Source: a virus
Direction: 5' to 3' (one strand)
Virus record (IMG/VR): IMGVR_UViG_3300010054_000046
Coordinates: 1-38,681 of that record
Length of the DNA: 38,681 nt
Shown: in pieces, positions 1-38,681 of the stretch
Layout of the letters: the number at the start of each line of letters is the position of its first letter
How positions within the stretch are numbered: the first letter of the stretch is position 1
Notes under the pieces: generated by a model
What the model was told of the DNA's origin: nothing
Database searches by the model: none
Seen by the model: the letters and a program-made list of their open reading frames with translations, nothing else
Translations under genes and position numbers: made by a program

Positions 1-1
1 G

Positions 2-100
2 CATTTTGATGAGAACGCAGTGGCGACGCTGGAGAAAGACAAAAAGGTGCTTCTCAAGCAAATCACCCGGGAAACCGTTCAGCTTGTAGCCATACCCTAG
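2..100 (+). CDS. 3' end of unidentified host gene (partial)
   Basis: An open frame enters from the left edge and ends at a TAG at 98-100, giving 32 residues that end in VQLVAIP. The fragment is Lys/Glu-rich and too short for me to assign a family. It lies outside the phage terminal repeat, so it is read as host DNA. The phage begins about 30 bp after this stop codon. Confidence 0.5.
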   Translation, partial: HFDENAVATLEKDKKVLLKQITRETVQLVAIP

Positions 101-131
101 TTTTTAACTTTTAATAAAATTTATAATCGCG

Positions 132-165
132 AAAACGAATTGTTCAAAAATTAAAAACGAATTGT
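132..165 (+). repeat. Left phage end: two 12-bp transposase-site candidates (L1, L2)
   Basis: The element AAAACGAATTGT occurs at 132-143 and again at 154-165, exactly 22 bp apart. An inverted copy sits at the other end of the phage (38538-38549). Spaced end sites of about 22 bp are typical of MuA-type binding arrays (known for Mu); assigning these as transposase sites is inference. Just inside, GTGCG (164-168) and CGCAC (176-180) form a small inverted repeat. Confidence 0.7.
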
Positions 166-218
166 GCGGAAAAAACGCACACGCTAAGATATAATTAAAT
201 ACTGTTTAAACGCATTTT

Positions 219-242
219 AAAGCCCCTTTGCGGGGCTTTTTT
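219..242 (+). terminator. Rho-independent terminator at the left phage end
   Basis: The stem AAAGCCCC/GGGGCTTT has a 5-nt loop and is followed by a run of Ts on the + strand. It would stop host transcription entering the phage from the left. On the - strand it lies directly after the last late gene, but the T tract there is poor, so leftward termination is less certain. Confidence 0.75.
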
Positions 243-909
243 ATGTGCTGGGACTTCCATATCGCTCTATCATAAGTAAGTCCGGCTTATAGACGTCCTT
301 TACATCTGTGTTTGGCTCAAAGGTACTAAATCTTTCATCCTGCGGGGTTTTCTTGATTATGCCGGCTTTTATTTCACTTACGGCCTGCCGCATTAGTCTT
401 AACCCAATTGGTTGCAGATCGTTCTCCCATAAGCGCCTGGCGGCCTCCTTTGGCCTCATTAAATAATACTTTGGATCAATAAAGCACCAATCCTGGTAAG
501 CAATATCTCCGCGGTCTATGCCGCCATTAAGCCAGAATACACTCCCGCCTGTTATATCATCCCGCATTCTTAAAGCCCACTCAATTGCTGAGCGGCCGCG
601 ATGTTTAGGCAAAAGGCTGGGGTGGTAGCCAATCCAGCCTAACCGGGTCTTATACCGGGTTTTCCTGCCTATAAAGTCAAATGAATGGGCGGTTATCCCT
701 AAATCAACGCCCTCCGGCATTGTATCAGCGTTTAAGGATCCTGCCGGTATTATATCAATTCCAAAGGTTGAGGCTATTGAGCCAAGATACTTATCGCCTA
801 CAGGCGTACATACCCCAACAATCTCAACGCCCTCAATCGATTGGCAAAGCCTGAATACTTCTTTTGCAAAGTATTTCTGGCCGCTTATAAAAACTCTTAA
901 TTTTCTCAT
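241..909 (-). CDS. Formyltransferase-like protein (phage modification cassette)
   Basis: This 222-residue protein resembles the N-terminal catalytic domain of 10-formyl-THF-dependent formyltransferases (PurN/FMT/ArnA fold). It has the YHPSLLP motif at 95-101, followed by HRGR, TGG at 120-122 and GGIDRGDI around 129-136. His96 and Asp132 fit two of the three catalytic residues. The position of the catalytic Asn, two before the His, is Gly94. There is no tRNA-binding C-terminal domain, so it is not a housekeeping Met-tRNA formyltransferase. Its start overlaps the GNAT stop by 4 nt, so the two are translationally coupled. It may transfer a one-carbon or other acyl group in nucleobase modification; substrate unknown. 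Confidence 0.75.
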   Translation of the reverse strand: MRKLRVFISGQKYFAKEVFRLCQSIEGVEIVGVCTPVGDKYLGSIASTFGIDIIPAGSLNADTMPEGVDLGITAHSFDFIGRKTRYKTRLGWIGYHPSLLPKHRGRSAIEWALRMRDDITGGSVFWLNGGIDRGDIAYQDWCFIDPKYYLMRPKEAARRLWENDLQPIGLRLMRQAVSEIKAGIIKKTPQDERFSTFEPNTDVKDVYKPDLLMIERYGSPST

Positions 910-1424
910 TGCTCTCCAATGTATTTAAATCCCTGAATTGCGCGAAAGTGTCCGCCATATCCAGTTCCTGTTATTCCTACTTTTGATTTTTTCTGTATTG
1001 ACTCTATGCTTCTTTTTTTGTTGCTGCCGTATAGCATCGATTTGGTGTAGATCCAGCCCGGCTGCTTTCTCAAGGCCGCGCATAATTGCGGGTGTGTGGT
1101 ATGGAAAAAGGTGCCTAATTTTTTTCCTTTTCGGCCGTGGCCGTCCAGGTGTCTTTGGCAAACCTCATTTAAAAATCTAATACCAACGCCCGCTCCTTGC
1201 CATTCCGGCATAACTACTAAGCGGGTGGCTCTATAAGCCCCGGCGGTAAAAAGTGGGGCAACAGCCAAATGGCAAACAAGCTCACCGTTTACGGTTCCCA
1301 CAAAGTATTCAGACGCTACCGGCATTGCCAGGTCTAAATAATAATGCGGTTTAAAATGCTTCCAGTAACTTCCGCTGACCTTCCAAACCTCAAGCTCGAT
1401 ATCTGGTCGCTTTCCGAGATCGCT
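906..1424 (-). CDS. GNAT acyltransferase domain, -1 frame continuation of the ABC ATPase
   Basis: Acetyltransferase fold with the acyl-CoA-binding loop QGAGVG following RLVVMPEW. A free-standing start exists at ATG 1323-1325 (139 residues), but the same frame stays open upstream to the A10 tract at 1424-1433. That upstream part encodes 33 further residues, including IELEVW and FKPHYYLD, which look like the usual start of the GNAT half in phage ABC-GNAT proteins. The functional product is therefore probably the C-terminal half of a fused protein of about 373 residues made by a -1 slip, possibly alongside a separate short GNAT. Such GNATs are thought to modify DNA bases or a nucleotide precursor; the exact reaction is not known. 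Confidence 0.75.
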   Translation of the reverse strand, partial: SDLGKRPDIELEVWKVSGSYWKHFKPHYYLDLAMPVASEYFVGTVNGELVCHLAVAPLFTAGAYRATRLVVMPEWQGAGVGIRFLNEVCQRHLDGHGRKGKKLGTFFHTTHPQLCAALRKQPGWIYTKSMLYGSNKKRSIESIQKKSKVGITGTGYGGHFRAIQGFKYIGEQ

Positions 1425-2026
1425 TTTTTTTTTAATTCGTTCGTGTCGATGTTATAAACCCAATCAGGTTGCAGCCATTCAATTACATCGTAATGGCAGG
1501 ACAATAGCACCGCTTTTTTGCCCTTATTACGCCTCCACGCTTTTCCGAAGGCCAAAGCCCCCACCTTAGCAATTTGACGGTCTACAACGCTTGTAAATTC
1601 GTCAATAACAATTTGCTCTGGGGCTTCGCAAATTACCCTGGCTAGTCCTGCCCTAAATTGCTGGCCATTACTTAAAGCCCCAAAAGGTCTTAACCAGGAG
1701 GGCACGTCTCCTAAACCTACACCTGCAAGGGCACCGGTAACTGTATTAAATTTACCCTCCGGGTTAATACAGTCAACAATGGGCTTTGAGTTATCCCAGC
1801 CCGCATAAGGATTATATATTTTATCCTCTCCAAAAAAGGCTTTTCCAAGTGAAGTTTTGCCACTTCCTGACTGCCCGACAATGAGGCCAAGCCCCCAATC
1901 TTCCGGAAGATCAATATTTACCTCTTTCTCCCAATTGCAGCCCGTTTCTGCGTTAAACATGCTTTTTACCCTCGCAGCTCTATAGCTGTCAAAATCGCTG
2001 CACCTGTGTTGTAATTGAACTCTCAT
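1334..2026 (-). CDS. ABC-type ATPase (soluble, modification cassette)
   Basis: Single soluble ABC ATPase domain of 230 residues in the zero frame. Walker A is GQSGSGKTS at 51-59, the signature LSNGQ at 118-122, Walker B IVIDEF at 139-144, and an H-loop His178 lies in LLSCHYD. There is no membrane domain, so it is not a transporter. The last 29 residues after Lys201 follow an A10 run and look unnatural; a -1 shift there joins the GNAT frame. The start overlaps the stop of the upstream 43-residue gene by 4 nt. Phage ABC ATPases joined to GNAT domains are a recurring pair, proposed to take part in DNA modification. Confidence 0.85.
   Translation of the reverse strand: MRVQLQHRCSDFDSYRAARVKSMFNAETGCNWEKEVNIDLPEDWGLGLIVGQSGSGKTSLGKAFFGEDKIYNPYAGWDNSKPIVDCINPEGKFNTVTGALAGVGLGDVPSWLRPFGALSNGQQFRAGLARVICEAPEQIVIDEFTSVVDRQIAKVGALAFGKAWRRNKGKKAVLLSCHYDVIEWLQPDWVYNIDTNELKKKAISESDQISSLRFGRSAEVTGSILNRIII
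1424..1433 (-). other. A10 slippery tract between ABC and GNAT frames
   Basis: Ten consecutive A residues on the coding strand, preceded by GAATT and followed by GCG. Slipping back one base, or one extra A, converts the ABC frame into the GNAT frame with no stop in between. It could be programmed ribosomal or transcriptional slippage, a phase-variable homopolymer, or a sequencing/assembly error. Confidence 0.75.
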
Positions 2027-2154
2027 ACCGTTACTACTTTTAATTTTAAACCTTCCTTTTTCAGGTCCTCGTAGACCTTGCGCTGATGTTCCTCATCATT
2101 GCACATTACAATAACTCCGTATTGCTCCTTGTAATTAATTTCCTTTGTTGCCAT
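2023..2154 (-). CDS. 43-residue ParB C-terminal-like mini-protein
   Basis: Starting at ATG 2152-2154, this tiny protein contains GVIVMC, then an Asp/Glu-rich helix, then LKLKVVTV. That beta-alpha-beta pattern resembles the short C-terminal module of phage ParB-like nuclease-fold proteins found near modification genes. The ParB domain itself is absent, so this is either a remnant or a free-standing partner. It is the first gene of the leftward cassette and overlaps the ABC gene by 4 nt. A longer frame extends upstream to 2205 but would enter the inverted repeat; the internal ATG fits better. Confidence 0.6.
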   Translation of the reverse strand: MATKEINYKEQYGVIVMCNDEEHQRKVYEDLKKEGLKLKVVTV

Positions 2155-2177
2155 AATTCTATAATTGGTTATATTTG
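2148..2177 (+). promoter_or_regulatory. Rightward Bacteroidetes-type promoter for a structured RNA
   Basis: TTG at 2148-2150 and TATATTTG at 2170-2177 are separated by 19 bp, an excellent match to the TTG-N19-TAnnTTTG consensus. It faces right, against all surrounding genes, and would start transcription a few bases before the large inverted repeat. TATATTTGTTC here is identical to the start of the early-operon promoter/operator at the other phage end. Confidence 0.7.
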
Positions 2178-2180
2178 TTC

Positions 2181-2303
2181 GCCGCCAAGCAATAAAAAAG
2201 CACATTACCCGTACCTCAAGGCTTCCCCTCGGTCTGTACGTGTAACGTGCTTTGTTAGTTTTTGCTTGGCGGCAGAACTGATGGCCGGGGGTTTTTTACC
2301 CCC
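2181..2303 (+). ncRNA. Candidate structured phage RNA (long interrupted hairpin)
   Basis: Downstream of the rightward promoter the sequence folds on itself in three stacked helices: 12 bp (2181-2192 with 2262-2273), 11 of 12 bp (2197-2208 with 2242-2253) and 5 bp (2210-2214 with 2236-2240), closing on a 21-nt terminal region. A GGGGG/CCCCC hairpin (2287-2303) with a T6A loop follows as a possible terminator, though it lacks a T tract after the stem. No credible ORF lies inside. The RNA would be antisense to the late transcript between the collar-fibre gene and the modification cassette. It could instead be a DNA-level palindrome (recombination site or MITE). Confidence 0.5.
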
Positions 2304-2313
2304 TTAAAGAAAA

Positions 2314-3168
2314 CTATCCCGTATAAGCAATCCAGGCCATTGTATAGAACTTAGGCCGGTTCTCGTGAGATTTCCCACCTCCGGTACTTGCTGTGGTGAA
2401 AGAAGCCGTTTGAGAACCGCTAAGGCTGGTCTCAGTAACATCAGTTGAACCAATATTGTCTTTATTCGTGAAACGGTTAGTGTCACCTGAAAAGCTGTTG
2501 TAGGCCGGAACCGCTCTAGGCAGGCTGTGCTTGTGAGGTTTAATGTAAACGCTCCCGCTGTGGCTGTGGCTCGGCAGCTCCTCTTCGGTTAAGGTGTGCT
2601 TATGAGATCCTCCCGTTTTACCTATTTCATTGTGATCTGGATCATTTGGATCTAAGCCCACTACAAACATTCCACTCAAATCCGGAGTTCCGTTGCTGCC
2701 ATCACATAGCTGCCAGCCGTCCGGGATATCATTAACGGCACCCCAATAAGGAAGACCACACTGTTTTGGCGGTAAACGCTTAGAAACCTCGCTTAACGGA
2801 CTTATCCGCTTCAGGTCTGCCCAGGCGGTCCCTTCAGCTGCAAAACGGGCGTAGCGCTCAAAATAAGCATCCTGCACGTCGGCCTGGCCGTCACCTTCTG
2901 AATCATTGAAGTACTGCACCTGTTCTATACTCTCCACTATTTCTACATGAGACTTAACGGGGCCTCCCTGGAAAGGCAAAGCCTCTCCGCCAATGATCAC
3001 TATCCCGTCGGCAGCAGATCCATTGGTAACCTCACAGCCTTTCACGATGCAATTTTCACCGCCTAAAGCAGTGGCCACACCGTGAACCTCGTTGATCATA
3101 TCTCGAACAAAGCGCCAGGTCTTTGAGGTGCCTGGGAAACCGCCGCCTAATACTACTATCTTATTCAT
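2314..3168 (-). CDS. Tail fibre with collar-domain tip (gp49 position)
   Basis: 284 residues. A phage tail-collar module spans about residues 140-284: IPDGWQLCDG, then PDLSGMFVVG, then two His-rich repeats (SHKHTL and SHSHSG), ending with NRPKFYTMAWI. In T4 gp12-like fibres the paired HxH motifs bind metal along the trimer axis. The N-terminal 140 residues probably attach to the baseplate. It follows the gp47- and gp48-like genes, matching Mu's order, and is the last structural gene before the left-end cassette. Likely part of the receptor-binding apparatus. Confidence 0.8.
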   Translation of the reverse strand: MNKIVVLGGGFPGTSKTWRFVRDMINEVHGVATALGGENCIVKGCEVTNGSAADGIVIIGGEALPFQGGPVKSHVEIVESIEQVQYFNDSEGDGQADVQDAYFERYARFAAEGTAWADLKRISPLSEVSKRLPPKQCGLPYWGAVNDIPDGWQLCDGSNGTPDLSGMFVVGLDPNDPDHNEIGKTGGSHKHTLTEEELPSHSHSGSVYIKPHKHSLPRAVPAYNSFSGDTNRFTNKDNIGSTDVTETSLSGSQTASFTTASTGGGKSHENRPKFYTMAWIAYTG

Positions 3169-3173
3169 AACTT

Positions 3174-3668
3174 TTAATCTGATTCAATTCTATAGGTTTT
3201 ATCCGGCAATCGGTAAAAATCGATCAAGGACTTCATTCTGATAATCTGAGCTTCCCGAAGTTCAAAAGGAACTGAAACAACAAAGTCAACATCTAGAGAC
3301 TGCAGCTGTCCGCCGTCGTAAAAATGTACCGGTGCATTTTCTGCAGGATCGTAAAATAAAACCGGCTTTTGCTCTTCTGGATTGTAGAACCACACGCCAT
3401 CCCGGTAGGCTCCGTCGCCTACTTTGATACGCCTTAACTGAACATCAAAGGCATCATTAAGCACATTTTCCAGGGCAAATACCTGCGGCGTGTTTTCAAT
3501 CTTGTACAATGAATTTCTGCGGAAGGTCAAGAACTGCGTGTGCAGGTTCACAACCGGCTTTACCAGGCACCTTAACCAGGCAATCATTCCGCTTTGCCTT
3601 AAACCGATTGGCAGGCAATGAATGACCAGGTCATTCAGCTTTATATCATATACCTTTGAAAAATCCAT
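3174..3668 (-). CDS. Baseplate/tail protein in the gp48 position
   Basis: 164 residues, no signal peptide or membrane segment. The middle has repeated short elements (VWFYNPEE, VLFYDPAE, VHFYDG) that look like a small beta-repeat, perhaps fibre-attaching. Its stop-start overlap with the upstream J-like gene and its place before the collar fibre match Mu gp48. Function is inferred from position; I do not recognise a named domain. Confidence 0.6.
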   Translation of the reverse strand: MDFSKVYDIKLNDLVIHCLPIGLRQSGMIAWLRCLVKPVVNLHTQFLTFRRNSLYKIENTPQVFALENVLNDAFDVQLRRIKVGDGAYRDGVWFYNPEEQKPVLFYDPAENAPVHFYDGGQLQSLDVDFVVSVPFELREAQIIRMKSLIDFYRLPDKTYRIESD

Positions 3669-4573
3669 TAAAGCTGTACTGTTTTCGATTTAAATACAAT
3701 TGTAAGGCCGCTAACGGTAATTAGCTGACCGGTCTCGGGATCTTCCTCCTCCAGTTCGGCTATTTCCATATAACCTGAATTGGCGATGTAGCTGCTTTCT
3801 ATCGGTTTCCATTCTGCAGGCTGCAGATAGTTAGCTTCCGCAGAATTCACATAAACCTCCCCGTCTGCACAGCCTTCAATTTCCTGAAGGATGTCCACCA
3901 GTTCCGAAAGAATGAATTCTCCGTTGAATTTAAGGTTACTCAAATACTGGTTAATGGCCGTTTGAACAGGAGTGTTATCACTTCCGTCTATTCGCGCCCC
4001 GTTCTGGTCAAGAATGAGCGGGTTATAGAAGAAAGTAATATTAAGCTTCAGTTCGTCTGGATCATCGCTCAAGGTGACGATCTTGGTACCGGCGGGTTTG
4101 ATCCTGGCAAAGTATTGCTCCACACCGCTGCGTTCTTCTTCGGAAAGCTTTACCAGCTTTTCATTTTCCTCCTTCGCCATTTTGATAAAAATGTGCTTTC
4201 GCTGGTTAAGTTCCACCTCAATAACCGCAGCCCTGGAAACCACTTTTGCAGCTTCGATCTGGGCATCGGTGTAACCGGTACCGGGATAAGATCCTGTGGT
4301 CTCATCCAGCGGGTGGCCGTGCCGATAATCTAAAGCGGCATTGCGAAACCAAAGCCGGGAGAACAACTTTTGTTCCCTTATCTTCTGATCCAGCTCTACG
4401 CGGAAAATATCCATTGCCTGGTAAAGGCTCCAGATGCAAACCGCGACGATATATGCCCACAGATTATATATTGAAACCTTTGAGGTGCTGTCAAGCCCTG
4501 CAAGTGCCTCCTGATTGGTTTTTTCCTGAAGGATCTGGTTCTTGATTTGCTCAATAGTGAGTGTGGCCATCAT
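3668..4573 (-). CDS. Baseplate J-like protein (Mu gp47 position)
   Basis: 301 residues. The order of an N-terminal helical segment, a central region with KPAGTKIVTLSDDPDELKL, and a C-terminal alpha/beta stretch (INQYLSNLKFNGEFILSELV) is like Baseplate_J/gp47 proteins. These link the wedge to the tail fibres of contractile tails. In Mu, gp47 directly follows gp46; here roughly 4.9 kb of lysis, fibre and secreted-protein genes separates them. Two ATGs in tandem could start it. Confidence 0.65.
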   Translation of the reverse strand: MMATLTIEQIKNQILQEKTNQEALAGLDSTSKVSIYNLWAYIVAVCIWSLYQAMDIFRVELDQKIREQKLFSRLWFRNAALDYRHGHPLDETTGSYPGTGYTDAQIEAAKVVSRAAVIEVELNQRKHIFIKMAKEENEKLVKLSEEERSGVEQYFARIKPAGTKIVTLSDDPDELKLNITFFYNPLILDQNGARIDGSDNTPVQTAINQYLSNLKFNGEFILSELVDILQEIEGCADGEVYVNSAEANYLQPAEWKPIESSYIANSGYMEIAELEEEDPETGQLITVSGLTIVFKSKTVQL

Positions 4574-5066
4574 TCCATTTTTTAGGGTTCCTTACCGCTT
4601 CAAAAAAAGCGTCTAAGTAGATCTTTGCCAGGTCTTCATCCCTGAACAGGAAGTTTGCCCTGTCGCTCGCCTGGCACCGCATTATATCATAGTGGCACTG
4701 GCAGCAATCATCCAAGCCCATTGCATGACCTAATTCGTGGAGGAACAGGCGAAGCTTCGAACCGTCATTTTCCTCCATTTTTGCCCGCTTTAGTTCAATC
4801 CAAAGATCCTGCCCACGTGTCCAGGTAATCCCGTCGGCCTTATCTCCAGATAAGGAGGGCTGGCCACCTTTGCTAACAGGCTGCTCAATTACCATTATGC
4901 TGTCAATGGCCGCAATTCGTTCTTTCACTTCAATCCCACGTGCCAATGCCTCCTGTTCAAAATTATCTAAGAGAGGCCGAACAATGTCCGGACGATTAGT
5001 GTACGGTTCCTGCGCCGAAACCGCAAAGCTGAATAGCAGCGCAAGTGTTAAAAAGGTCGTTTTCAT
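4551..5066 (-). CDS. Secreted metzincin-like zinc metalloprotease
   Basis: 171 residues with a clean signal peptide (1-18, cleavage after VSA). The zinc site HELGHAMGLDD at 110-120 fits HExxHxxGxxD, with His110, Glu111 and His114, and Asp120 as probable third ligand. Met129 (YDIM) suits a Met-turn. A Cys cluster (121, 122, 124) and His125 follow directly. It overlaps the lipoprotein gene upstream and the J-like gene downstream, so it is part of the late operon. A secreted protease is unusual in a phage tail block. It may attack host surface protein or slime during release, or act as a lysogenic factor. Confidence 0.75.
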   Translation of the reverse strand: MKTTFLTLALLFSFAVSAQEPYTNRPDIVRPLLDNFEQEALARGIEVKERIAAIDSIMVIEQPVSKGGQPSLSGDKADGITWTRGQDLWIELKRAKMEENDGSKLRLFLHELGHAMGLDDCCQCHYDIMRCQASDRANFLFRDEDLAKIYLDAFFEAVRNPKKWNDGHTHY

Positions 5067-5413
5067 TGATAGTTAGATTTGATTTGCGCCATATCGCGAT
5101 TTACCTGGTGTGGATGAAGGCTAAATGCTACAATCTTAATCTTTCGCTTAAAACAGTCCTGGCAGTCTAAATCTTCAAAGCTCACATAGTATTTGCGGCC
5201 TTCTTCCAGGCGCAAACCTTTGGGCAGCGTAAAAGCTGCCGGATTCTGATTCGCGAGAAACAAATGCCCGGTTTCGCTTTTCAGGGTAATTTCCTCCCCG
5301 GCAATTGTGTTGACTGTAAGTGCGATCACAGTTCTTTGAATAAGTTCAACTTTTTGAGCCATACAGCTGGTAAGGCTAAAACTTAATGCGAATAGTAGTA
5401 GTGTTTTTTTCAT
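5063..5413 (-). CDS. Small outer-membrane lipoprotein
   Basis: 116 residues with a type II signal peptide: hydrophobic segment followed by SLTSC, with the lipidated Cys at position 17. The mature part is a short beta-rich domain with a DCQDC pair near residue 85. It overlaps the metalloprotease gene by 4 nt, so the two may act together at the cell surface. No family recognised. Confidence 0.65.
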   Translation of the reverse strand: MKKTLLLFALSFSLTSCMAQKVELIQRTVIALTVNTIAGEEITLKSETGHLFLANQNPAAFTLPKGLRLEEGRKYYVSFEDLDCQDCFKRKIKIVAFSLHPHQVNRDMAQIKSNYQ

Positions 5414-5421
5414 ATCAATAA

Positions 5422-5610
5422 TTAAATTAATTCTTCAGTTGGTGGTGGATTGAAATCGGCTTCCACACCTAAGTCGCAAGCCTGATGTTCTACTTCAAAA
5501 ATGAACCAATCGCCATTTATATCTTGTACAGGATTGAAATACCCGCCTGATTCCATTTTTTGGCCGCCAAGAGATTCTTTTTCTGATGATGTTATTTTAT
5601 ATGCTTTCAT
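5422..5610 (-). CDS. Small hypothetical protein after the tail fibre
   Basis: 62 residues starting at MKAYK; an ATG three codons upstream is possible and would overlap the fibre gene slightly. The sequence ends in a Pro/Glu-rich tail. No signal peptide, membrane segment or known motif. Its place between the fibre and secreted-protein genes suggests co-expression late in infection. Confidence 0.55.
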   Translation of the reverse strand: MKAYKITSSEKESLGGQKMESGGYFNPVQDINGDWFIFEVEHQACDLGVEADFNPPPTEELI

Positions 5611-5612
5611 TT

Positions 5613-7085
5613 TTACCAAGTTTTTCTAGAGAGGGCGGCCTCTCTCGTGTTTATTAAGGTTGTCAATGTAGCTAATTCGGCAGCGGTTAATTTTGAGGCT
5701 ATTATAATTCCCTGTATTCTTTGGTTTGTGTATCCTGAAGAATAAGGTTCGCCTGATAAATTTATAGTACCGATATAACTTTCTAAGTTAGGTTTTTGAG
5801 AGCCAGTAACATTAATTAGACCGCCTGAAGCCTCCCCGTTTTTATACCATTGAAAAAAAGAACCGTCAACAACAACAGCCGAGACGCCTAAAGCATCTTG
5901 AAAGGTGGACTCATGATCTGCGTTCCACCTTTTAGATATATTTCCATCTTTAGAACCTGAGCCTGTTTTTCTTTTTATAGTCGTTATGTTCGACCCCGAT
6001 GCGTTTTGCGCTCCATATTCATAAGTATCTACGCTTGTTGGATTATTGTTAGTACCGCTAACAATAATTGTTGTTGAACTCGTGAAGCTTTCTATGTTGC
6101 TATTAAATGGTATATAGCCTGTTTTCCCGTACCCATTCCCACTAAACAGAACCCCTAGAGCGTTGTGAATTATAGACCCGAACCAAGTAATTTTATTCGA
6201 CGAAGGGTTTTTTAAGTTTATCGCGTGCGAAGCTCCTGTGCCTCCTATAAATGAATAATCAAGCTCGAATTTGCTTAAAAGGTTATTGGCCTTCAATTCT
6301 TTGAAGTAATCGTCCATAATTACCCAAACGTCTTTGTTTGTCTTATTTGGATATATAGAGTCGTTAGTATCGTCTGGAATACCCACCTCGGTCATATAAG
6401 CGATTGTTTCGGCTTCGAATTCAGAAGCATCAACCGGCACCTCCCCAGTCAAAGCCCACCCTTTAACATCTTTCAAATTATTATAAGCGGCCAAGGCTCG
6501 TTCTGCTGGCGCCGCAAGGTTGCCGGAGTAGCTGAAAGAGCCATTGAGAACCCCGGAGTTATCTATTCCAATAAGTGCATCAGCTAAGGTTTCAGCATCT
6601 AACTGGCAATTGGTAAAATTAATCTCCCCGGCTGCAATATGTTCCAGGCCAGCCAAAGTGGTTACCGGGTTGTTTTCCAGCCTAATTCTTCCTATACCAT
6701 TAACGCCGCCGTCTACTAAATTAACCTGGGAAAAATCCCAAAAGGTGATCTCTGCATTTCTGCCGTAAGTGCCACTGTAACCGGTTGGATATGCATAAGC
6801 CTGAAGAAATGATGCTCCGGCTGGCACCCCGGCGATATATACCGAAAGTTCTTCATTATCTATGTTCCCAGAAAGATCAAAGCTAAATTCGTGCTCATAT
6901 CCGCCAGCAGAAAAGTCTTGGGTGTCCATGATGGTACCATCTTGCTTTCTCACCTGAACTTTGGTGTGCCATTTCGGAGAATATAGACGAAAGCGGTCAA
7001 AACCCCAATTAGCAGATTTACTGACGGTCTTTGCAAATAACCGCCAGTTGAAATTCAATTCGCTATGTACTAAAGCAGCATTCAT
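5613..7085 (-). CDS. Tail fibre/adhesin with LRR-like and LamG-like parts
   Basis: 490 residues. An N-terminal beta domain (about 1-110) is followed by a leucine-rich-repeat-like stretch (about 120-235: IRLENNPVTTL, INFTNCQL, LNGSFSYSGN) ending in a GWALTG motif common in Bacteroidetes phage fibres. The Ser/Thr/Asn-rich C-terminal part, about 270-490, resembles a concanavalin-type (LamG) carbohydrate-binding jelly roll. It lies directly after the other fibre gene. Likely a host surface glycan adhesin; the domain split is inferred from pattern only. Confidence 0.6.
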   Translation of the reverse strand: MNAALVHSELNFNWRLFAKTVSKSANWGFDRFRLYSPKWHTKVQVRKQDGTIMDTQDFSAGGYEHEFSFDLSGNIDNEELSVYIAGVPAGASFLQAYAYPTGYSGTYGRNAEITFWDFSQVNLVDGGVNGIGRIRLENNPVTTLAGLEHIAAGEINFTNCQLDAETLADALIGIDNSGVLNGSFSYSGNLAAPAERALAAYNNLKDVKGWALTGEVPVDASEFEAETIAYMTEVGIPDDTNDSIYPNKTNKDVWVIMDDYFKELKANNLLSKFELDYSFIGGTGASHAINLKNPSSNKITWFGSIIHNALGVLFSGNGYGKTGYIPFNSNIESFTSSTTIIVSGTNNNPTSVDTYEYGAQNASGSNITTIKRKTGSGSKDGNISKRWNADHESTFQDALGVSAVVVDGSFFQWYKNGEASGGLINVTGSQKPNLESYIGTINLSGEPYSSGYTNQRIQGIIIASKLTAAELATLTTLINTREAALSRKTW

Positions 7086-7089
7086 ATAC

Positions 7090-8598
7090 TTATATCGGTT
7101 TTAATTGGCCTAACAATCCGCATACACTGGCGCTTTCAAACCGAAGCCCAAAAAATCCATATTGAGGCACCTGCTTAGATTGGCTCGACACCACCTGCAC
7201 CGTCATTCCAGATCCACCTACTACGGTAACATCTCCATTAGCTTTATTTCTGGCATCTATTTCATCATCCGCCGAAAAAATGCCGGAAGGAATAATAAAA
7301 TTAATCGGGTTTGTGAAGATTAGGAACTTATCCTTATCCTCAAGTACAGCAGTATATTGAGAAGTATTGGGTATTATTTTAGTTGGCTTTGGAGCCGAAG
7401 AGCTACTTTTACTACTCCATATCAATGCGTTGAGATTATTAATATCCAGGGAATAAAGCTCCAAAACACCTCCATCATCTACCCTTAATTCAAACTTATT
7501 TGAGTTGGAATTTCCATCACCTGTGAAGCTTGGAGTGGCAAACCTTACGCCCCTTCCTGCTTTCAAAATTTGAATAGAATCTTGAAACTCCCAATCCTTT
7601 TTACCCCTGTCTACTTTAGCGGAAATCACCTCACCCTGGCCATCATTGCTACCAATTTCTATGAAATTTGTACTGGCATTGTACCTAATAAATTGGTAAA
7701 GAGTTTCAGTGTCTGGATTGTCATAAAAGTATAGACCACTACTGATCTCCCCATTATTGCGCATCGTAATGTTTCTCACGGCATTGATATTTTCATCTAT
7801 ATCAAGAACTTCTTCAAGTTGAGCAATGAGTTCTCTTAAAAGTCTTCCCTGGTTAGCCGATAAAGCTTTATCTGATGCTCCTGATGTAAGTGCGTCAATA
7901 ATTTCATTGACCGTGACTCCTTTCATCCAAAAACCGATACCCTCTACCTGATCGGCAGGTGCAAGATCCCCGGCAACTGCATCAGCATCATAAAAATAGT
8001 CGCAACCCTGGGCGGCCACATATCTCCGTTGATCATTGGCATATTCAGTAGCGGGAATTGCCGCCAATGCATCAAGATCCGCCACGGGATTTCCGTAGTG
8101 TCCCAGATTGTAACTGGCAAGTTTCTCTTTTTCGTCCGGAGTGTAGTTAGCTTGTGAAAAGCCGTAACCTTCAGCGGGTGCATTAGCTTTTCCTTCCAGC
8201 GCTTCGGGTAGGCCCTCAACTTCTCCTATTTGGTGGTATTGTGGGTGCTGGTAGTTCTGAAGGGAATTAAGCTTATTTAGAAGTTCTGTAGTAAGGTCAT
8301 TTGAACTAAGACCTTTTCCAGGTACTTTAGAAACCAAACCGCCAAGAGCTTCCTCAAGCCCAGTTATAAAGGAAATAGGCTTGCTGTTAGGAAGTGCCGG
8401 CAGATTTACTTTATAAGTAGATCCATCGGACTTTAAGAATGTAAAGGCGATGTTCCCGGCCTGATCGATAGTATGGGTTTTAAGAACGTCTCCGTCGTTC
8501 TTATGCCAGAAGCTGTCGAGCAGGTTAAAGAATTTGTTCCTGATCGCCGCATCTTCGCAGGTGATGTATTGTTTAAGTATTTCTAAAGCTTGTACCAT
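7090..8598 (-). CDS. Tail fibre / appendage protein
   Basis: 502 residues. The N-terminal 100 residues are helical. Then comes a stretch typical of Bacteroidetes fibres (HPQYHQIGEVEGLPEAL, then a segment around DLDALAAIPATEYANDQRRYV), a coiled-coil-like region near 270-290, and a beta-rich C-terminal half. The start overlaps the LysM gene stop by 1 nt. It probably forms a trimeric fibre that anchors the downstream adhesin. Confidence 0.65.
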   Translation of the reverse strand: MVQALEILKQYITCEDAAIRNKFFNLLDSFWHKNDGDVLKTHTIDQAGNIAFTFLKSDGSTYKVNLPALPNSKPISFITGLEEALGGLVSKVPGKGLSSNDLTTELLNKLNSLQNYQHPQYHQIGEVEGLPEALEGKANAPAEGYGFSQANYTPDEKEKLASYNLGHYGNPVADLDALAAIPATEYANDQRRYVAAQGCDYFYDADAVAGDLAPADQVEGIGFWMKGVTVNEIIDALTSGASDKALSANQGRLLRELIAQLEEVLDIDENINAVRNITMRNNGEISSGLYFYDNPDTETLYQFIRYNASTNFIEIGSNDGQGEVISAKVDRGKKDWEFQDSIQILKAGRGVRFATPSFTGDGNSNSNKFELRVDDGGVLELYSLDINNLNALIWSSKSSSSAPKPTKIIPNTSQYTAVLEDKDKFLIFTNPINFIIPSGIFSADDEIDARNKANGDVTVVGGSGMTVQVVSSQSKQVPQYGFFGLRFESASVCGLLGQLKPI

Positions 8599-8873
8599 TA
8601 TTCAAATAATTTGCAATAGTTGCAGCTGTCACCATTGGACGGCCTCTCTTTATCTCTTATTGCGGTGGCGGGTTTGATCCCGTTGGCCGCGTAGTAATCT
8701 CTTATATCGGCATTCTCTGTCTCCAGATCTGGCGTCTCAAGAACCTGCCCCGGTTCCAGCACTGAGGTAATGCTCAGCCCGTTCGCCAGTGCCAGGTCAA
8801 ACGCCTGGGCAATGGAGCCGTAAACCTGGATCGATATGTCCAGGAGGGATTGGTTATTGGAAACTGTCACCAT
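8598..8873 (-). CDS. LysM-like tail protein (gpX-like)
   Basis: 91 residues from the ATG giving MVTVSNNQ. The first 45 residues match a LysM-type module (QSLLDISIQVYGS, then LEPGQVLETP). Small LysM proteins act in tail assembly or baseplate hub attachment. The start overlaps the holin gene by about 20 nt. Upstream ATG and alternative starts exist, but this one fits the family's usual beginning. Confidence 0.65.
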   Translation of the reverse strand: MVTVSNNQSLLDISIQVYGSIAQAFDLALANGLSITSVLEPGQVLETPDLETENADIRDYYAANGIKPATAIRDKERPSNGDSCNYCKLFE

Positions 8874-9453
8874 CCTTTGTTCCATCAAATTCAAACCATT
8901 TGTTATACTTGCGCAGCACAAATCCCACAATACCTTTCATTTCACGATATCCAAGTGAGCTAAGGTTCTCCAGGTAACTTATAAGCAACTGGAAAATGAC
9001 CATAATAAATACAGTGTAGTAAAGCCAAATAAATGGGCTTACCTCAAAGCCTAAAAGGTTCGGGATCGTAAACCTTTCAGCAAAATTGTGCAGCATTATC
9101 ACGATCATAACATAGACACCAATCTTAACGATCATGCGGCCAAATTTGCGGCTCTTGAATCGTTCGCCATTTTTCATCATAGCGACCTTAAGGCCTGTTT
9201 GGAATTCCGCGCAAATCAGATACACAAAAAATACCAGGACAGTCACGTCTACTCCGGTAGTGTTTTCTAGCCACGTGATGAGAGTGGCAATAATAAGGCT
9301 GGCAGATACTGCTGTTTTTTTAAATGCGGGATGTACCACGACTGTAAAAGTGCTTTCTAAAAAATCGCTGCTGCTTTTAAATCCAAATCCTTGCAGGAGG
9401 TAAGAAAGCATTGAGCTAAAGGAGCTGAGTAGGTTGGGAAAAAAGGGTTTCAT
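8854..9453 (-). CDS. Phage holin (holin family 4-like)
   Basis: 199 residues with three or four hydrophobic segments, around 47-85, 110-125 and 140-165. The pattern, including YLICAEFQTGLKVAMMKNGE, is like the Bacillus/Bacteroides phage holin family. It would form the inner-membrane lesion that releases the M15 endolysin, which is encoded 8 kb away beside the spanin. Lysis functions are therefore split in two clusters. Confidence 0.75.
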   Translation of the reverse strand: MKPFFPNLLSSFSSMLSYLLQGFGFKSSSDFLESTFTVVVHPAFKKTAVSASLIIATLITWLENTTGVDVTVLVFFVYLICAEFQTGLKVAMMKNGERFKSRKFGRMIVKIGVYVMIVIMLHNFAERFTIPNLLGFEVSPFIWLYYTVFIMVIFQLLISYLENLSSLGYREMKGIVGFVLRKYNKWFEFDGTKDGDSFQ

Positions 9454-9457
9454 TGGG

Positions 9458-9733
9458 TTATCGGTTAAAGTTCATTTTAATCTTGTTTTTTATCTGCTCG
9501 TAATCTTTGCCATCTAATCTCAATTGGATTCGTAGATTTCTTTCGAGCCTTACCGCATCGGGATTACTTCTAATTTTTGTTATAAGGTTTGCACCCAATA
9601 CAGGATTTTCTTTCCATTCGCCCTGGTTTGTTGAGAGTATTAGCCCAACCTCCTGCATTTCGGTTTCCCCGGTGGCAAAATCGGCGCCTACAACCTTTAA
9701 ATCATTCTCCTCGTCTAAAAGAAAGTCTTTCAT
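9458..9733 (-). CDS. Baseplate wedge protein, gp46/gp25-W-like
   Basis: 91 residues; the pattern of an acidic start, EVGLILSTNQGEWKENPVLGANL, then Arg/Leu-rich helices is typical of small Mu gp46/T4 gp25-like wedge proteins. It overlaps the spike gene by 1 nt, and its place directly after the spike matches Mu's order. It is a core part of contractile baseplates. Confidence 0.65.
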   Translation of the reverse strand: MKDFLLDEENDLKVVGADFATGETEMQEVGLILSTNQGEWKENPVLGANLITKIRSNPDAVRLERNLRIQLRLDGKDYEQIKNKIKMNFNR

Positions 9734-10209
9734 TATTCGCTCGTTAAAACAGCATTTAACCGCTGTTTAATTAGTGTGAATTTTGCCGGGTCAAAAGCCA
9801 TCCCGTTTTGGGTGAAAGTCTTTAATACTTCAGCCTCAAAATCATTCATAACATTTAATAGATCCTCGCCGTTCCTTTTAAGTCTGATACCCTTCTTTTT
9901 TACCTGAAGGTTGGTTATATCAGAATTAAGCTCTATCTCCTCATAGCCCTCGCAGTCAATTAAGAAGCACCCAGCACTATTATTAATTTTTCCTACCAGC
10001 GCCAGGGAGCCAACCTTTGGCTTTTTGTAAACAGCTCCAAGACCTAAAAGCACATCTTCATAATCCAGCTCATTCAGCTCTCCGGTACCAACCATTGTTT
10101 TATCTTCCCAATTCACGGACTTTACAGTAACCCACTCCGTTTGGATAGGTACCTGCCCTTTGGCTTTGGCGGTCATTAGCCTTTTAAATTCTACGATCTT
10201 GTCACTCAT
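9733..10209 (-). CDS. Baseplate spike/assembly protein, gp45/gpV-like
   Basis: 158 residues from MSDKIVEF; an upstream ATG gives six extra residues. The central part (WVTVKSVNWEDKTMVGTGEL, then VGSLALVGKINNSAGCFLI) looks like an OB-fold, as in gpV spike proteins. It lies between hub and wedge genes as in Mu. The membrane-piercing tip region is not recognisable. Confidence 0.6.
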   Translation of the reverse strand: MSDKIVEFKRLMTAKAKGQVPIQTEWVTVKSVNWEDKTMVGTGELNELDYEDVLLGLGAVYKKPKVGSLALVGKINNSAGCFLIDCEGYEEIELNSDITNLQVKKKGIRLKRNGEDLLNVMNDFEAEVLKTFTQNGMAFDPAKFTLIKQRLNAVLTSE

Positions 10210-11182
10210 TTCCTGTGCGTTGGTCAAGCGTTAAACGTTGGTGGTAAATCGCCTGCTCGGTAAATTCTTTTACTACTTTCTTTATCCAGTACACCCCGTT
10301 CCTGTCAGGGTATAGCTGGCTATTTATTTCGGCTTTCATTCCGTGGCGCATACTTGGCGTGCCAAATATTTCCATATCTCCCTCATAGCCGTCAACTTTA
10401 CTGCGTTCATAATCCTGTCTTGCAAGCTTCTCCAGTTCGGCCTCTACCGCTATATTGTAATAGCTCAAATTTCTCCTGGTGCCTCCACGGTCTCCTAATT
10501 CAACCTTTATCTTTTTGCCCTTAGGCAAAGTTGAAACCGCCACGATCCATAAAAGGATATCCTCTTTAAGCCGGTACTGGAGGTTATTATCTACTACGTT
10601 TTTATGGAAGTCAAAAACAACCGGCGGCTCCTGATCATCGCTGTATATTTTCCCAACTACCAGCGTATCGCCTTTGAAGTAGGAGTAAATATTGCTTTCC
10701 TGGAGCCACTCCAAAACCTGCGCGGCCGTGGTATTTGGAAAGCGCTCTTTTCCTACTTCTATATCGGCCACATCTGTAGGAATCCCGGCGGGTATTATTT
10801 CCTCTATAAGGTCGGCCACCTTATTGCTTTTCATTGCCACGTTTACACTGTGGCGCTTGAGTAAATACATTTTATCCTCGCACTTTATCTCTATTGGGAT
10901 ATCGGCAGAAACCGACGTTATAAAGCCTGAAAACTCCAGCTTAAAATTACTCTCGTCATTATACCCCAACCAGATCTCCACCGGATCGCCATTTCGGAAA
11001 ACGCTGCGCACGTTTCTTTTGTCAAAGTACTTCACGTTCCTGGGCATTCTTATGGTGGCCGTATCGGTCAACATTTCCCAGGAGCTTTCAATTATTACGC
11101 TGGTAATTTTTCTTAGCACCAGGGTTTCCGGTCTGTTTTCAGTACCGGGAAAAACCAATTTTGCTATCATTGCCAGGGTCAT
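10202..11182 (-). CDS. Baseplate hub protein, gp44/gpD-like
   Basis: 326 residues resembling the hub family (Mu gp44, P2 gpD, T4 gp27). A beta-rich N-terminus is followed by FSGFITSVSADIPIEIKCEDKMYLLKR, and a middle section includes VLEWLQES and DTLVVGKIY. Its start overlaps the upstream stop by 4 nt. Forms the ring at the base of the tail tube. Confidence 0.7.
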   Translation of the reverse strand: MTLAMIAKLVFPGTENRPETLVLRKITSVIIESSWEMLTDTATIRMPRNVKYFDKRNVRSVFRNGDPVEIWLGYNDESNFKLEFSGFITSVSADIPIEIKCEDKMYLLKRHSVNVAMKSNKVADLIEEIIPAGIPTDVADIEVGKERFPNTTAAQVLEWLQESNIYSYFKGDTLVVGKIYSDDQEPPVVFDFHKNVVDNNLQYRLKEDILLWIVAVSTLPKGKKIKVELGDRGGTRRNLSYYNIAVEAELEKLARQDYERSKVDGYEGDMEIFGTPSMRHGMKAEINSQLYPDRNGVYWIKKVVKEFTEQAIYHQRLTLDQRTGNE

Positions 11183-11820
11183 AATATTTCAAATATTTCT
11201 GTAGGCTCGTCGCTTATCGCTCTAATGCTAAAAGGCCTTACATTCGGTTTACCGCGTTCCGGTACCACATTAAATTCCTCCATTACTATGGCGGAAATTT
11301 CCCGAAGGTTGAAAAGCTCAGAACTTACTTTAATTGAGGAGGCCAGGCCGTCCCATTTATTCAATTCATTCTCCTGCTCCAGTACTGAAATTTTACCTTG
11401 CGGCTGTCCTGGATCAGGAATAAAGAAGCCGTTAATATTTATTTGGTAATCGTCAAAGCCGTATATCTCCTTTACGGTTCCATACCCGCCGCTCATTCTG
11501 GTAGTATTCATAATTTTTCGCCTCCTGAAGGAAGCAACGCAGGCCGTTGGCAATTGGAATTCCTCCATTACTACGTCCTCAATTGCACCGGTTATCTTAT
11601 CATAGGCTTTATAGGTTCCAGCCAGAAAGGTTATAGGAAACAAAATAGGAGTGCCCAGGTGGCTAATTTTTACCGCCTCCTGGAGACTGGTTATTACTTC
11701 AATACCTGAATAAAGGTCACCGGGTTCCTGAGGTAAATTATTACCAACAAGAGGAGCGTACATTTTTTCAATCTTAAGCCCGAAAGCGCTTAAAAATAGG
11801 TTTGGTATAGTATAGTCCAT
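11179..11820 (-). CDS. Tail protein in the gpN position (DUF6046-like)
   Basis: 213 residues, opening MDYTIPNLFLSAFGLKIEKM, with a beta-rich body including TRMSGGYGTVKEIYGFDDYQI. This looks like a Bacteroidetes-specific tail protein family that follows the tape measure. By position it replaces Mu gpN (DNA circularisation/baseplate). It overlaps both neighbours. Confidence 0.6.
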   Translation of the reverse strand: MDYTIPNLFLSAFGLKIEKMYAPLVGNNLPQEPGDLYSGIEVITSLQEAVKISHLGTPILFPITFLAGTYKAYDKITGAIEDVVMEEFQLPTACVASFRRRKIMNTTRMSGGYGTVKEIYGFDDYQININGFFIPDPGQPQGKISVLEQENELNKWDGLASSIKVSSELFNLREISAIVMEEFNVVPERGKPNVRPFSIRAISDEPTEIFEIL

Positions 11821-13802
11821 TAGGCTCCTGTGGTTATAAGGGCATCTCTAAGCCCGTCGTTAATTCTTCCAATTATGTAGTCCAGGAGCTCGTCCCGTCT
11901 TGCCCATAGATCCTTACCGTCTGCAACATTGAAATTGTTGTTTACATTTAAGGTCATATTAATTGGCCTTCCGGAACTGGAAGTGGTGCCTCCAGTAACC
12001 GAACCCCCGGTTTTCTCGTCTTCCTCATCATTATTAAAATCCAGAAGATCAAAATTGCCAGGATCTAATACGCTCTTTTTCTTATTTTTCTTTTCCTGGT
12101 CATTAGCAAATGATTCTGCTCCTTTTTGGGCGCCTTCCTCATAAGCTCCGGCAATACCGTCCTTTAATTTCCCGTAGGCTTTTCCGCCGGCTCCAAGGCC
12201 AACCATATCAGCCACGGCTTTTTGCCCGGCATCTTTAGCAGCTCCCCACTTCCCGTCAAAGAACAATCCCACGGCATTTGCCAAACCGGTAATCCCGCTC
12301 AGCATTCCTTTTATTCGGTCAATTATGTAAGTCTTAATAGTATTGCCGAAAAGCTTAACCACTTCCCAGGTTCCCATTAAAACCTTGCGGAAACCTTCAA
12401 ATTCAGTATAAGCCCAAACAATACCGCCAACCAGGGCAGCAACCCCGGCAATTACAAGCCCGATTGGGTTTGCGGTCATTGCGGCATTCCATAACCATTG
12501 GCCAGCGGTGGCCGCTTTACTTGCGGCGGTTTGCAGCCAGGTAACTTTTGTAAGTGTGGAAACAATGGGAATCATAGAAGAAACAAACATCGCAACGCCG
12601 CTCAATTCGCTGGCATTTGTGACAATGGTTCCAAAGGTGTCAGAAAATGAAGCCTCCAAACCTGCCAACCATCCGCGCAAACTTCCGCCGGCCTCCTGGA
12701 TGCTTTCTATTTTATTAATATCCATATCCACACTGGCAAGGCCTTCTATCCACCCAAGCCCGGCATCTTCACCGGCACCTTTAAAAATATCTGCCAAAAC
12801 AAGCTGCTTGGCCGAGGTGCTTGCGCCCTCCATATTTTTGGATATCATTTGCACCGCCTCAAAAGTGGTCTTACCGGCAAGATCTTCCACCTCCATACCA
12901 ATACCCCGTAGGGCATCAATTTGAGCCTGCCCCATTTCCCTAAGGGAAAGGTCGGCCTCCTTTAATGAGTCAATCGCTTTATCGGAATAAATACCTTCTT
13001 TTCCTGCCTGAGCAGTCAGCGCAATTGCCTCGGCCTGCGTTATACCTAATTGTTTTATAAAAACAGGGTATTCTTTTAACTGATCAAGAAAGTCGCCGTT
13101 AATATTTGCGCCTTTTTGGTAACCGGCCTCGATAAGGGCAAAGTTTTCCTCATAAGAACCGCCAATTTGCTTGGTCATTGCGTTTGCCGCTTTGGCAATT
13201 TCCGCGGGATCTTCTTTATAGATCCTTCCAAGTTGGTGCGCTCTCCTGGTTAAACCATCAAGGGCATCGCCGCTCTCCCCGGTCATTCTGGCAATCGCTG
13301 TCCTGGTTTCTTCAATCCCTACGGCAAAATTGAAAGTATTAAGGGCTTTGTCTACCAATTCGGCAGCCTGGTTGGCCACCACAACAGCGGCTCCCCAATT
13401 CGCCTCCAATTTTGCAGGATCTGGGCTTTTTTCAATTTCCTCCAGTTCTCGCTCAATTTCGGTAAGCTGCTCCTTATACCGGCGCGCCTTAGTTTCTGCA
13501 TCCTTAACGTCAAAATCAATTTGAGCCTTTGTAAGTGGATCCACGGAATCCCCGAGGTCTTCCATCAACTTTGTAAGCTTCTTGATCTCGGCCTGCTCCT
13601 TTTGGTAAAGCTTGGTTAATTCGCTATGAGATTTCAATGAACGTTCGGCAACTTCGCGCATTTCGTCAGACATACCGTCCAGCGCCCCCGAAACGTTGTT
13701 AACGACATTACGCGTCCCCTCGGTTGCCTTGGTAACATCCCGAAGGGGCTTTGTAATGTGATCAACTAATTCGAGTATCCACGATGTTTCGTGCTTTGCC
13801 AT
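11820..13802 (-). CDS. Tail tape measure protein
   Basis: 660 residues, the longest tail protein. Heptad-rich coiled coil lies at about 45-130 and a helical tape domain at 150-390. A hydrophobic patch around 440-475 (ANPIGLVIAGVAALVGGIVWAY) could enter the host membrane. The C-terminus is Gly/Ser/Asn-rich. Its length sets tail length. It starts within the stop codon of the frameshifted chaperone (TAATG), the standard arrangement. Confidence 0.85.
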   Translation of the reverse strand: MAKHETSWILELVDHITKPLRDVTKATEGTRNVVNNVSGALDGMSDEMREVAERSLKSHSELTKLYQKEQAEIKKLTKLMEDLGDSVDPLTKAQIDFDVKDAETKARRYKEQLTEIERELEEIEKSPDPAKLEANWGAAVVVANQAAELVDKALNTFNFAVGIEETRTAIARMTGESGDALDGLTRRAHQLGRIYKEDPAEIAKAANAMTKQIGGSYEENFALIEAGYQKGANINGDFLDQLKEYPVFIKQLGITQAEAIALTAQAGKEGIYSDKAIDSLKEADLSLREMGQAQIDALRGIGMEVEDLAGKTTFEAVQMISKNMEGASTSAKQLVLADIFKGAGEDAGLGWIEGLASVDMDINKIESIQEAGGSLRGWLAGLEASFSDTFGTIVTNASELSGVAMFVSSMIPIVSTLTKVTWLQTAASKAATAGQWLWNAAMTANPIGLVIAGVAALVGGIVWAYTEFEGFRKVLMGTWEVVKLFGNTIKTYIIDRIKGMLSGITGLANAVGLFFDGKWGAAKDAGQKAVADMVGLGAGGKAYGKLKDGIAGAYEEGAQKGAESFANDQEKKNKKKSVLDPGNFDLLDFNNDEEDEKTGGSVTGGTTSSSGRPINMTLNVNNNFNVADGKDLWARRDELLDYIIGRINDGLRDALITTGA

Positions 13803-14349
13803 TAATTCTTATCATTTCCCCCAAAAACCGCTGCCAATACTTCAGCAAGGTTTTTAGCCTGGTTTCTTTGAAGCCAAATGGCCTCGTTATACAATTCTGC
13901 CCACTTTTCTACAGATAAGCTTGTAGGGTCTTTGGCAAACCAGGATCTTATGAGGGCGTTACCTTTTAAGTGAAAATCTTCCCCTGGTGCCGTTGAGATT
14001 TCCCCAACGGCTATCGCTTTTTTAGCTTGGCCTCCGTACGTCTGAAAAGTTTACCGGTGGCAATCATTGCGGCGTACTTCATATCCTCATCGGCAAGCAC
14101 CTCCTCAGATCCGCCAATTCTCACGGCCTGAAAAACCATCTCCAGGCCTTTAATCTCCTGGTTAACTTTCGCCTTGTTGGCAAGCAGCTGGAGTAACTCC
14201 AGGTTTGGCTTTTTAACATAGGTTACGTGCTCCTGGCCTTCCTCGTCTGTGGTGGTAATTTCAGGTACATACTTAAGCTTGTACTTCTCTTTCCAGGCGT
14301 CAATTTGCGCCTGCTCTGCGTATCCTATTGGGTTGGTTTCCTTATTCAT
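13802..14349 (-). CDS. Tail assembly chaperone, -1 frameshift product (G-T)
   Basis: A -1 slip on A_AAA_AAG (14017-14023) fuses the first 111 residues of the short chaperone to a 71-residue extension that reads to 13805, giving about 182 residues. The extension has good protein character (FHLKGNALIRSWFAKDP, then a helical KWAELYNEAIWLQR) and no start codon of its own. It ends at TAATG overlapping the tape-measure start. This is the classic G/GT chaperone pair needed for tape-measure folding in long-tailed phages. Confidence 0.85.
14011..14349 (-). CDS. Tail assembly chaperone, short form (G)
   Basis: 112 residues beginning MNKETNP at ATG 14347-14349; a TTG two codons upstream is less likely. 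It is mostly helical and basic at the end (KLKKR). It lies between tube and tape measure, as gp41 does in Mu. Its last codons carry the slippery heptamer used to make the longer form. Confidence 0.75.
   Translation of the reverse strand: MNKETNPIGYAEQAQIDAWKEKYKLKYVPEITTTDEEGQEHVTYVKKPNLELLQLLANKAKVNQEIKGLEMVFQAVRIGGSEEVLADEDMKYAAMIATGKLFRRTEAKLKKR
14017..14023 (-). promoter_or_regulatory. A_AAA_AAG slippery heptamer for -1 frameshift
   Basis: On the coding strand the zero frame reads CTA AAA AAG CGA TAG. The heptamer matches the X_XXY_YYZ rule and lies two codons before the stop. The -1 frame then stays open for 71 codons. A short downstream stem (CCGTTGGGGA with TCTCAACGG) could stimulate the slip. 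Confidence 0.8.
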
Positions 14350-14351
14350 AT

Positions 14352-14450
14352 TCAAGGTTTAAAAATGTCTGAGAAATATTTTACAATGACTACCACGGCT
14401 ATTACCCCGGCAACCACTAATCCTGCTAAAAATCCTAATCCAATTTCCAT
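14352..14450 (-). CDS. 32-residue single-span membrane protein
   Basis: A tiny frame starts MEIGLGFLAG and is almost wholly one hydrophobic segment (about 4-24), ending YFSDIFKP. It sits between the tail-tube and chaperone genes with 2 nt to the next start. Role unknown; an accessory holin/pinholin is possible but not supported by a motif. Confidence 0.5.
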   Translation of the reverse strand: MEIGLGFLAGLVVAGVIAVVVIVKYFSDIFKP

Positions 14451-14466
14451 TTTTAATTTCTTTTAG

Positions 14467-14901
14467 TTACACGTTCCAGTCTATGTGACTGCACATACAT
14501 TCTACGGTTTGATCAACCGTTTTATCATTCTGCTTTACAGCTTTTCCAAGTCCTACAACCTGAAAATTGCGAATGATATCCGTTACAATTCGGTTTTCAT
14601 ATTCATACATTACCACTACATCTGTAGGCGGTAAATCCTGAATTCTTACCCCCGGGGGCAGGCTGTCTTGAAGTGCAACCACTTCCTCCTTGTAAAGTTT
14701 AAGGGTACAGTTGGCGTCATAGTTACCCTCGGCAAAGCCAATGGGCATTCTACCGGCGCCGTACACTTTTTCCTTCTCAATGGTGTCGTCATATCCTAAT
14801 TCGGAAATGCCTTCCACATCGCGGCCGTATAAGTGGTAAGTGGCAGAATTCCATCCTGCCATCTTACCAAACTTGTTTATTAATCTTGTTACTTGTGCCA
14901 T
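14467..14901 (-). CDS. Tail tube protein
   Basis: 144 residues, all-beta character, opening MAQVTRLINKFGKMAGWNS. The size and the place directly after the sheath match Mu gpM and other contractile tail tubes. It should polymerise into hexameric rings within the sheath. No signal peptide. Confidence 0.75.
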   Translation of the reverse strand: MAQVTRLINKFGKMAGWNSATYHLYGRDVEGISELGYDDTIEKEKVYGAGRMPIGFAEGNYDANCTLKLYKEEVVALQDSLPPGVRIQDLPPTDVVVMYEYENRIVTDIIRNFQVVGLGKAVKQNDKTVDQTVECMCSHIDWNV

Positions 14902-14903
14902 AA

Positions 14904-16106
14904 TTAATTAAGTGATAGGTCAACTTCAAATTCGTAAATAATCGCGCCTAGGGTAACTGTAGCTTTTACAGAAAGCGGGGTTTGATCATTAGGGTTCTGG
15001 CCAACTGGAATAACAATCTCATAGCCTGAAATTTCCTCGTTCACCATCATAGTTTGCAGGGGCTTCCCGGCAAGGTTCTCAAGGTTCTTGGTCATTGTGG
15101 CCGTTAAGGCTCCAGTGGCTACACTACGCTTAAACCAGCCGCGTACTTTTGGAAGCAAGGCGGCTCTAATTCCGCGAGCGGCTTTATTCCATACGCCGTT
15201 GTTTTCTCCAGAGGAATAATCTGAGGCAAGCTCTACGCAGGTAGGCTCCCCGTTAAAGTAGTATCCACCAAAGCCCTGAAAGGCTCCGGCATAGATATAC
15301 CCATAATCGGTTAGCTGTTTGCGCTCTGCCCTGGTTAAACTGGAAACGGGCGTACCGTCAGAAAGTGCAGCTTTTAGCCACCTTTCGGCAGTTTCCCTGG
15401 TTAAAGGAAAACTAATACCTCCACGGCGGGTAATTGGCTTATTGATCACGTCAACAGAACCAAGGTTCTCATTTACCTTTCTGGCCGCTCTCATTCCAAG
15501 TACCGAGCCTATGGCCGCGTACTTATTATAAGCTGCATCTTTAGCGGCAATTACCAAATCCTGGGCAATTACTATGCTTACATTTGGTACGGCTAACTCT
15601 CTGAGATTAGCGGCTCCGGTTCCAATACCGCGACCTTCCAGGTAAATACCGTCAAGTAAAATGTGGTCTTCAGCAAGGGCGGCAATAAATGCCTGTGAGG
15701 CGTTGGCCTCTGCCTGTAGATCCAGGTCGGCAACCTCTGCGTTGTAGGCAAAGCCAATGCGTTTAACATCGGTTTGCTCTCTAAAAATGGCTTTTGCCTC
15801 ATCGCTTGCAAAAAAAGCGGCGGCAGTGGCCTTATCTGTAGGAACTATAAAAAGGGTTCCCTCAGGAGCATAAGCGAAAAACTCCTCCGCGTGGTGGCGC
15901 AGCAAAACTGCGTTATTCGCGTCGTAGCTTTCGTCAAACCCGGCATCGTCAAGGTCAATGGGTTGTATTGCCCGTATGGCCTTATTGATTGCTGGGTTAG
16001 CGGCTTCGGGCGTATAAACCACCAAGGCCATTACCGCATCGGTGCTGGCGTTGGTTCGGTTCAGGCCACCCTGGCCTTTATTAAATAATACACCTTCGAA
16101 ACTCAT
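14904..16106 (-). CDS. Tail sheath protein (DUF2586-like, gpL position)
   Basis: 400 residues with a sheath-like layout. The beginning MSFEGVLFNKGQGG is followed by alpha/beta domains (ILLDGIYLEGRG) and a conserved C-terminal core (GEPTCVELASDYSS, then GIRAALLPKVRGWF). The family is common in Bacteroidetes contractile phages. It overlaps the upstream gene by 1 nt. Shows that the phage is a myovirus. Confidence 0.8.
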   Translation of the reverse strand: MSFEGVLFNKGQGGLNRTNASTDAVMALVVYTPEAANPAINKAIRAIQPIDLDDAGFDESYDANNAVLLRHHAEEFFAYAPEGTLFIVPTDKATAAAFFASDEAKAIFREQTDVKRIGFAYNAEVADLDLQAEANASQAFIAALAEDHILLDGIYLEGRGIGTGAANLRELAVPNVSIVIAQDLVIAAKDAAYNKYAAIGSVLGMRAARKVNENLGSVDVINKPITRRGGISFPLTRETAERWLKAALSDGTPVSSLTRAERKQLTDYGYIYAGAFQGFGGYYFNGEPTCVELASDYSSGENNGVWNKAARGIRAALLPKVRGWFKRSVATGALTATMTKNLENLAGKPLQTMMVNEEISGYEIVIPVGQNPNDQTPLSVKATVTLGAIIYEFEVDLSLN

Positions 16107-16507
16107 TAGTCTTCGGTTTTAGGTTCTTTTAATTCGGCAATTCTCTCCTCGATAGCTGCGACAGCTGTTTTGCGGGGATCTTCCAAAGCTTTCTCAGCTT
16201 CCAACATTTTCTCCAGGGCTTCCACATCTTCAGTTTTTGCCACCTCGGCCTGAATCTGCTTTACAGTTTGTGGCTTATCCTCCTTAGAACTGATGGCAGC
16301 CGGAGCAGGCTCATTAATTTCCTCCTCAACTTCTTTACGCTCTATATCGTAAGTGCCAAGGTCTTGCTGCTTAGCGTGCATATTGCGACGATCTTTAAGG
16401 ACAAAAAACTGCCCGTCTGAAGTGGCATATAAAACCGCCTCGGTTCTTTCTTTAAAAAGCGCTACCGACTTAGCGACAAGCTGCTTTCTGCTATATCTAT
16501 TTTTCAT
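16106..16507 (-). CDS. Hypothetical protein between spanin and sheath
   Basis: 133 residues. The N-terminal 55 residues form a compact beta region (AVLYATSDGQFFVLKDRRNMH); the rest is highly charged helix, probably coiled coil, rich in Glu, Lys and Ala. It occupies the place of Mu gp38 before the sheath. No function can be assigned. Confidence 0.6.
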   Translation of the reverse strand: MKNRYSRKQLVAKSVALFKERTEAVLYATSDGQFFVLKDRRNMHAKQQDLGTYDIERKEVEEEINEPAPAAISSKEDKPQTVKQIQAEVAKTEDVEALEKMLEAEKALEDPRKTAVAAIEERIAELKEPKTED

Positions 16508-16998
16508 TTTAAAAAGGGTATTTTCAGGTTTAACTTAATTATCAATTTGATCAGTTTGTATCCCAGGAAGATGAAAAGAAGGCCACCCGCCCAGGCAAGA
16601 ATTTTAATGTACCAGGGAATGTATTTAACCTCTACCGGCGGCAGGGTTTTTACAGTATCAGTCCTGCGATCCCGCAGGGTTGTAATGGTTTCCTCCAGTA
16701 ACTCAATTTCAAGCTCCAGGGAATCACAAACAGCATTGGCATAAATTGTATCGTTCACCTTCCAAAGGTTTACGCTCGCACGGCCATTGCTTTTTGTTAT
16801 TGGATCCTCTGTTAGATCCTTTACCGGTGCGGAAATTCCAATCTTGTAAAAGGGTACCGCAATAATGGTATCCCTTTTTCTAATTTCCTTTGTAGTATAG
16901 GTGCTGTCAATAGTGCTAACCGTATTTACGATCGGCCGCTTTTGGCCACCGCAGGAGGTAAGCAGAATAAAAGCAAGTATGGCTATAAAGGTTCTCAT
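16504..16998 (-). CDS. Unimolecular spanin (u-spanin) candidate
   Basis: 164 residues from MRTFIAILAF. It has a lipoprotein signal with lipobox LTSC (lipidated Cys16), then a periplasmic part with a short coiled coil (LELEIELLEETITTL). The C-terminal transmembrane helix is at about 128-155 (WYIKILAWAGGLLFIFLGY), followed by a basic tail. Outer-membrane anchor plus inner-membrane anchor in one chain defines u-spanins such as T1 gp11. The start lies in the stop codon of the M15 endolysin gene (TAATG), a lysis cassette layout. A start 19 codons upstream would spoil the signal peptide. Confidence 0.75.
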   Translation of the reverse strand: MRTFIAILAFILLTSCGGQKRPIVNTVSTIDSTYTTKEIRKRDTIIAVPFYKIGISAPVKDLTEDPITKSNGRASVNLWKVNDTIYANAVCDSLELEIELLEETITTLRDRRTDTVKTLPPVEVKYIPWYIKILAWAGGLLFIFLGYKLIKLIIKLNLKIPFLK

Positions 16999-17429
16999 TA
17001 GATCTTTGCTAATTGGAAGTGCATCCCGTCTTTTCGTGTCCAGGTACCGCCCCAATCAAAACCGGCATCTGTAAAACACTTTACCAATTCCTTTGGCATT
17101 TGAGGCTCTTTCCCCAAACCATTCCAGGCGGCGTTTATATCAATCGCAATTGCCCAGCTGTGTAAAGACCACGAGCTAAGGCCACGGGATTTTCTAATAT
17201 TAAAGCAGCCGTCCCAGGTGTGAATATGGCAGGCAAGATCCCGCTCAATAATATTCCTGAAGGCCTGCTCTAATGGCTTTACTAAAGCCTTATTACAATA
17301 GACCTTATTAGGAATCTCGGGGATAGCCTTGTTAATATCTTCAGGAATATCCCAAAGCGTAAGGTGTGCCCGCTCCATATTGATATCGGGCTTTCCGTAC
17401 TTATCGATGCAATCTTTACTCGTTACCAT
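16998..17429 (-). CDS. Endolysin, M15-type peptidase
   Basis: 143 residues matching the VanY/CwlK-like M15 family. The motif SLHSWAIAID supplies zinc ligands His90 and Asp97, and DGMHFQ supplies His137. It should cleave peptide cross-links or stems in peptidoglycan. There is no signal peptide, so it needs the holin to reach the wall. It is directly coupled to the spanin gene. Confidence 0.85.
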   Translation of the reverse strand: MVTSKDCIDKYGKPDINMERAHLTLWDIPEDINKAIPEIPNKVYCNKALVKPLEQAFRNIIERDLACHIHTWDGCFNIRKSRGLSSWSLHSWAIAIDINAAWNGLGKEPQMPKELVKCFTDAGFDWGGTWTRKDGMHFQLAKI

Positions 17430-17455
17430 TGTTTTTAGGAATTTCCCCCGTAAGG

Positions 17456-17481
17456 GAGCAGGCCACCTGCGTTAGGTTGGC
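17456..17481. repeat. Hairpin between capsid and endolysin genes
   Basis: CAGGCCACCT and AGGTTGGCCTG pair with one bulge across a 5-nt loop in the 71-bp gap. A smaller TCCC/GGGGA hairpin lies next to it at about 17441-17454. There is no T tract, so it may be an RNA stability or processing element that sets capsid mRNA level apart from lysis mRNA. Confidence 0.4.
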
Positions 17482-17500
17482 CTGCCTGGCTTTATTCAAA

Positions 17501-18505
17501 CTATACTACTTTACCGTCGATAATCGCGGCCTGTCCCTGATCCATAAGGGCGTAACATCCGAAGTACATTCTGTACCCCATTACAGACTTTCTGTGCTCT
17601 GGATCCTGCTTAGAGGGTCTTGCATATCTGGTTACGGTACCTTTTGCCTTAGCGGTAGATTTTTTGTGGAATACAATAGTGGAAGTCCTTCCGGCATTCA
17701 CGCTATCAAAGGCCAATTTTTCAAGGCTCACGTCGTCATAAGAAGGCGTGTACACATCCTCATAGATTTTGAACCCGTAATAATTGATACTAATTGCCCC
17801 GTCCACACGGTTGTGGTAACCTTTCTCAAAAGTAGAATCCTCTTGTAGCAAGTCATTTGCGTGGGTGGAAGACAATACCATTATTCTACCTTTCTTAGGT
17901 ACTTTCAGTTTGTCCAACTTATCCTTAAGGGAAATAAGATCTTTCCTGGTTAAACGCTTACGCCCGGTTCCGTCGTCCTCTCCGGTTGTCTCCAATACCG
18001 GAGTATCAGCTGAGTTACTAATTGGCGAAATTGAGTGCAGGGCGTGGTCGGTAGTTTTTTCCTCCAGCTCCTCTTTTAACTCAAGGTTTACGTCACCTTC
18101 TTTATCGTAGGCAATTGCGTAAAGCTCATCGTCCGTAACTTCGCGGTTTTCGGTATCATACTTATTTAGGGAAACAACCACGTGCTCGTCCTCTCTGCCC
18201 GCTGTGGCAATAGGATAAACAGTATTATTAATTAAGACCGCGGGCGCGTTGTCCCCTTTTCTTTTCGGGATCTTAATAGTATCGTTGTTAACCCAATTAT
18301 CCTTGCTGGTAACTTCACTTAACCAGGTTCCAACGTGGCGGAACTTCTTAAGGATGAATTTTTCATTTAAGGTATTCCTCAAATCGTCAGAAACCACAGC
18401 GCCGGAGGCCATTGCCGTTACCTCTGGGTTTTCTTTGGCAAAACCGGATACAACGGTTACCAGTAAAAGGCCTAAGGCCATCAAAATTCTAAATGCGTTT
18501 TTCAT
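17501..18505 (-). CDS. Major capsid protein (HK97-type) with signal-like N-terminus
   Basis: 334 residues. The placement after the protease/scaffold and the soluble alpha/beta core (SISPIS, then GRIMVLSSTHANDLLQ, GAISINYYGFKIYEDV) fit Bacteroidetes phage capsid proteins. The first 23 residues (MKNAFRIL, then a Leu/Val-rich segment ending SGFAK) look exactly like a Sec signal peptide. In a capsid protein they are more likely a delta-like segment cut by the prohead protease. A terminator precedes the gene, so it is separately controlled from the protease gene. Confidence 0.75.
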   Translation of the reverse strand: MKNAFRILMALGLLLVTVVSGFAKENPEVTAMASGAVVSDDLRNTLNEKFILKKFRHVGTWLSEVTSKDNWVNNDTIKIPKRKGDNAPAVLINNTVYPIATAGREDEHVVVSLNKYDTENREVTDDELYAIAYDKEGDVNLELKEELEEKTTDHALHSISPISNSADTPVLETTGEDDGTGRKRLTRKDLISLKDKLDKLKVPKKGRIMVLSSTHANDLLQEDSTFEKGYHNRVDGAISINYYGFKIYEDVYTPSYDDVSLEKLAFDSVNAGRTSTIVFHKKSTAKAKGTVTRYARPSKQDPEHRKSVMGYRMYFGCYALMDQGQAAIIDGKVV

Positions 18506-18536
18506 TACTTCGTTTTTTGGTTTTCAAATCGTTTAA

Positions 18537-18569
18537 AAAAAGCGCCTGCCAACCCCGCAGGCGCTTTTT
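18537..18569 (-). terminator. Strong hairpin terminator between protease and capsid genes
   Basis: A 13-bp perfect stem AAAAAGCGCCTGC/GCAGGCGCTTTTT with a 7-nt loop. It carries T runs on both strands and so may work in either direction. For the leftward late transcript it would cut read-through from protease to capsid gene, or act as an RNA end/processing point. Confidence 0.75.
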
Positions 18570-18588
18570 ACATTGGTTGGTGGTAGAT

Positions 18589-19773
18589 TTATTCGCTTAG
18601 GTATTCATCATACTTAGCCTCAAAAGCTTCTGGGTCTTCCTCTGCAAGTGCATCGCGCTCCTCGGCGGTCATATCTGCAAATTTCTTATCCTTAGCTCCG
18701 GCACCTGCTTTTCCAGCTTGCCCGTTTACCTGCTCAGAAAGCTTTGCAATAGGCTGCATATTCTCTACGTGAGCCTTAAAAGCATCAAAGTTGGCTTTGG
18801 CAAAAGCCTCAAGACCTTCACGCTGAGAAGCGGTAAATTTTTTGTCTTTCAGCCCGTGGTCAAGGATTGCCTTAATCTCTTTTGCGCGGTCAGCTTCTTG
18901 TTGATCCTTGGCCGCTTTTTCAAGCTGATCAGCCTTTTCGGCCTTAGCTCTCAAGTCTGCCATTTTAGCCTTTACCTCGGCTTCAGTGGCATTTTCATCT
19001 AAGCCCAATTGAAGGGCTGTCATTTTTAAATCCATCTCGGTTTTTGATTTAGTTTCTACTGCTTTTGGAATATTAGGAGCGCCGCAGGCAGTGAACATTG
19101 CGGTTTCCTTTTCTGTGATTTTACTCTTGTATTTTGAAATACCGGTAATCCAGCCTTCTTTTTCGGCGTCTTTTGCATTTAACCAAACATCGCCTTTAGC
19201 CCAGCGGCTTTCAATTTCATCCTCGGTAAGTCCTGTGAGCTCGGCATACCCGGTGCGATAATCTGAAGTGATATCTTTGAGTAATTTTAAGCGGCTCTCC
19301 CAGTGATCCTCATTGCCTCGAATGGCGCCATTTGGCTTATGGTACATCCACTTTCCGTTAGCCACCATATAAAATTCATCGCAGGCCAATCTTATATAAG
19401 TACCGGCGCTGGCCACTAAGGAACCGCCGTAGCCTATTACTCTCCCTTTAAAGGCCTTAATCTCGTTATGGATCTCGGCGGCCTGGAATACATCTCCACC
19501 AGGTGTGGTGATAAACAGCTCCAAATCTTCAATGCCTTTTTCATTAAAAGCCTGAATCTGGCCACGGAACCAATCGGCTGAATTATTCCATTCATAGATT
19601 GCCCCGTTTATCCTTACTACAGCCTTATTGTTTTTTTCCTCAGCAGAAATTTGAAAAGGAAATTGCTCGGCAAGTATCTCTATACCCTGCGCGGCAATGG
19701 CTGTTATTATTATCCTGTCAATCGTTGGTGTGTGCAAAATTTCGCTGGTTTTATTACTGCAATTGGCTAACAA
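18589..19773 (-). CDS. Prohead protease (ClpP-like) fused to scaffold
   Basis: 394 residues. A ClpP/S49-like protease domain lies at about 45-215: TTPGGDVFQAAEIHNEI, the nucleophile Ser in LVASAGTYI, and His in MYHKPNG. A Lys/Glu/Ala-rich coiled-coil scaffold follows at about 250-394, ending with acidic repeats. The start is uncertain: the open frame begins at a TTG (19771-19773) and no ATG precedes the protease domain. It heads the leftward late block and should direct capsid assembly and mature the head. Confidence 0.8.
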   Translation of the reverse strand: MLANCSNKTSEILHTPTIDRIIITAIAAQGIEILAEQFPFQISAEEKNNKAVVRINGAIYEWNNSADWFRGQIQAFNEKGIEDLELFITTPGGDVFQAAEIHNEIKAFKGRVIGYGGSLVASAGTYIRLACDEFYMVANGKWMYHKPNGAIRGNEDHWESRLKLLKDITSDYRTGYAELTGLTEDEIESRWAKGDVWLNAKDAEKEGWITGISKYKSKITEKETAMFTACGAPNIPKAVETKSKTEMDLKMTALQLGLDENATEAEVKAKMADLRAKAEKADQLEKAAKDQQEADRAKEIKAILDHGLKDKKFTASQREGLEAFAKANFDAFKAHVENMQPIAKLSEQVNGQAGKAGAGAKDKKFADMTAEERDALAEEDPEAFEAKYDEYLSE

Positions 19774-19922
19774 ATTTTGCTCAATTGGGGGCGGTTATAA
19801 AATTGCTTTGCCAAGGTGAGGGTTAGAACCCTTATCATCAGGGTTTCAAGCCCTTATTAAGAAAACACAATTCCCCCCGGCCTCAAGATTATGGCAACTT
19901 TGTGCCGTATAACACAATGATT
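19774..19922. promoter_or_regulatory. Divergent late control region with inverted repeats
   Basis: This 149-bp gap separates leftward and rightward morphogenesis genes. AGGGTT-AG-AACCCT (19819-19832) is a perfect palindrome, followed by AGGGTTTCAAGCCCT (19840-19854), a near copy. For the rightward genes CAACTTTG (19895-19902) is one base off the TAnnTTTG box, with TTC 21 bp upstream. For the leftward genes AAAATTTG next to the TTG start is a weak box. Weak promoters plus repeats suggest activation by a phage late regulator. Confidence 0.45.
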
Positions 19923-20432
19923 ATGGCCAAAGACAAGGAAAGGCGGTTAGCAGAGGAACTTTTTGTAAAGCAGCGTAAAACGCAGCGGGAGGTTGCTAAA
20001 CTGGTTAATGTGACCGAAAAAACTATTGGTAAATGGGTGGATGAATACGGCTGGAAAGAACGCCGCGCTGCCGCAATGAGTTCCTTAAAATCGGGAATTG
20101 AAAATATTAACCAGCTCATTAATATTTATACCGAAAGGGCTATACAAATTGAAAGTGAGGACGAGGACTTAAGCGGCCTGGACGAGAAGCAGCTGGCAGA
20201 ATATAAAAAGGAAAGGGCAAAAGAAAAGATTAGCCTGGTGGATGCAATTGCAAAACTGAATAAGACAAAGGAGAACTTTGAAAAAGACCACCGCATTCCT
20301 TACAACGTGTACATAAATGTTACCGAGCAGATAATGGGCGCAATGCTGGAAAAGGTACCTAACAAAATGCGGCCTGCTATCCTGGACTTTTTCGAGGATC
20401 ACATCAATTCAATAGCACTTAATCACCGATAA
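19923..20432 (+). CDS. Terminase small subunit (DUF1804-like)
   Basis: 169 residues from MAKDKERR. An N-terminal helix-turn-helix (TQREVAKLVNVTEKTIGKWVDEYGW) binds DNA, followed by a long helical body with a Lys/Glu-rich middle. A GTG at 19902 and ATG at 19917 are upstream options, but the likely -7 box covers the GTG, so the later start is chosen. Recognises the packaging start and recruits TerL. Confidence 0.75.
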   Translation: MAKDKERRLAEELFVKQRKTQREVAKLVNVTEKTIGKWVDEYGWKERRAAAMSSLKSGIENINQLINIYTERAIQIESEDEDLSGLDEKQLAEYKKERAKEKISLVDAIAKLNKTKENFEKDHRIPYNVYINVTEQIMGAMLEKVPNKMRPAILDFFEDHINSIALNHR

Positions 20433-20436
20433 AACT

Positions 20437-20742
20437 ATGTTTAAAAAGATATTAAGCCTCTTATGGCGACGGGCAGGCCTGAAACAATGGCAAATGGAAA
20501 TAGGAGCGCACCTGCTTAAGAAAGGATGCGGCTTTGCAATTGGTCAGATAGTCCAGGAAAAGAGACTGGAACCCGGCAAGTGGCGGGTTAAAGTTATTAC
20601 CGGTATTTTTTATGATTTCCGGGAAAACAAAATTAACCATACCGTAGAAAATAGAATCTTAACAACTGAGGCAAAGAAGAAGTTTTTTAGCCTCAAGGTC
20701 AAGGAGGAAAAAGCAATAAAGAATTTTTTCGGCAAAAGATGA
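20437..20742 (+). CDS. Hypothetical protein between terminase genes
   Basis: 101 residues, basic, with an amphipathic N-terminal helix and a small beta segment (GKWRVKVITGIFYDF). It overlaps the TerL start by 4 nt, so it is co-translated with the terminase. Some Mu-type phages have a small protein here, but I see no motif to assign a role. Confidence 0.6.
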   Translation: MFKKILSLLWRRAGLKQWQMEIGAHLLKKGCGFAIGQIVQEKRLEPGKWRVKVITGIFYDFRENKINHTVENRILTTEAKKKFFSLKVKEEKAIKNFFGKR

Positions 20743-22250
20743 AGCAGGCCGATAAAATAGCGCAAAAGCGGATCCTTGAAAAGATCAACCTCATTCGTAA
20801 CTCCGGGAGCGTAAACCCCAATGAATCACCGGAGGAACGCAAAGCGGCTATTCAGGCGTGTAAAAAAGACTTTGCCAAGACCGTAAAACGATACTTTCCA
20901 CACTACGCAGACAGCCCCTCGGCTTCTTTCCATATAGAGCTGGCCAACTATCTCTCCAAAAATTTAACGGCCAAAGCATTTGCCGAGTGGGGTCGCGGTC
21001 TTGCAAAGTCGGTTGTCAGCGATATCCTAATTCCTTTCTGGCTATGGCTAAGAGGGGAAAAGGTTTATATGGTACTGGTGGGTAATAGCTATGATAAGGC
21101 AAGCCAGCTGCTGGAAGATCTTCGCCTGGAGTGGGAAAACAACCCACAGATAATTGCCGACCATGGGGAGCAAAAGAACCTGGGGAGCTGGGAGGACGGG
21201 TTTTATATGACCAAAGGCGGCTTTATTGGCCAGGCATTAGGTATGGGGCAAAGCTGCCGGGGTTTAAGGGTCAAAACCTTGAGACCAAATTATATTGTAA
21301 TGGATGACTGCGAAACGGCGGCCACCACTAAAAACGAGCGTAGGCAAGACGAGGTGGTGGAATGGGTGGAAAAGCACCTTTTACCAACTATGGACGGTGC
21401 AACCAGGCGCTTTGTATATGCAAACAACGCCTTTGCTCCGGTAATGATCCAAAAGAAGCTCCAGGATCGCCACCCAAAATGGAAGGTGCACCACATAAAA
21501 GCTTATGACGCGGTAACCTATAAGCCGAGCTGGCCAGAAAAATACAGCGATACCTATTTTAAGGAACTGGAGGAGGAACTTGGAGTTTTAGCAGTACAGG
21601 CGGAATACAACCAGGAGCCGCACGTAGAAGGTAAGATTTTTACAGAGGAGCAAATGCAGTGGGCTAAGCTCCCCCGCATAGATCACTTTGAGCACATTGT
21701 AGCGCATTGGGATATCGCCTATGCAGGAACCGCTACCGCCGATTATAATGCGGTAAGAATTTGGGGACTTAAGGAACGGCAGTTTTATCTCATTCACTGC
21801 TTTGTCAAAAAAACCAAAATGAGGGCAGCGCTTAATTATATGTGCGACTTTCAAAAAGGATTACCAAACGGGGTAATTATAAACTGGCAGTATGAGGCGC
21901 AATTTTGGAATGATGAAGTGCAACGAACTATAACCGAGGCTCAGGACGCGCACGATTTAGATTTAAGGCTTCGCCAGGTGGATAACCCCAAAGGCAGAAA
22001 GTACTACAGGATCCTTTCTTTGCATCCATACTACCAAAACGGCCGGATCTTCTACAATGAAAAATTAAAATCTCACCAGGACACCTTGGTGGGTAAAGCT
22101 CAGCTGTTAGGTATTGAGCCAAATTACAAAGGCCACGACGATGCACCCGATGCAGACGAGGGCGCAATTAGCACCTTAAGTAAACATATTTATTCCGGAA
22201 AAAAAGGAAGCATTTTAACCGGCAGAATTGAACGCAAACACGTGTACTAA
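20739..22250 (+). CDS. Terminase large subunit (Mu gp28-like)
   Basis: 503 residues. The ATPase motor has a deviant Walker A, WGRGLAKS near residue 85, and Walker B NYIVMDDCE near 186. The RNase H-like nuclease domain follows, with the Asp in HWDIAYAG near 328 and acidic residues in HDDAPDADEG near 470. It cuts and pumps DNA into heads; for a transposable phage this is headful packaging including flanking host DNA. Confidence 0.88.
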   Translation: MKQADKIAQKRILEKINLIRNSGSVNPNESPEERKAAIQACKKDFAKTVKRYFPHYADSPSASFHIELANYLSKNLTAKAFAEWGRGLAKSVVSDILIPFWLWLRGEKVYMVLVGNSYDKASQLLEDLRLEWENNPQIIADHGEQKNLGSWEDGFYMTKGGFIGQALGMGQSCRGLRVKTLRPNYIVMDDCETAATTKNERRQDEVVEWVEKHLLPTMDGATRRFVYANNAFAPVMIQKKLQDRHPKWKVHHIKAYDAVTYKPSWPEKYSDTYFKELEEELGVLAVQAEYNQEPHVEGKIFTEEQMQWAKLPRIDHFEHIVAHWDIAYAGTATADYNAVRIWGLKERQFYLIHCFVKKTKMRAALNYMCDFQKGLPNGVIINWQYEAQFWNDEVQRTITEAQDAHDLDLRLRQVDNPKGRKYYRILSLHPYYQNGRIFYNEKLKSHQDTLVGKAQLLGIEPNYKGHDDAPDADEGAISTLSKHIYSGKKGSILTGRIERKHVY

Positions 22251-22666
22251 TGGTATTAGATTTTTTAACAAGAGACGACCTGGAGAGCCGGGTTTTCGAG
22301 GATTATATAGACGAAAGTGAGCAGGAGGATATCGAAGCCCTCCAGAGCATAGAAAAGCAGGCAATTGCTTTGGTAAAAAGTAAGCTGGCCAAACGTTACG
22401 ACGTGGCCATTATCTTCTCTGATGCACCCTATACCGGGAGAGGTTTAATTATTTGGGCAATGAGCGCCATTGTAGTGTACCGCCTTATTCGTAGAAATGC
22501 CGCGCGCAAAGTTCCTACAGATTTTAAAGACGATTACAAAGAAGTAATGCAGTGGCTTGACGATGTAAGGGACGGCAATGAAAACCCGAATTTACCCAAA
22601 GTTGAGGAGCCAGAGCAAAAACAGGTTTTATGGGGTAATTCAACAAATTCCGATAATTATTTATAG
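22250..22666 (+). CDS. DUF1320 / gp36-like head protein
   Basis: 138 residues with the pattern of the DUF1320 (Mu gp36) family: FLTRDDLESRV at the start, a helical KQAIALVKSKLAKRYD segment, then LIIWAMSAIVVYRLIRRN. Family members serve as head-tail connection proteins. It overlaps TerL by 1 nt and lies just before the portal. Confidence 0.75.
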   Translation: MVLDFLTRDDLESRVFEDYIDESEQEDIEALQSIEKQAIALVKSKLAKRYDVAIIFSDAPYTGRGLIIWAMSAIVVYRLIRRNAARKVPTDFKDDYKEVMQWLDDVRDGNENPNLPKVEEPEQKQVLWGNSTNSDNYL

Positions 22667-22668
22667 TT

Positions 22669-25227
22669 ATGGCACAAAATAGCAGAATAGGCCGGCAATA
22701 CAACCAAACCAGGCAAAATAGGCCTTCAAACATAATACTTCCAAAAAGCCAATCTTTAAGCGTTCAAAACCTTAAAAAGTGGAAGGATGCCGTAGAACTT
22801 GCCTCGCTGGCAGAAAACCCAAACCGGGCACCCTTAATGGACGTTTACCGCTCCATTACACGAGACCTACACTTAAAGAGCGATATCCAAACCAGGATCC
22901 TCAAAATAATGGGTTCCAAGTTCAAGGTGACAGATATTAACGGAACGGAAAATACAGACCTGCAGAAGCTTTTTAAAGCCCAATGGTTTAATAGGTTCCT
23001 TTACCATTCCATGAAAGCTAAATTTTGGGGATCCTCTGTAATTGAGCTTTGGGATTTAGATCCTGAAACGCTCCAGCTAAAGGCCACCAATTACATACCT
23101 TCAGAAAATGTACTTTTTACTGAGGGCTTAATTGTCAAAGAGGTGGGAGATGAAACCGGCTATCCGTACAAGGAGGGAATTTATGAGCCCTATTATATCC
23201 AGGTGGGTACCAATAATGATTTAGGTATTCTGGAGGATGTGGCACCGGACGCGCTTGCCAAGAAATTTGCAAAGGCCGCGTGGCTGGAATTCTGCGAAAA
23301 ATATGGGATAGCTCCACGTTGGGTTACCACCGATAGTTTTAGCGATACCAGGCACAAAGAATTAGCCGAAATGATGGCCTCAATGGTTAATAACCATTGG
23401 GCGGTATTGCAAGGCAATGAGAAGATTGAGACGATGCAGGTGCAGGGTGGAAATGCCAAGGCAATTTTTGATGAGCTCATTCAAAGGATGAATTCCGAAA
23501 TGAGTAAAGGGATCCTCGGGCAAGACGGTACCACCAACTCAAACGAAAATGCCGGCACTTATGGAAGCCTCAGGGTTATGCAGGACGTGGCCGATGACAG
23601 GCACGAGGCCGATAAGACAGATATAAGTTATTTAATTAATGACGAGCTGCTTTGGCGACTGGAGGAGATCAGCCCCGCCTATAAAGGCATTAGTAATTAC
23701 AAATTTGATTGGGACGAAAGTAAGGAGCTTACTCCAGAGGAATTAATTGAGACGGTGGTAAAATTATCCAGTGCCGGGTACCAGGTAGATATTAAATATC
23801 TTACAGAGCAGACCGGTATTCCTATTACTGAATTTAAGCAAGCTGTTAATCCTAATTCTCCCACGCCTCCAAATGAAGGCGAAAAAAAAAAGGCCAACCA
23901 GAAGCAAGATTTAAACGCCTTAATCTCTAAGGAGATAGTTACCTATTACACCGAAAAGCTGTTATCTACCGACTCCTTTAATATGGAGGCGGTAGAACTA
24001 AGCAATTATACCCGGTTAATTGAGAAGCTGGCCAAGGATCTACACGAAGGAAAAATTAAAGGTGCCGATTTCAATGAAGACCTGGTAAGGCAAACTTATA
24101 AAGATCTATCTGAGGCGGCCGGTTCTGGTTATGGTAAGGAGTTTTACAACTACGATTCCAACGCCGAGCGTAAACTGGAGCTAAGACAGAACCTGTACAA
24201 GTTCTCTGGTGCTAAAACCTACCAGCAAACTGCAAAACTCAACTTTCTACTTCAGGGAGAAGACGGGGAGCCGAGAAGCTTCTCAGAATTCCGTAAAGAA
24301 GCGCTAAAGCTTAACGAGCAGTACAACCAGAACTATTTAAGGACTGAGTACCAAACCTCACAGCGTGCGGCCGCACAGGCCGAGAAATGGGCTAAATATG
24401 AAGGCCAGAAAGGGGTTTACCCTAACCTGCAATATAAAACGGCCAAAGATGACCGGGTAAGGGATGACCACGACGCCGTTGATGATGTTATAAAAGCGGT
24501 TGACGATAAGTTTTGGGATAAGTGGTATCCTCCTAATGGCTGGAATTGCAGGTGCTATGTAATACAGACAAATAAACCGGTAACCAGGGGAACGCCGGAG
24601 GGGGATCCTACAATGGGCTTTCATAATAACGTAGGCAAGAAAGGCAACGTATTTGACGAGGAGCACCCTTATTTTATATTTCCTCCGAAAGAAGTTAAAA
24701 AAGTGCGTTCAGGCTTTGAAAACCTTAAGATTGCCGAGCCTATGTATGAGCAAATCTACTCGAAAGGAAAGGCCAAGCTTGAGGGATCAGTCTGGGCAGA
24801 TCCTAAAGATTTTAAGGCAAATATTGATACCGGTAAAATTATGGTAGATAAGCTTGGGGTTAATGTGAAAATACGGCCACACGTGAACTCCTCTATACTT
24901 CAAAAAACCAAAAACCCGGAACTGGAGATTAACGGCAGGGTGGCAGACCTTAAAAACTTGAAGTCAAACAAAGGGGTTTCAAACGCCTTTCGGAAAGCTA
25001 AGGAGCAAATGGGAAGTGAAAAAAGCTATTCTGTGGTTCTGAACCTGGATAACATTAAAAAGCCAAATTTTGAAGTTTTAAAGAAAGAGCTTAATAATAG
25101 AATCAGCCCGGAGCGCGGCAAAAAGATATCCAGCGTATTTTTTACCTATAAGCAAAATGCCGCTGAAATCGTACGGGAGGAAATAATTAAAAGAGATTAC
25201 AAAAAACTGGAGGACCTACTTAAATAA
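22669..25227 (+). CDS. Portal-MuF fusion with C-terminal nuclease-toxin-like domain
   Basis: 852 residues in three parts. Residues about 1-410 are a DUF935-type portal (Mu gp29). Residues about 540-660 are a MuF/SPP1 gp7 head-morphogenesis domain with DRVRDDHDAVDD and PPNGWNCRCYVI. Residues about 690-852 resemble CdiA-CT-type toxins: NPELEING, then ADLK, giving Glu751/Glu753, Asp760 and Lys762 as a candidate PD-(D/E)xK site, then a helix and SYSVVLNLDNI. MuF-linked toxins are known; that the domain is an active nuclease is inference. In Mu, portal and MuF are separate genes. Confidence 0.82.
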   Translation: MAQNSRIGRQYNQTRQNRPSNIILPKSQSLSVQNLKKWKDAVELASLAENPNRAPLMDVYRSITRDLHLKSDIQTRILKIMGSKFKVTDINGTENTDLQKLFKAQWFNRFLYHSMKAKFWGSSVIELWDLDPETLQLKATNYIPSENVLFTEGLIVKEVGDETGYPYKEGIYEPYYIQVGTNNDLGILEDVAPDALAKKFAKAAWLEFCEKYGIAPRWVTTDSFSDTRHKELAEMMASMVNNHWAVLQGNEKIETMQVQGGNAKAIFDELIQRMNSEMSKGILGQDGTTNSNENAGTYGSLRVMQDVADDRHEADKTDISYLINDELLWRLEEISPAYKGISNYKFDWDESKELTPEELIETVVKLSSAGYQVDIKYLTEQTGIPITEFKQAVNPNSPTPPNEGEKKKANQKQDLNALISKEIVTYYTEKLLSTDSFNMEAVELSNYTRLIEKLAKDLHEGKIKGADFNEDLVRQTYKDLSEAAGSGYGKEFYNYDSNAERKLELRQNLYKFSGAKTYQQTAKLNFLLQGEDGEPRSFSEFRKEALKLNEQYNQNYLRTEYQTSQRAAAQAEKWAKYEGQKGVYPNLQYKTAKDDRVRDDHDAVDDVIKAVDDKFWDKWYPPNGWNCRCYVIQTNKPVTRGTPEGDPTMGFHNNVGKKGNVFDEEHPYFIFPPKEVKKVRSGFENLKIAEPMYEQIYSKGKAKLEGSVWADPKDFKANIDTGKIMVDKLGVNVKIRPHVNSSILQKTKNPELEINGRVADLKNLKSNKGVSNAFRKAKEQMGSEKSYSVVLNLDNIKKPNFEVLKKELNNRISPERGKKISSVFFTYKQNAAEIVREEIIKRDYKKLEDLLK

Positions 25228-25233
25228 AAAGGG

Positions 25234-25266
25234 AGGGGGCTTGATAGCTTTCGCCCTCGCGCCCCC
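25234..25266 (+). repeat. GC-rich hairpin after the portal fusion gene
   Basis: GGGGGC and GCCCCC pair across 21 nt in the 71-bp gap, standing out from the AT-rich surroundings. No T run follows, so it is a weak terminator at most; it may set mRNA stability between the portal and gpG-like genes. Confidence 0.4.
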
Positions 25267-25298
25267 GTGTGTTGGTACAAATATACAAAAAAATTAAA

Positions 25299-25823
25299 AT
25301 GCCTAACAACTTACCTGATTTTAAGAAAATTGGAGCGGATCTAATAAAGGATGCCCAAACGATTGCCGAGGTTGAAATGATCAACTTTATAATGAGCAAT
25401 TTTGAAAAGCAGGGATTTACCGATACCGGCTTTACTGCCTGGCAGGGTAGAAAAGACGATGCCGACCCCGGCCGGGCAATCCTGGTTAAATCTGCACAGC
25501 TCCGGGATTCCGTAAAGATAACCGAAAGCAACCCGCAGCGGGTTGTTGCATCGGCTACGGCTAAGCACGCAGAAATACATAACGAGGGTGGTATGGTAAA
25601 CATTCCAATTACCAAGAAAATGCGTAAATACTTCTGGTTTATGTACCACCGTACCGAAGACGAGAAATTTAAAGCAATGGCGCTTACCAAGAAAAAGGCC
25701 TTTTCCTTTAGAATGCCACAGCGGCAATATATGGGGGAATCGGTAACCTTTAATAAGCATATAGAAGATTTACTATTTAAGGCAATTACCAACCGGTTTA
25801 AAAGCCATTTAAACTCTAATTAA
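25299..25823 (+). CDS. Virion morphogenesis protein (gpG-like tail completion)
   Basis: 174 residues from MPNNLPDF; the ATG preceded by an A-rich leader is preferred to a GTG at 25269. The middle has the family signature: HAEIHNEGG, then a hydrophobic/aromatic stretch, then FRMPQRQYMG near residue 145. Mu gpG-like proteins act in head-tail joining. It follows the portal-MuF gene as gpG follows gpF in Mu. Confidence 0.78.
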   Translation: MPNNLPDFKKIGADLIKDAQTIAEVEMINFIMSNFEKQGFTDTGFTAWQGRKDDADPGRAILVKSAQLRDSVKITESNPQRVVASATAKHAEIHNEGGMVNIPITKKMRKYFWFMYHRTEDEKFKAMALTKKKAFSFRMPQRQYMGESVTFNKHIEDLLFKAITNRFKSHLNSN

Positions 25824-25825
25824 TA

Positions 25826-26365
25826 ATGGAAAATTTAAAAGAGCTGTACCTGGAGCACGAGAAAAGGATAACAGATAATATTGCAGAAATTAAGCACGTT
25901 GACCTGTGGAGTGAGCAGGTGGGATTTTTAGCCGAGGAGCAGCCCTTCAGGAGCCCGGCGGTTTTCTTTTCTTACAGGATCCTGGAAACTGATGACCAGG
26001 GCGAAAAAATACAGCAGCTTCGCCTCCAGGTAGAAATATATCTTTTCTATGAAACCTTTGCAGAGACAAAACGAGGAAGTAAGCGGCAGGGCAAGGCGCT
26101 GGCATTCCTTGATCTTTTAACCAGGATAAATGCCTGTTACCACGGAAGCCACGGCCAGTACTTTAGTGAAATGAGGAGGACGGGCTTTAGCCCGGTGGAG
26201 ACTGGAACCGCGAACCTTTTGTACGTTCAGCGTTATGAATGCAGCGTAAACGATGCATCAGCCCAGGCAATTTTTGAAAGCTTGAAATTTGATAATATGC
26301 AGGTGGAAGTTGTAAAAGAAAAGGACCCGGTACCGGATGCCGGCAATCAGTTATACGACATCTGA
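25826..26365 (+). CDS. Tail terminator/connector candidate (gp37 position)
   Basis: 179 residues with a mixed alpha/beta core (LRLQVEIYLFYETFAETKRG) as in small head-tail connector or tail-terminator proteins. It is the last gene of the rightward head module. Its 3' end overlaps the convergent leftward HTH gene by 19 bp. The assignment rests mainly on position after the gpG-like gene. Confidence 0.55.
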   Translation: MENLKELYLEHEKRITDNIAEIKHVDLWSEQVGFLAEEQPFRSPAVFFSYRILETDDQGEKIQQLRLQVEIYLFYETFAETKRGSKRQGKALAFLDLLTRINACYHGSHGQYFSEMRRTGFSPVETGTANLLYVQRYECSVNDASAQAIFESLKFDNMQVEVVKEKDPVPDAGNQLYDI

Positions 26366-26547
26366 TTTTTACCGTAAACGTAGCCTTCAACGGTTTTAGG
26401 CTTTAAATCGAAGTGGTCGGCGGTTTGATTAAGGCACCAAACAGTGGTATGCTTTTTTACACCAAATTCCAGCATTTTATCAAGCTTGGTGAAGTAAGCA
26501 ATAATTTTTTGTTTACGCCTCTGGTGTAATTGTAGATCTCTTGCCAT
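26347..26547 (-). CDS. Small HTH protein, candidate middle/late regulator
   Basis: 66 residues, basic. The C-terminal half (VWCLNQTADHFDLKPKTVEGYVYG) fits a helix-turn-helix. It has its own strong promoter, is preceded by a terminator that isolates it from the early operon, and reads toward the head genes. That layout, between early and late blocks, fits a transcription regulator acting like Mu Mor/C, though there is no sequence resemblance that I can see. Confidence 0.6.
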   Translation of the reverse strand: MARDLQLHQRRKQKIIAYFTKLDKMLEFGVKKHTTVWCLNQTADHFDLKPKTVEGYVYGKNQMSYN

Positions 26548-26565
26548 GTGTTAAAAAGGATAAAA

Positions 26566-26596
26566 CAAATGTATACAGTTTGTTAATACGGCGCAA
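26566..26596 (-). promoter_or_regulatory. Strong promoter of the small HTH gene
   Basis: On the - strand TTG (26594-26596) and TACATTTG (26566-26573) are 20 bp apart, an excellent Bacteroidetes promoter. It places the transcript start about 10 nt before the ATG at 26547, giving a very short leader. Confidence 0.75.
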
Positions 26597-26601
26597 GGCG
26601 A

Positions 26602-26631
26602 ATTAAAAAAGCCCCTACTAAGAGGGGCTTT
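26602..26631 (-). terminator. Terminator of the leftward early operon
   Basis: Stem AAAGCCCCT/AGGGGCTTT (26608-26616 with 26623-26631), 6-nt loop, followed by a T run on the - strand. It ends the early operon just before the promoter of the small HTH gene. Confidence 0.85.
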
Positions 26632-26652
26632 GTTGTTAATTAGGTGTTAATT

Positions 26653-26874
26653 CTATTCGTAAGAAGGAACTTCAGCTTTATGGACTTCAACCATTCCGGT
26701 AATTCCTTCAAAGCGATGTTTACCCGCGATTTGTTGCATGTTTTTCAAACAGTTCTCTTTGACGTAGTTCTTATCTGGAAAGGCTGCGGCCTCCATTATA
26801 AAGTTCGCAAATTTGGTTTCGCCGCTTGGTTTCATTTCCCTATAGGCGTAAAATATTAAAAAGTCTCTCATCAT
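26653..26874 (-). CDS. Small hypothetical protein, last early gene
   Basis: 73 residues (or 72 from the second Met), opening MRDFLIFYAYREMKPSGETKF. It has a compact alpha/beta look with no Cys and no signal peptide. It overlaps the TPR gene by 4 nt and lies directly before the operon terminator. No family recognised. Confidence 0.6.
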   Translation of the reverse strand: MMRDFLIFYAYREMKPSGETKFANFIMEAAAFPDKNYVKENCLKNMQQIAGKHRFEGITGMVEVHKAEVPSYE

Positions 26875-27530
26875 TTATTATTTAGAGTTTCAATTTCTTG
26901 CTCAATTCCCTGGACACTTATTTTAGCAGAATATTCCGGCTCCAGCTCTATTGCTTTAGTTGCCGCGGCTTTCGCTTTTTCATAGTGTGTAAGAGCTTCT
27001 TTTAAGTTCGTGGTGGCAATGGTCTCCTGCTTGCTTTTATCATCTGTCCAGGTCTTATTTGCCGGCACAGTCTTATATTTCCATTCGCGGGCAAGTTCAC
27101 GCTCGGCAAGTGCAAGGTTTGCATAAACCTTTGCGGTACCGGCTCCATTCTCAGCCATAAATTGAAGGTCTCTAATTGCCTGGGCAAAATCTTCCATAGA
27201 GGCGGCGCTGGTTAAGTTGCAACGTGCCCGGATCCACCGGTAGTCTATATTTTCAGGATTGGCGGTTATGGCCTTTGAAATATATCCTTTAACTATATGG
27301 CTGGCGCCGGCAGTTAAATGAGAATTAGCCAGCAGGTAATTTGCTTGCTCGTTATTAGGTTCGCTCTCCAGGGCAATGCGGAGCAATTTGCGGCCTTCTA
27401 AAGAAGTGGGATCCTCCTTGAGTAAGTATTGAGCCTCATTAATTAAAGCGGGTGTATTTTCGGGCAGGTCTGCCTGGGCAAAAAGGGTACCGGCAGTTGC
27501 AAGGAAAATGATAAGTAGTAATTTTTTCAT
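26871..27530 (-). CDS. Secreted TPR-repeat protein
   Basis: 219 residues with a Sec signal peptide (1-19, ends LFAQ). At least four helix pairs follow with TPR-like spacing (NEQANYLLANSHL, YANLALAERELA, LTHYEKAKAAATKAIELEP). TPRs mediate protein binding, here in the periplasm or outside. Secreted proteins are unusual in an early operon and suggest a lysogenic-conversion gene. Downstream overlap with the 73-residue gene suggests a two-gene moron. Confidence 0.75.
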   Translation of the reverse strand: MKKLLLIIFLATAGTLFAQADLPENTPALINEAQYLLKEDPTSLEGRKLLRIALESEPNNEQANYLLANSHLTAGASHIVKGYISKAITANPENIDYRWIRARCNLTSAASMEDFAQAIRDLQFMAENGAGTAKVYANLALAERELAREWKYKTVPANKTWTDDKSKQETIATTNLKEALTHYEKAKAAATKAIELEPEYSAKISVQGIEQEIETLNNK

Positions 27531-27532
27531 GG

Positions 27533-27775
27533 CTAATGGACTGATGGTTCTACATTTACACTAGAAGAATTCTTTTTAGGTTTTCCTTCATTGGTAAGAG
27601 GAACAAAACAGCTATCAATCAAGGTTTTTCTAACTGACAATTTTCCCGGAATGAGAACCATTTCAAAATTTTTGTAAATCCATCCGCCAGGTACCCTTAT
27701 GACCTTCAAAAGTTGATTTAGTTCTAATTCTTCGTGAAGTTCTAAGTTGTAGATTGTTTTTGTTTGCTCTGACAT
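27533..27775 (-). CDS. Small hypothetical protein
   Basis: 80 residues, beta-rich (LLKVIRVPGGWIYKNFEMVLIPG). It begins just downstream of a terminator and may head a short unit with the TPR and 73-residue genes. The leader contains no perfect TAnnTTTG box, so the promoter is unclear. No function assigned. Confidence 0.6.
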   Translation of the reverse strand: MSEQTKTIYNLELHEELELNQLLKVIRVPGGWIYKNFEMVLIPGKLSVRKTLIDSCFVPLTNEGKPKKNSSSVNVEPSVH

Positions 27776-27825
27776 TCTTGATATTATTAAAATTGAAGTT
27801 TCTAAGTTACTGAATTCCTTTTAAA

Positions 27826-27849
27826 TAAAAAGAGGGAAAAATCCCCTCC
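27826..27849 (-). terminator. Internal terminator in the early region
   Basis: Stem GAGGGA/TCCCCTC with a short A-rich loop (one bulge), followed on the - strand by TTTTTATTT. It separates the replication part of the early operon from the TPR unit. Confidence 0.65.
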
Positions 27850-27855
27850 AGTTAA

Positions 27856-28023
27856 CTATAAAATAAAAGCGGCAATTATACAGGCTATTAAAACAATCAC
27901 AATAACGGAAAATATTAAGCCCGTACCAGAATCATTACCCACAACCATCGGGTCATTTACTAAGCTATCCCAGGCAATATAATCCTCCTCCTTTAACCTG
28001 TCCAAGTAGTCTTTATCTATCAT
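27856..28023 (-). CDS. 55-residue tail-anchored membrane protein
   Basis: Small frame from ATG 28021-28023 (MIDKDYLDRLKEEDY) with an acidic N-terminal part and a C-terminal transmembrane helix (about 36-55, GLIFSVIVIVLIACIIAAFI). It is followed directly by the internal terminator. Role unknown; possibly superinfection exclusion or membrane tethering. Confidence 0.6.
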   Translation of the reverse strand: MIDKDYLDRLKEEDYIAWDSLVNDPMVVGNDSGTGLIFSVIVIVLIACIIAAFIL

Positions 28024-28070
28024 AATAATTCAATATTTGATCAATATAATTATCGGCTATGGAGCCAATA

Positions 28071-28526
28071 TTAAGCATTATCGGGTTTTTCAATTTCGCC
28101 TTTTTCAACCAATTCATTGTATTCTGCCTTCATTACAGGAGCTAACACTTCATAACACTCACTACAGAAGTAATTAGAATCAGAATCTTCCGCGGCACTT
28201 TCCATATCTACTTTTTTATCACAGCTTACGCACTCAACCAGGCAATCTTCGTTAATTCCCTCATAGGGATTTTGATTAATCAAATCAATAACTTTTGTCT
28301 CCACCCTTTGAACATTTATTAATATTCTGGCCGGTTCTCCTCGTCTTAAGCTTGAATTAAAATCTTCAATAATGTTTTTAGCAGTTTCAATGGCCTCCTC
28401 ATTAGTTGAAGGTGCCTCGTACCGCCTTGTTTTTTCTAATTTTTCATTCCATGAGTCCGGCCACTTTTCGGCGTTCTTAACGGTCATTTCAAAATGAAGT
28501 TCTGTGTTTTCTAAAAATGTTTGCAT
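28071..28526 (-). CDS. Hypothetical protein with a C-terminal zinc finger
   Basis: 151 residues. The N-terminal half is helical. A four-Cys zinc finger lies near 97-125 (CVSCDKK, then CSECYEVL). A probable nucleic-acid or protein-binding accessory of early replication. No named family. Confidence 0.6.
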   Translation of the reverse strand: MQTFLENTELHFEMTVKNAEKWPDSWNEKLEKTRRYEAPSTNEEAIETAKNIIEDFNSSLRRGEPARILINVQRVETKVIDLINQNPYEGINEDCLVECVSCDKKVDMESAAEDSDSNYFCSECYEVLAPVMKAEYNELVEKGEIEKPDNA

Positions 28527-28549
28527 CAGTTTAAGGTTAGAGGTTAATA

Positions 28550-28999
28550 TTACAGTTCATTAAAATTATCGAGCCACCTTTGTTGGCGTAGGAAGGTATC
28601 GGGCAGCTGCTTTTGGATCCCGTTTTTGTGAGCCAGCCAGTTATTGTATCGTGGTATGGCCTTGAGGGCTTCAATTTTGTCCTTTTTAGAAAGCTTCTCC
28701 CAAAGCTTCTCGGCCACGGTTCTCTTTTGCTTGACTGAATAAACCGCCCAGAAGGTTTCAAAATCAAGCTTTGGCTCCCCAACTTTTATATCAAAGTTGC
28801 TAATTGCCTTCCAGCCCTTAATTTGCTGCTCCTTGTACGGGAATTTTCCCTTTATAAAAAGCCAGTTTACTTGCTTATCGTCCAGCTCACCCTCCAGGAG
28901 TTCGAACTTGGCTAAAAGGCCGTTTAAACGGTATTTAAAGAGCCATACAATGTTAGAGCCCTTTCCGGTTACGGTGTAGGTTGTAAATTGTTCACTCAT
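28550..28999 (-). CDS. Hypothetical early protein, replisome-organiser-like tail
   Basis: 149 residues. The C-terminal half (FETFWAVYSVKQKRTVAEKLWEKL, then KAIPRYNNWLA and LRQQRWLDNF) resembles the conserved tail of Bacteroidetes phage replication-organiser proteins. The N-terminal half is unassigned. It overlaps the DUF2786 gene by 4 nt. Likely a DNA replication/transposition accessory. Confidence 0.6.
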   Translation of the reverse strand: MSEQFTTYTVTGKGSNIVWLFKYRLNGLLAKFELLEGELDDKQVNWLFIKGKFPYKEQQIKGWKAISNFDIKVGEPKLDFETFWAVYSVKQKRTVAEKLWEKLSKKDKIEALKAIPRYNNWLAHKNGIQKQLPDTFLRQQRWLDNFNEL

Positions 29000-29601
29000 T
29001 GTTCAAGATATAATCCGGTTGATACTTGGGTTTTAAAATCTCCTCCTTTTATTCCATCTAATGCCATTCTGTCTCGCAGCTCTTTTTCAGATAATTTTGA
29101 GGTATCAATTTTTCTTACTTGGTCGCTTCTGTAGATCTTGCTGGCAATGATATACCTGGAGAAAAAGAGGTTTTGTAATTCTTCCCGGCGCTTTTTTCGG
29201 GTTTTAGCCGTTCTACACCTGTTTATTTTAGGAACGCATATTTTGTTAAACTGCGCCTTCATGTGCCGCCTGAAGTATTCGTAAGCGCTGGAGAGCATTA
29301 CAAAATCTAAATACTCCAGTTTTGCTACAATATCCCTGGCGCCGTATGTGTCTCGAAATAGCTCAATTTCCTTATCAGTGAAAAAGTATTCTTTTAACTG
29401 GCTGAATAACCAGAGCTCCATATTGGAAGAATACTTAAACCGGTAATCCTGCTTATTGATGTTTTTAATATACTCCTCGTCGAGGTTGTACTTTTTCATC
29501 AACCTATTTAAGGCTGCATCGGCGGCCACCTTTTCTCCATTTTCTCCCCGGTTTACCAATTCGTAAACCTTGGCAATTTTACTTCTTACTTTTTCGTCCA
29601 T
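28996..29601 (-). CDS. DUF2786 family protein
   Basis: 201 residues. The first 45 residues match DUF2786: KIAKVYELVNRGENGEKVAADAALNRLM followed by KKYNLDEE. The rest is helical and basic, with an Arg/Lys-rich stretch (CRTAKTRKKRREEL) that could bind nucleic acid. Common in transposable and other phages' early regions; function unknown. Confidence 0.75.
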   Translation of the reverse strand: MDEKVRSKIAKVYELVNRGENGEKVAADAALNRLMKKYNLDEEYIKNINKQDYRFKYSSNMELWLFSQLKEYFFTDKEIELFRDTYGARDIVAKLEYLDFVMLSSAYEYFRRHMKAQFNKICVPKINRCRTAKTRKKRREELQNLFFSRYIIASKIYRSDQVRKIDTSKLSEKELRDRMALDGIKGGDFKTQVSTGLYLEQ

Positions 29602-29604
29602 TCG

Positions 29605-29928
29605 TTATGCTAATTTTTGGTTTAATTGATCTTTTAAAATTGATACGGCGTTACGCTCGTAGCTGTCCTGCTCGGTGTCAAAATACACGTCTTGCAGGCG
29701 CTGCTCCAGTTCGTAGGCTTCGTGGTATTGAAGATTGAATTTAACAGGCTTATCATCGGGGTTCATTTGTACCTCCAGTGACTTCTTGGCGATTTTTAGA
29801 AATACTTGTTGGAAAAGGCTTTTATGAAGTTTCTCCTCTTTAGTAAGAATGCCGGAAAACTCAATATTGGTTAACAATTTATGAGCTACCACCACGTGCC
29901 GGGATTTAATTTTAAGGCTTACTTTCAT
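29605..29928 (-). CDS. Hypothetical early protein
   Basis: 107 residues, alpha/beta then helical (FNLQYHEAYELEQRLQDVYF). Very basic N-terminus. Overlaps the end of the upstream small membrane protein gene by 17 nt. No motif recognised. Confidence 0.6.
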   Translation of the reverse strand: MKVSLKIKSRHVVVAHKLLTNIEFSGILTKEEKLHKSLFQQVFLKIAKKSLEVQMNPDDKPVKFNLQYHEAYELEQRLQDVYFDTEQDSYERNAVSILKDQLNQKLA

Positions 29929-30055
29929 CGTCCTTTTGGGTGAGGTTATATATTCCCACGGAGCACCAGCCGCCCACCAGGTATTTTAGACTGTCTGGGT
30001 AAAAATTGGCAATAATAGCGGTGAGGATTATTAAAATGAGGTATACTGCTTTCAT
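29912..30055 (-). CDS. 47-residue membrane protein
   Basis: Tiny frame, MKAVYLILIILTAIIANFYP, with one N-terminal transmembrane segment and a polar tail ending ESKP. The start overlaps the upstream stop by 3-4 nt and the end overlaps the next start, typical of real small phage genes. Role unknown. Confidence 0.6.
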   Translation of the reverse strand: MKAVYLILIILTAIIANFYPDSLKYLVGGWCSVGIYNLTQKDDESKP

Positions 30056-30264
30056 AATATTGCGTTTACGGTTATTGTATAATCGGATATATCCTTTTTG
30101 GTATGGGCAAACTCCATTTTCTCAATTTGTTGGTTTTGCTCATTTAATCGGCCTATTTCGGTGCTAAGCTTCAGTTTCTGCTCGTAGCTGGTACAATGTT
30201 CCAGATACGCCACAAAAGCCTCTAAAAGGCGCTTATTTTCCTTGTATTTGGCCTGGTATGTCAT
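30052..30264 (-). CDS. Small coiled-coil early protein
   Basis: 70 residues, helical throughout with Lys/Glu heptads (KLSTEIGRLNEQNQQIEKME). Overlaps both neighbours by about 4 nt. Probably a small regulatory or adaptor protein; no family recognised. Confidence 0.6.
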   Translation of the reverse strand: MTYQAKYKENKRLLEAFVAYLEHCTSYEQKLKLSTEIGRLNEQNQQIEKMEFAHTKKDISDYTITVNAIL

Positions 30265-30455
30265 ATTCTGCTACAGGTGCAATTTTCAACCGTCCTATTA
30301 CAGCCGTCGCAGTGCCATTTTTCGCCCCACCCGGAATAGTGTTTAAAGGTCATTGGCCATTTTCTACAGCTTGGGCAGGTTCCTTTGGTGGTGTGTTTAC
30401 CCCTTCTTTGTAGCTCAAGCTCTAATTCATTTGTTGTATAATTTTTTAAGCTCAT
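30261..30455 (-). CDS. Small zinc-ribbon protein
   Basis: 64 residues. Two Cys pairs, CPSC (about 27-30) and CDGC (about 49-52), form a zinc ribbon, with an extra CTC near the end. The family is common in phage early regions and may bind nucleic acid. One of a set of consecutive Cys-rich genes. Confidence 0.65.
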   Translation of the reverse strand: MSLKNYTTNELELELQRRGKHTTKGTCPSCRKWPMTFKHYSGWGEKWHCDGCNRTVENCTCSRI

Positions 30456-30457
30456 AG

Positions 30458-30697
30458 TTAATAGGTTTCCGGTTCTTTTAATCCTTGCTCTACGGCGCAG
30501 CCAAAATCTGAACAGGCATCTGACAGATCACAGCTACTGCAGCAAACAAATTCTAACTCCCACGCTTCTGGGTCTTCCTCTAAATAATCGCAATCACACT
30601 GGCAGTTTTTTACAACCCAGCTTTCTTTCATTACCGGGATATCGTCAATATCCCCAGAGCAATAGCAAGCTTGATAACATCTTGGACAACTATGCAT
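30458..30697 (-). CDS. Cys-rich small protein
   Basis: 79 residues with 15 Cys, including CPRC, CYC, CQCDCDY, VCCSSC. Such density suggests several zinc or disulfide sites. The net charge is strongly acidic. It overlaps the 42-residue gene by one base (TAATG). No function assigned. Confidence 0.6.
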   Translation of the reverse strand: MHSCPRCYQACYCSGDIDDIPVMKESWVVKNCQCDCDYLEEDPEAWELEFVCCSSCDLSDACSDFGCAVEQGLKEPETY

Positions 30698-30825
30698 TAA
30701 CAGTCGGTTACAGGTTCAGATAAATGTTTTTTACAGTCGGGGCAGATAAGTACCGTTACTTCGCAGGTACAATTGGCGCCAAGTACTTTTATTACCGGCT
30801 CGTTGGGGTGGGTGCAATCTTTCAT
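30697..30825 (-). CDS. 42-residue Cys-rich mini-protein
   Basis: Frame from ATG 30823-30825 (MKDCTHPNEPVIKVLG) with Cys pairs CTC and CPDC and a final Cys. Its start overlaps the GemA-like stop by 4 nt and its stop overlaps the next start (TAATG), which supports it strongly as a coupled gene. A single zinc-ribbon-like site is likely. Confidence 0.65.
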   Translation of the reverse strand: MKDCTHPNEPVIKVLGANCTCEVTVLICPDCKKHLSEPVTDC

Positions 30826-31259
30826 TTTGAATACTCCCATTTAATGATATTCTCCAGGGCAGTGATTACTTTGCTGAGCTCGGCCGGCTTCATCTTTTGG
30901 AGAGGTTTCTTTACCGGGCTTTTATCGCTCTTGAGCCATTCACTAAGGCGGTTAAGATCTACTACCTTTCCGTAGGTCTCGTCTGGCGTTTGCCAGTTAA
31001 GTTGGCGGCAAAGGCTAAGGATGTATTTATGCTTGCCGTTGTTCTTATTGAAGTATGCCCAATTATCAATTTTACCTTTTTGAGTTACTGGCGTGCCACC
31101 GGCTTGTTTAATAATGGCGTTTGCCTGGTCAAAGCTTAAATCGTTGGTGCTGGTTTTGGAGCTGTCACCGGTAGCCCATTGCACCCATTCTTCCTTTATA
31201 TCCTTGTTATAGGAGCAAAGCTTGTAGATATACTGCTTTTGATGTTTGTTTGCTTTCAT
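30822..31259 (-). CDS. GemA-like protein (DUF1018)
   Basis: 145 residues. The C-terminal half (LSLCRQLNWQT, then LNRLSEWLKS and LSKVITALENIIKW) matches the DUF1018/GemA (Mu gp16) family. In Mu, GemA affects host gene expression and DNA topology. The usual place between early replication genes and the middle regulator is kept. A structured leader precedes it. Confidence 0.75.
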   Translation of the reverse strand: MKANKHQKQYIYKLCSYNKDIKEEWVQWATGDSSKTSTNDLSFDQANAIIKQAGGTPVTQKGKIDNWAYFNKNNGKHKYILSLCRQLNWQTPDETYGKVVDLNRLSEWLKSDKSPVKKPLQKMKPAELSKVITALENIIKWEYSK

Positions 31260-31260
31260 T

Positions 31261-31336
31261 AGTCTGTAGGCTTATATAAGAGGTTTATAAGTCTGCCGGC
31301 TTATTTATGCTACCCGCATTGATGAGGGTAGCATAA
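31261..31336 (-). promoter_or_regulatory. Structured leader of the GemA-like gene
   Basis: Two 15-bp direct repeats, AGTCTGTAGGCTTAT (31261-31275) and AGTCTGCCGGCTTAT (31290-31304), lie 29 bp apart, differing at two bases. A perfect 11-bp hairpin TTATGCTACCC/GGGTAGCATAA (31305-31315 with 31326-31336) is next. No T run follows the hairpin. The group lies directly before the ATG at 31259, suggesting control of GemA expression (protein-binding sites or an RNA leader). Confidence 0.5.
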
Positions 31337-31348
31337 GGAGCCGCTTGG

Positions 31349-31498
31349 TTAGATCTTGGCCAGAACCCAGGTCTTTGAGTCCGTTCTCTGGTAGCGCGCG
31401 CCGTTTTTCGTTTTTTCAGCTTCCAGAGCTTTAGCCGCTTGCAGCGCCTTTTCGGCTTTTTCGCGCTGCCATTTGAAGGTCTCAAAGGGATTTTCCAT
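31349..31498 (-). CDS. 49-residue hypothetical protein
   Basis: Frame from ATG 31496-31498 (MENPFETFKWQREKAEKAL) with an Ala/Lys/Glu helix and a C-terminal KNGARYQRTDSKTWVLAKI. The good amphipathic pattern and position 2 nt after the previous gene make it the coding frame here rather than the Arg/Lys-rich alternative frame. Function unknown. Confidence 0.65.
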   Translation of the reverse strand: MENPFETFKWQREKAEKALQAAKALEAEKTKNGARYQRTDSKTWVLAKI

Positions 31499-31500
31499 AG

Positions 31501-31692
31501 TTACACTTCAAAGGTTGCTTTAACCGGTGCCGTGGCAATCTCACTCATTACCAGGTACTCGTTTAAAAATTTCTCCTCGGCACTGTTAAGCTCCTGGTTG
31601 GATATCCAGTTGCCGTCCATATTCTTGCGCACTACTTTGCCGTTTACGCTTAATACTTCGCCCGGAGTTACTTGGTTGATCTGTACACTCAT
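31501..31692 (-). CDS. Small hypothetical protein
   Basis: 63 residues starting MSVQINQVTPGEVLSVNGKVV, a small beta domain followed by a helix (LNSAEEKFLNEYLVM). Also covered by an overlapping frame from 31774 that I consider less likely. No family recognised. Confidence 0.55.
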   Translation of the reverse strand: MSVQINQVTPGEVLSVNGKVVRKNMDGNWISNQELNSAEEKFLNEYLVMSEIATAPVKATFEV

Positions 31693-31776
31693 TTTTGCGG
31701 GGGGTTTTTATGGTTTGATAATTTATACTTGCTGTTTGGTCATTAATCATTTGCTGAATTCTGGGGGGCAGCATAT

Positions 31777-32502
31777 TTATAGTTTAGTTTCAAAAAATGG
31801 AATTTCTGTACCTTCTGGAAACTTCACTGAGCTAATGGCAAGCGGTATACTTTCATCTTTGCCCTCTATACTTTTTGTGGTGGCTTCAATAAAGTGAACA
31901 CTTTCCACTGGCTTATAAGCCGCCCTAATAATGCGTACACCGTCAGAAAATTCTGGATCATCAAATTCCTCTGCAAGGTTTGAAAGCTCCACAACCCGGC
32001 TGCTTTTAAGGTTGCCTTTTGCATCCTTTTTCAGAAGCCTGTTTATAGTTTTAACCAGCAGTGCGGAATCCTCGTCTTTGGCCTTAGATTCAAGAAACTT
32101 GTTTACTTTGGCAATGCCGGATCCTACAGTATCATCCCAGCCGTCATTTACCCTTACTCCAAGAGTTATACTGTCGCCTTCCTCGGTAGTGAAGGTGTGC
32201 GACCTTTGTTCGTCTTTAATTCCGTAGGCTTTCTCCTTGAGCTCCATTAGATCTGTAACCCCTCTAAAGGTGCCCACCTTCGCAGTTTGTAATATTTCAG
32301 AAATCCACTTAAGGTGCTTAATCAATCCGGGAACAGTCTCATTAACCAATTCTTTGTAAGCTTTTCGGTCTTCCTGTATTGCGGCTTCGCGTCTTTTTAG
32401 CTCTGCCTTAAGTTCGGCAGCTGATAATTTACTGATGTCTACTGTCTGAGTCATTGGGTTTAAAATTTCGGGTTCGTTTACAATTATTTCCTGGGTTTTC
32501 AT
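31777..32502 (-). CDS. DUF3164 family protein
   Basis: 241 residues matching the Mu-type DUF3164 family. A helical N-terminus (AAIQEDRKAYKELVNETVPGL) precedes RSHTFTTEEGDSITLGV, NDGWDDTVGSGIAKV and a helical C-terminus. It occurs between transposition and gemA genes in Mu-like phages. Biochemical role unknown. Confidence 0.8.
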   Translation of the reverse strand: MKTQEIIVNEPEILNPMTQTVDISKLSAAELKAELKRREAAIQEDRKAYKELVNETVPGLIKHLKWISEILQTAKVGTFRGVTDLMELKEKAYGIKDEQRSHTFTTEEGDSITLGVRVNDGWDDTVGSGIAKVNKFLESKAKDEDSALLVKTINRLLKKDAKGNLKSSRVVELSNLAEEFDDPEFSDGVRIIRAAYKPVESVHFIEATTKSIEGKDESIPLAISSVKFPEGTEIPFFETKL

Positions 32503-32729
32503 TCAGTTTCGGTTTTGCCTGTTGGCCACGTTTTTACGATCGTAAGGCCGTGGCAGATGTAACATTCTTTTACTTTTTGCCAGAAGCCTCTGGGCGGTAC
32601 CATATTTGGTTCTGGCTTTCTAATTTCTACTTGCCCGCGGCAGTGAGGGCAAGTGTAGTGAGTCGTCTGGTGGCCTTTTTTCACCCAATGGCTTAATTGG
32701 TTTTTTGCAATTGCTTCAAGTCTATTCAT
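32499..32729 (-). CDS. Small zinc-binding protein
   Basis: 76 residues with CPHC near 27-30 and CYICH near 55-59, making one zinc-ribbon-like site. Overlaps the DUF3164 start by 4 nt. Probable nucleic-acid-binding accessory. Confidence 0.65.
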   Translation of the reverse strand: MNRLEAIAKNQLSHWVKKGHQTTHYTCPHCRGQVEIRKPEPNMVPPRGFWQKVKECYICHGLTIVKTWPTGKTETE

Positions 32730-32744
32730 ATCACAGGGGGTTGG

Positions 32745-33008
32745 TTAATACTTAATTTCTTCTTTCTTCCAGCCGGTATCTTTAATTACCCGGAGGATGT
32801 GGTTAACTTTTTGCTCCAGGTGTTCCGGGATCTTATACCCCACGATTACCTGGTATGGGGAATCATTTTCAATGGCCGCGACTTGGCGAAGGCAACCCGC
32901 TCGCTCCTGGTGCAGGCAAATAATTTGACCGGTAGTTAAACCACCGTTTGCCCTTGACCAGGCCGCAACCTCCTGGAGGTCTTCAATTCTTTGTTGTAAT
33001 TCTTCCAT
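32745..33008 (-). CDS. Small hypothetical early protein
   Basis: 87 residues, helical ends and a short central beta segment (PYQVIVGYKIP). No Cys pairs forming a motif. Lies between two other small early genes with short spacing. Confidence 0.6.
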   Translation of the reverse strand: MEELQQRIEDLQEVAAWSRANGGLTTGQIICLHQERAGCLRQVAAIENDSPYQVIVGYKIPEHLEQKVNHILRVIKDTGWKKEEIKY

Positions 33009-33011
33009 AGA

Positions 33012-33350
33012 TTAGTTGTATTGGGGGGTTATTGGTTGATGCTTTCGCGCGGCCTTAATCAATGGTTTACAGTAAAACTCCTGCACTTGTGCCACTGTCT
33101 CAGCGTGGTATTTTCGCATTGTCTCTTTATCCGCCTTTCCGTAAAAATCTACAGCACGACGGGCAAACTTTTCCTGAAGTTGGTTATACTGGATAAGCCA
33201 CCAGTTAAAAAGCTTTTTATTAGCCAGAAGCTTCTGGCAATCTACATCGTCGCAGCTCTGTAAGCTGCACCATTGGTGATAGTGGTTAATTACCATCTTC
33301 TCATAAATATTGCCGGTCATTTCCAGCAGGGTTGGGATATTTACTTTCAT
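33012..33350 (-). CDS. Hypothetical helical early protein
   Basis: 112 residues, strongly helical, rich in aromatic residues and Gln. Short spacing (3-5 nt) to both neighbours. No known motif. Confidence 0.6.
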   Translation of the reverse strand: MKVNIPTLLEMTGNIYEKMVINHYHQWCSLQSCDDVDCQKLLANKKLFNWWLIQYNQLQEKFARRAVDFYGKADKETMRKYHAETVAQVQEFYCKPLIKAARKHQPITPQYN

Positions 33351-33355
33351 ATTGA

Positions 33356-33979
33356 TTAAGGTTTGATTTTACCGTGATATTCGGCGGCACCTTCCGCCCA
33401 GATTACAAAAGGTTCGCCGCCTCCAAACCGGCTAAGGATAAAAGCCTGGTAGCCTTCTACGTTTATCTTTATATCGGCGTCGTACTTCACGAATTTTGCC
33501 GCCCGGCCTTCAGGCTGTTTACCTTCAGCGTGGGAAATGAAAATGAATAGCTTGTTTGGAAATTGGGCTTTTAGGTTCTTATACTCCAGTTTGGTAAGGC
33601 CGCTGTATTGGAAGGAGTCGATAATAATAATATCAGGGCTCTTCCTTTTCTCCAGGCGCTTTTTCAGATCGTCCATACCCTCACTTAGAATTATGAACTT
33701 TTTAGCCACCTGGTGCATACTATTTCGCTTTAGGGCAAGCTGGAAACTTTTGCGGGCACCTTCCTCCAGTGTGTTGTAAGCCACCCGCCCAAACTGGCAG
33801 AGGTATTTGGCTACCTGCATTGCAAAGGAGGTTTTACCGTTACCTGAGTTTCCCCATATAAGCCAAACCCCGGATCGCTCCGGGTCTCCAAAGCTGTGGT
33901 GCCATTCGCCTTCAAAAGGCATTTCAATAAATTTCATTTTATACATCTCGTCAACCGAGATAGCGCGTTTAAGGGGCAT
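33356..33979 (-). CDS. RecA-fold P-loop ATPase
   Basis: 207 residues. Walker A GNSGNGKTS at 43-51 and Walker B DIIIIDS at 116-122, followed by FIFISHAEG. The size and motifs fit a minimal RecA/DnaB-like ATPase. It directly follows the MuB-like gene, so a role in replication or target DNA handling is likely. Mu itself has no such gene at this place. Confidence 0.75.
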   Translation of the reverse strand: MPLKRAISVDEMYKMKFIEMPFEGEWHHSFGDPERSGVWLIWGNSGNGKTSFAMQVAKYLCQFGRVAYNTLEEGARKSFQLALKRNSMHQVAKKFIILSEGMDDLKKRLEKRKSPDIIIIDSFQYSGLTKLEYKNLKAQFPNKLFIFISHAEGKQPEGRAAKFVKYDADIKINVEGYQAFILSRFGGGEPFVIWAEGAAEYHGKIKP

Positions 33980-34001
33980 TTAAAGGGGGTTTGGGGGGTT
34001 A

Positions 34002-34916
34002 TTAATTCAACATTTCGCTACGAGGGATCCCTGTTTGCGAGTGGGGCGCCTCGTTCCAATCCTGAACCGCTTTTTTACGGTTCTTTAGGGCGTGAATTTT
34101 GCGCTTTACCCGGCGCATATCGCCCTCATTGTCTTTTATGATTTCGTTGATATCCTTACGGTCAGTGATTCCGTTTGCAGCGCATACCTGGGTAATGTCT
34201 GTAGATCCTACGCCTTTAAGCTCTATACACTTGCGGCCTATACGGCTGTAAATTTCTTTGTAACCTTTTTTGTTGAGGCGAAGACCTTTTTTAATTCGTT
34301 TCTCCAGGTGATCTGTAGCCACCAGCACAATTCCGCAATGATCCTCCAATTGGTTGTAAAGGGTGATAAAGAAGTAAAGCACCTGGTCTGTTAGTTTATC
34401 GGCCTCATCCATTATGATTAAGGGGCTTTCTTGAGCCTTGAGGCGTCTAACTACCTCCATCATCATTTCGGCCACTGTAAGGCCGCTGTAATCCCTCCCC
34501 ATTGCTGTAAGAAGTTCAGCAAGGAAATACTTGCGGTTCCAATATTCATTGCACTGGAGTAAGTGAGCGCGTTTGTGGGTATTGGCGTACTGGCGAATTG
34601 CCAGGCTTTTACCGCTTCCGGCTTCTCCAGTAACCGCAAATACATTGCTGTGTTGCTGGGCGTCTGTAAGTAACCTGGTAAGCGTTTTAAAGTCTCGGGT
34701 TTCTACTACCTCCCAACGGTTTGGGTTGTAGCCTATTTGGGCAGCTACATTTCTAAACATCTCGTCTTTGACCTTATCCCACTTGCGGTTTATAAGCTGG
34801 CTAATGGTGGCGGAGGAAACGCCGGTTAAAGTGTTGGCCGCCTGATTTTGGGAATCGTAACGCGCAACGTAGCGCTCAAGCTCTAAAACGATTTGTTCTT
34901 TGTTCTGGTTTGTCAT
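34002..34916 (-). CDS. MuB-like target-selection ATPase
   Basis: 304 residues. An N-terminal HTH (about 22-48, NQAANTLTGVSSATISQLIN) is followed by an AAA domain with Walker A GEAGSGKS at 97-104 and Walker B LIIMDEAD at 166-173. The HTH plus AAA layout and the position after the transposase are as in MuB. It would coat target DNA, stimulate the transposase and give target immunity. Confidence 0.88.
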   Translation of the reverse strand: MTNQNKEQIVLELERYVARYDSQNQAANTLTGVSSATISQLINRKWDKVKDEMFRNVAAQIGYNPNRWEVVETRDFKTLTRLLTDAQQHSNVFAVTGEAGSGKSLAIRQYANTHKRAHLLQCNEYWNRKYFLAELLTAMGRDYSGLTVAEMMMEVVRRLKAQESPLIIMDEADKLTDQVLYFFITLYNQLEDHCGIVLVATDHLEKRIKKGLRLNKKGYKEIYSRIGRKCIELKGVGSTDITQVCAANGITDRKDINEIIKDNEGDMRRVKRKIHALKNRKKAVQDWNEAPHSQTGIPRSEMLN

Positions 34917-34942
34917 AATTTTGGGTTTTTGATGTTAGGCCT

Positions 34943-34970
34943 CCGGTTCACGCTCTCACCTGAGAACCGG
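34943..34970 (-). repeat. Hairpin between transposase and MuB genes
   Basis: CCGGTTC (34943-34949) and GAACCGG (34964-34970) pair across 14 nt in a 66-bp gap, extended by G-rich flanks. No T tract follows on the - strand. Possibly tunes the ratio of transposase to MuB expression. Confidence 0.4.
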
Positions 34971-34982
34971 GGGCTGTTTGTT

Positions 34983-36995
34983 TTACATTAAATCGTATAT
35001 ATCCTCATCGTCCTCACCGGCCACAACATTACTTAGCTGCTTCTGGTACTGTCCGATTTCAATAGTTCTTACTTTGGTACCGTTCTTGGCTGCCTTCTGG
35101 CGGCGGCTGCTCTCAATACCTTTGATGTTTGGAGAGTTAAGGCCTCTTTGCTCGGCCGTGGCGCCATGGCGTTCCTGAATGGCCACCGTTTCATCCCGCA
35201 TATCCACACGCATCTGCTTATTGGCCGCAAGAATATCCTTAATGAACTTATCTTGGAACTCGTCCACCTCCTGGCGACCTCTGGAAACTTCCACTTTAGT
35301 TTCGGCCTCTCTCACGAAGCGCAGACCAAGGGCAGTTTTTTCATATAGGCAAATCCTGCTCATATCATCCGGGTCAAAGCGGATGTAAAATTTCTTATCG
35401 ATGTTCTTACGGTGGAATTCCATATCTACGCTGCGGTCATCATTGTAAACCACATAATCGTAGGCCACTTTTTTCTCCTGAAAGCTGATACCGGCAGCCG
35501 TATAAGTAGAAGGCTTATCGCGAAGGATCCAGAATAGGTCTACCATTTCGTACCATTCTAATTTTGGAGCCTCCGGGTTTTCGCTATTCAGGTACATATC
35601 AATACGGGGCTGCTTGGTTTTAGGGTGTGGGGCAGCATTCCACTCCTCGCGCCTTTTGGCATATATTTCTTTAATTTCTTCGAGGGTTGGAAGGTTTTGC
35701 ACGTTTGCCAGGATAAATTCCATATTGGCTTTGCTCTCCTCTTTTTTAGCGGTAATGTTTTGACCGGTAAAGAACCAATCCCGCTTAAGGTATTGCGCCT
35801 GAAACCTTCCAAAAGCGTTCTCTATGGTTTTTGATTTACCGTTGTAGGGCTGCGTCTTGATAGAAAGTCTTGCCATCTTTGTAAGGAATTGGCCGGCCTT
35901 TAATTTGTTGTGCCCTCCTTGGCCGTCAAATCCAATTTGATAAGGCCGGTGGCCTGAAGTTTGGGCGGCTAATTTGTAAGCATAATATTGCGCCTCGTAA
36001 TCCTCTGTTTTGCTGATGTGGTGGCCAAGTAAAACCTCTGAATGTGCGTCCATTACTTCATATACTTGGCAGGTCGCCATTTTTCCGTTTGCGTCGAGGT
36101 AGTAATAGTTAAGCTTGGTACCGTCTGAATACCAAAGGCTGTCACGCATTGAGGGAAGTTTAGTCTTAAGGGATAAATTAAATTTTTCCTTGGCTTTGGT
36201 TTCGCCGTAGCGGAAGCCCCACCAGTAGGACTTAACCTCAGGCTGATGAAGGAAAATAAAAATTGTGCGGTCATCCTTCAGTTGCTTCCAGCCTTCCCGC
36301 TTTGCCTTAAAATTATATTCCCTCCACAGCTGATCAATGTTAGCCACTTTATCAACCGGATCGGAATAGCGGGCAATAAGCCACTCCTTAGCATCGTCAT
36401 TAATTTTTTCGGAATTGGTGTTACAAAAGCCGGAGTGGATCAATACCTGGTAACCCTCTTTTTTGTAATCGTAAAATTTCTCTTTAAGGCGGCGGGCGTT
36501 TTTAGGCAGCTTGTGCGGCCATTCGTGCAGGGGTAGATCTGCTATAATTTCTGCAAGCTTTTGCCAAACCTTCGTTTTGGTAGTTCCGAGGGCTTTTCGC
36601 TTAGCCAGCTTATTATTAATAATTTCATCTATAGCATTTAAAATGGCCGCATTTGCTGCGTATTCTTTTTTACGATCCTCTGGAAGAGCGGAGCCGTCGG
36701 GAATAGTATACCTGTTATAAAATTCAATGGCCTCAACATCTTGCTTTAGGTAGTCTTTGAAATGGATGTGCTTTGTGGCCTTATAAGGGTCACCAACTTT
36801 CTTAACAATTTGCTTTTTAAATCGGTCTGGTATACTATCATACTCCACGAGGGCGGGCGTATTTCTACAACCCCGGCGGATCACATTAAGCGCATTGCGG
36901 AAGGAAAGAAGCTTGTAATTTGACTGAGATATAATATCCTCGTCAATTAGCCAGCCCGCGTGTACGCATAAGGTGTTATTATAAAATTCAGTCAT
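34983..36995 (-). CDS. MuA-like DDE transposase
   Basis: 670 residues. The catalytic triad fits Asp291 (SDGTKLN), Asp357 (IGFDGQGG) and Glu392 (KTIENAFG), a D-D-35-E spacing. N-terminal helical domains (about 1-270) should bind the phage end repeats. The basic C-terminal domain (after about 520) would contact MuB. It joins phage ends to target DNA for integration and replication. A single protein with no frameshift. It follows the Ner-like gene by 1 nt. Confidence 0.92.
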   Translation of the reverse strand: MTEFYNNTLCVHAGWLIDEDIISQSNYKLLSFRNALNVIRRGCRNTPALVEYDSIPDRFKKQIVKKVGDPYKATKHIHFKDYLKQDVEAIEFYNRYTIPDGSALPEDRKKEYAANAAILNAIDEIINNKLAKRKALGTTKTKVWQKLAEIIADLPLHEWPHKLPKNARRLKEKFYDYKKEGYQVLIHSGFCNTNSEKINDDAKEWLIARYSDPVDKVANIDQLWREYNFKAKREGWKQLKDDRTIFIFLHQPEVKSYWWGFRYGETKAKEKFNLSLKTKLPSMRDSLWYSDGTKLNYYYLDANGKMATCQVYEVMDAHSEVLLGHHISKTEDYEAQYYAYKLAAQTSGHRPYQIGFDGQGGHNKLKAGQFLTKMARLSIKTQPYNGKSKTIENAFGRFQAQYLKRDWFFTGQNITAKKEESKANMEFILANVQNLPTLEEIKEIYAKRREEWNAAPHPKTKQPRIDMYLNSENPEAPKLEWYEMVDLFWILRDKPSTYTAAGISFQEKKVAYDYVVYNDDRSVDMEFHRKNIDKKFYIRFDPDDMSRICLYEKTALGLRFVREAETKVEVSRGRQEVDEFQDKFIKDILAANKQMRVDMRDETVAIQERHGATAEQRGLNSPNIKGIESSRRQKAAKNGTKVRTIEIGQYQKQLSNVVAGEDDEDIYDLM

Positions 36996-36996
36996 A

Positions 36997-37206
36997 TTAC
37001 TTTTTATCTTTAGAAGATTGGGGGCTTAGTAATTCGATTAGGGCAAGTAGATCTGCAAGGACTTTTCGGGAAAGCTTGGATTTTACGTCTCGCTCTCCAT
37101 TGATGATAAGCTTGACATATTTCTGGCTGCATAAGTGCTTAGCTGCCAACTTCGCCGCTTGGCCACGGAGAAGGATTTTTTCAGATTCGTTAAAAGAGGC
37201 TTTCAT
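36997..37206 (-). CDS. Ner/Cro-like small DNA-binding protein
   Basis: 69 residues, basic, with a helix-turn-helix-like KLAAKHLCSQKYVKLIINGE segment. First gene of the leftward early operon, directly divergent from the repressor, like Mu ner. It likely represses repressor transcription and tunes early transcription. Confidence 0.7.
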   Translation of the reverse strand: MKASFNESEKILLRGQAAKLAAKHLCSQKYVKLIINGERDVKSKLSRKVLADLLALIELLSPQSSKDKK

Positions 37207-37215
37207 TTTTTTGTC

Positions 37216-37223
37216 TACATTTG
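37216..37223 (+). promoter_or_regulatory. Candidate -7 box for the repressor gene
   Basis: TACATTTG is a perfect TAnnTTTG box facing the repressor. No clear TTG lies 19-21 bp upstream, so the promoter is weak or needs activation. It lies within the operator repeat, so both Ner-like and repressor proteins could act here. The leader to the ATG would be about 70 nt. Confidence 0.5.
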
Positions 37224-37243
37224 TTCTTACCAGTGGAACAAAT
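37219..37243. promoter_or_regulatory. Operator candidate: 8-bp inverted repeat
   Basis: ATTTGTTC (37219-37226) and GAACAAAT (37236-37243) form a perfect inverted repeat with a 9-bp spacer. One arm overlaps the repressor's -7 box and the other the early promoter's -7 box, the expected geometry for a lysis-lysogeny switch. A half-site occurs at the RNA promoter near 2170 (TATATTTGTTC). Confidence 0.7.
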
Positions 37244-37269
37244 ATATACTAAAACGGTATAAAGCTCAA
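37239..37269 (-). promoter_or_regulatory. Early promoter (Ner-transposase operon)
   Basis: On the - strand TTG (37267-37269) and TATATTTG (37239-37246) are separated by 20 bp. It places the transcript start about 25 nt before the Ner-like ATG. The operator arm covers the -7 box, so the repressor should block it. Confidence 0.8.
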
Positions 37270-37299
37270 AATAATAATATACTTTTTTTGGATAATTTT

Positions 37300-37998
37300 A
37301 TGAATACATTTGATAAGATCAGGGAAGCCCGCGAATTACTTGGGCTTAACCAAACACAGTTCGCCGAAAAGGTGGGTGTTACTCAAAAGGATGTATCCAA
37401 TTTGGAGGCCGGAAACAAAAAATTTATCCCGAATAAGTATATAGATTTTCTGCTAAACAGCCATTTTGACCTCAATTCGGTATTTGATCCAACTTCAGAC
37501 TTAAAAAAGATGACCGTTACTAAGGTAGACGAGCCAACGAAAGTATATAAATTAAGAACGGATAATAATGTTTCTACTCAACTGATTCCCTTGTATAGCC
37601 TGGAGGCAACCGCAGGTTTAGTAGAATTATTTCAACACACTGGAGACTCCAAGCCCATAGATCACATTAGTATACCAAATTTGCCTAAATGCGATGGCGC
37701 GGTTTTTACCGTGGGAGATAGTATGTATCCGCTCCTGAAAAGTGGAGATATCGTTATGTATAAAGAACTTCAGGATATAAGGGAAGGTATCTTTTACGGG
37801 GAGATGTATTTAATAAGCCTGGACGTTGACGGGGAGGAATACGTTTCTGTCAAGTGGATCCACAAAAGCGAAAAAGGCGAAGATTATATAAAGCTGGTAA
37901 GCGAAAACCGGCACCACCAGCCAAAAGATGTACACCTGGATAAGGTAAGAGCTATGGCAATTGTCAAGGCCAGCATCCGTATAAATGCGATGCGGTAG
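37300..37998 (+). CDS. CI/LexA-type self-cleaving phage repressor
   Basis: 232 residues from ATG 37300, close behind an A/T-rich leader. N-terminal HTH (about 15-40, LNQTQFAEKVGVTQKDVSNLE) and C-terminal S24 peptidase-like domain. Cleavage site Ala105-Gly106 (ATAGLV), nucleophile Ser141 (GDSMYP) and Lys185 (SVKWIH) fit LexA spacing, so RecA-stimulated self-cleavage and SOS induction are likely. This differs from Mu's c repressor, which is not LexA-like. A longer frame upstream would begin inside the Ner-like gene and is rejected. Confidence 0.88.
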   Translation: MNTFDKIREARELLGLNQTQFAEKVGVTQKDVSNLEAGNKKFIPNKYIDFLLNSHFDLNSVFDPTSDLKKMTVTKVDEPTKVYKLRTDNNVSTQLIPLYSLEATAGLVELFQHTGDSKPIDHISIPNLPKCDGAVFTVGDSMYPLLKSGDIVMYKELQDIREGIFYGEMYLISLDVDGEEYVSVKWIHKSEKGEDYIKLVSENRHHQPKDVHLDKVRAMAIVKASIRINAMR

Positions 37999-38176
37999 GT
38001 ACATTCTCCACACACAAATTTTACATTAATTCTGTAAGCGCTTAATAATAAGCGTTTTATTTTTTTTCTTCTTGTAAAAAATGGGGAATAACCCCCACTT
38101 TAAACCCTATTTTATATCCTTTTCGCCTGTTTTTAGTCTACTTGTATAGGGGAAAACCCCCATTTTTTGTTGATTT

Positions 38177-38209
38177 TGTAACCCCAATTGTAACCCCAAT
38201 TGTAACCGC
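38177..38209 (+). repeat. Tandem 13-bp repeat
   Basis: TGTAACCCCAAT occurs twice, then a diverged third copy TGTAACCGCAT, with 13-bp period. The phased array could be a protein-binding site in the right-end noncoding DNA. Confidence 0.6.
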
Positions 38210-38245
38210 ATTTGTTAAAATGCCCCATTGAGGCCAATAAAATAA

Positions 38246-38260
38246 AGCCCTCCCAGAGGG
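38246..38260 (-). terminator. Weak leftward terminator candidate
   Basis: CCCTC/GAGGG stem with a 3-nt loop, followed on the - strand by CTTTATTTTATT. A leftward transcript here has no known source. The adjacent palindrome ACTGATCAGT may be part of the same element. Confidence 0.35.
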
Positions 38261-38462
38261 GTACTGATCAGTAGGGTAATTTAGGAGTGGAGCGCGCCGC
38301 AGGAATCGCTTAAAATCCCTTATTTTAGCGGCTGTATGGAAGTTTTCGACAAAAAATGAATACTGCCTTTACCAATAATGGAAGTTGCTGTAAATGCCCG
38401 CCTGTTTAAATGGTACTCAAATGGTAGTTAAATAGCAGAAATGCACATTTCGTACAAAAAAT

Positions 38463-38492
38463 AAAAAAGCGCCTAATCTTATGAGAAGGCGC
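38463..38492 (-). terminator. Leftward terminator at the right phage end
   Basis: GCGCCT (38469-38474) and AGGCGC (38487-38492) pair, and the - strand continues TTTTTTATTTTT. It would stop transcripts entering from the right flank. Mirrors the inward-facing terminator at the left end. Confidence 0.6.
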
Positions 38493-38537
38493 GTAAACAC
38501 TGGATAAATTGAACAAAAATATATTTATCTAGTGTGT

Positions 38538-38549
38538 ACAATTCGTTTT
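38538..38549 (-). repeat. Right phage end: inverted copy of the 12-bp end element
   Basis: ACAATTCGTTTT is the exact reverse complement of the left-end element AAAACGAATTGT. A second right-end copy at 22 bp inside is degenerate (7 of 12). The host ATG lies 17 bp beyond. Confidence 0.75.
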
Positions 38550-38566
38550 AATCCCCTTAAATTTAA

Positions 38567-38681
38567 ATGGGAATTGTAAGTGCAAAAGAAGTTGCCAGAG
38601 TGATGAATTTGGACAAATTCGGAGTTTTGGGAACCTCTATGGGATGGATAGTTCTTAAAACTACCAAGCTTTCGGTCATCA
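38567..38681 (+). CDS. 5' part of host lysophospholipid acyltransferase-like gene
   Basis: Starts ATG 38567 (MGIVSAKEVARVMNLDKFG) and runs off the right edge after 38 codons. The opening (VSAKEVA, then GVLGTSMGW) is like the N-terminus of PlsC-type acyltransferases in Flavobacteriia. The catalytic part lies outside the window. The phage end lies 17 bp upstream, so its native promoter has been displaced. Confidence 0.5.
   Translation, partial: MGIVSAKEVARVMNLDKFGVLGTSMGWIVLKTTKLSVI

Follow-up and report, generated by a model that had tools for sequence, protein, structure and literature searches.

A phage ABC ATPase-GNAT gene with a very probable programmed -1 frameshift, and in-frame relatives with a +1 signal at the same hinge

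Organisation of the locus

The stretch of viral DNA analysed here, referred to as the window, comprises all 38,681 nucleotides of positions 1 to 38,681 of IMG/VR record IMGVR_UViG_3300010054_000046, and carries on its minus strand an ABC ATPase frame followed by a GNAT acetyltransferase frame (Table 1). The ABC frame contains Walker A (GQSGSGKT), signature (LSNGQ), Walker B (IVIDEF) and H-loop (CHYDVIEW) motifs. Its C-terminal 29 residues (AISESDQISSLRFGRSAEVTGSILNRIII) do not belong to the family and come after a KKK encoded by an A10 tract, one of two A/T runs of at least ten in the window. Across the junction the zero frame translates as ...NELKKKAISESDQISSLRFGRSAEVTGSILNRIII and then meets a TAG, and the predicted default product of this frame is an ABC protein of 230 amino acids. 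A first-pass annotation, made from the letters and their open reading frames, had described these terminal residues as odd, and both translation and the alignment to phrog_11143 agree with it.

In the -1 frame, the sequence continues from the tract as KKKSDLGKRPDIELEVWKVSGSYWKHFKPHYYLDLAMPV... (in a second reading from the tract, KKKSDLGKRPDIELEVWKVSGSYWKHFKPHYYLDL...) and is free of stops down to position 906; the same annotation had noted a stop-free path of 33 codons into the GNAT frame. This frame encodes the GNAT half, with the landmarks RPDIELEVW...PHYYLD...GYGGHFRAIQGFKYIG, and the GNAT ORF that had been listed is the portion of it from an internal ATG onward. The Pfam Acetyltransf_7 match to this half is weak and under the family cut-off, and sequence comparison with solved structures in the PDB gave only weak generic GNAT matches. 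The ABC and GNAT frames occupy consecutive parts of the 357-position family phrog_11143 with almost no gap. Because this family spans both, the two frames form one protein in the family, as the claim of a single split protein required, and the ABC part plus the GNAT part in the -1 frame would amount to a fusion of about 370 amino acids.

Table 1. Features of the ABC-GNAT locus and of the portal-MuF ORF in the window
Feature	Position	Strand	Details
Small ORF, 60 aa	2023..2205	-	phrog_28816; ATGA overlap with ABC start
ABC ATPase, zero frame	1334..2026	-	Pfam ABC_tran; phrog_11143 positions 1-195
A10 slippery tract	1424..1433	-	Zero frame TTA AAA AAA AAA GCG, A_AAA_AAA in phase
Zero-frame stop TAG	1334..1336	-	Inside GNAT codons TTA GAC of YYLD
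GNAT acetyltransferase half, -1 frame	906..1433	-	phrog_11143 positions 196-351, E 4.9e-52
Listed GNAT ORF	906..1325	-	From internal ATG onward
Formyltransferase-fold gene	241..909	-	PF00551; phrog_9240; ATGA overlap with GNAT stop
Portal-MuF fusion ORF	22669..25227	+	
A10 in portal-MuF ORF	23882..23891	+	GAA AAA AAA AAG, A_AAA_AAG in phase
CdiA_C-like C-terminus of portal-MuF ORF	24910..25080	+	PF18451 match just below cut-off

The formyltransferase-fold gene is a likely operon partner of the window ABC-GNAT, and such a gene also adjoins ABC-GNAT on a Delftia plasmid and in phages of Porphyromonas and Pseudomonas. The 60-aa ORF is the probable first gene of the operon. It occupies the position that matches a small ORF labelled 'acr candidate' directly before ABC-GNAT in Porphyromonas phages (2876-3004 in locus L162).

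The domain arrangement was examined in the AlphaFold2 model of L171, an in-frame relative (mean pLDDT 82.7). Residues 202-211 form a linker that holds the slip site and that separates an ABC nucleotide-binding fold from a GNAT fold beginning at residue 212. Foldseek matched the model to ABC ATPases such as PotA, MalK and FtsE and, over its full length, to an ABC-GNAT protein of Leptospira phage LE4. As the slip site lies between the two folds, ABC alone and ABC-GNAT are both plausible folded proteins.

Conservation of the -1 arrangement

Related viral loci and loci from bacterial and archaeal genomes were compared by script. Proteins were clustered at 85% identity; the resulting counts are not phylogenetically independent, and clustering was taken down to 50% identity to guard against this. 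A GNAT half in the -1 frame and an in-phase A_AAA_AA(A/G/C) are shared by 78 distinct proteins (40 clusters), and every one of the 78 aligned -1 relatives keeps the slip site in phase. Their tracts are A6(G), A7, A9, A10 or A11 in length, with A9-A11 in 69 members and A7 or A6G in the other nine. The nearest independent relative (L002), which is about 80% identical, has the A10 and the -1 offset of the window, and isolates of Flavobacterium, Chryseobacterium, Tenacibaculum, Capnocytophaga and Bizionia are among the -1 members. Only three of about 81 tract-bearing relatives (L088, L099 and L171) are off by one extra A.

The end of the short tail is conserved as well. A tail-frame stop occurs at the same YYL-D position in 84 of 84 -1 loci (TGA in two of them and TAG in the others), and also in 93 of 93 in-frame close relatives. 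When the GNAT codons between slip and stop were swapped for synonyms drawn from each gene, the -1 tail frame was expected to stay open to the conserved stop in 4.1 clusters, whereas it is open in all 40. Thus, of the three origins that the first-pass annotation had offered for the offset, programmed slippage is strongly supported by this comparison, while a phase-variable homopolymer and a sequence error both fit poorly.

No SD-like string was found 5' of the window slip site. A downstream stem-loop or pseudoknot stimulator gave no signal across 40 -1 and 91 +1 clusters, and folding of the 70 nt downstream gave a mean z of -0.45 (SE 0.18) and no consensus structure. A stimulatory structure or upstream SD is optional for bacterial -1 frameshifting (PMC4066793).

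A +1 signal in the in-frame relatives

Uninterrupted ABC-GNAT homologues, to which the first-pass annotation had looked for comparison, do exist, but they are not plain fusions: at the hinge where the -1 relatives slip, they carry a prfB-like +1 signal. This consists of an SD-like hexamer (AGGGGG, CGGAGG, TGGAGG or AGGAGG), three bases, a CTT, CCC or GTT codon, a sense codon that is usually CGG, TGG or AGG (NGG) or else CAA or CGA, and a C, as in the hinge sequence AGG GGG TAT CTT CGG C of L277. In the Bacteroidota members of the +1 class the SD is degenerate.

Slip codon counts from a scoring search of 207 junctions are partly circular, and those relied on here are from a fixed-column alignment of 91 in-frame clusters. 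In that alignment CTT encodes the hinge Leu in 62 of 64 clusters, compared with a share of 21% of Leu codons elsewhere in the in-frame genes, and the hinge Pro is CCC in 12 of 12. The base 3' of the codon after the slip codon is C in 83 of the 91. Furthermore, in 90 of 91 clusters nothing interrupts the +1 frame before a stop at the same Leu codon, where shuffles predict 17.6 such clusters (z 21), and this signal persists with only 44, 21 or 10 deeper clusters. In the larger set, 203 of 207 distinct in-frame junctions are open in +1 to a stop at the same Leu, even though the Leu-plus-next codons that form it vary widely (TTAGAC, TTAAGT, TTGAGC, CTGAAG and others). The four junctions with no +1 stop at the expected place are L021, L023, L025 and L314, and four +1-type members have no clear slip codon (L040, L056, L057 and L067). 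The strict motif NGGRGG-N3-(CTT/CCC/GTT)-NGG-C has 87 matches at junctions and 4 at other places in 3.09 Mb, and among loci fetched after the rule had been set, 28 of 28 new in-frame junctions obey it.

Other accounts of the hinge were also considered. Conservation at the protein level alone is rejected by the codon choice and by the synonymous shuffles. The idea that a free GNAT is translated from an internal start after the SD-like hexamer was discarded, as no conserved start codon lies at a usable distance. L133 and L303, candidates for -1 members lacking a slip site, proved to be +1-type with a break upstream.

Other slip signals and host distribution

Several further -1 sites, independent of each other, occur at the junction in other lineages. 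In-phase heptamers were found in Enterococcus phage 9184 (A_AAA_AAG; L311), Oenococcus phage Vinitor-27 (A_AAG_GGC; L318) and a viral contig (A_AAT_TTT; L024), and two marine contigs (L033 and L466) have A tracts at the junction. Streptococcus phages have a GTT_TTT -1 site, which, like the -1 site of Thomasclavelia, is not a canonical heptamer. The tail ends at the same HYL/YYL stop in L311, L318, L024, L033, L466 and the Streptococcus phages.

In a separate marine group (L455, L457, L460 and L461), a T10 run (GAT TTT TTT TTT) replaces the SD-CTT site at the hinge, and the +1 frame is again open to the conserved stop; this would be a third type of slip signal.

The two classes have replaced each other repeatedly. 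In a tree of 192 ABC domains, which is of a quick kind and has L311 on a very long branch, 8 changes between +1 and -1 are needed and at least five are forced by well-supported branches. The classes also differ between hosts, as assigned from genome-derived loci among which MAG binning may have misplaced a few: 20 of 20 Flavobacteriales loci are -1 and 23 of 23 Bacteroidales loci are +1 with a degenerate SD, while those of Bacillota, Spirochaetota, Planctomycetota, Chloroflexota and Verrucomicrobiota are mostly +1 with an SD or GGG. Phylum-wide genome searches gave few family members. Flavobacterium rarely uses SD sequences, and the Weeksellaceae have an altered anti-SD and have lost the prfB shift (PMC8710568). 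The -1 class would most naturally be read as a switch to an SD-independent signal.

Annotation of these loci is uneven. In a Streptococcus phage (L306), in L318 and in L311, the ABC part is annotated as its own CDS, in two cases named as a siderophore transporter, and the GNAT part is entered as another gene or as one in a different frame; all three appear to be -1 frameshift fusions that went unrecognised. In Tenacibaculum phage pT24 (L309), a stop within the GNAT half breaks the ABC-GNAT frame and two CDS are annotated; the break may reflect decay of this copy, an error or additional recoding.

Proposed mechanism and alternative explanations

The window locus is very probably one gene in which a programmed -1 ribosomal frameshift makes both ABC and ABC-GNAT. 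Most ribosomes would stay in the ABC frame across the A-rich slip site and terminate at the TAG, so that ABC is made as a protein of its own with a short tail. Some would instead move back by one base on A_AAA_AAA, which lies in the linker that follows the last ABC strand, and go on into the GNAT domain to give the ABC-GNAT fusion. The two proteins would probably be subunits of one DNA-modifying complex in a ratio set by the slip, and a fixed product ratio is plausible. Elsewhere in the phrog_11143 family, the same hinge would serve either a +1 shift that truncates an in-frame fusion or a -1 shift that creates the fusion.

The best reading of the codon-level evidence is that the family has been selected to make ABC alone and ABC-GNAT. 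It is likely that this two-product output by recoding has been held family-wide and that the device itself is exchangeable, with at least five switches between +1 and -1 that apparently follow host SD pairing, and with an SD-CTT-NGG-C element lacking a stop codon that is widespread. No report of recoding in the ABC-GNAT family was found in the open-access literature.

Transcriptional slippage, whereby RNA polymerase adds or drops an A in the tract and mRNAs of different lengths encode ABC or the fusion, is an unlikely explanation, even though the A9-A11 tracts of most -1 members are long enough for polymerase slippage, L099, L171 and L088 carry one extra A, and no downstream stimulator was found. 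The nine -1 members with only A7 or A6G nevertheless keep the ribosomal phase, other lineages use A_AAA_AAG, A_AAG_GGC or A_AAT_TTT, and the +1 class has no homopolymer, the T10 group excepted. Slippage by the polymerase at the A tract may nonetheless play some part in the window.

An alternative that applies to the in-frame relatives alone is that the AGGGGG...CTT...GGC element is a translational pause that lets ABC fold before GNAT, with no frameshift. SD-like sequences and rare Arg codons can slow ribosomes, and the element sits exactly between the two domains. However, a pause needs no CTT, CCC or TTT slip codon, no exact 3-base spacing and no trailing C, nor would it need a +1 frame that is open to the stop at nearly all junctions, and the -1 lineages keep dual coding without an SD. 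This explanation is considered decidedly improbable.

Phase variation at the DNA level, in which replication alters the tract length and turns GNAT on or off among phage individuals, is more improbable again. The A10 is a mutable tract and three tract-bearing relatives are one A off. Phase variation would, however, be expected to leave a mixture of tract lengths, whereas 78 of about 81 keep a length that puts GNAT out of frame, the stop and the slip phase are both conserved, and the same two-frame design occurs with A7 or A6G and, in related lineages, with heptamers that are not homopolymers. Homopolymers are error-prone, yet a sequence or assembly error hiding a true A11 and an ordinary in-frame fusion is hardly credible, as the independently assembled L002 has the same A10 and offset, which recurs with A6G, A7, A9, A10 and A11 in 78 distinct proteins, many from cultured isolates (such as Flavobacterium palustre, Capnocytophaga and Chryseobacterium), and this recurrence across loci and isolates rules out a shared sequencing error in practice.

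Comparison with known systems

The proposed ribosomal frameshift has parallels in several known genes. In Escherichia coli dnaX, where a -1 frameshift yields gamma and tau, one gene likewise gives two subunits with a common ATPase part and different C-termini, and the slip site is of the A_AAA_AAG type. In contrast, the frameshift gives the short product in dnaX and would give the long product at the window locus, a phage gene without a clear upstream SD or downstream stem-loop. The phage tail assembly chaperone G/GT, in which -1 slippage gives a short and a long form, is also a phage gene with two such products, although the protein and its function are unrelated, and its shift is not known to change direction between relatives. 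The +1 frameshift site of Ty1 is CUU-AGG-C, and exactly CTT AGG C is present in several ABC-GNAT members (e.g., the SL25 phage, L307); the differences are that ABC-GNAT is a bacterial or phage gene, that an SD is added and that the shift would make the shorter product.

The closest likeness of the in-frame element is to prfB, in which AGGGGG is followed three bases downstream by a slippery CTTT, with a conserved C after the stop codon (PMC12421855, mBio 2025). CCC and UUU are the next most slippery codons at the prfB slip position (PMC10885494). In-frame ABC-GNAT genes have an AGGGGG-like SD, a 3-base spacer, CTT and a C after the next codon; CCC is also present, and the T10 group has TTT. However, the A-site codon is a sense codon in ABC-GNAT (CGG, AGG, TGG, CAA or CGA) and a stop in prfB, and the shift would truncate the protein in the former whereas it completes it in the latter. 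The in-frame ABC-GNAT element is thus predicted to work like prfB and is not the prfB device itself.

Acylation of DNA bases has been predicted for the ABC ATPase-GNAT pair (Iyer et al., 2013, cited in PMC7824862), and Tenacibaculum phage pT24 is named as a member of this system (PMC7824862). The window has the same domain pair, with Walker A, signature and Walker B motifs plus a GNAT domain, whereas recoding is not mentioned where PMC7824862 describes these acyl-modification systems. A ParB-like gene accompanies ABC-GNAT in Gordonia, Leptospira, Pasteurella and SSU5-like phages, whereas the window neighbours are the formyltransferase gene and the small ORF, with no adjacent ParB-like gene. 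With regard to a similarity to Mu Mom, no Mom family was among the Pfam, PHROGs and NCBIfam matches of the window.

Implications

Programmed frameshifts of bacteria and phage are known gene by gene, with one direction each. The ABC-GNAT family would obtain the same two products via opposite shifts, with no fewer than six slip sequences, in hosts of several phyla. If this is true, the family is a natural experiment on the origin and direction flips of programmed frameshifts and includes a use of the prfB motif outside prfB. It could be used to test how recoding sites originate and are replaced, what a bacterial +1 signal needs when there is no stop codon, and how the anti-SD competence of the host shapes the +1 signal. 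For the protein itself, the predicted phage DNA-modification ATPase would need free ABC subunits beside the ABC-GNAT fusion. SSU5-like phages have a separate ABC gene, which fits such a need, and one of them also has an ATPase/acyltransferase-annotated gene close by. Present annotations would then miss one of the two proteins in most ABC-GNAT phages.

A second A10 in the window

The other A/T run of ten in the window lies in a portal-MuF fusion ORF, directly after the portal domain (Table 1), and the -1 frame reaches a stop soon downstream. In two relatives (L472 and L473; L471 was also compared), portal and MuF do not share a frame (-1) at the same A run. This tract may be a second programmed frameshift, which would give portal alone and portal-MuF. 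At the C-terminus of the same ORF, the near cut-off match to PF18451 (CdiA_C) suggests a toxin-like domain at the end of the MuF protein.
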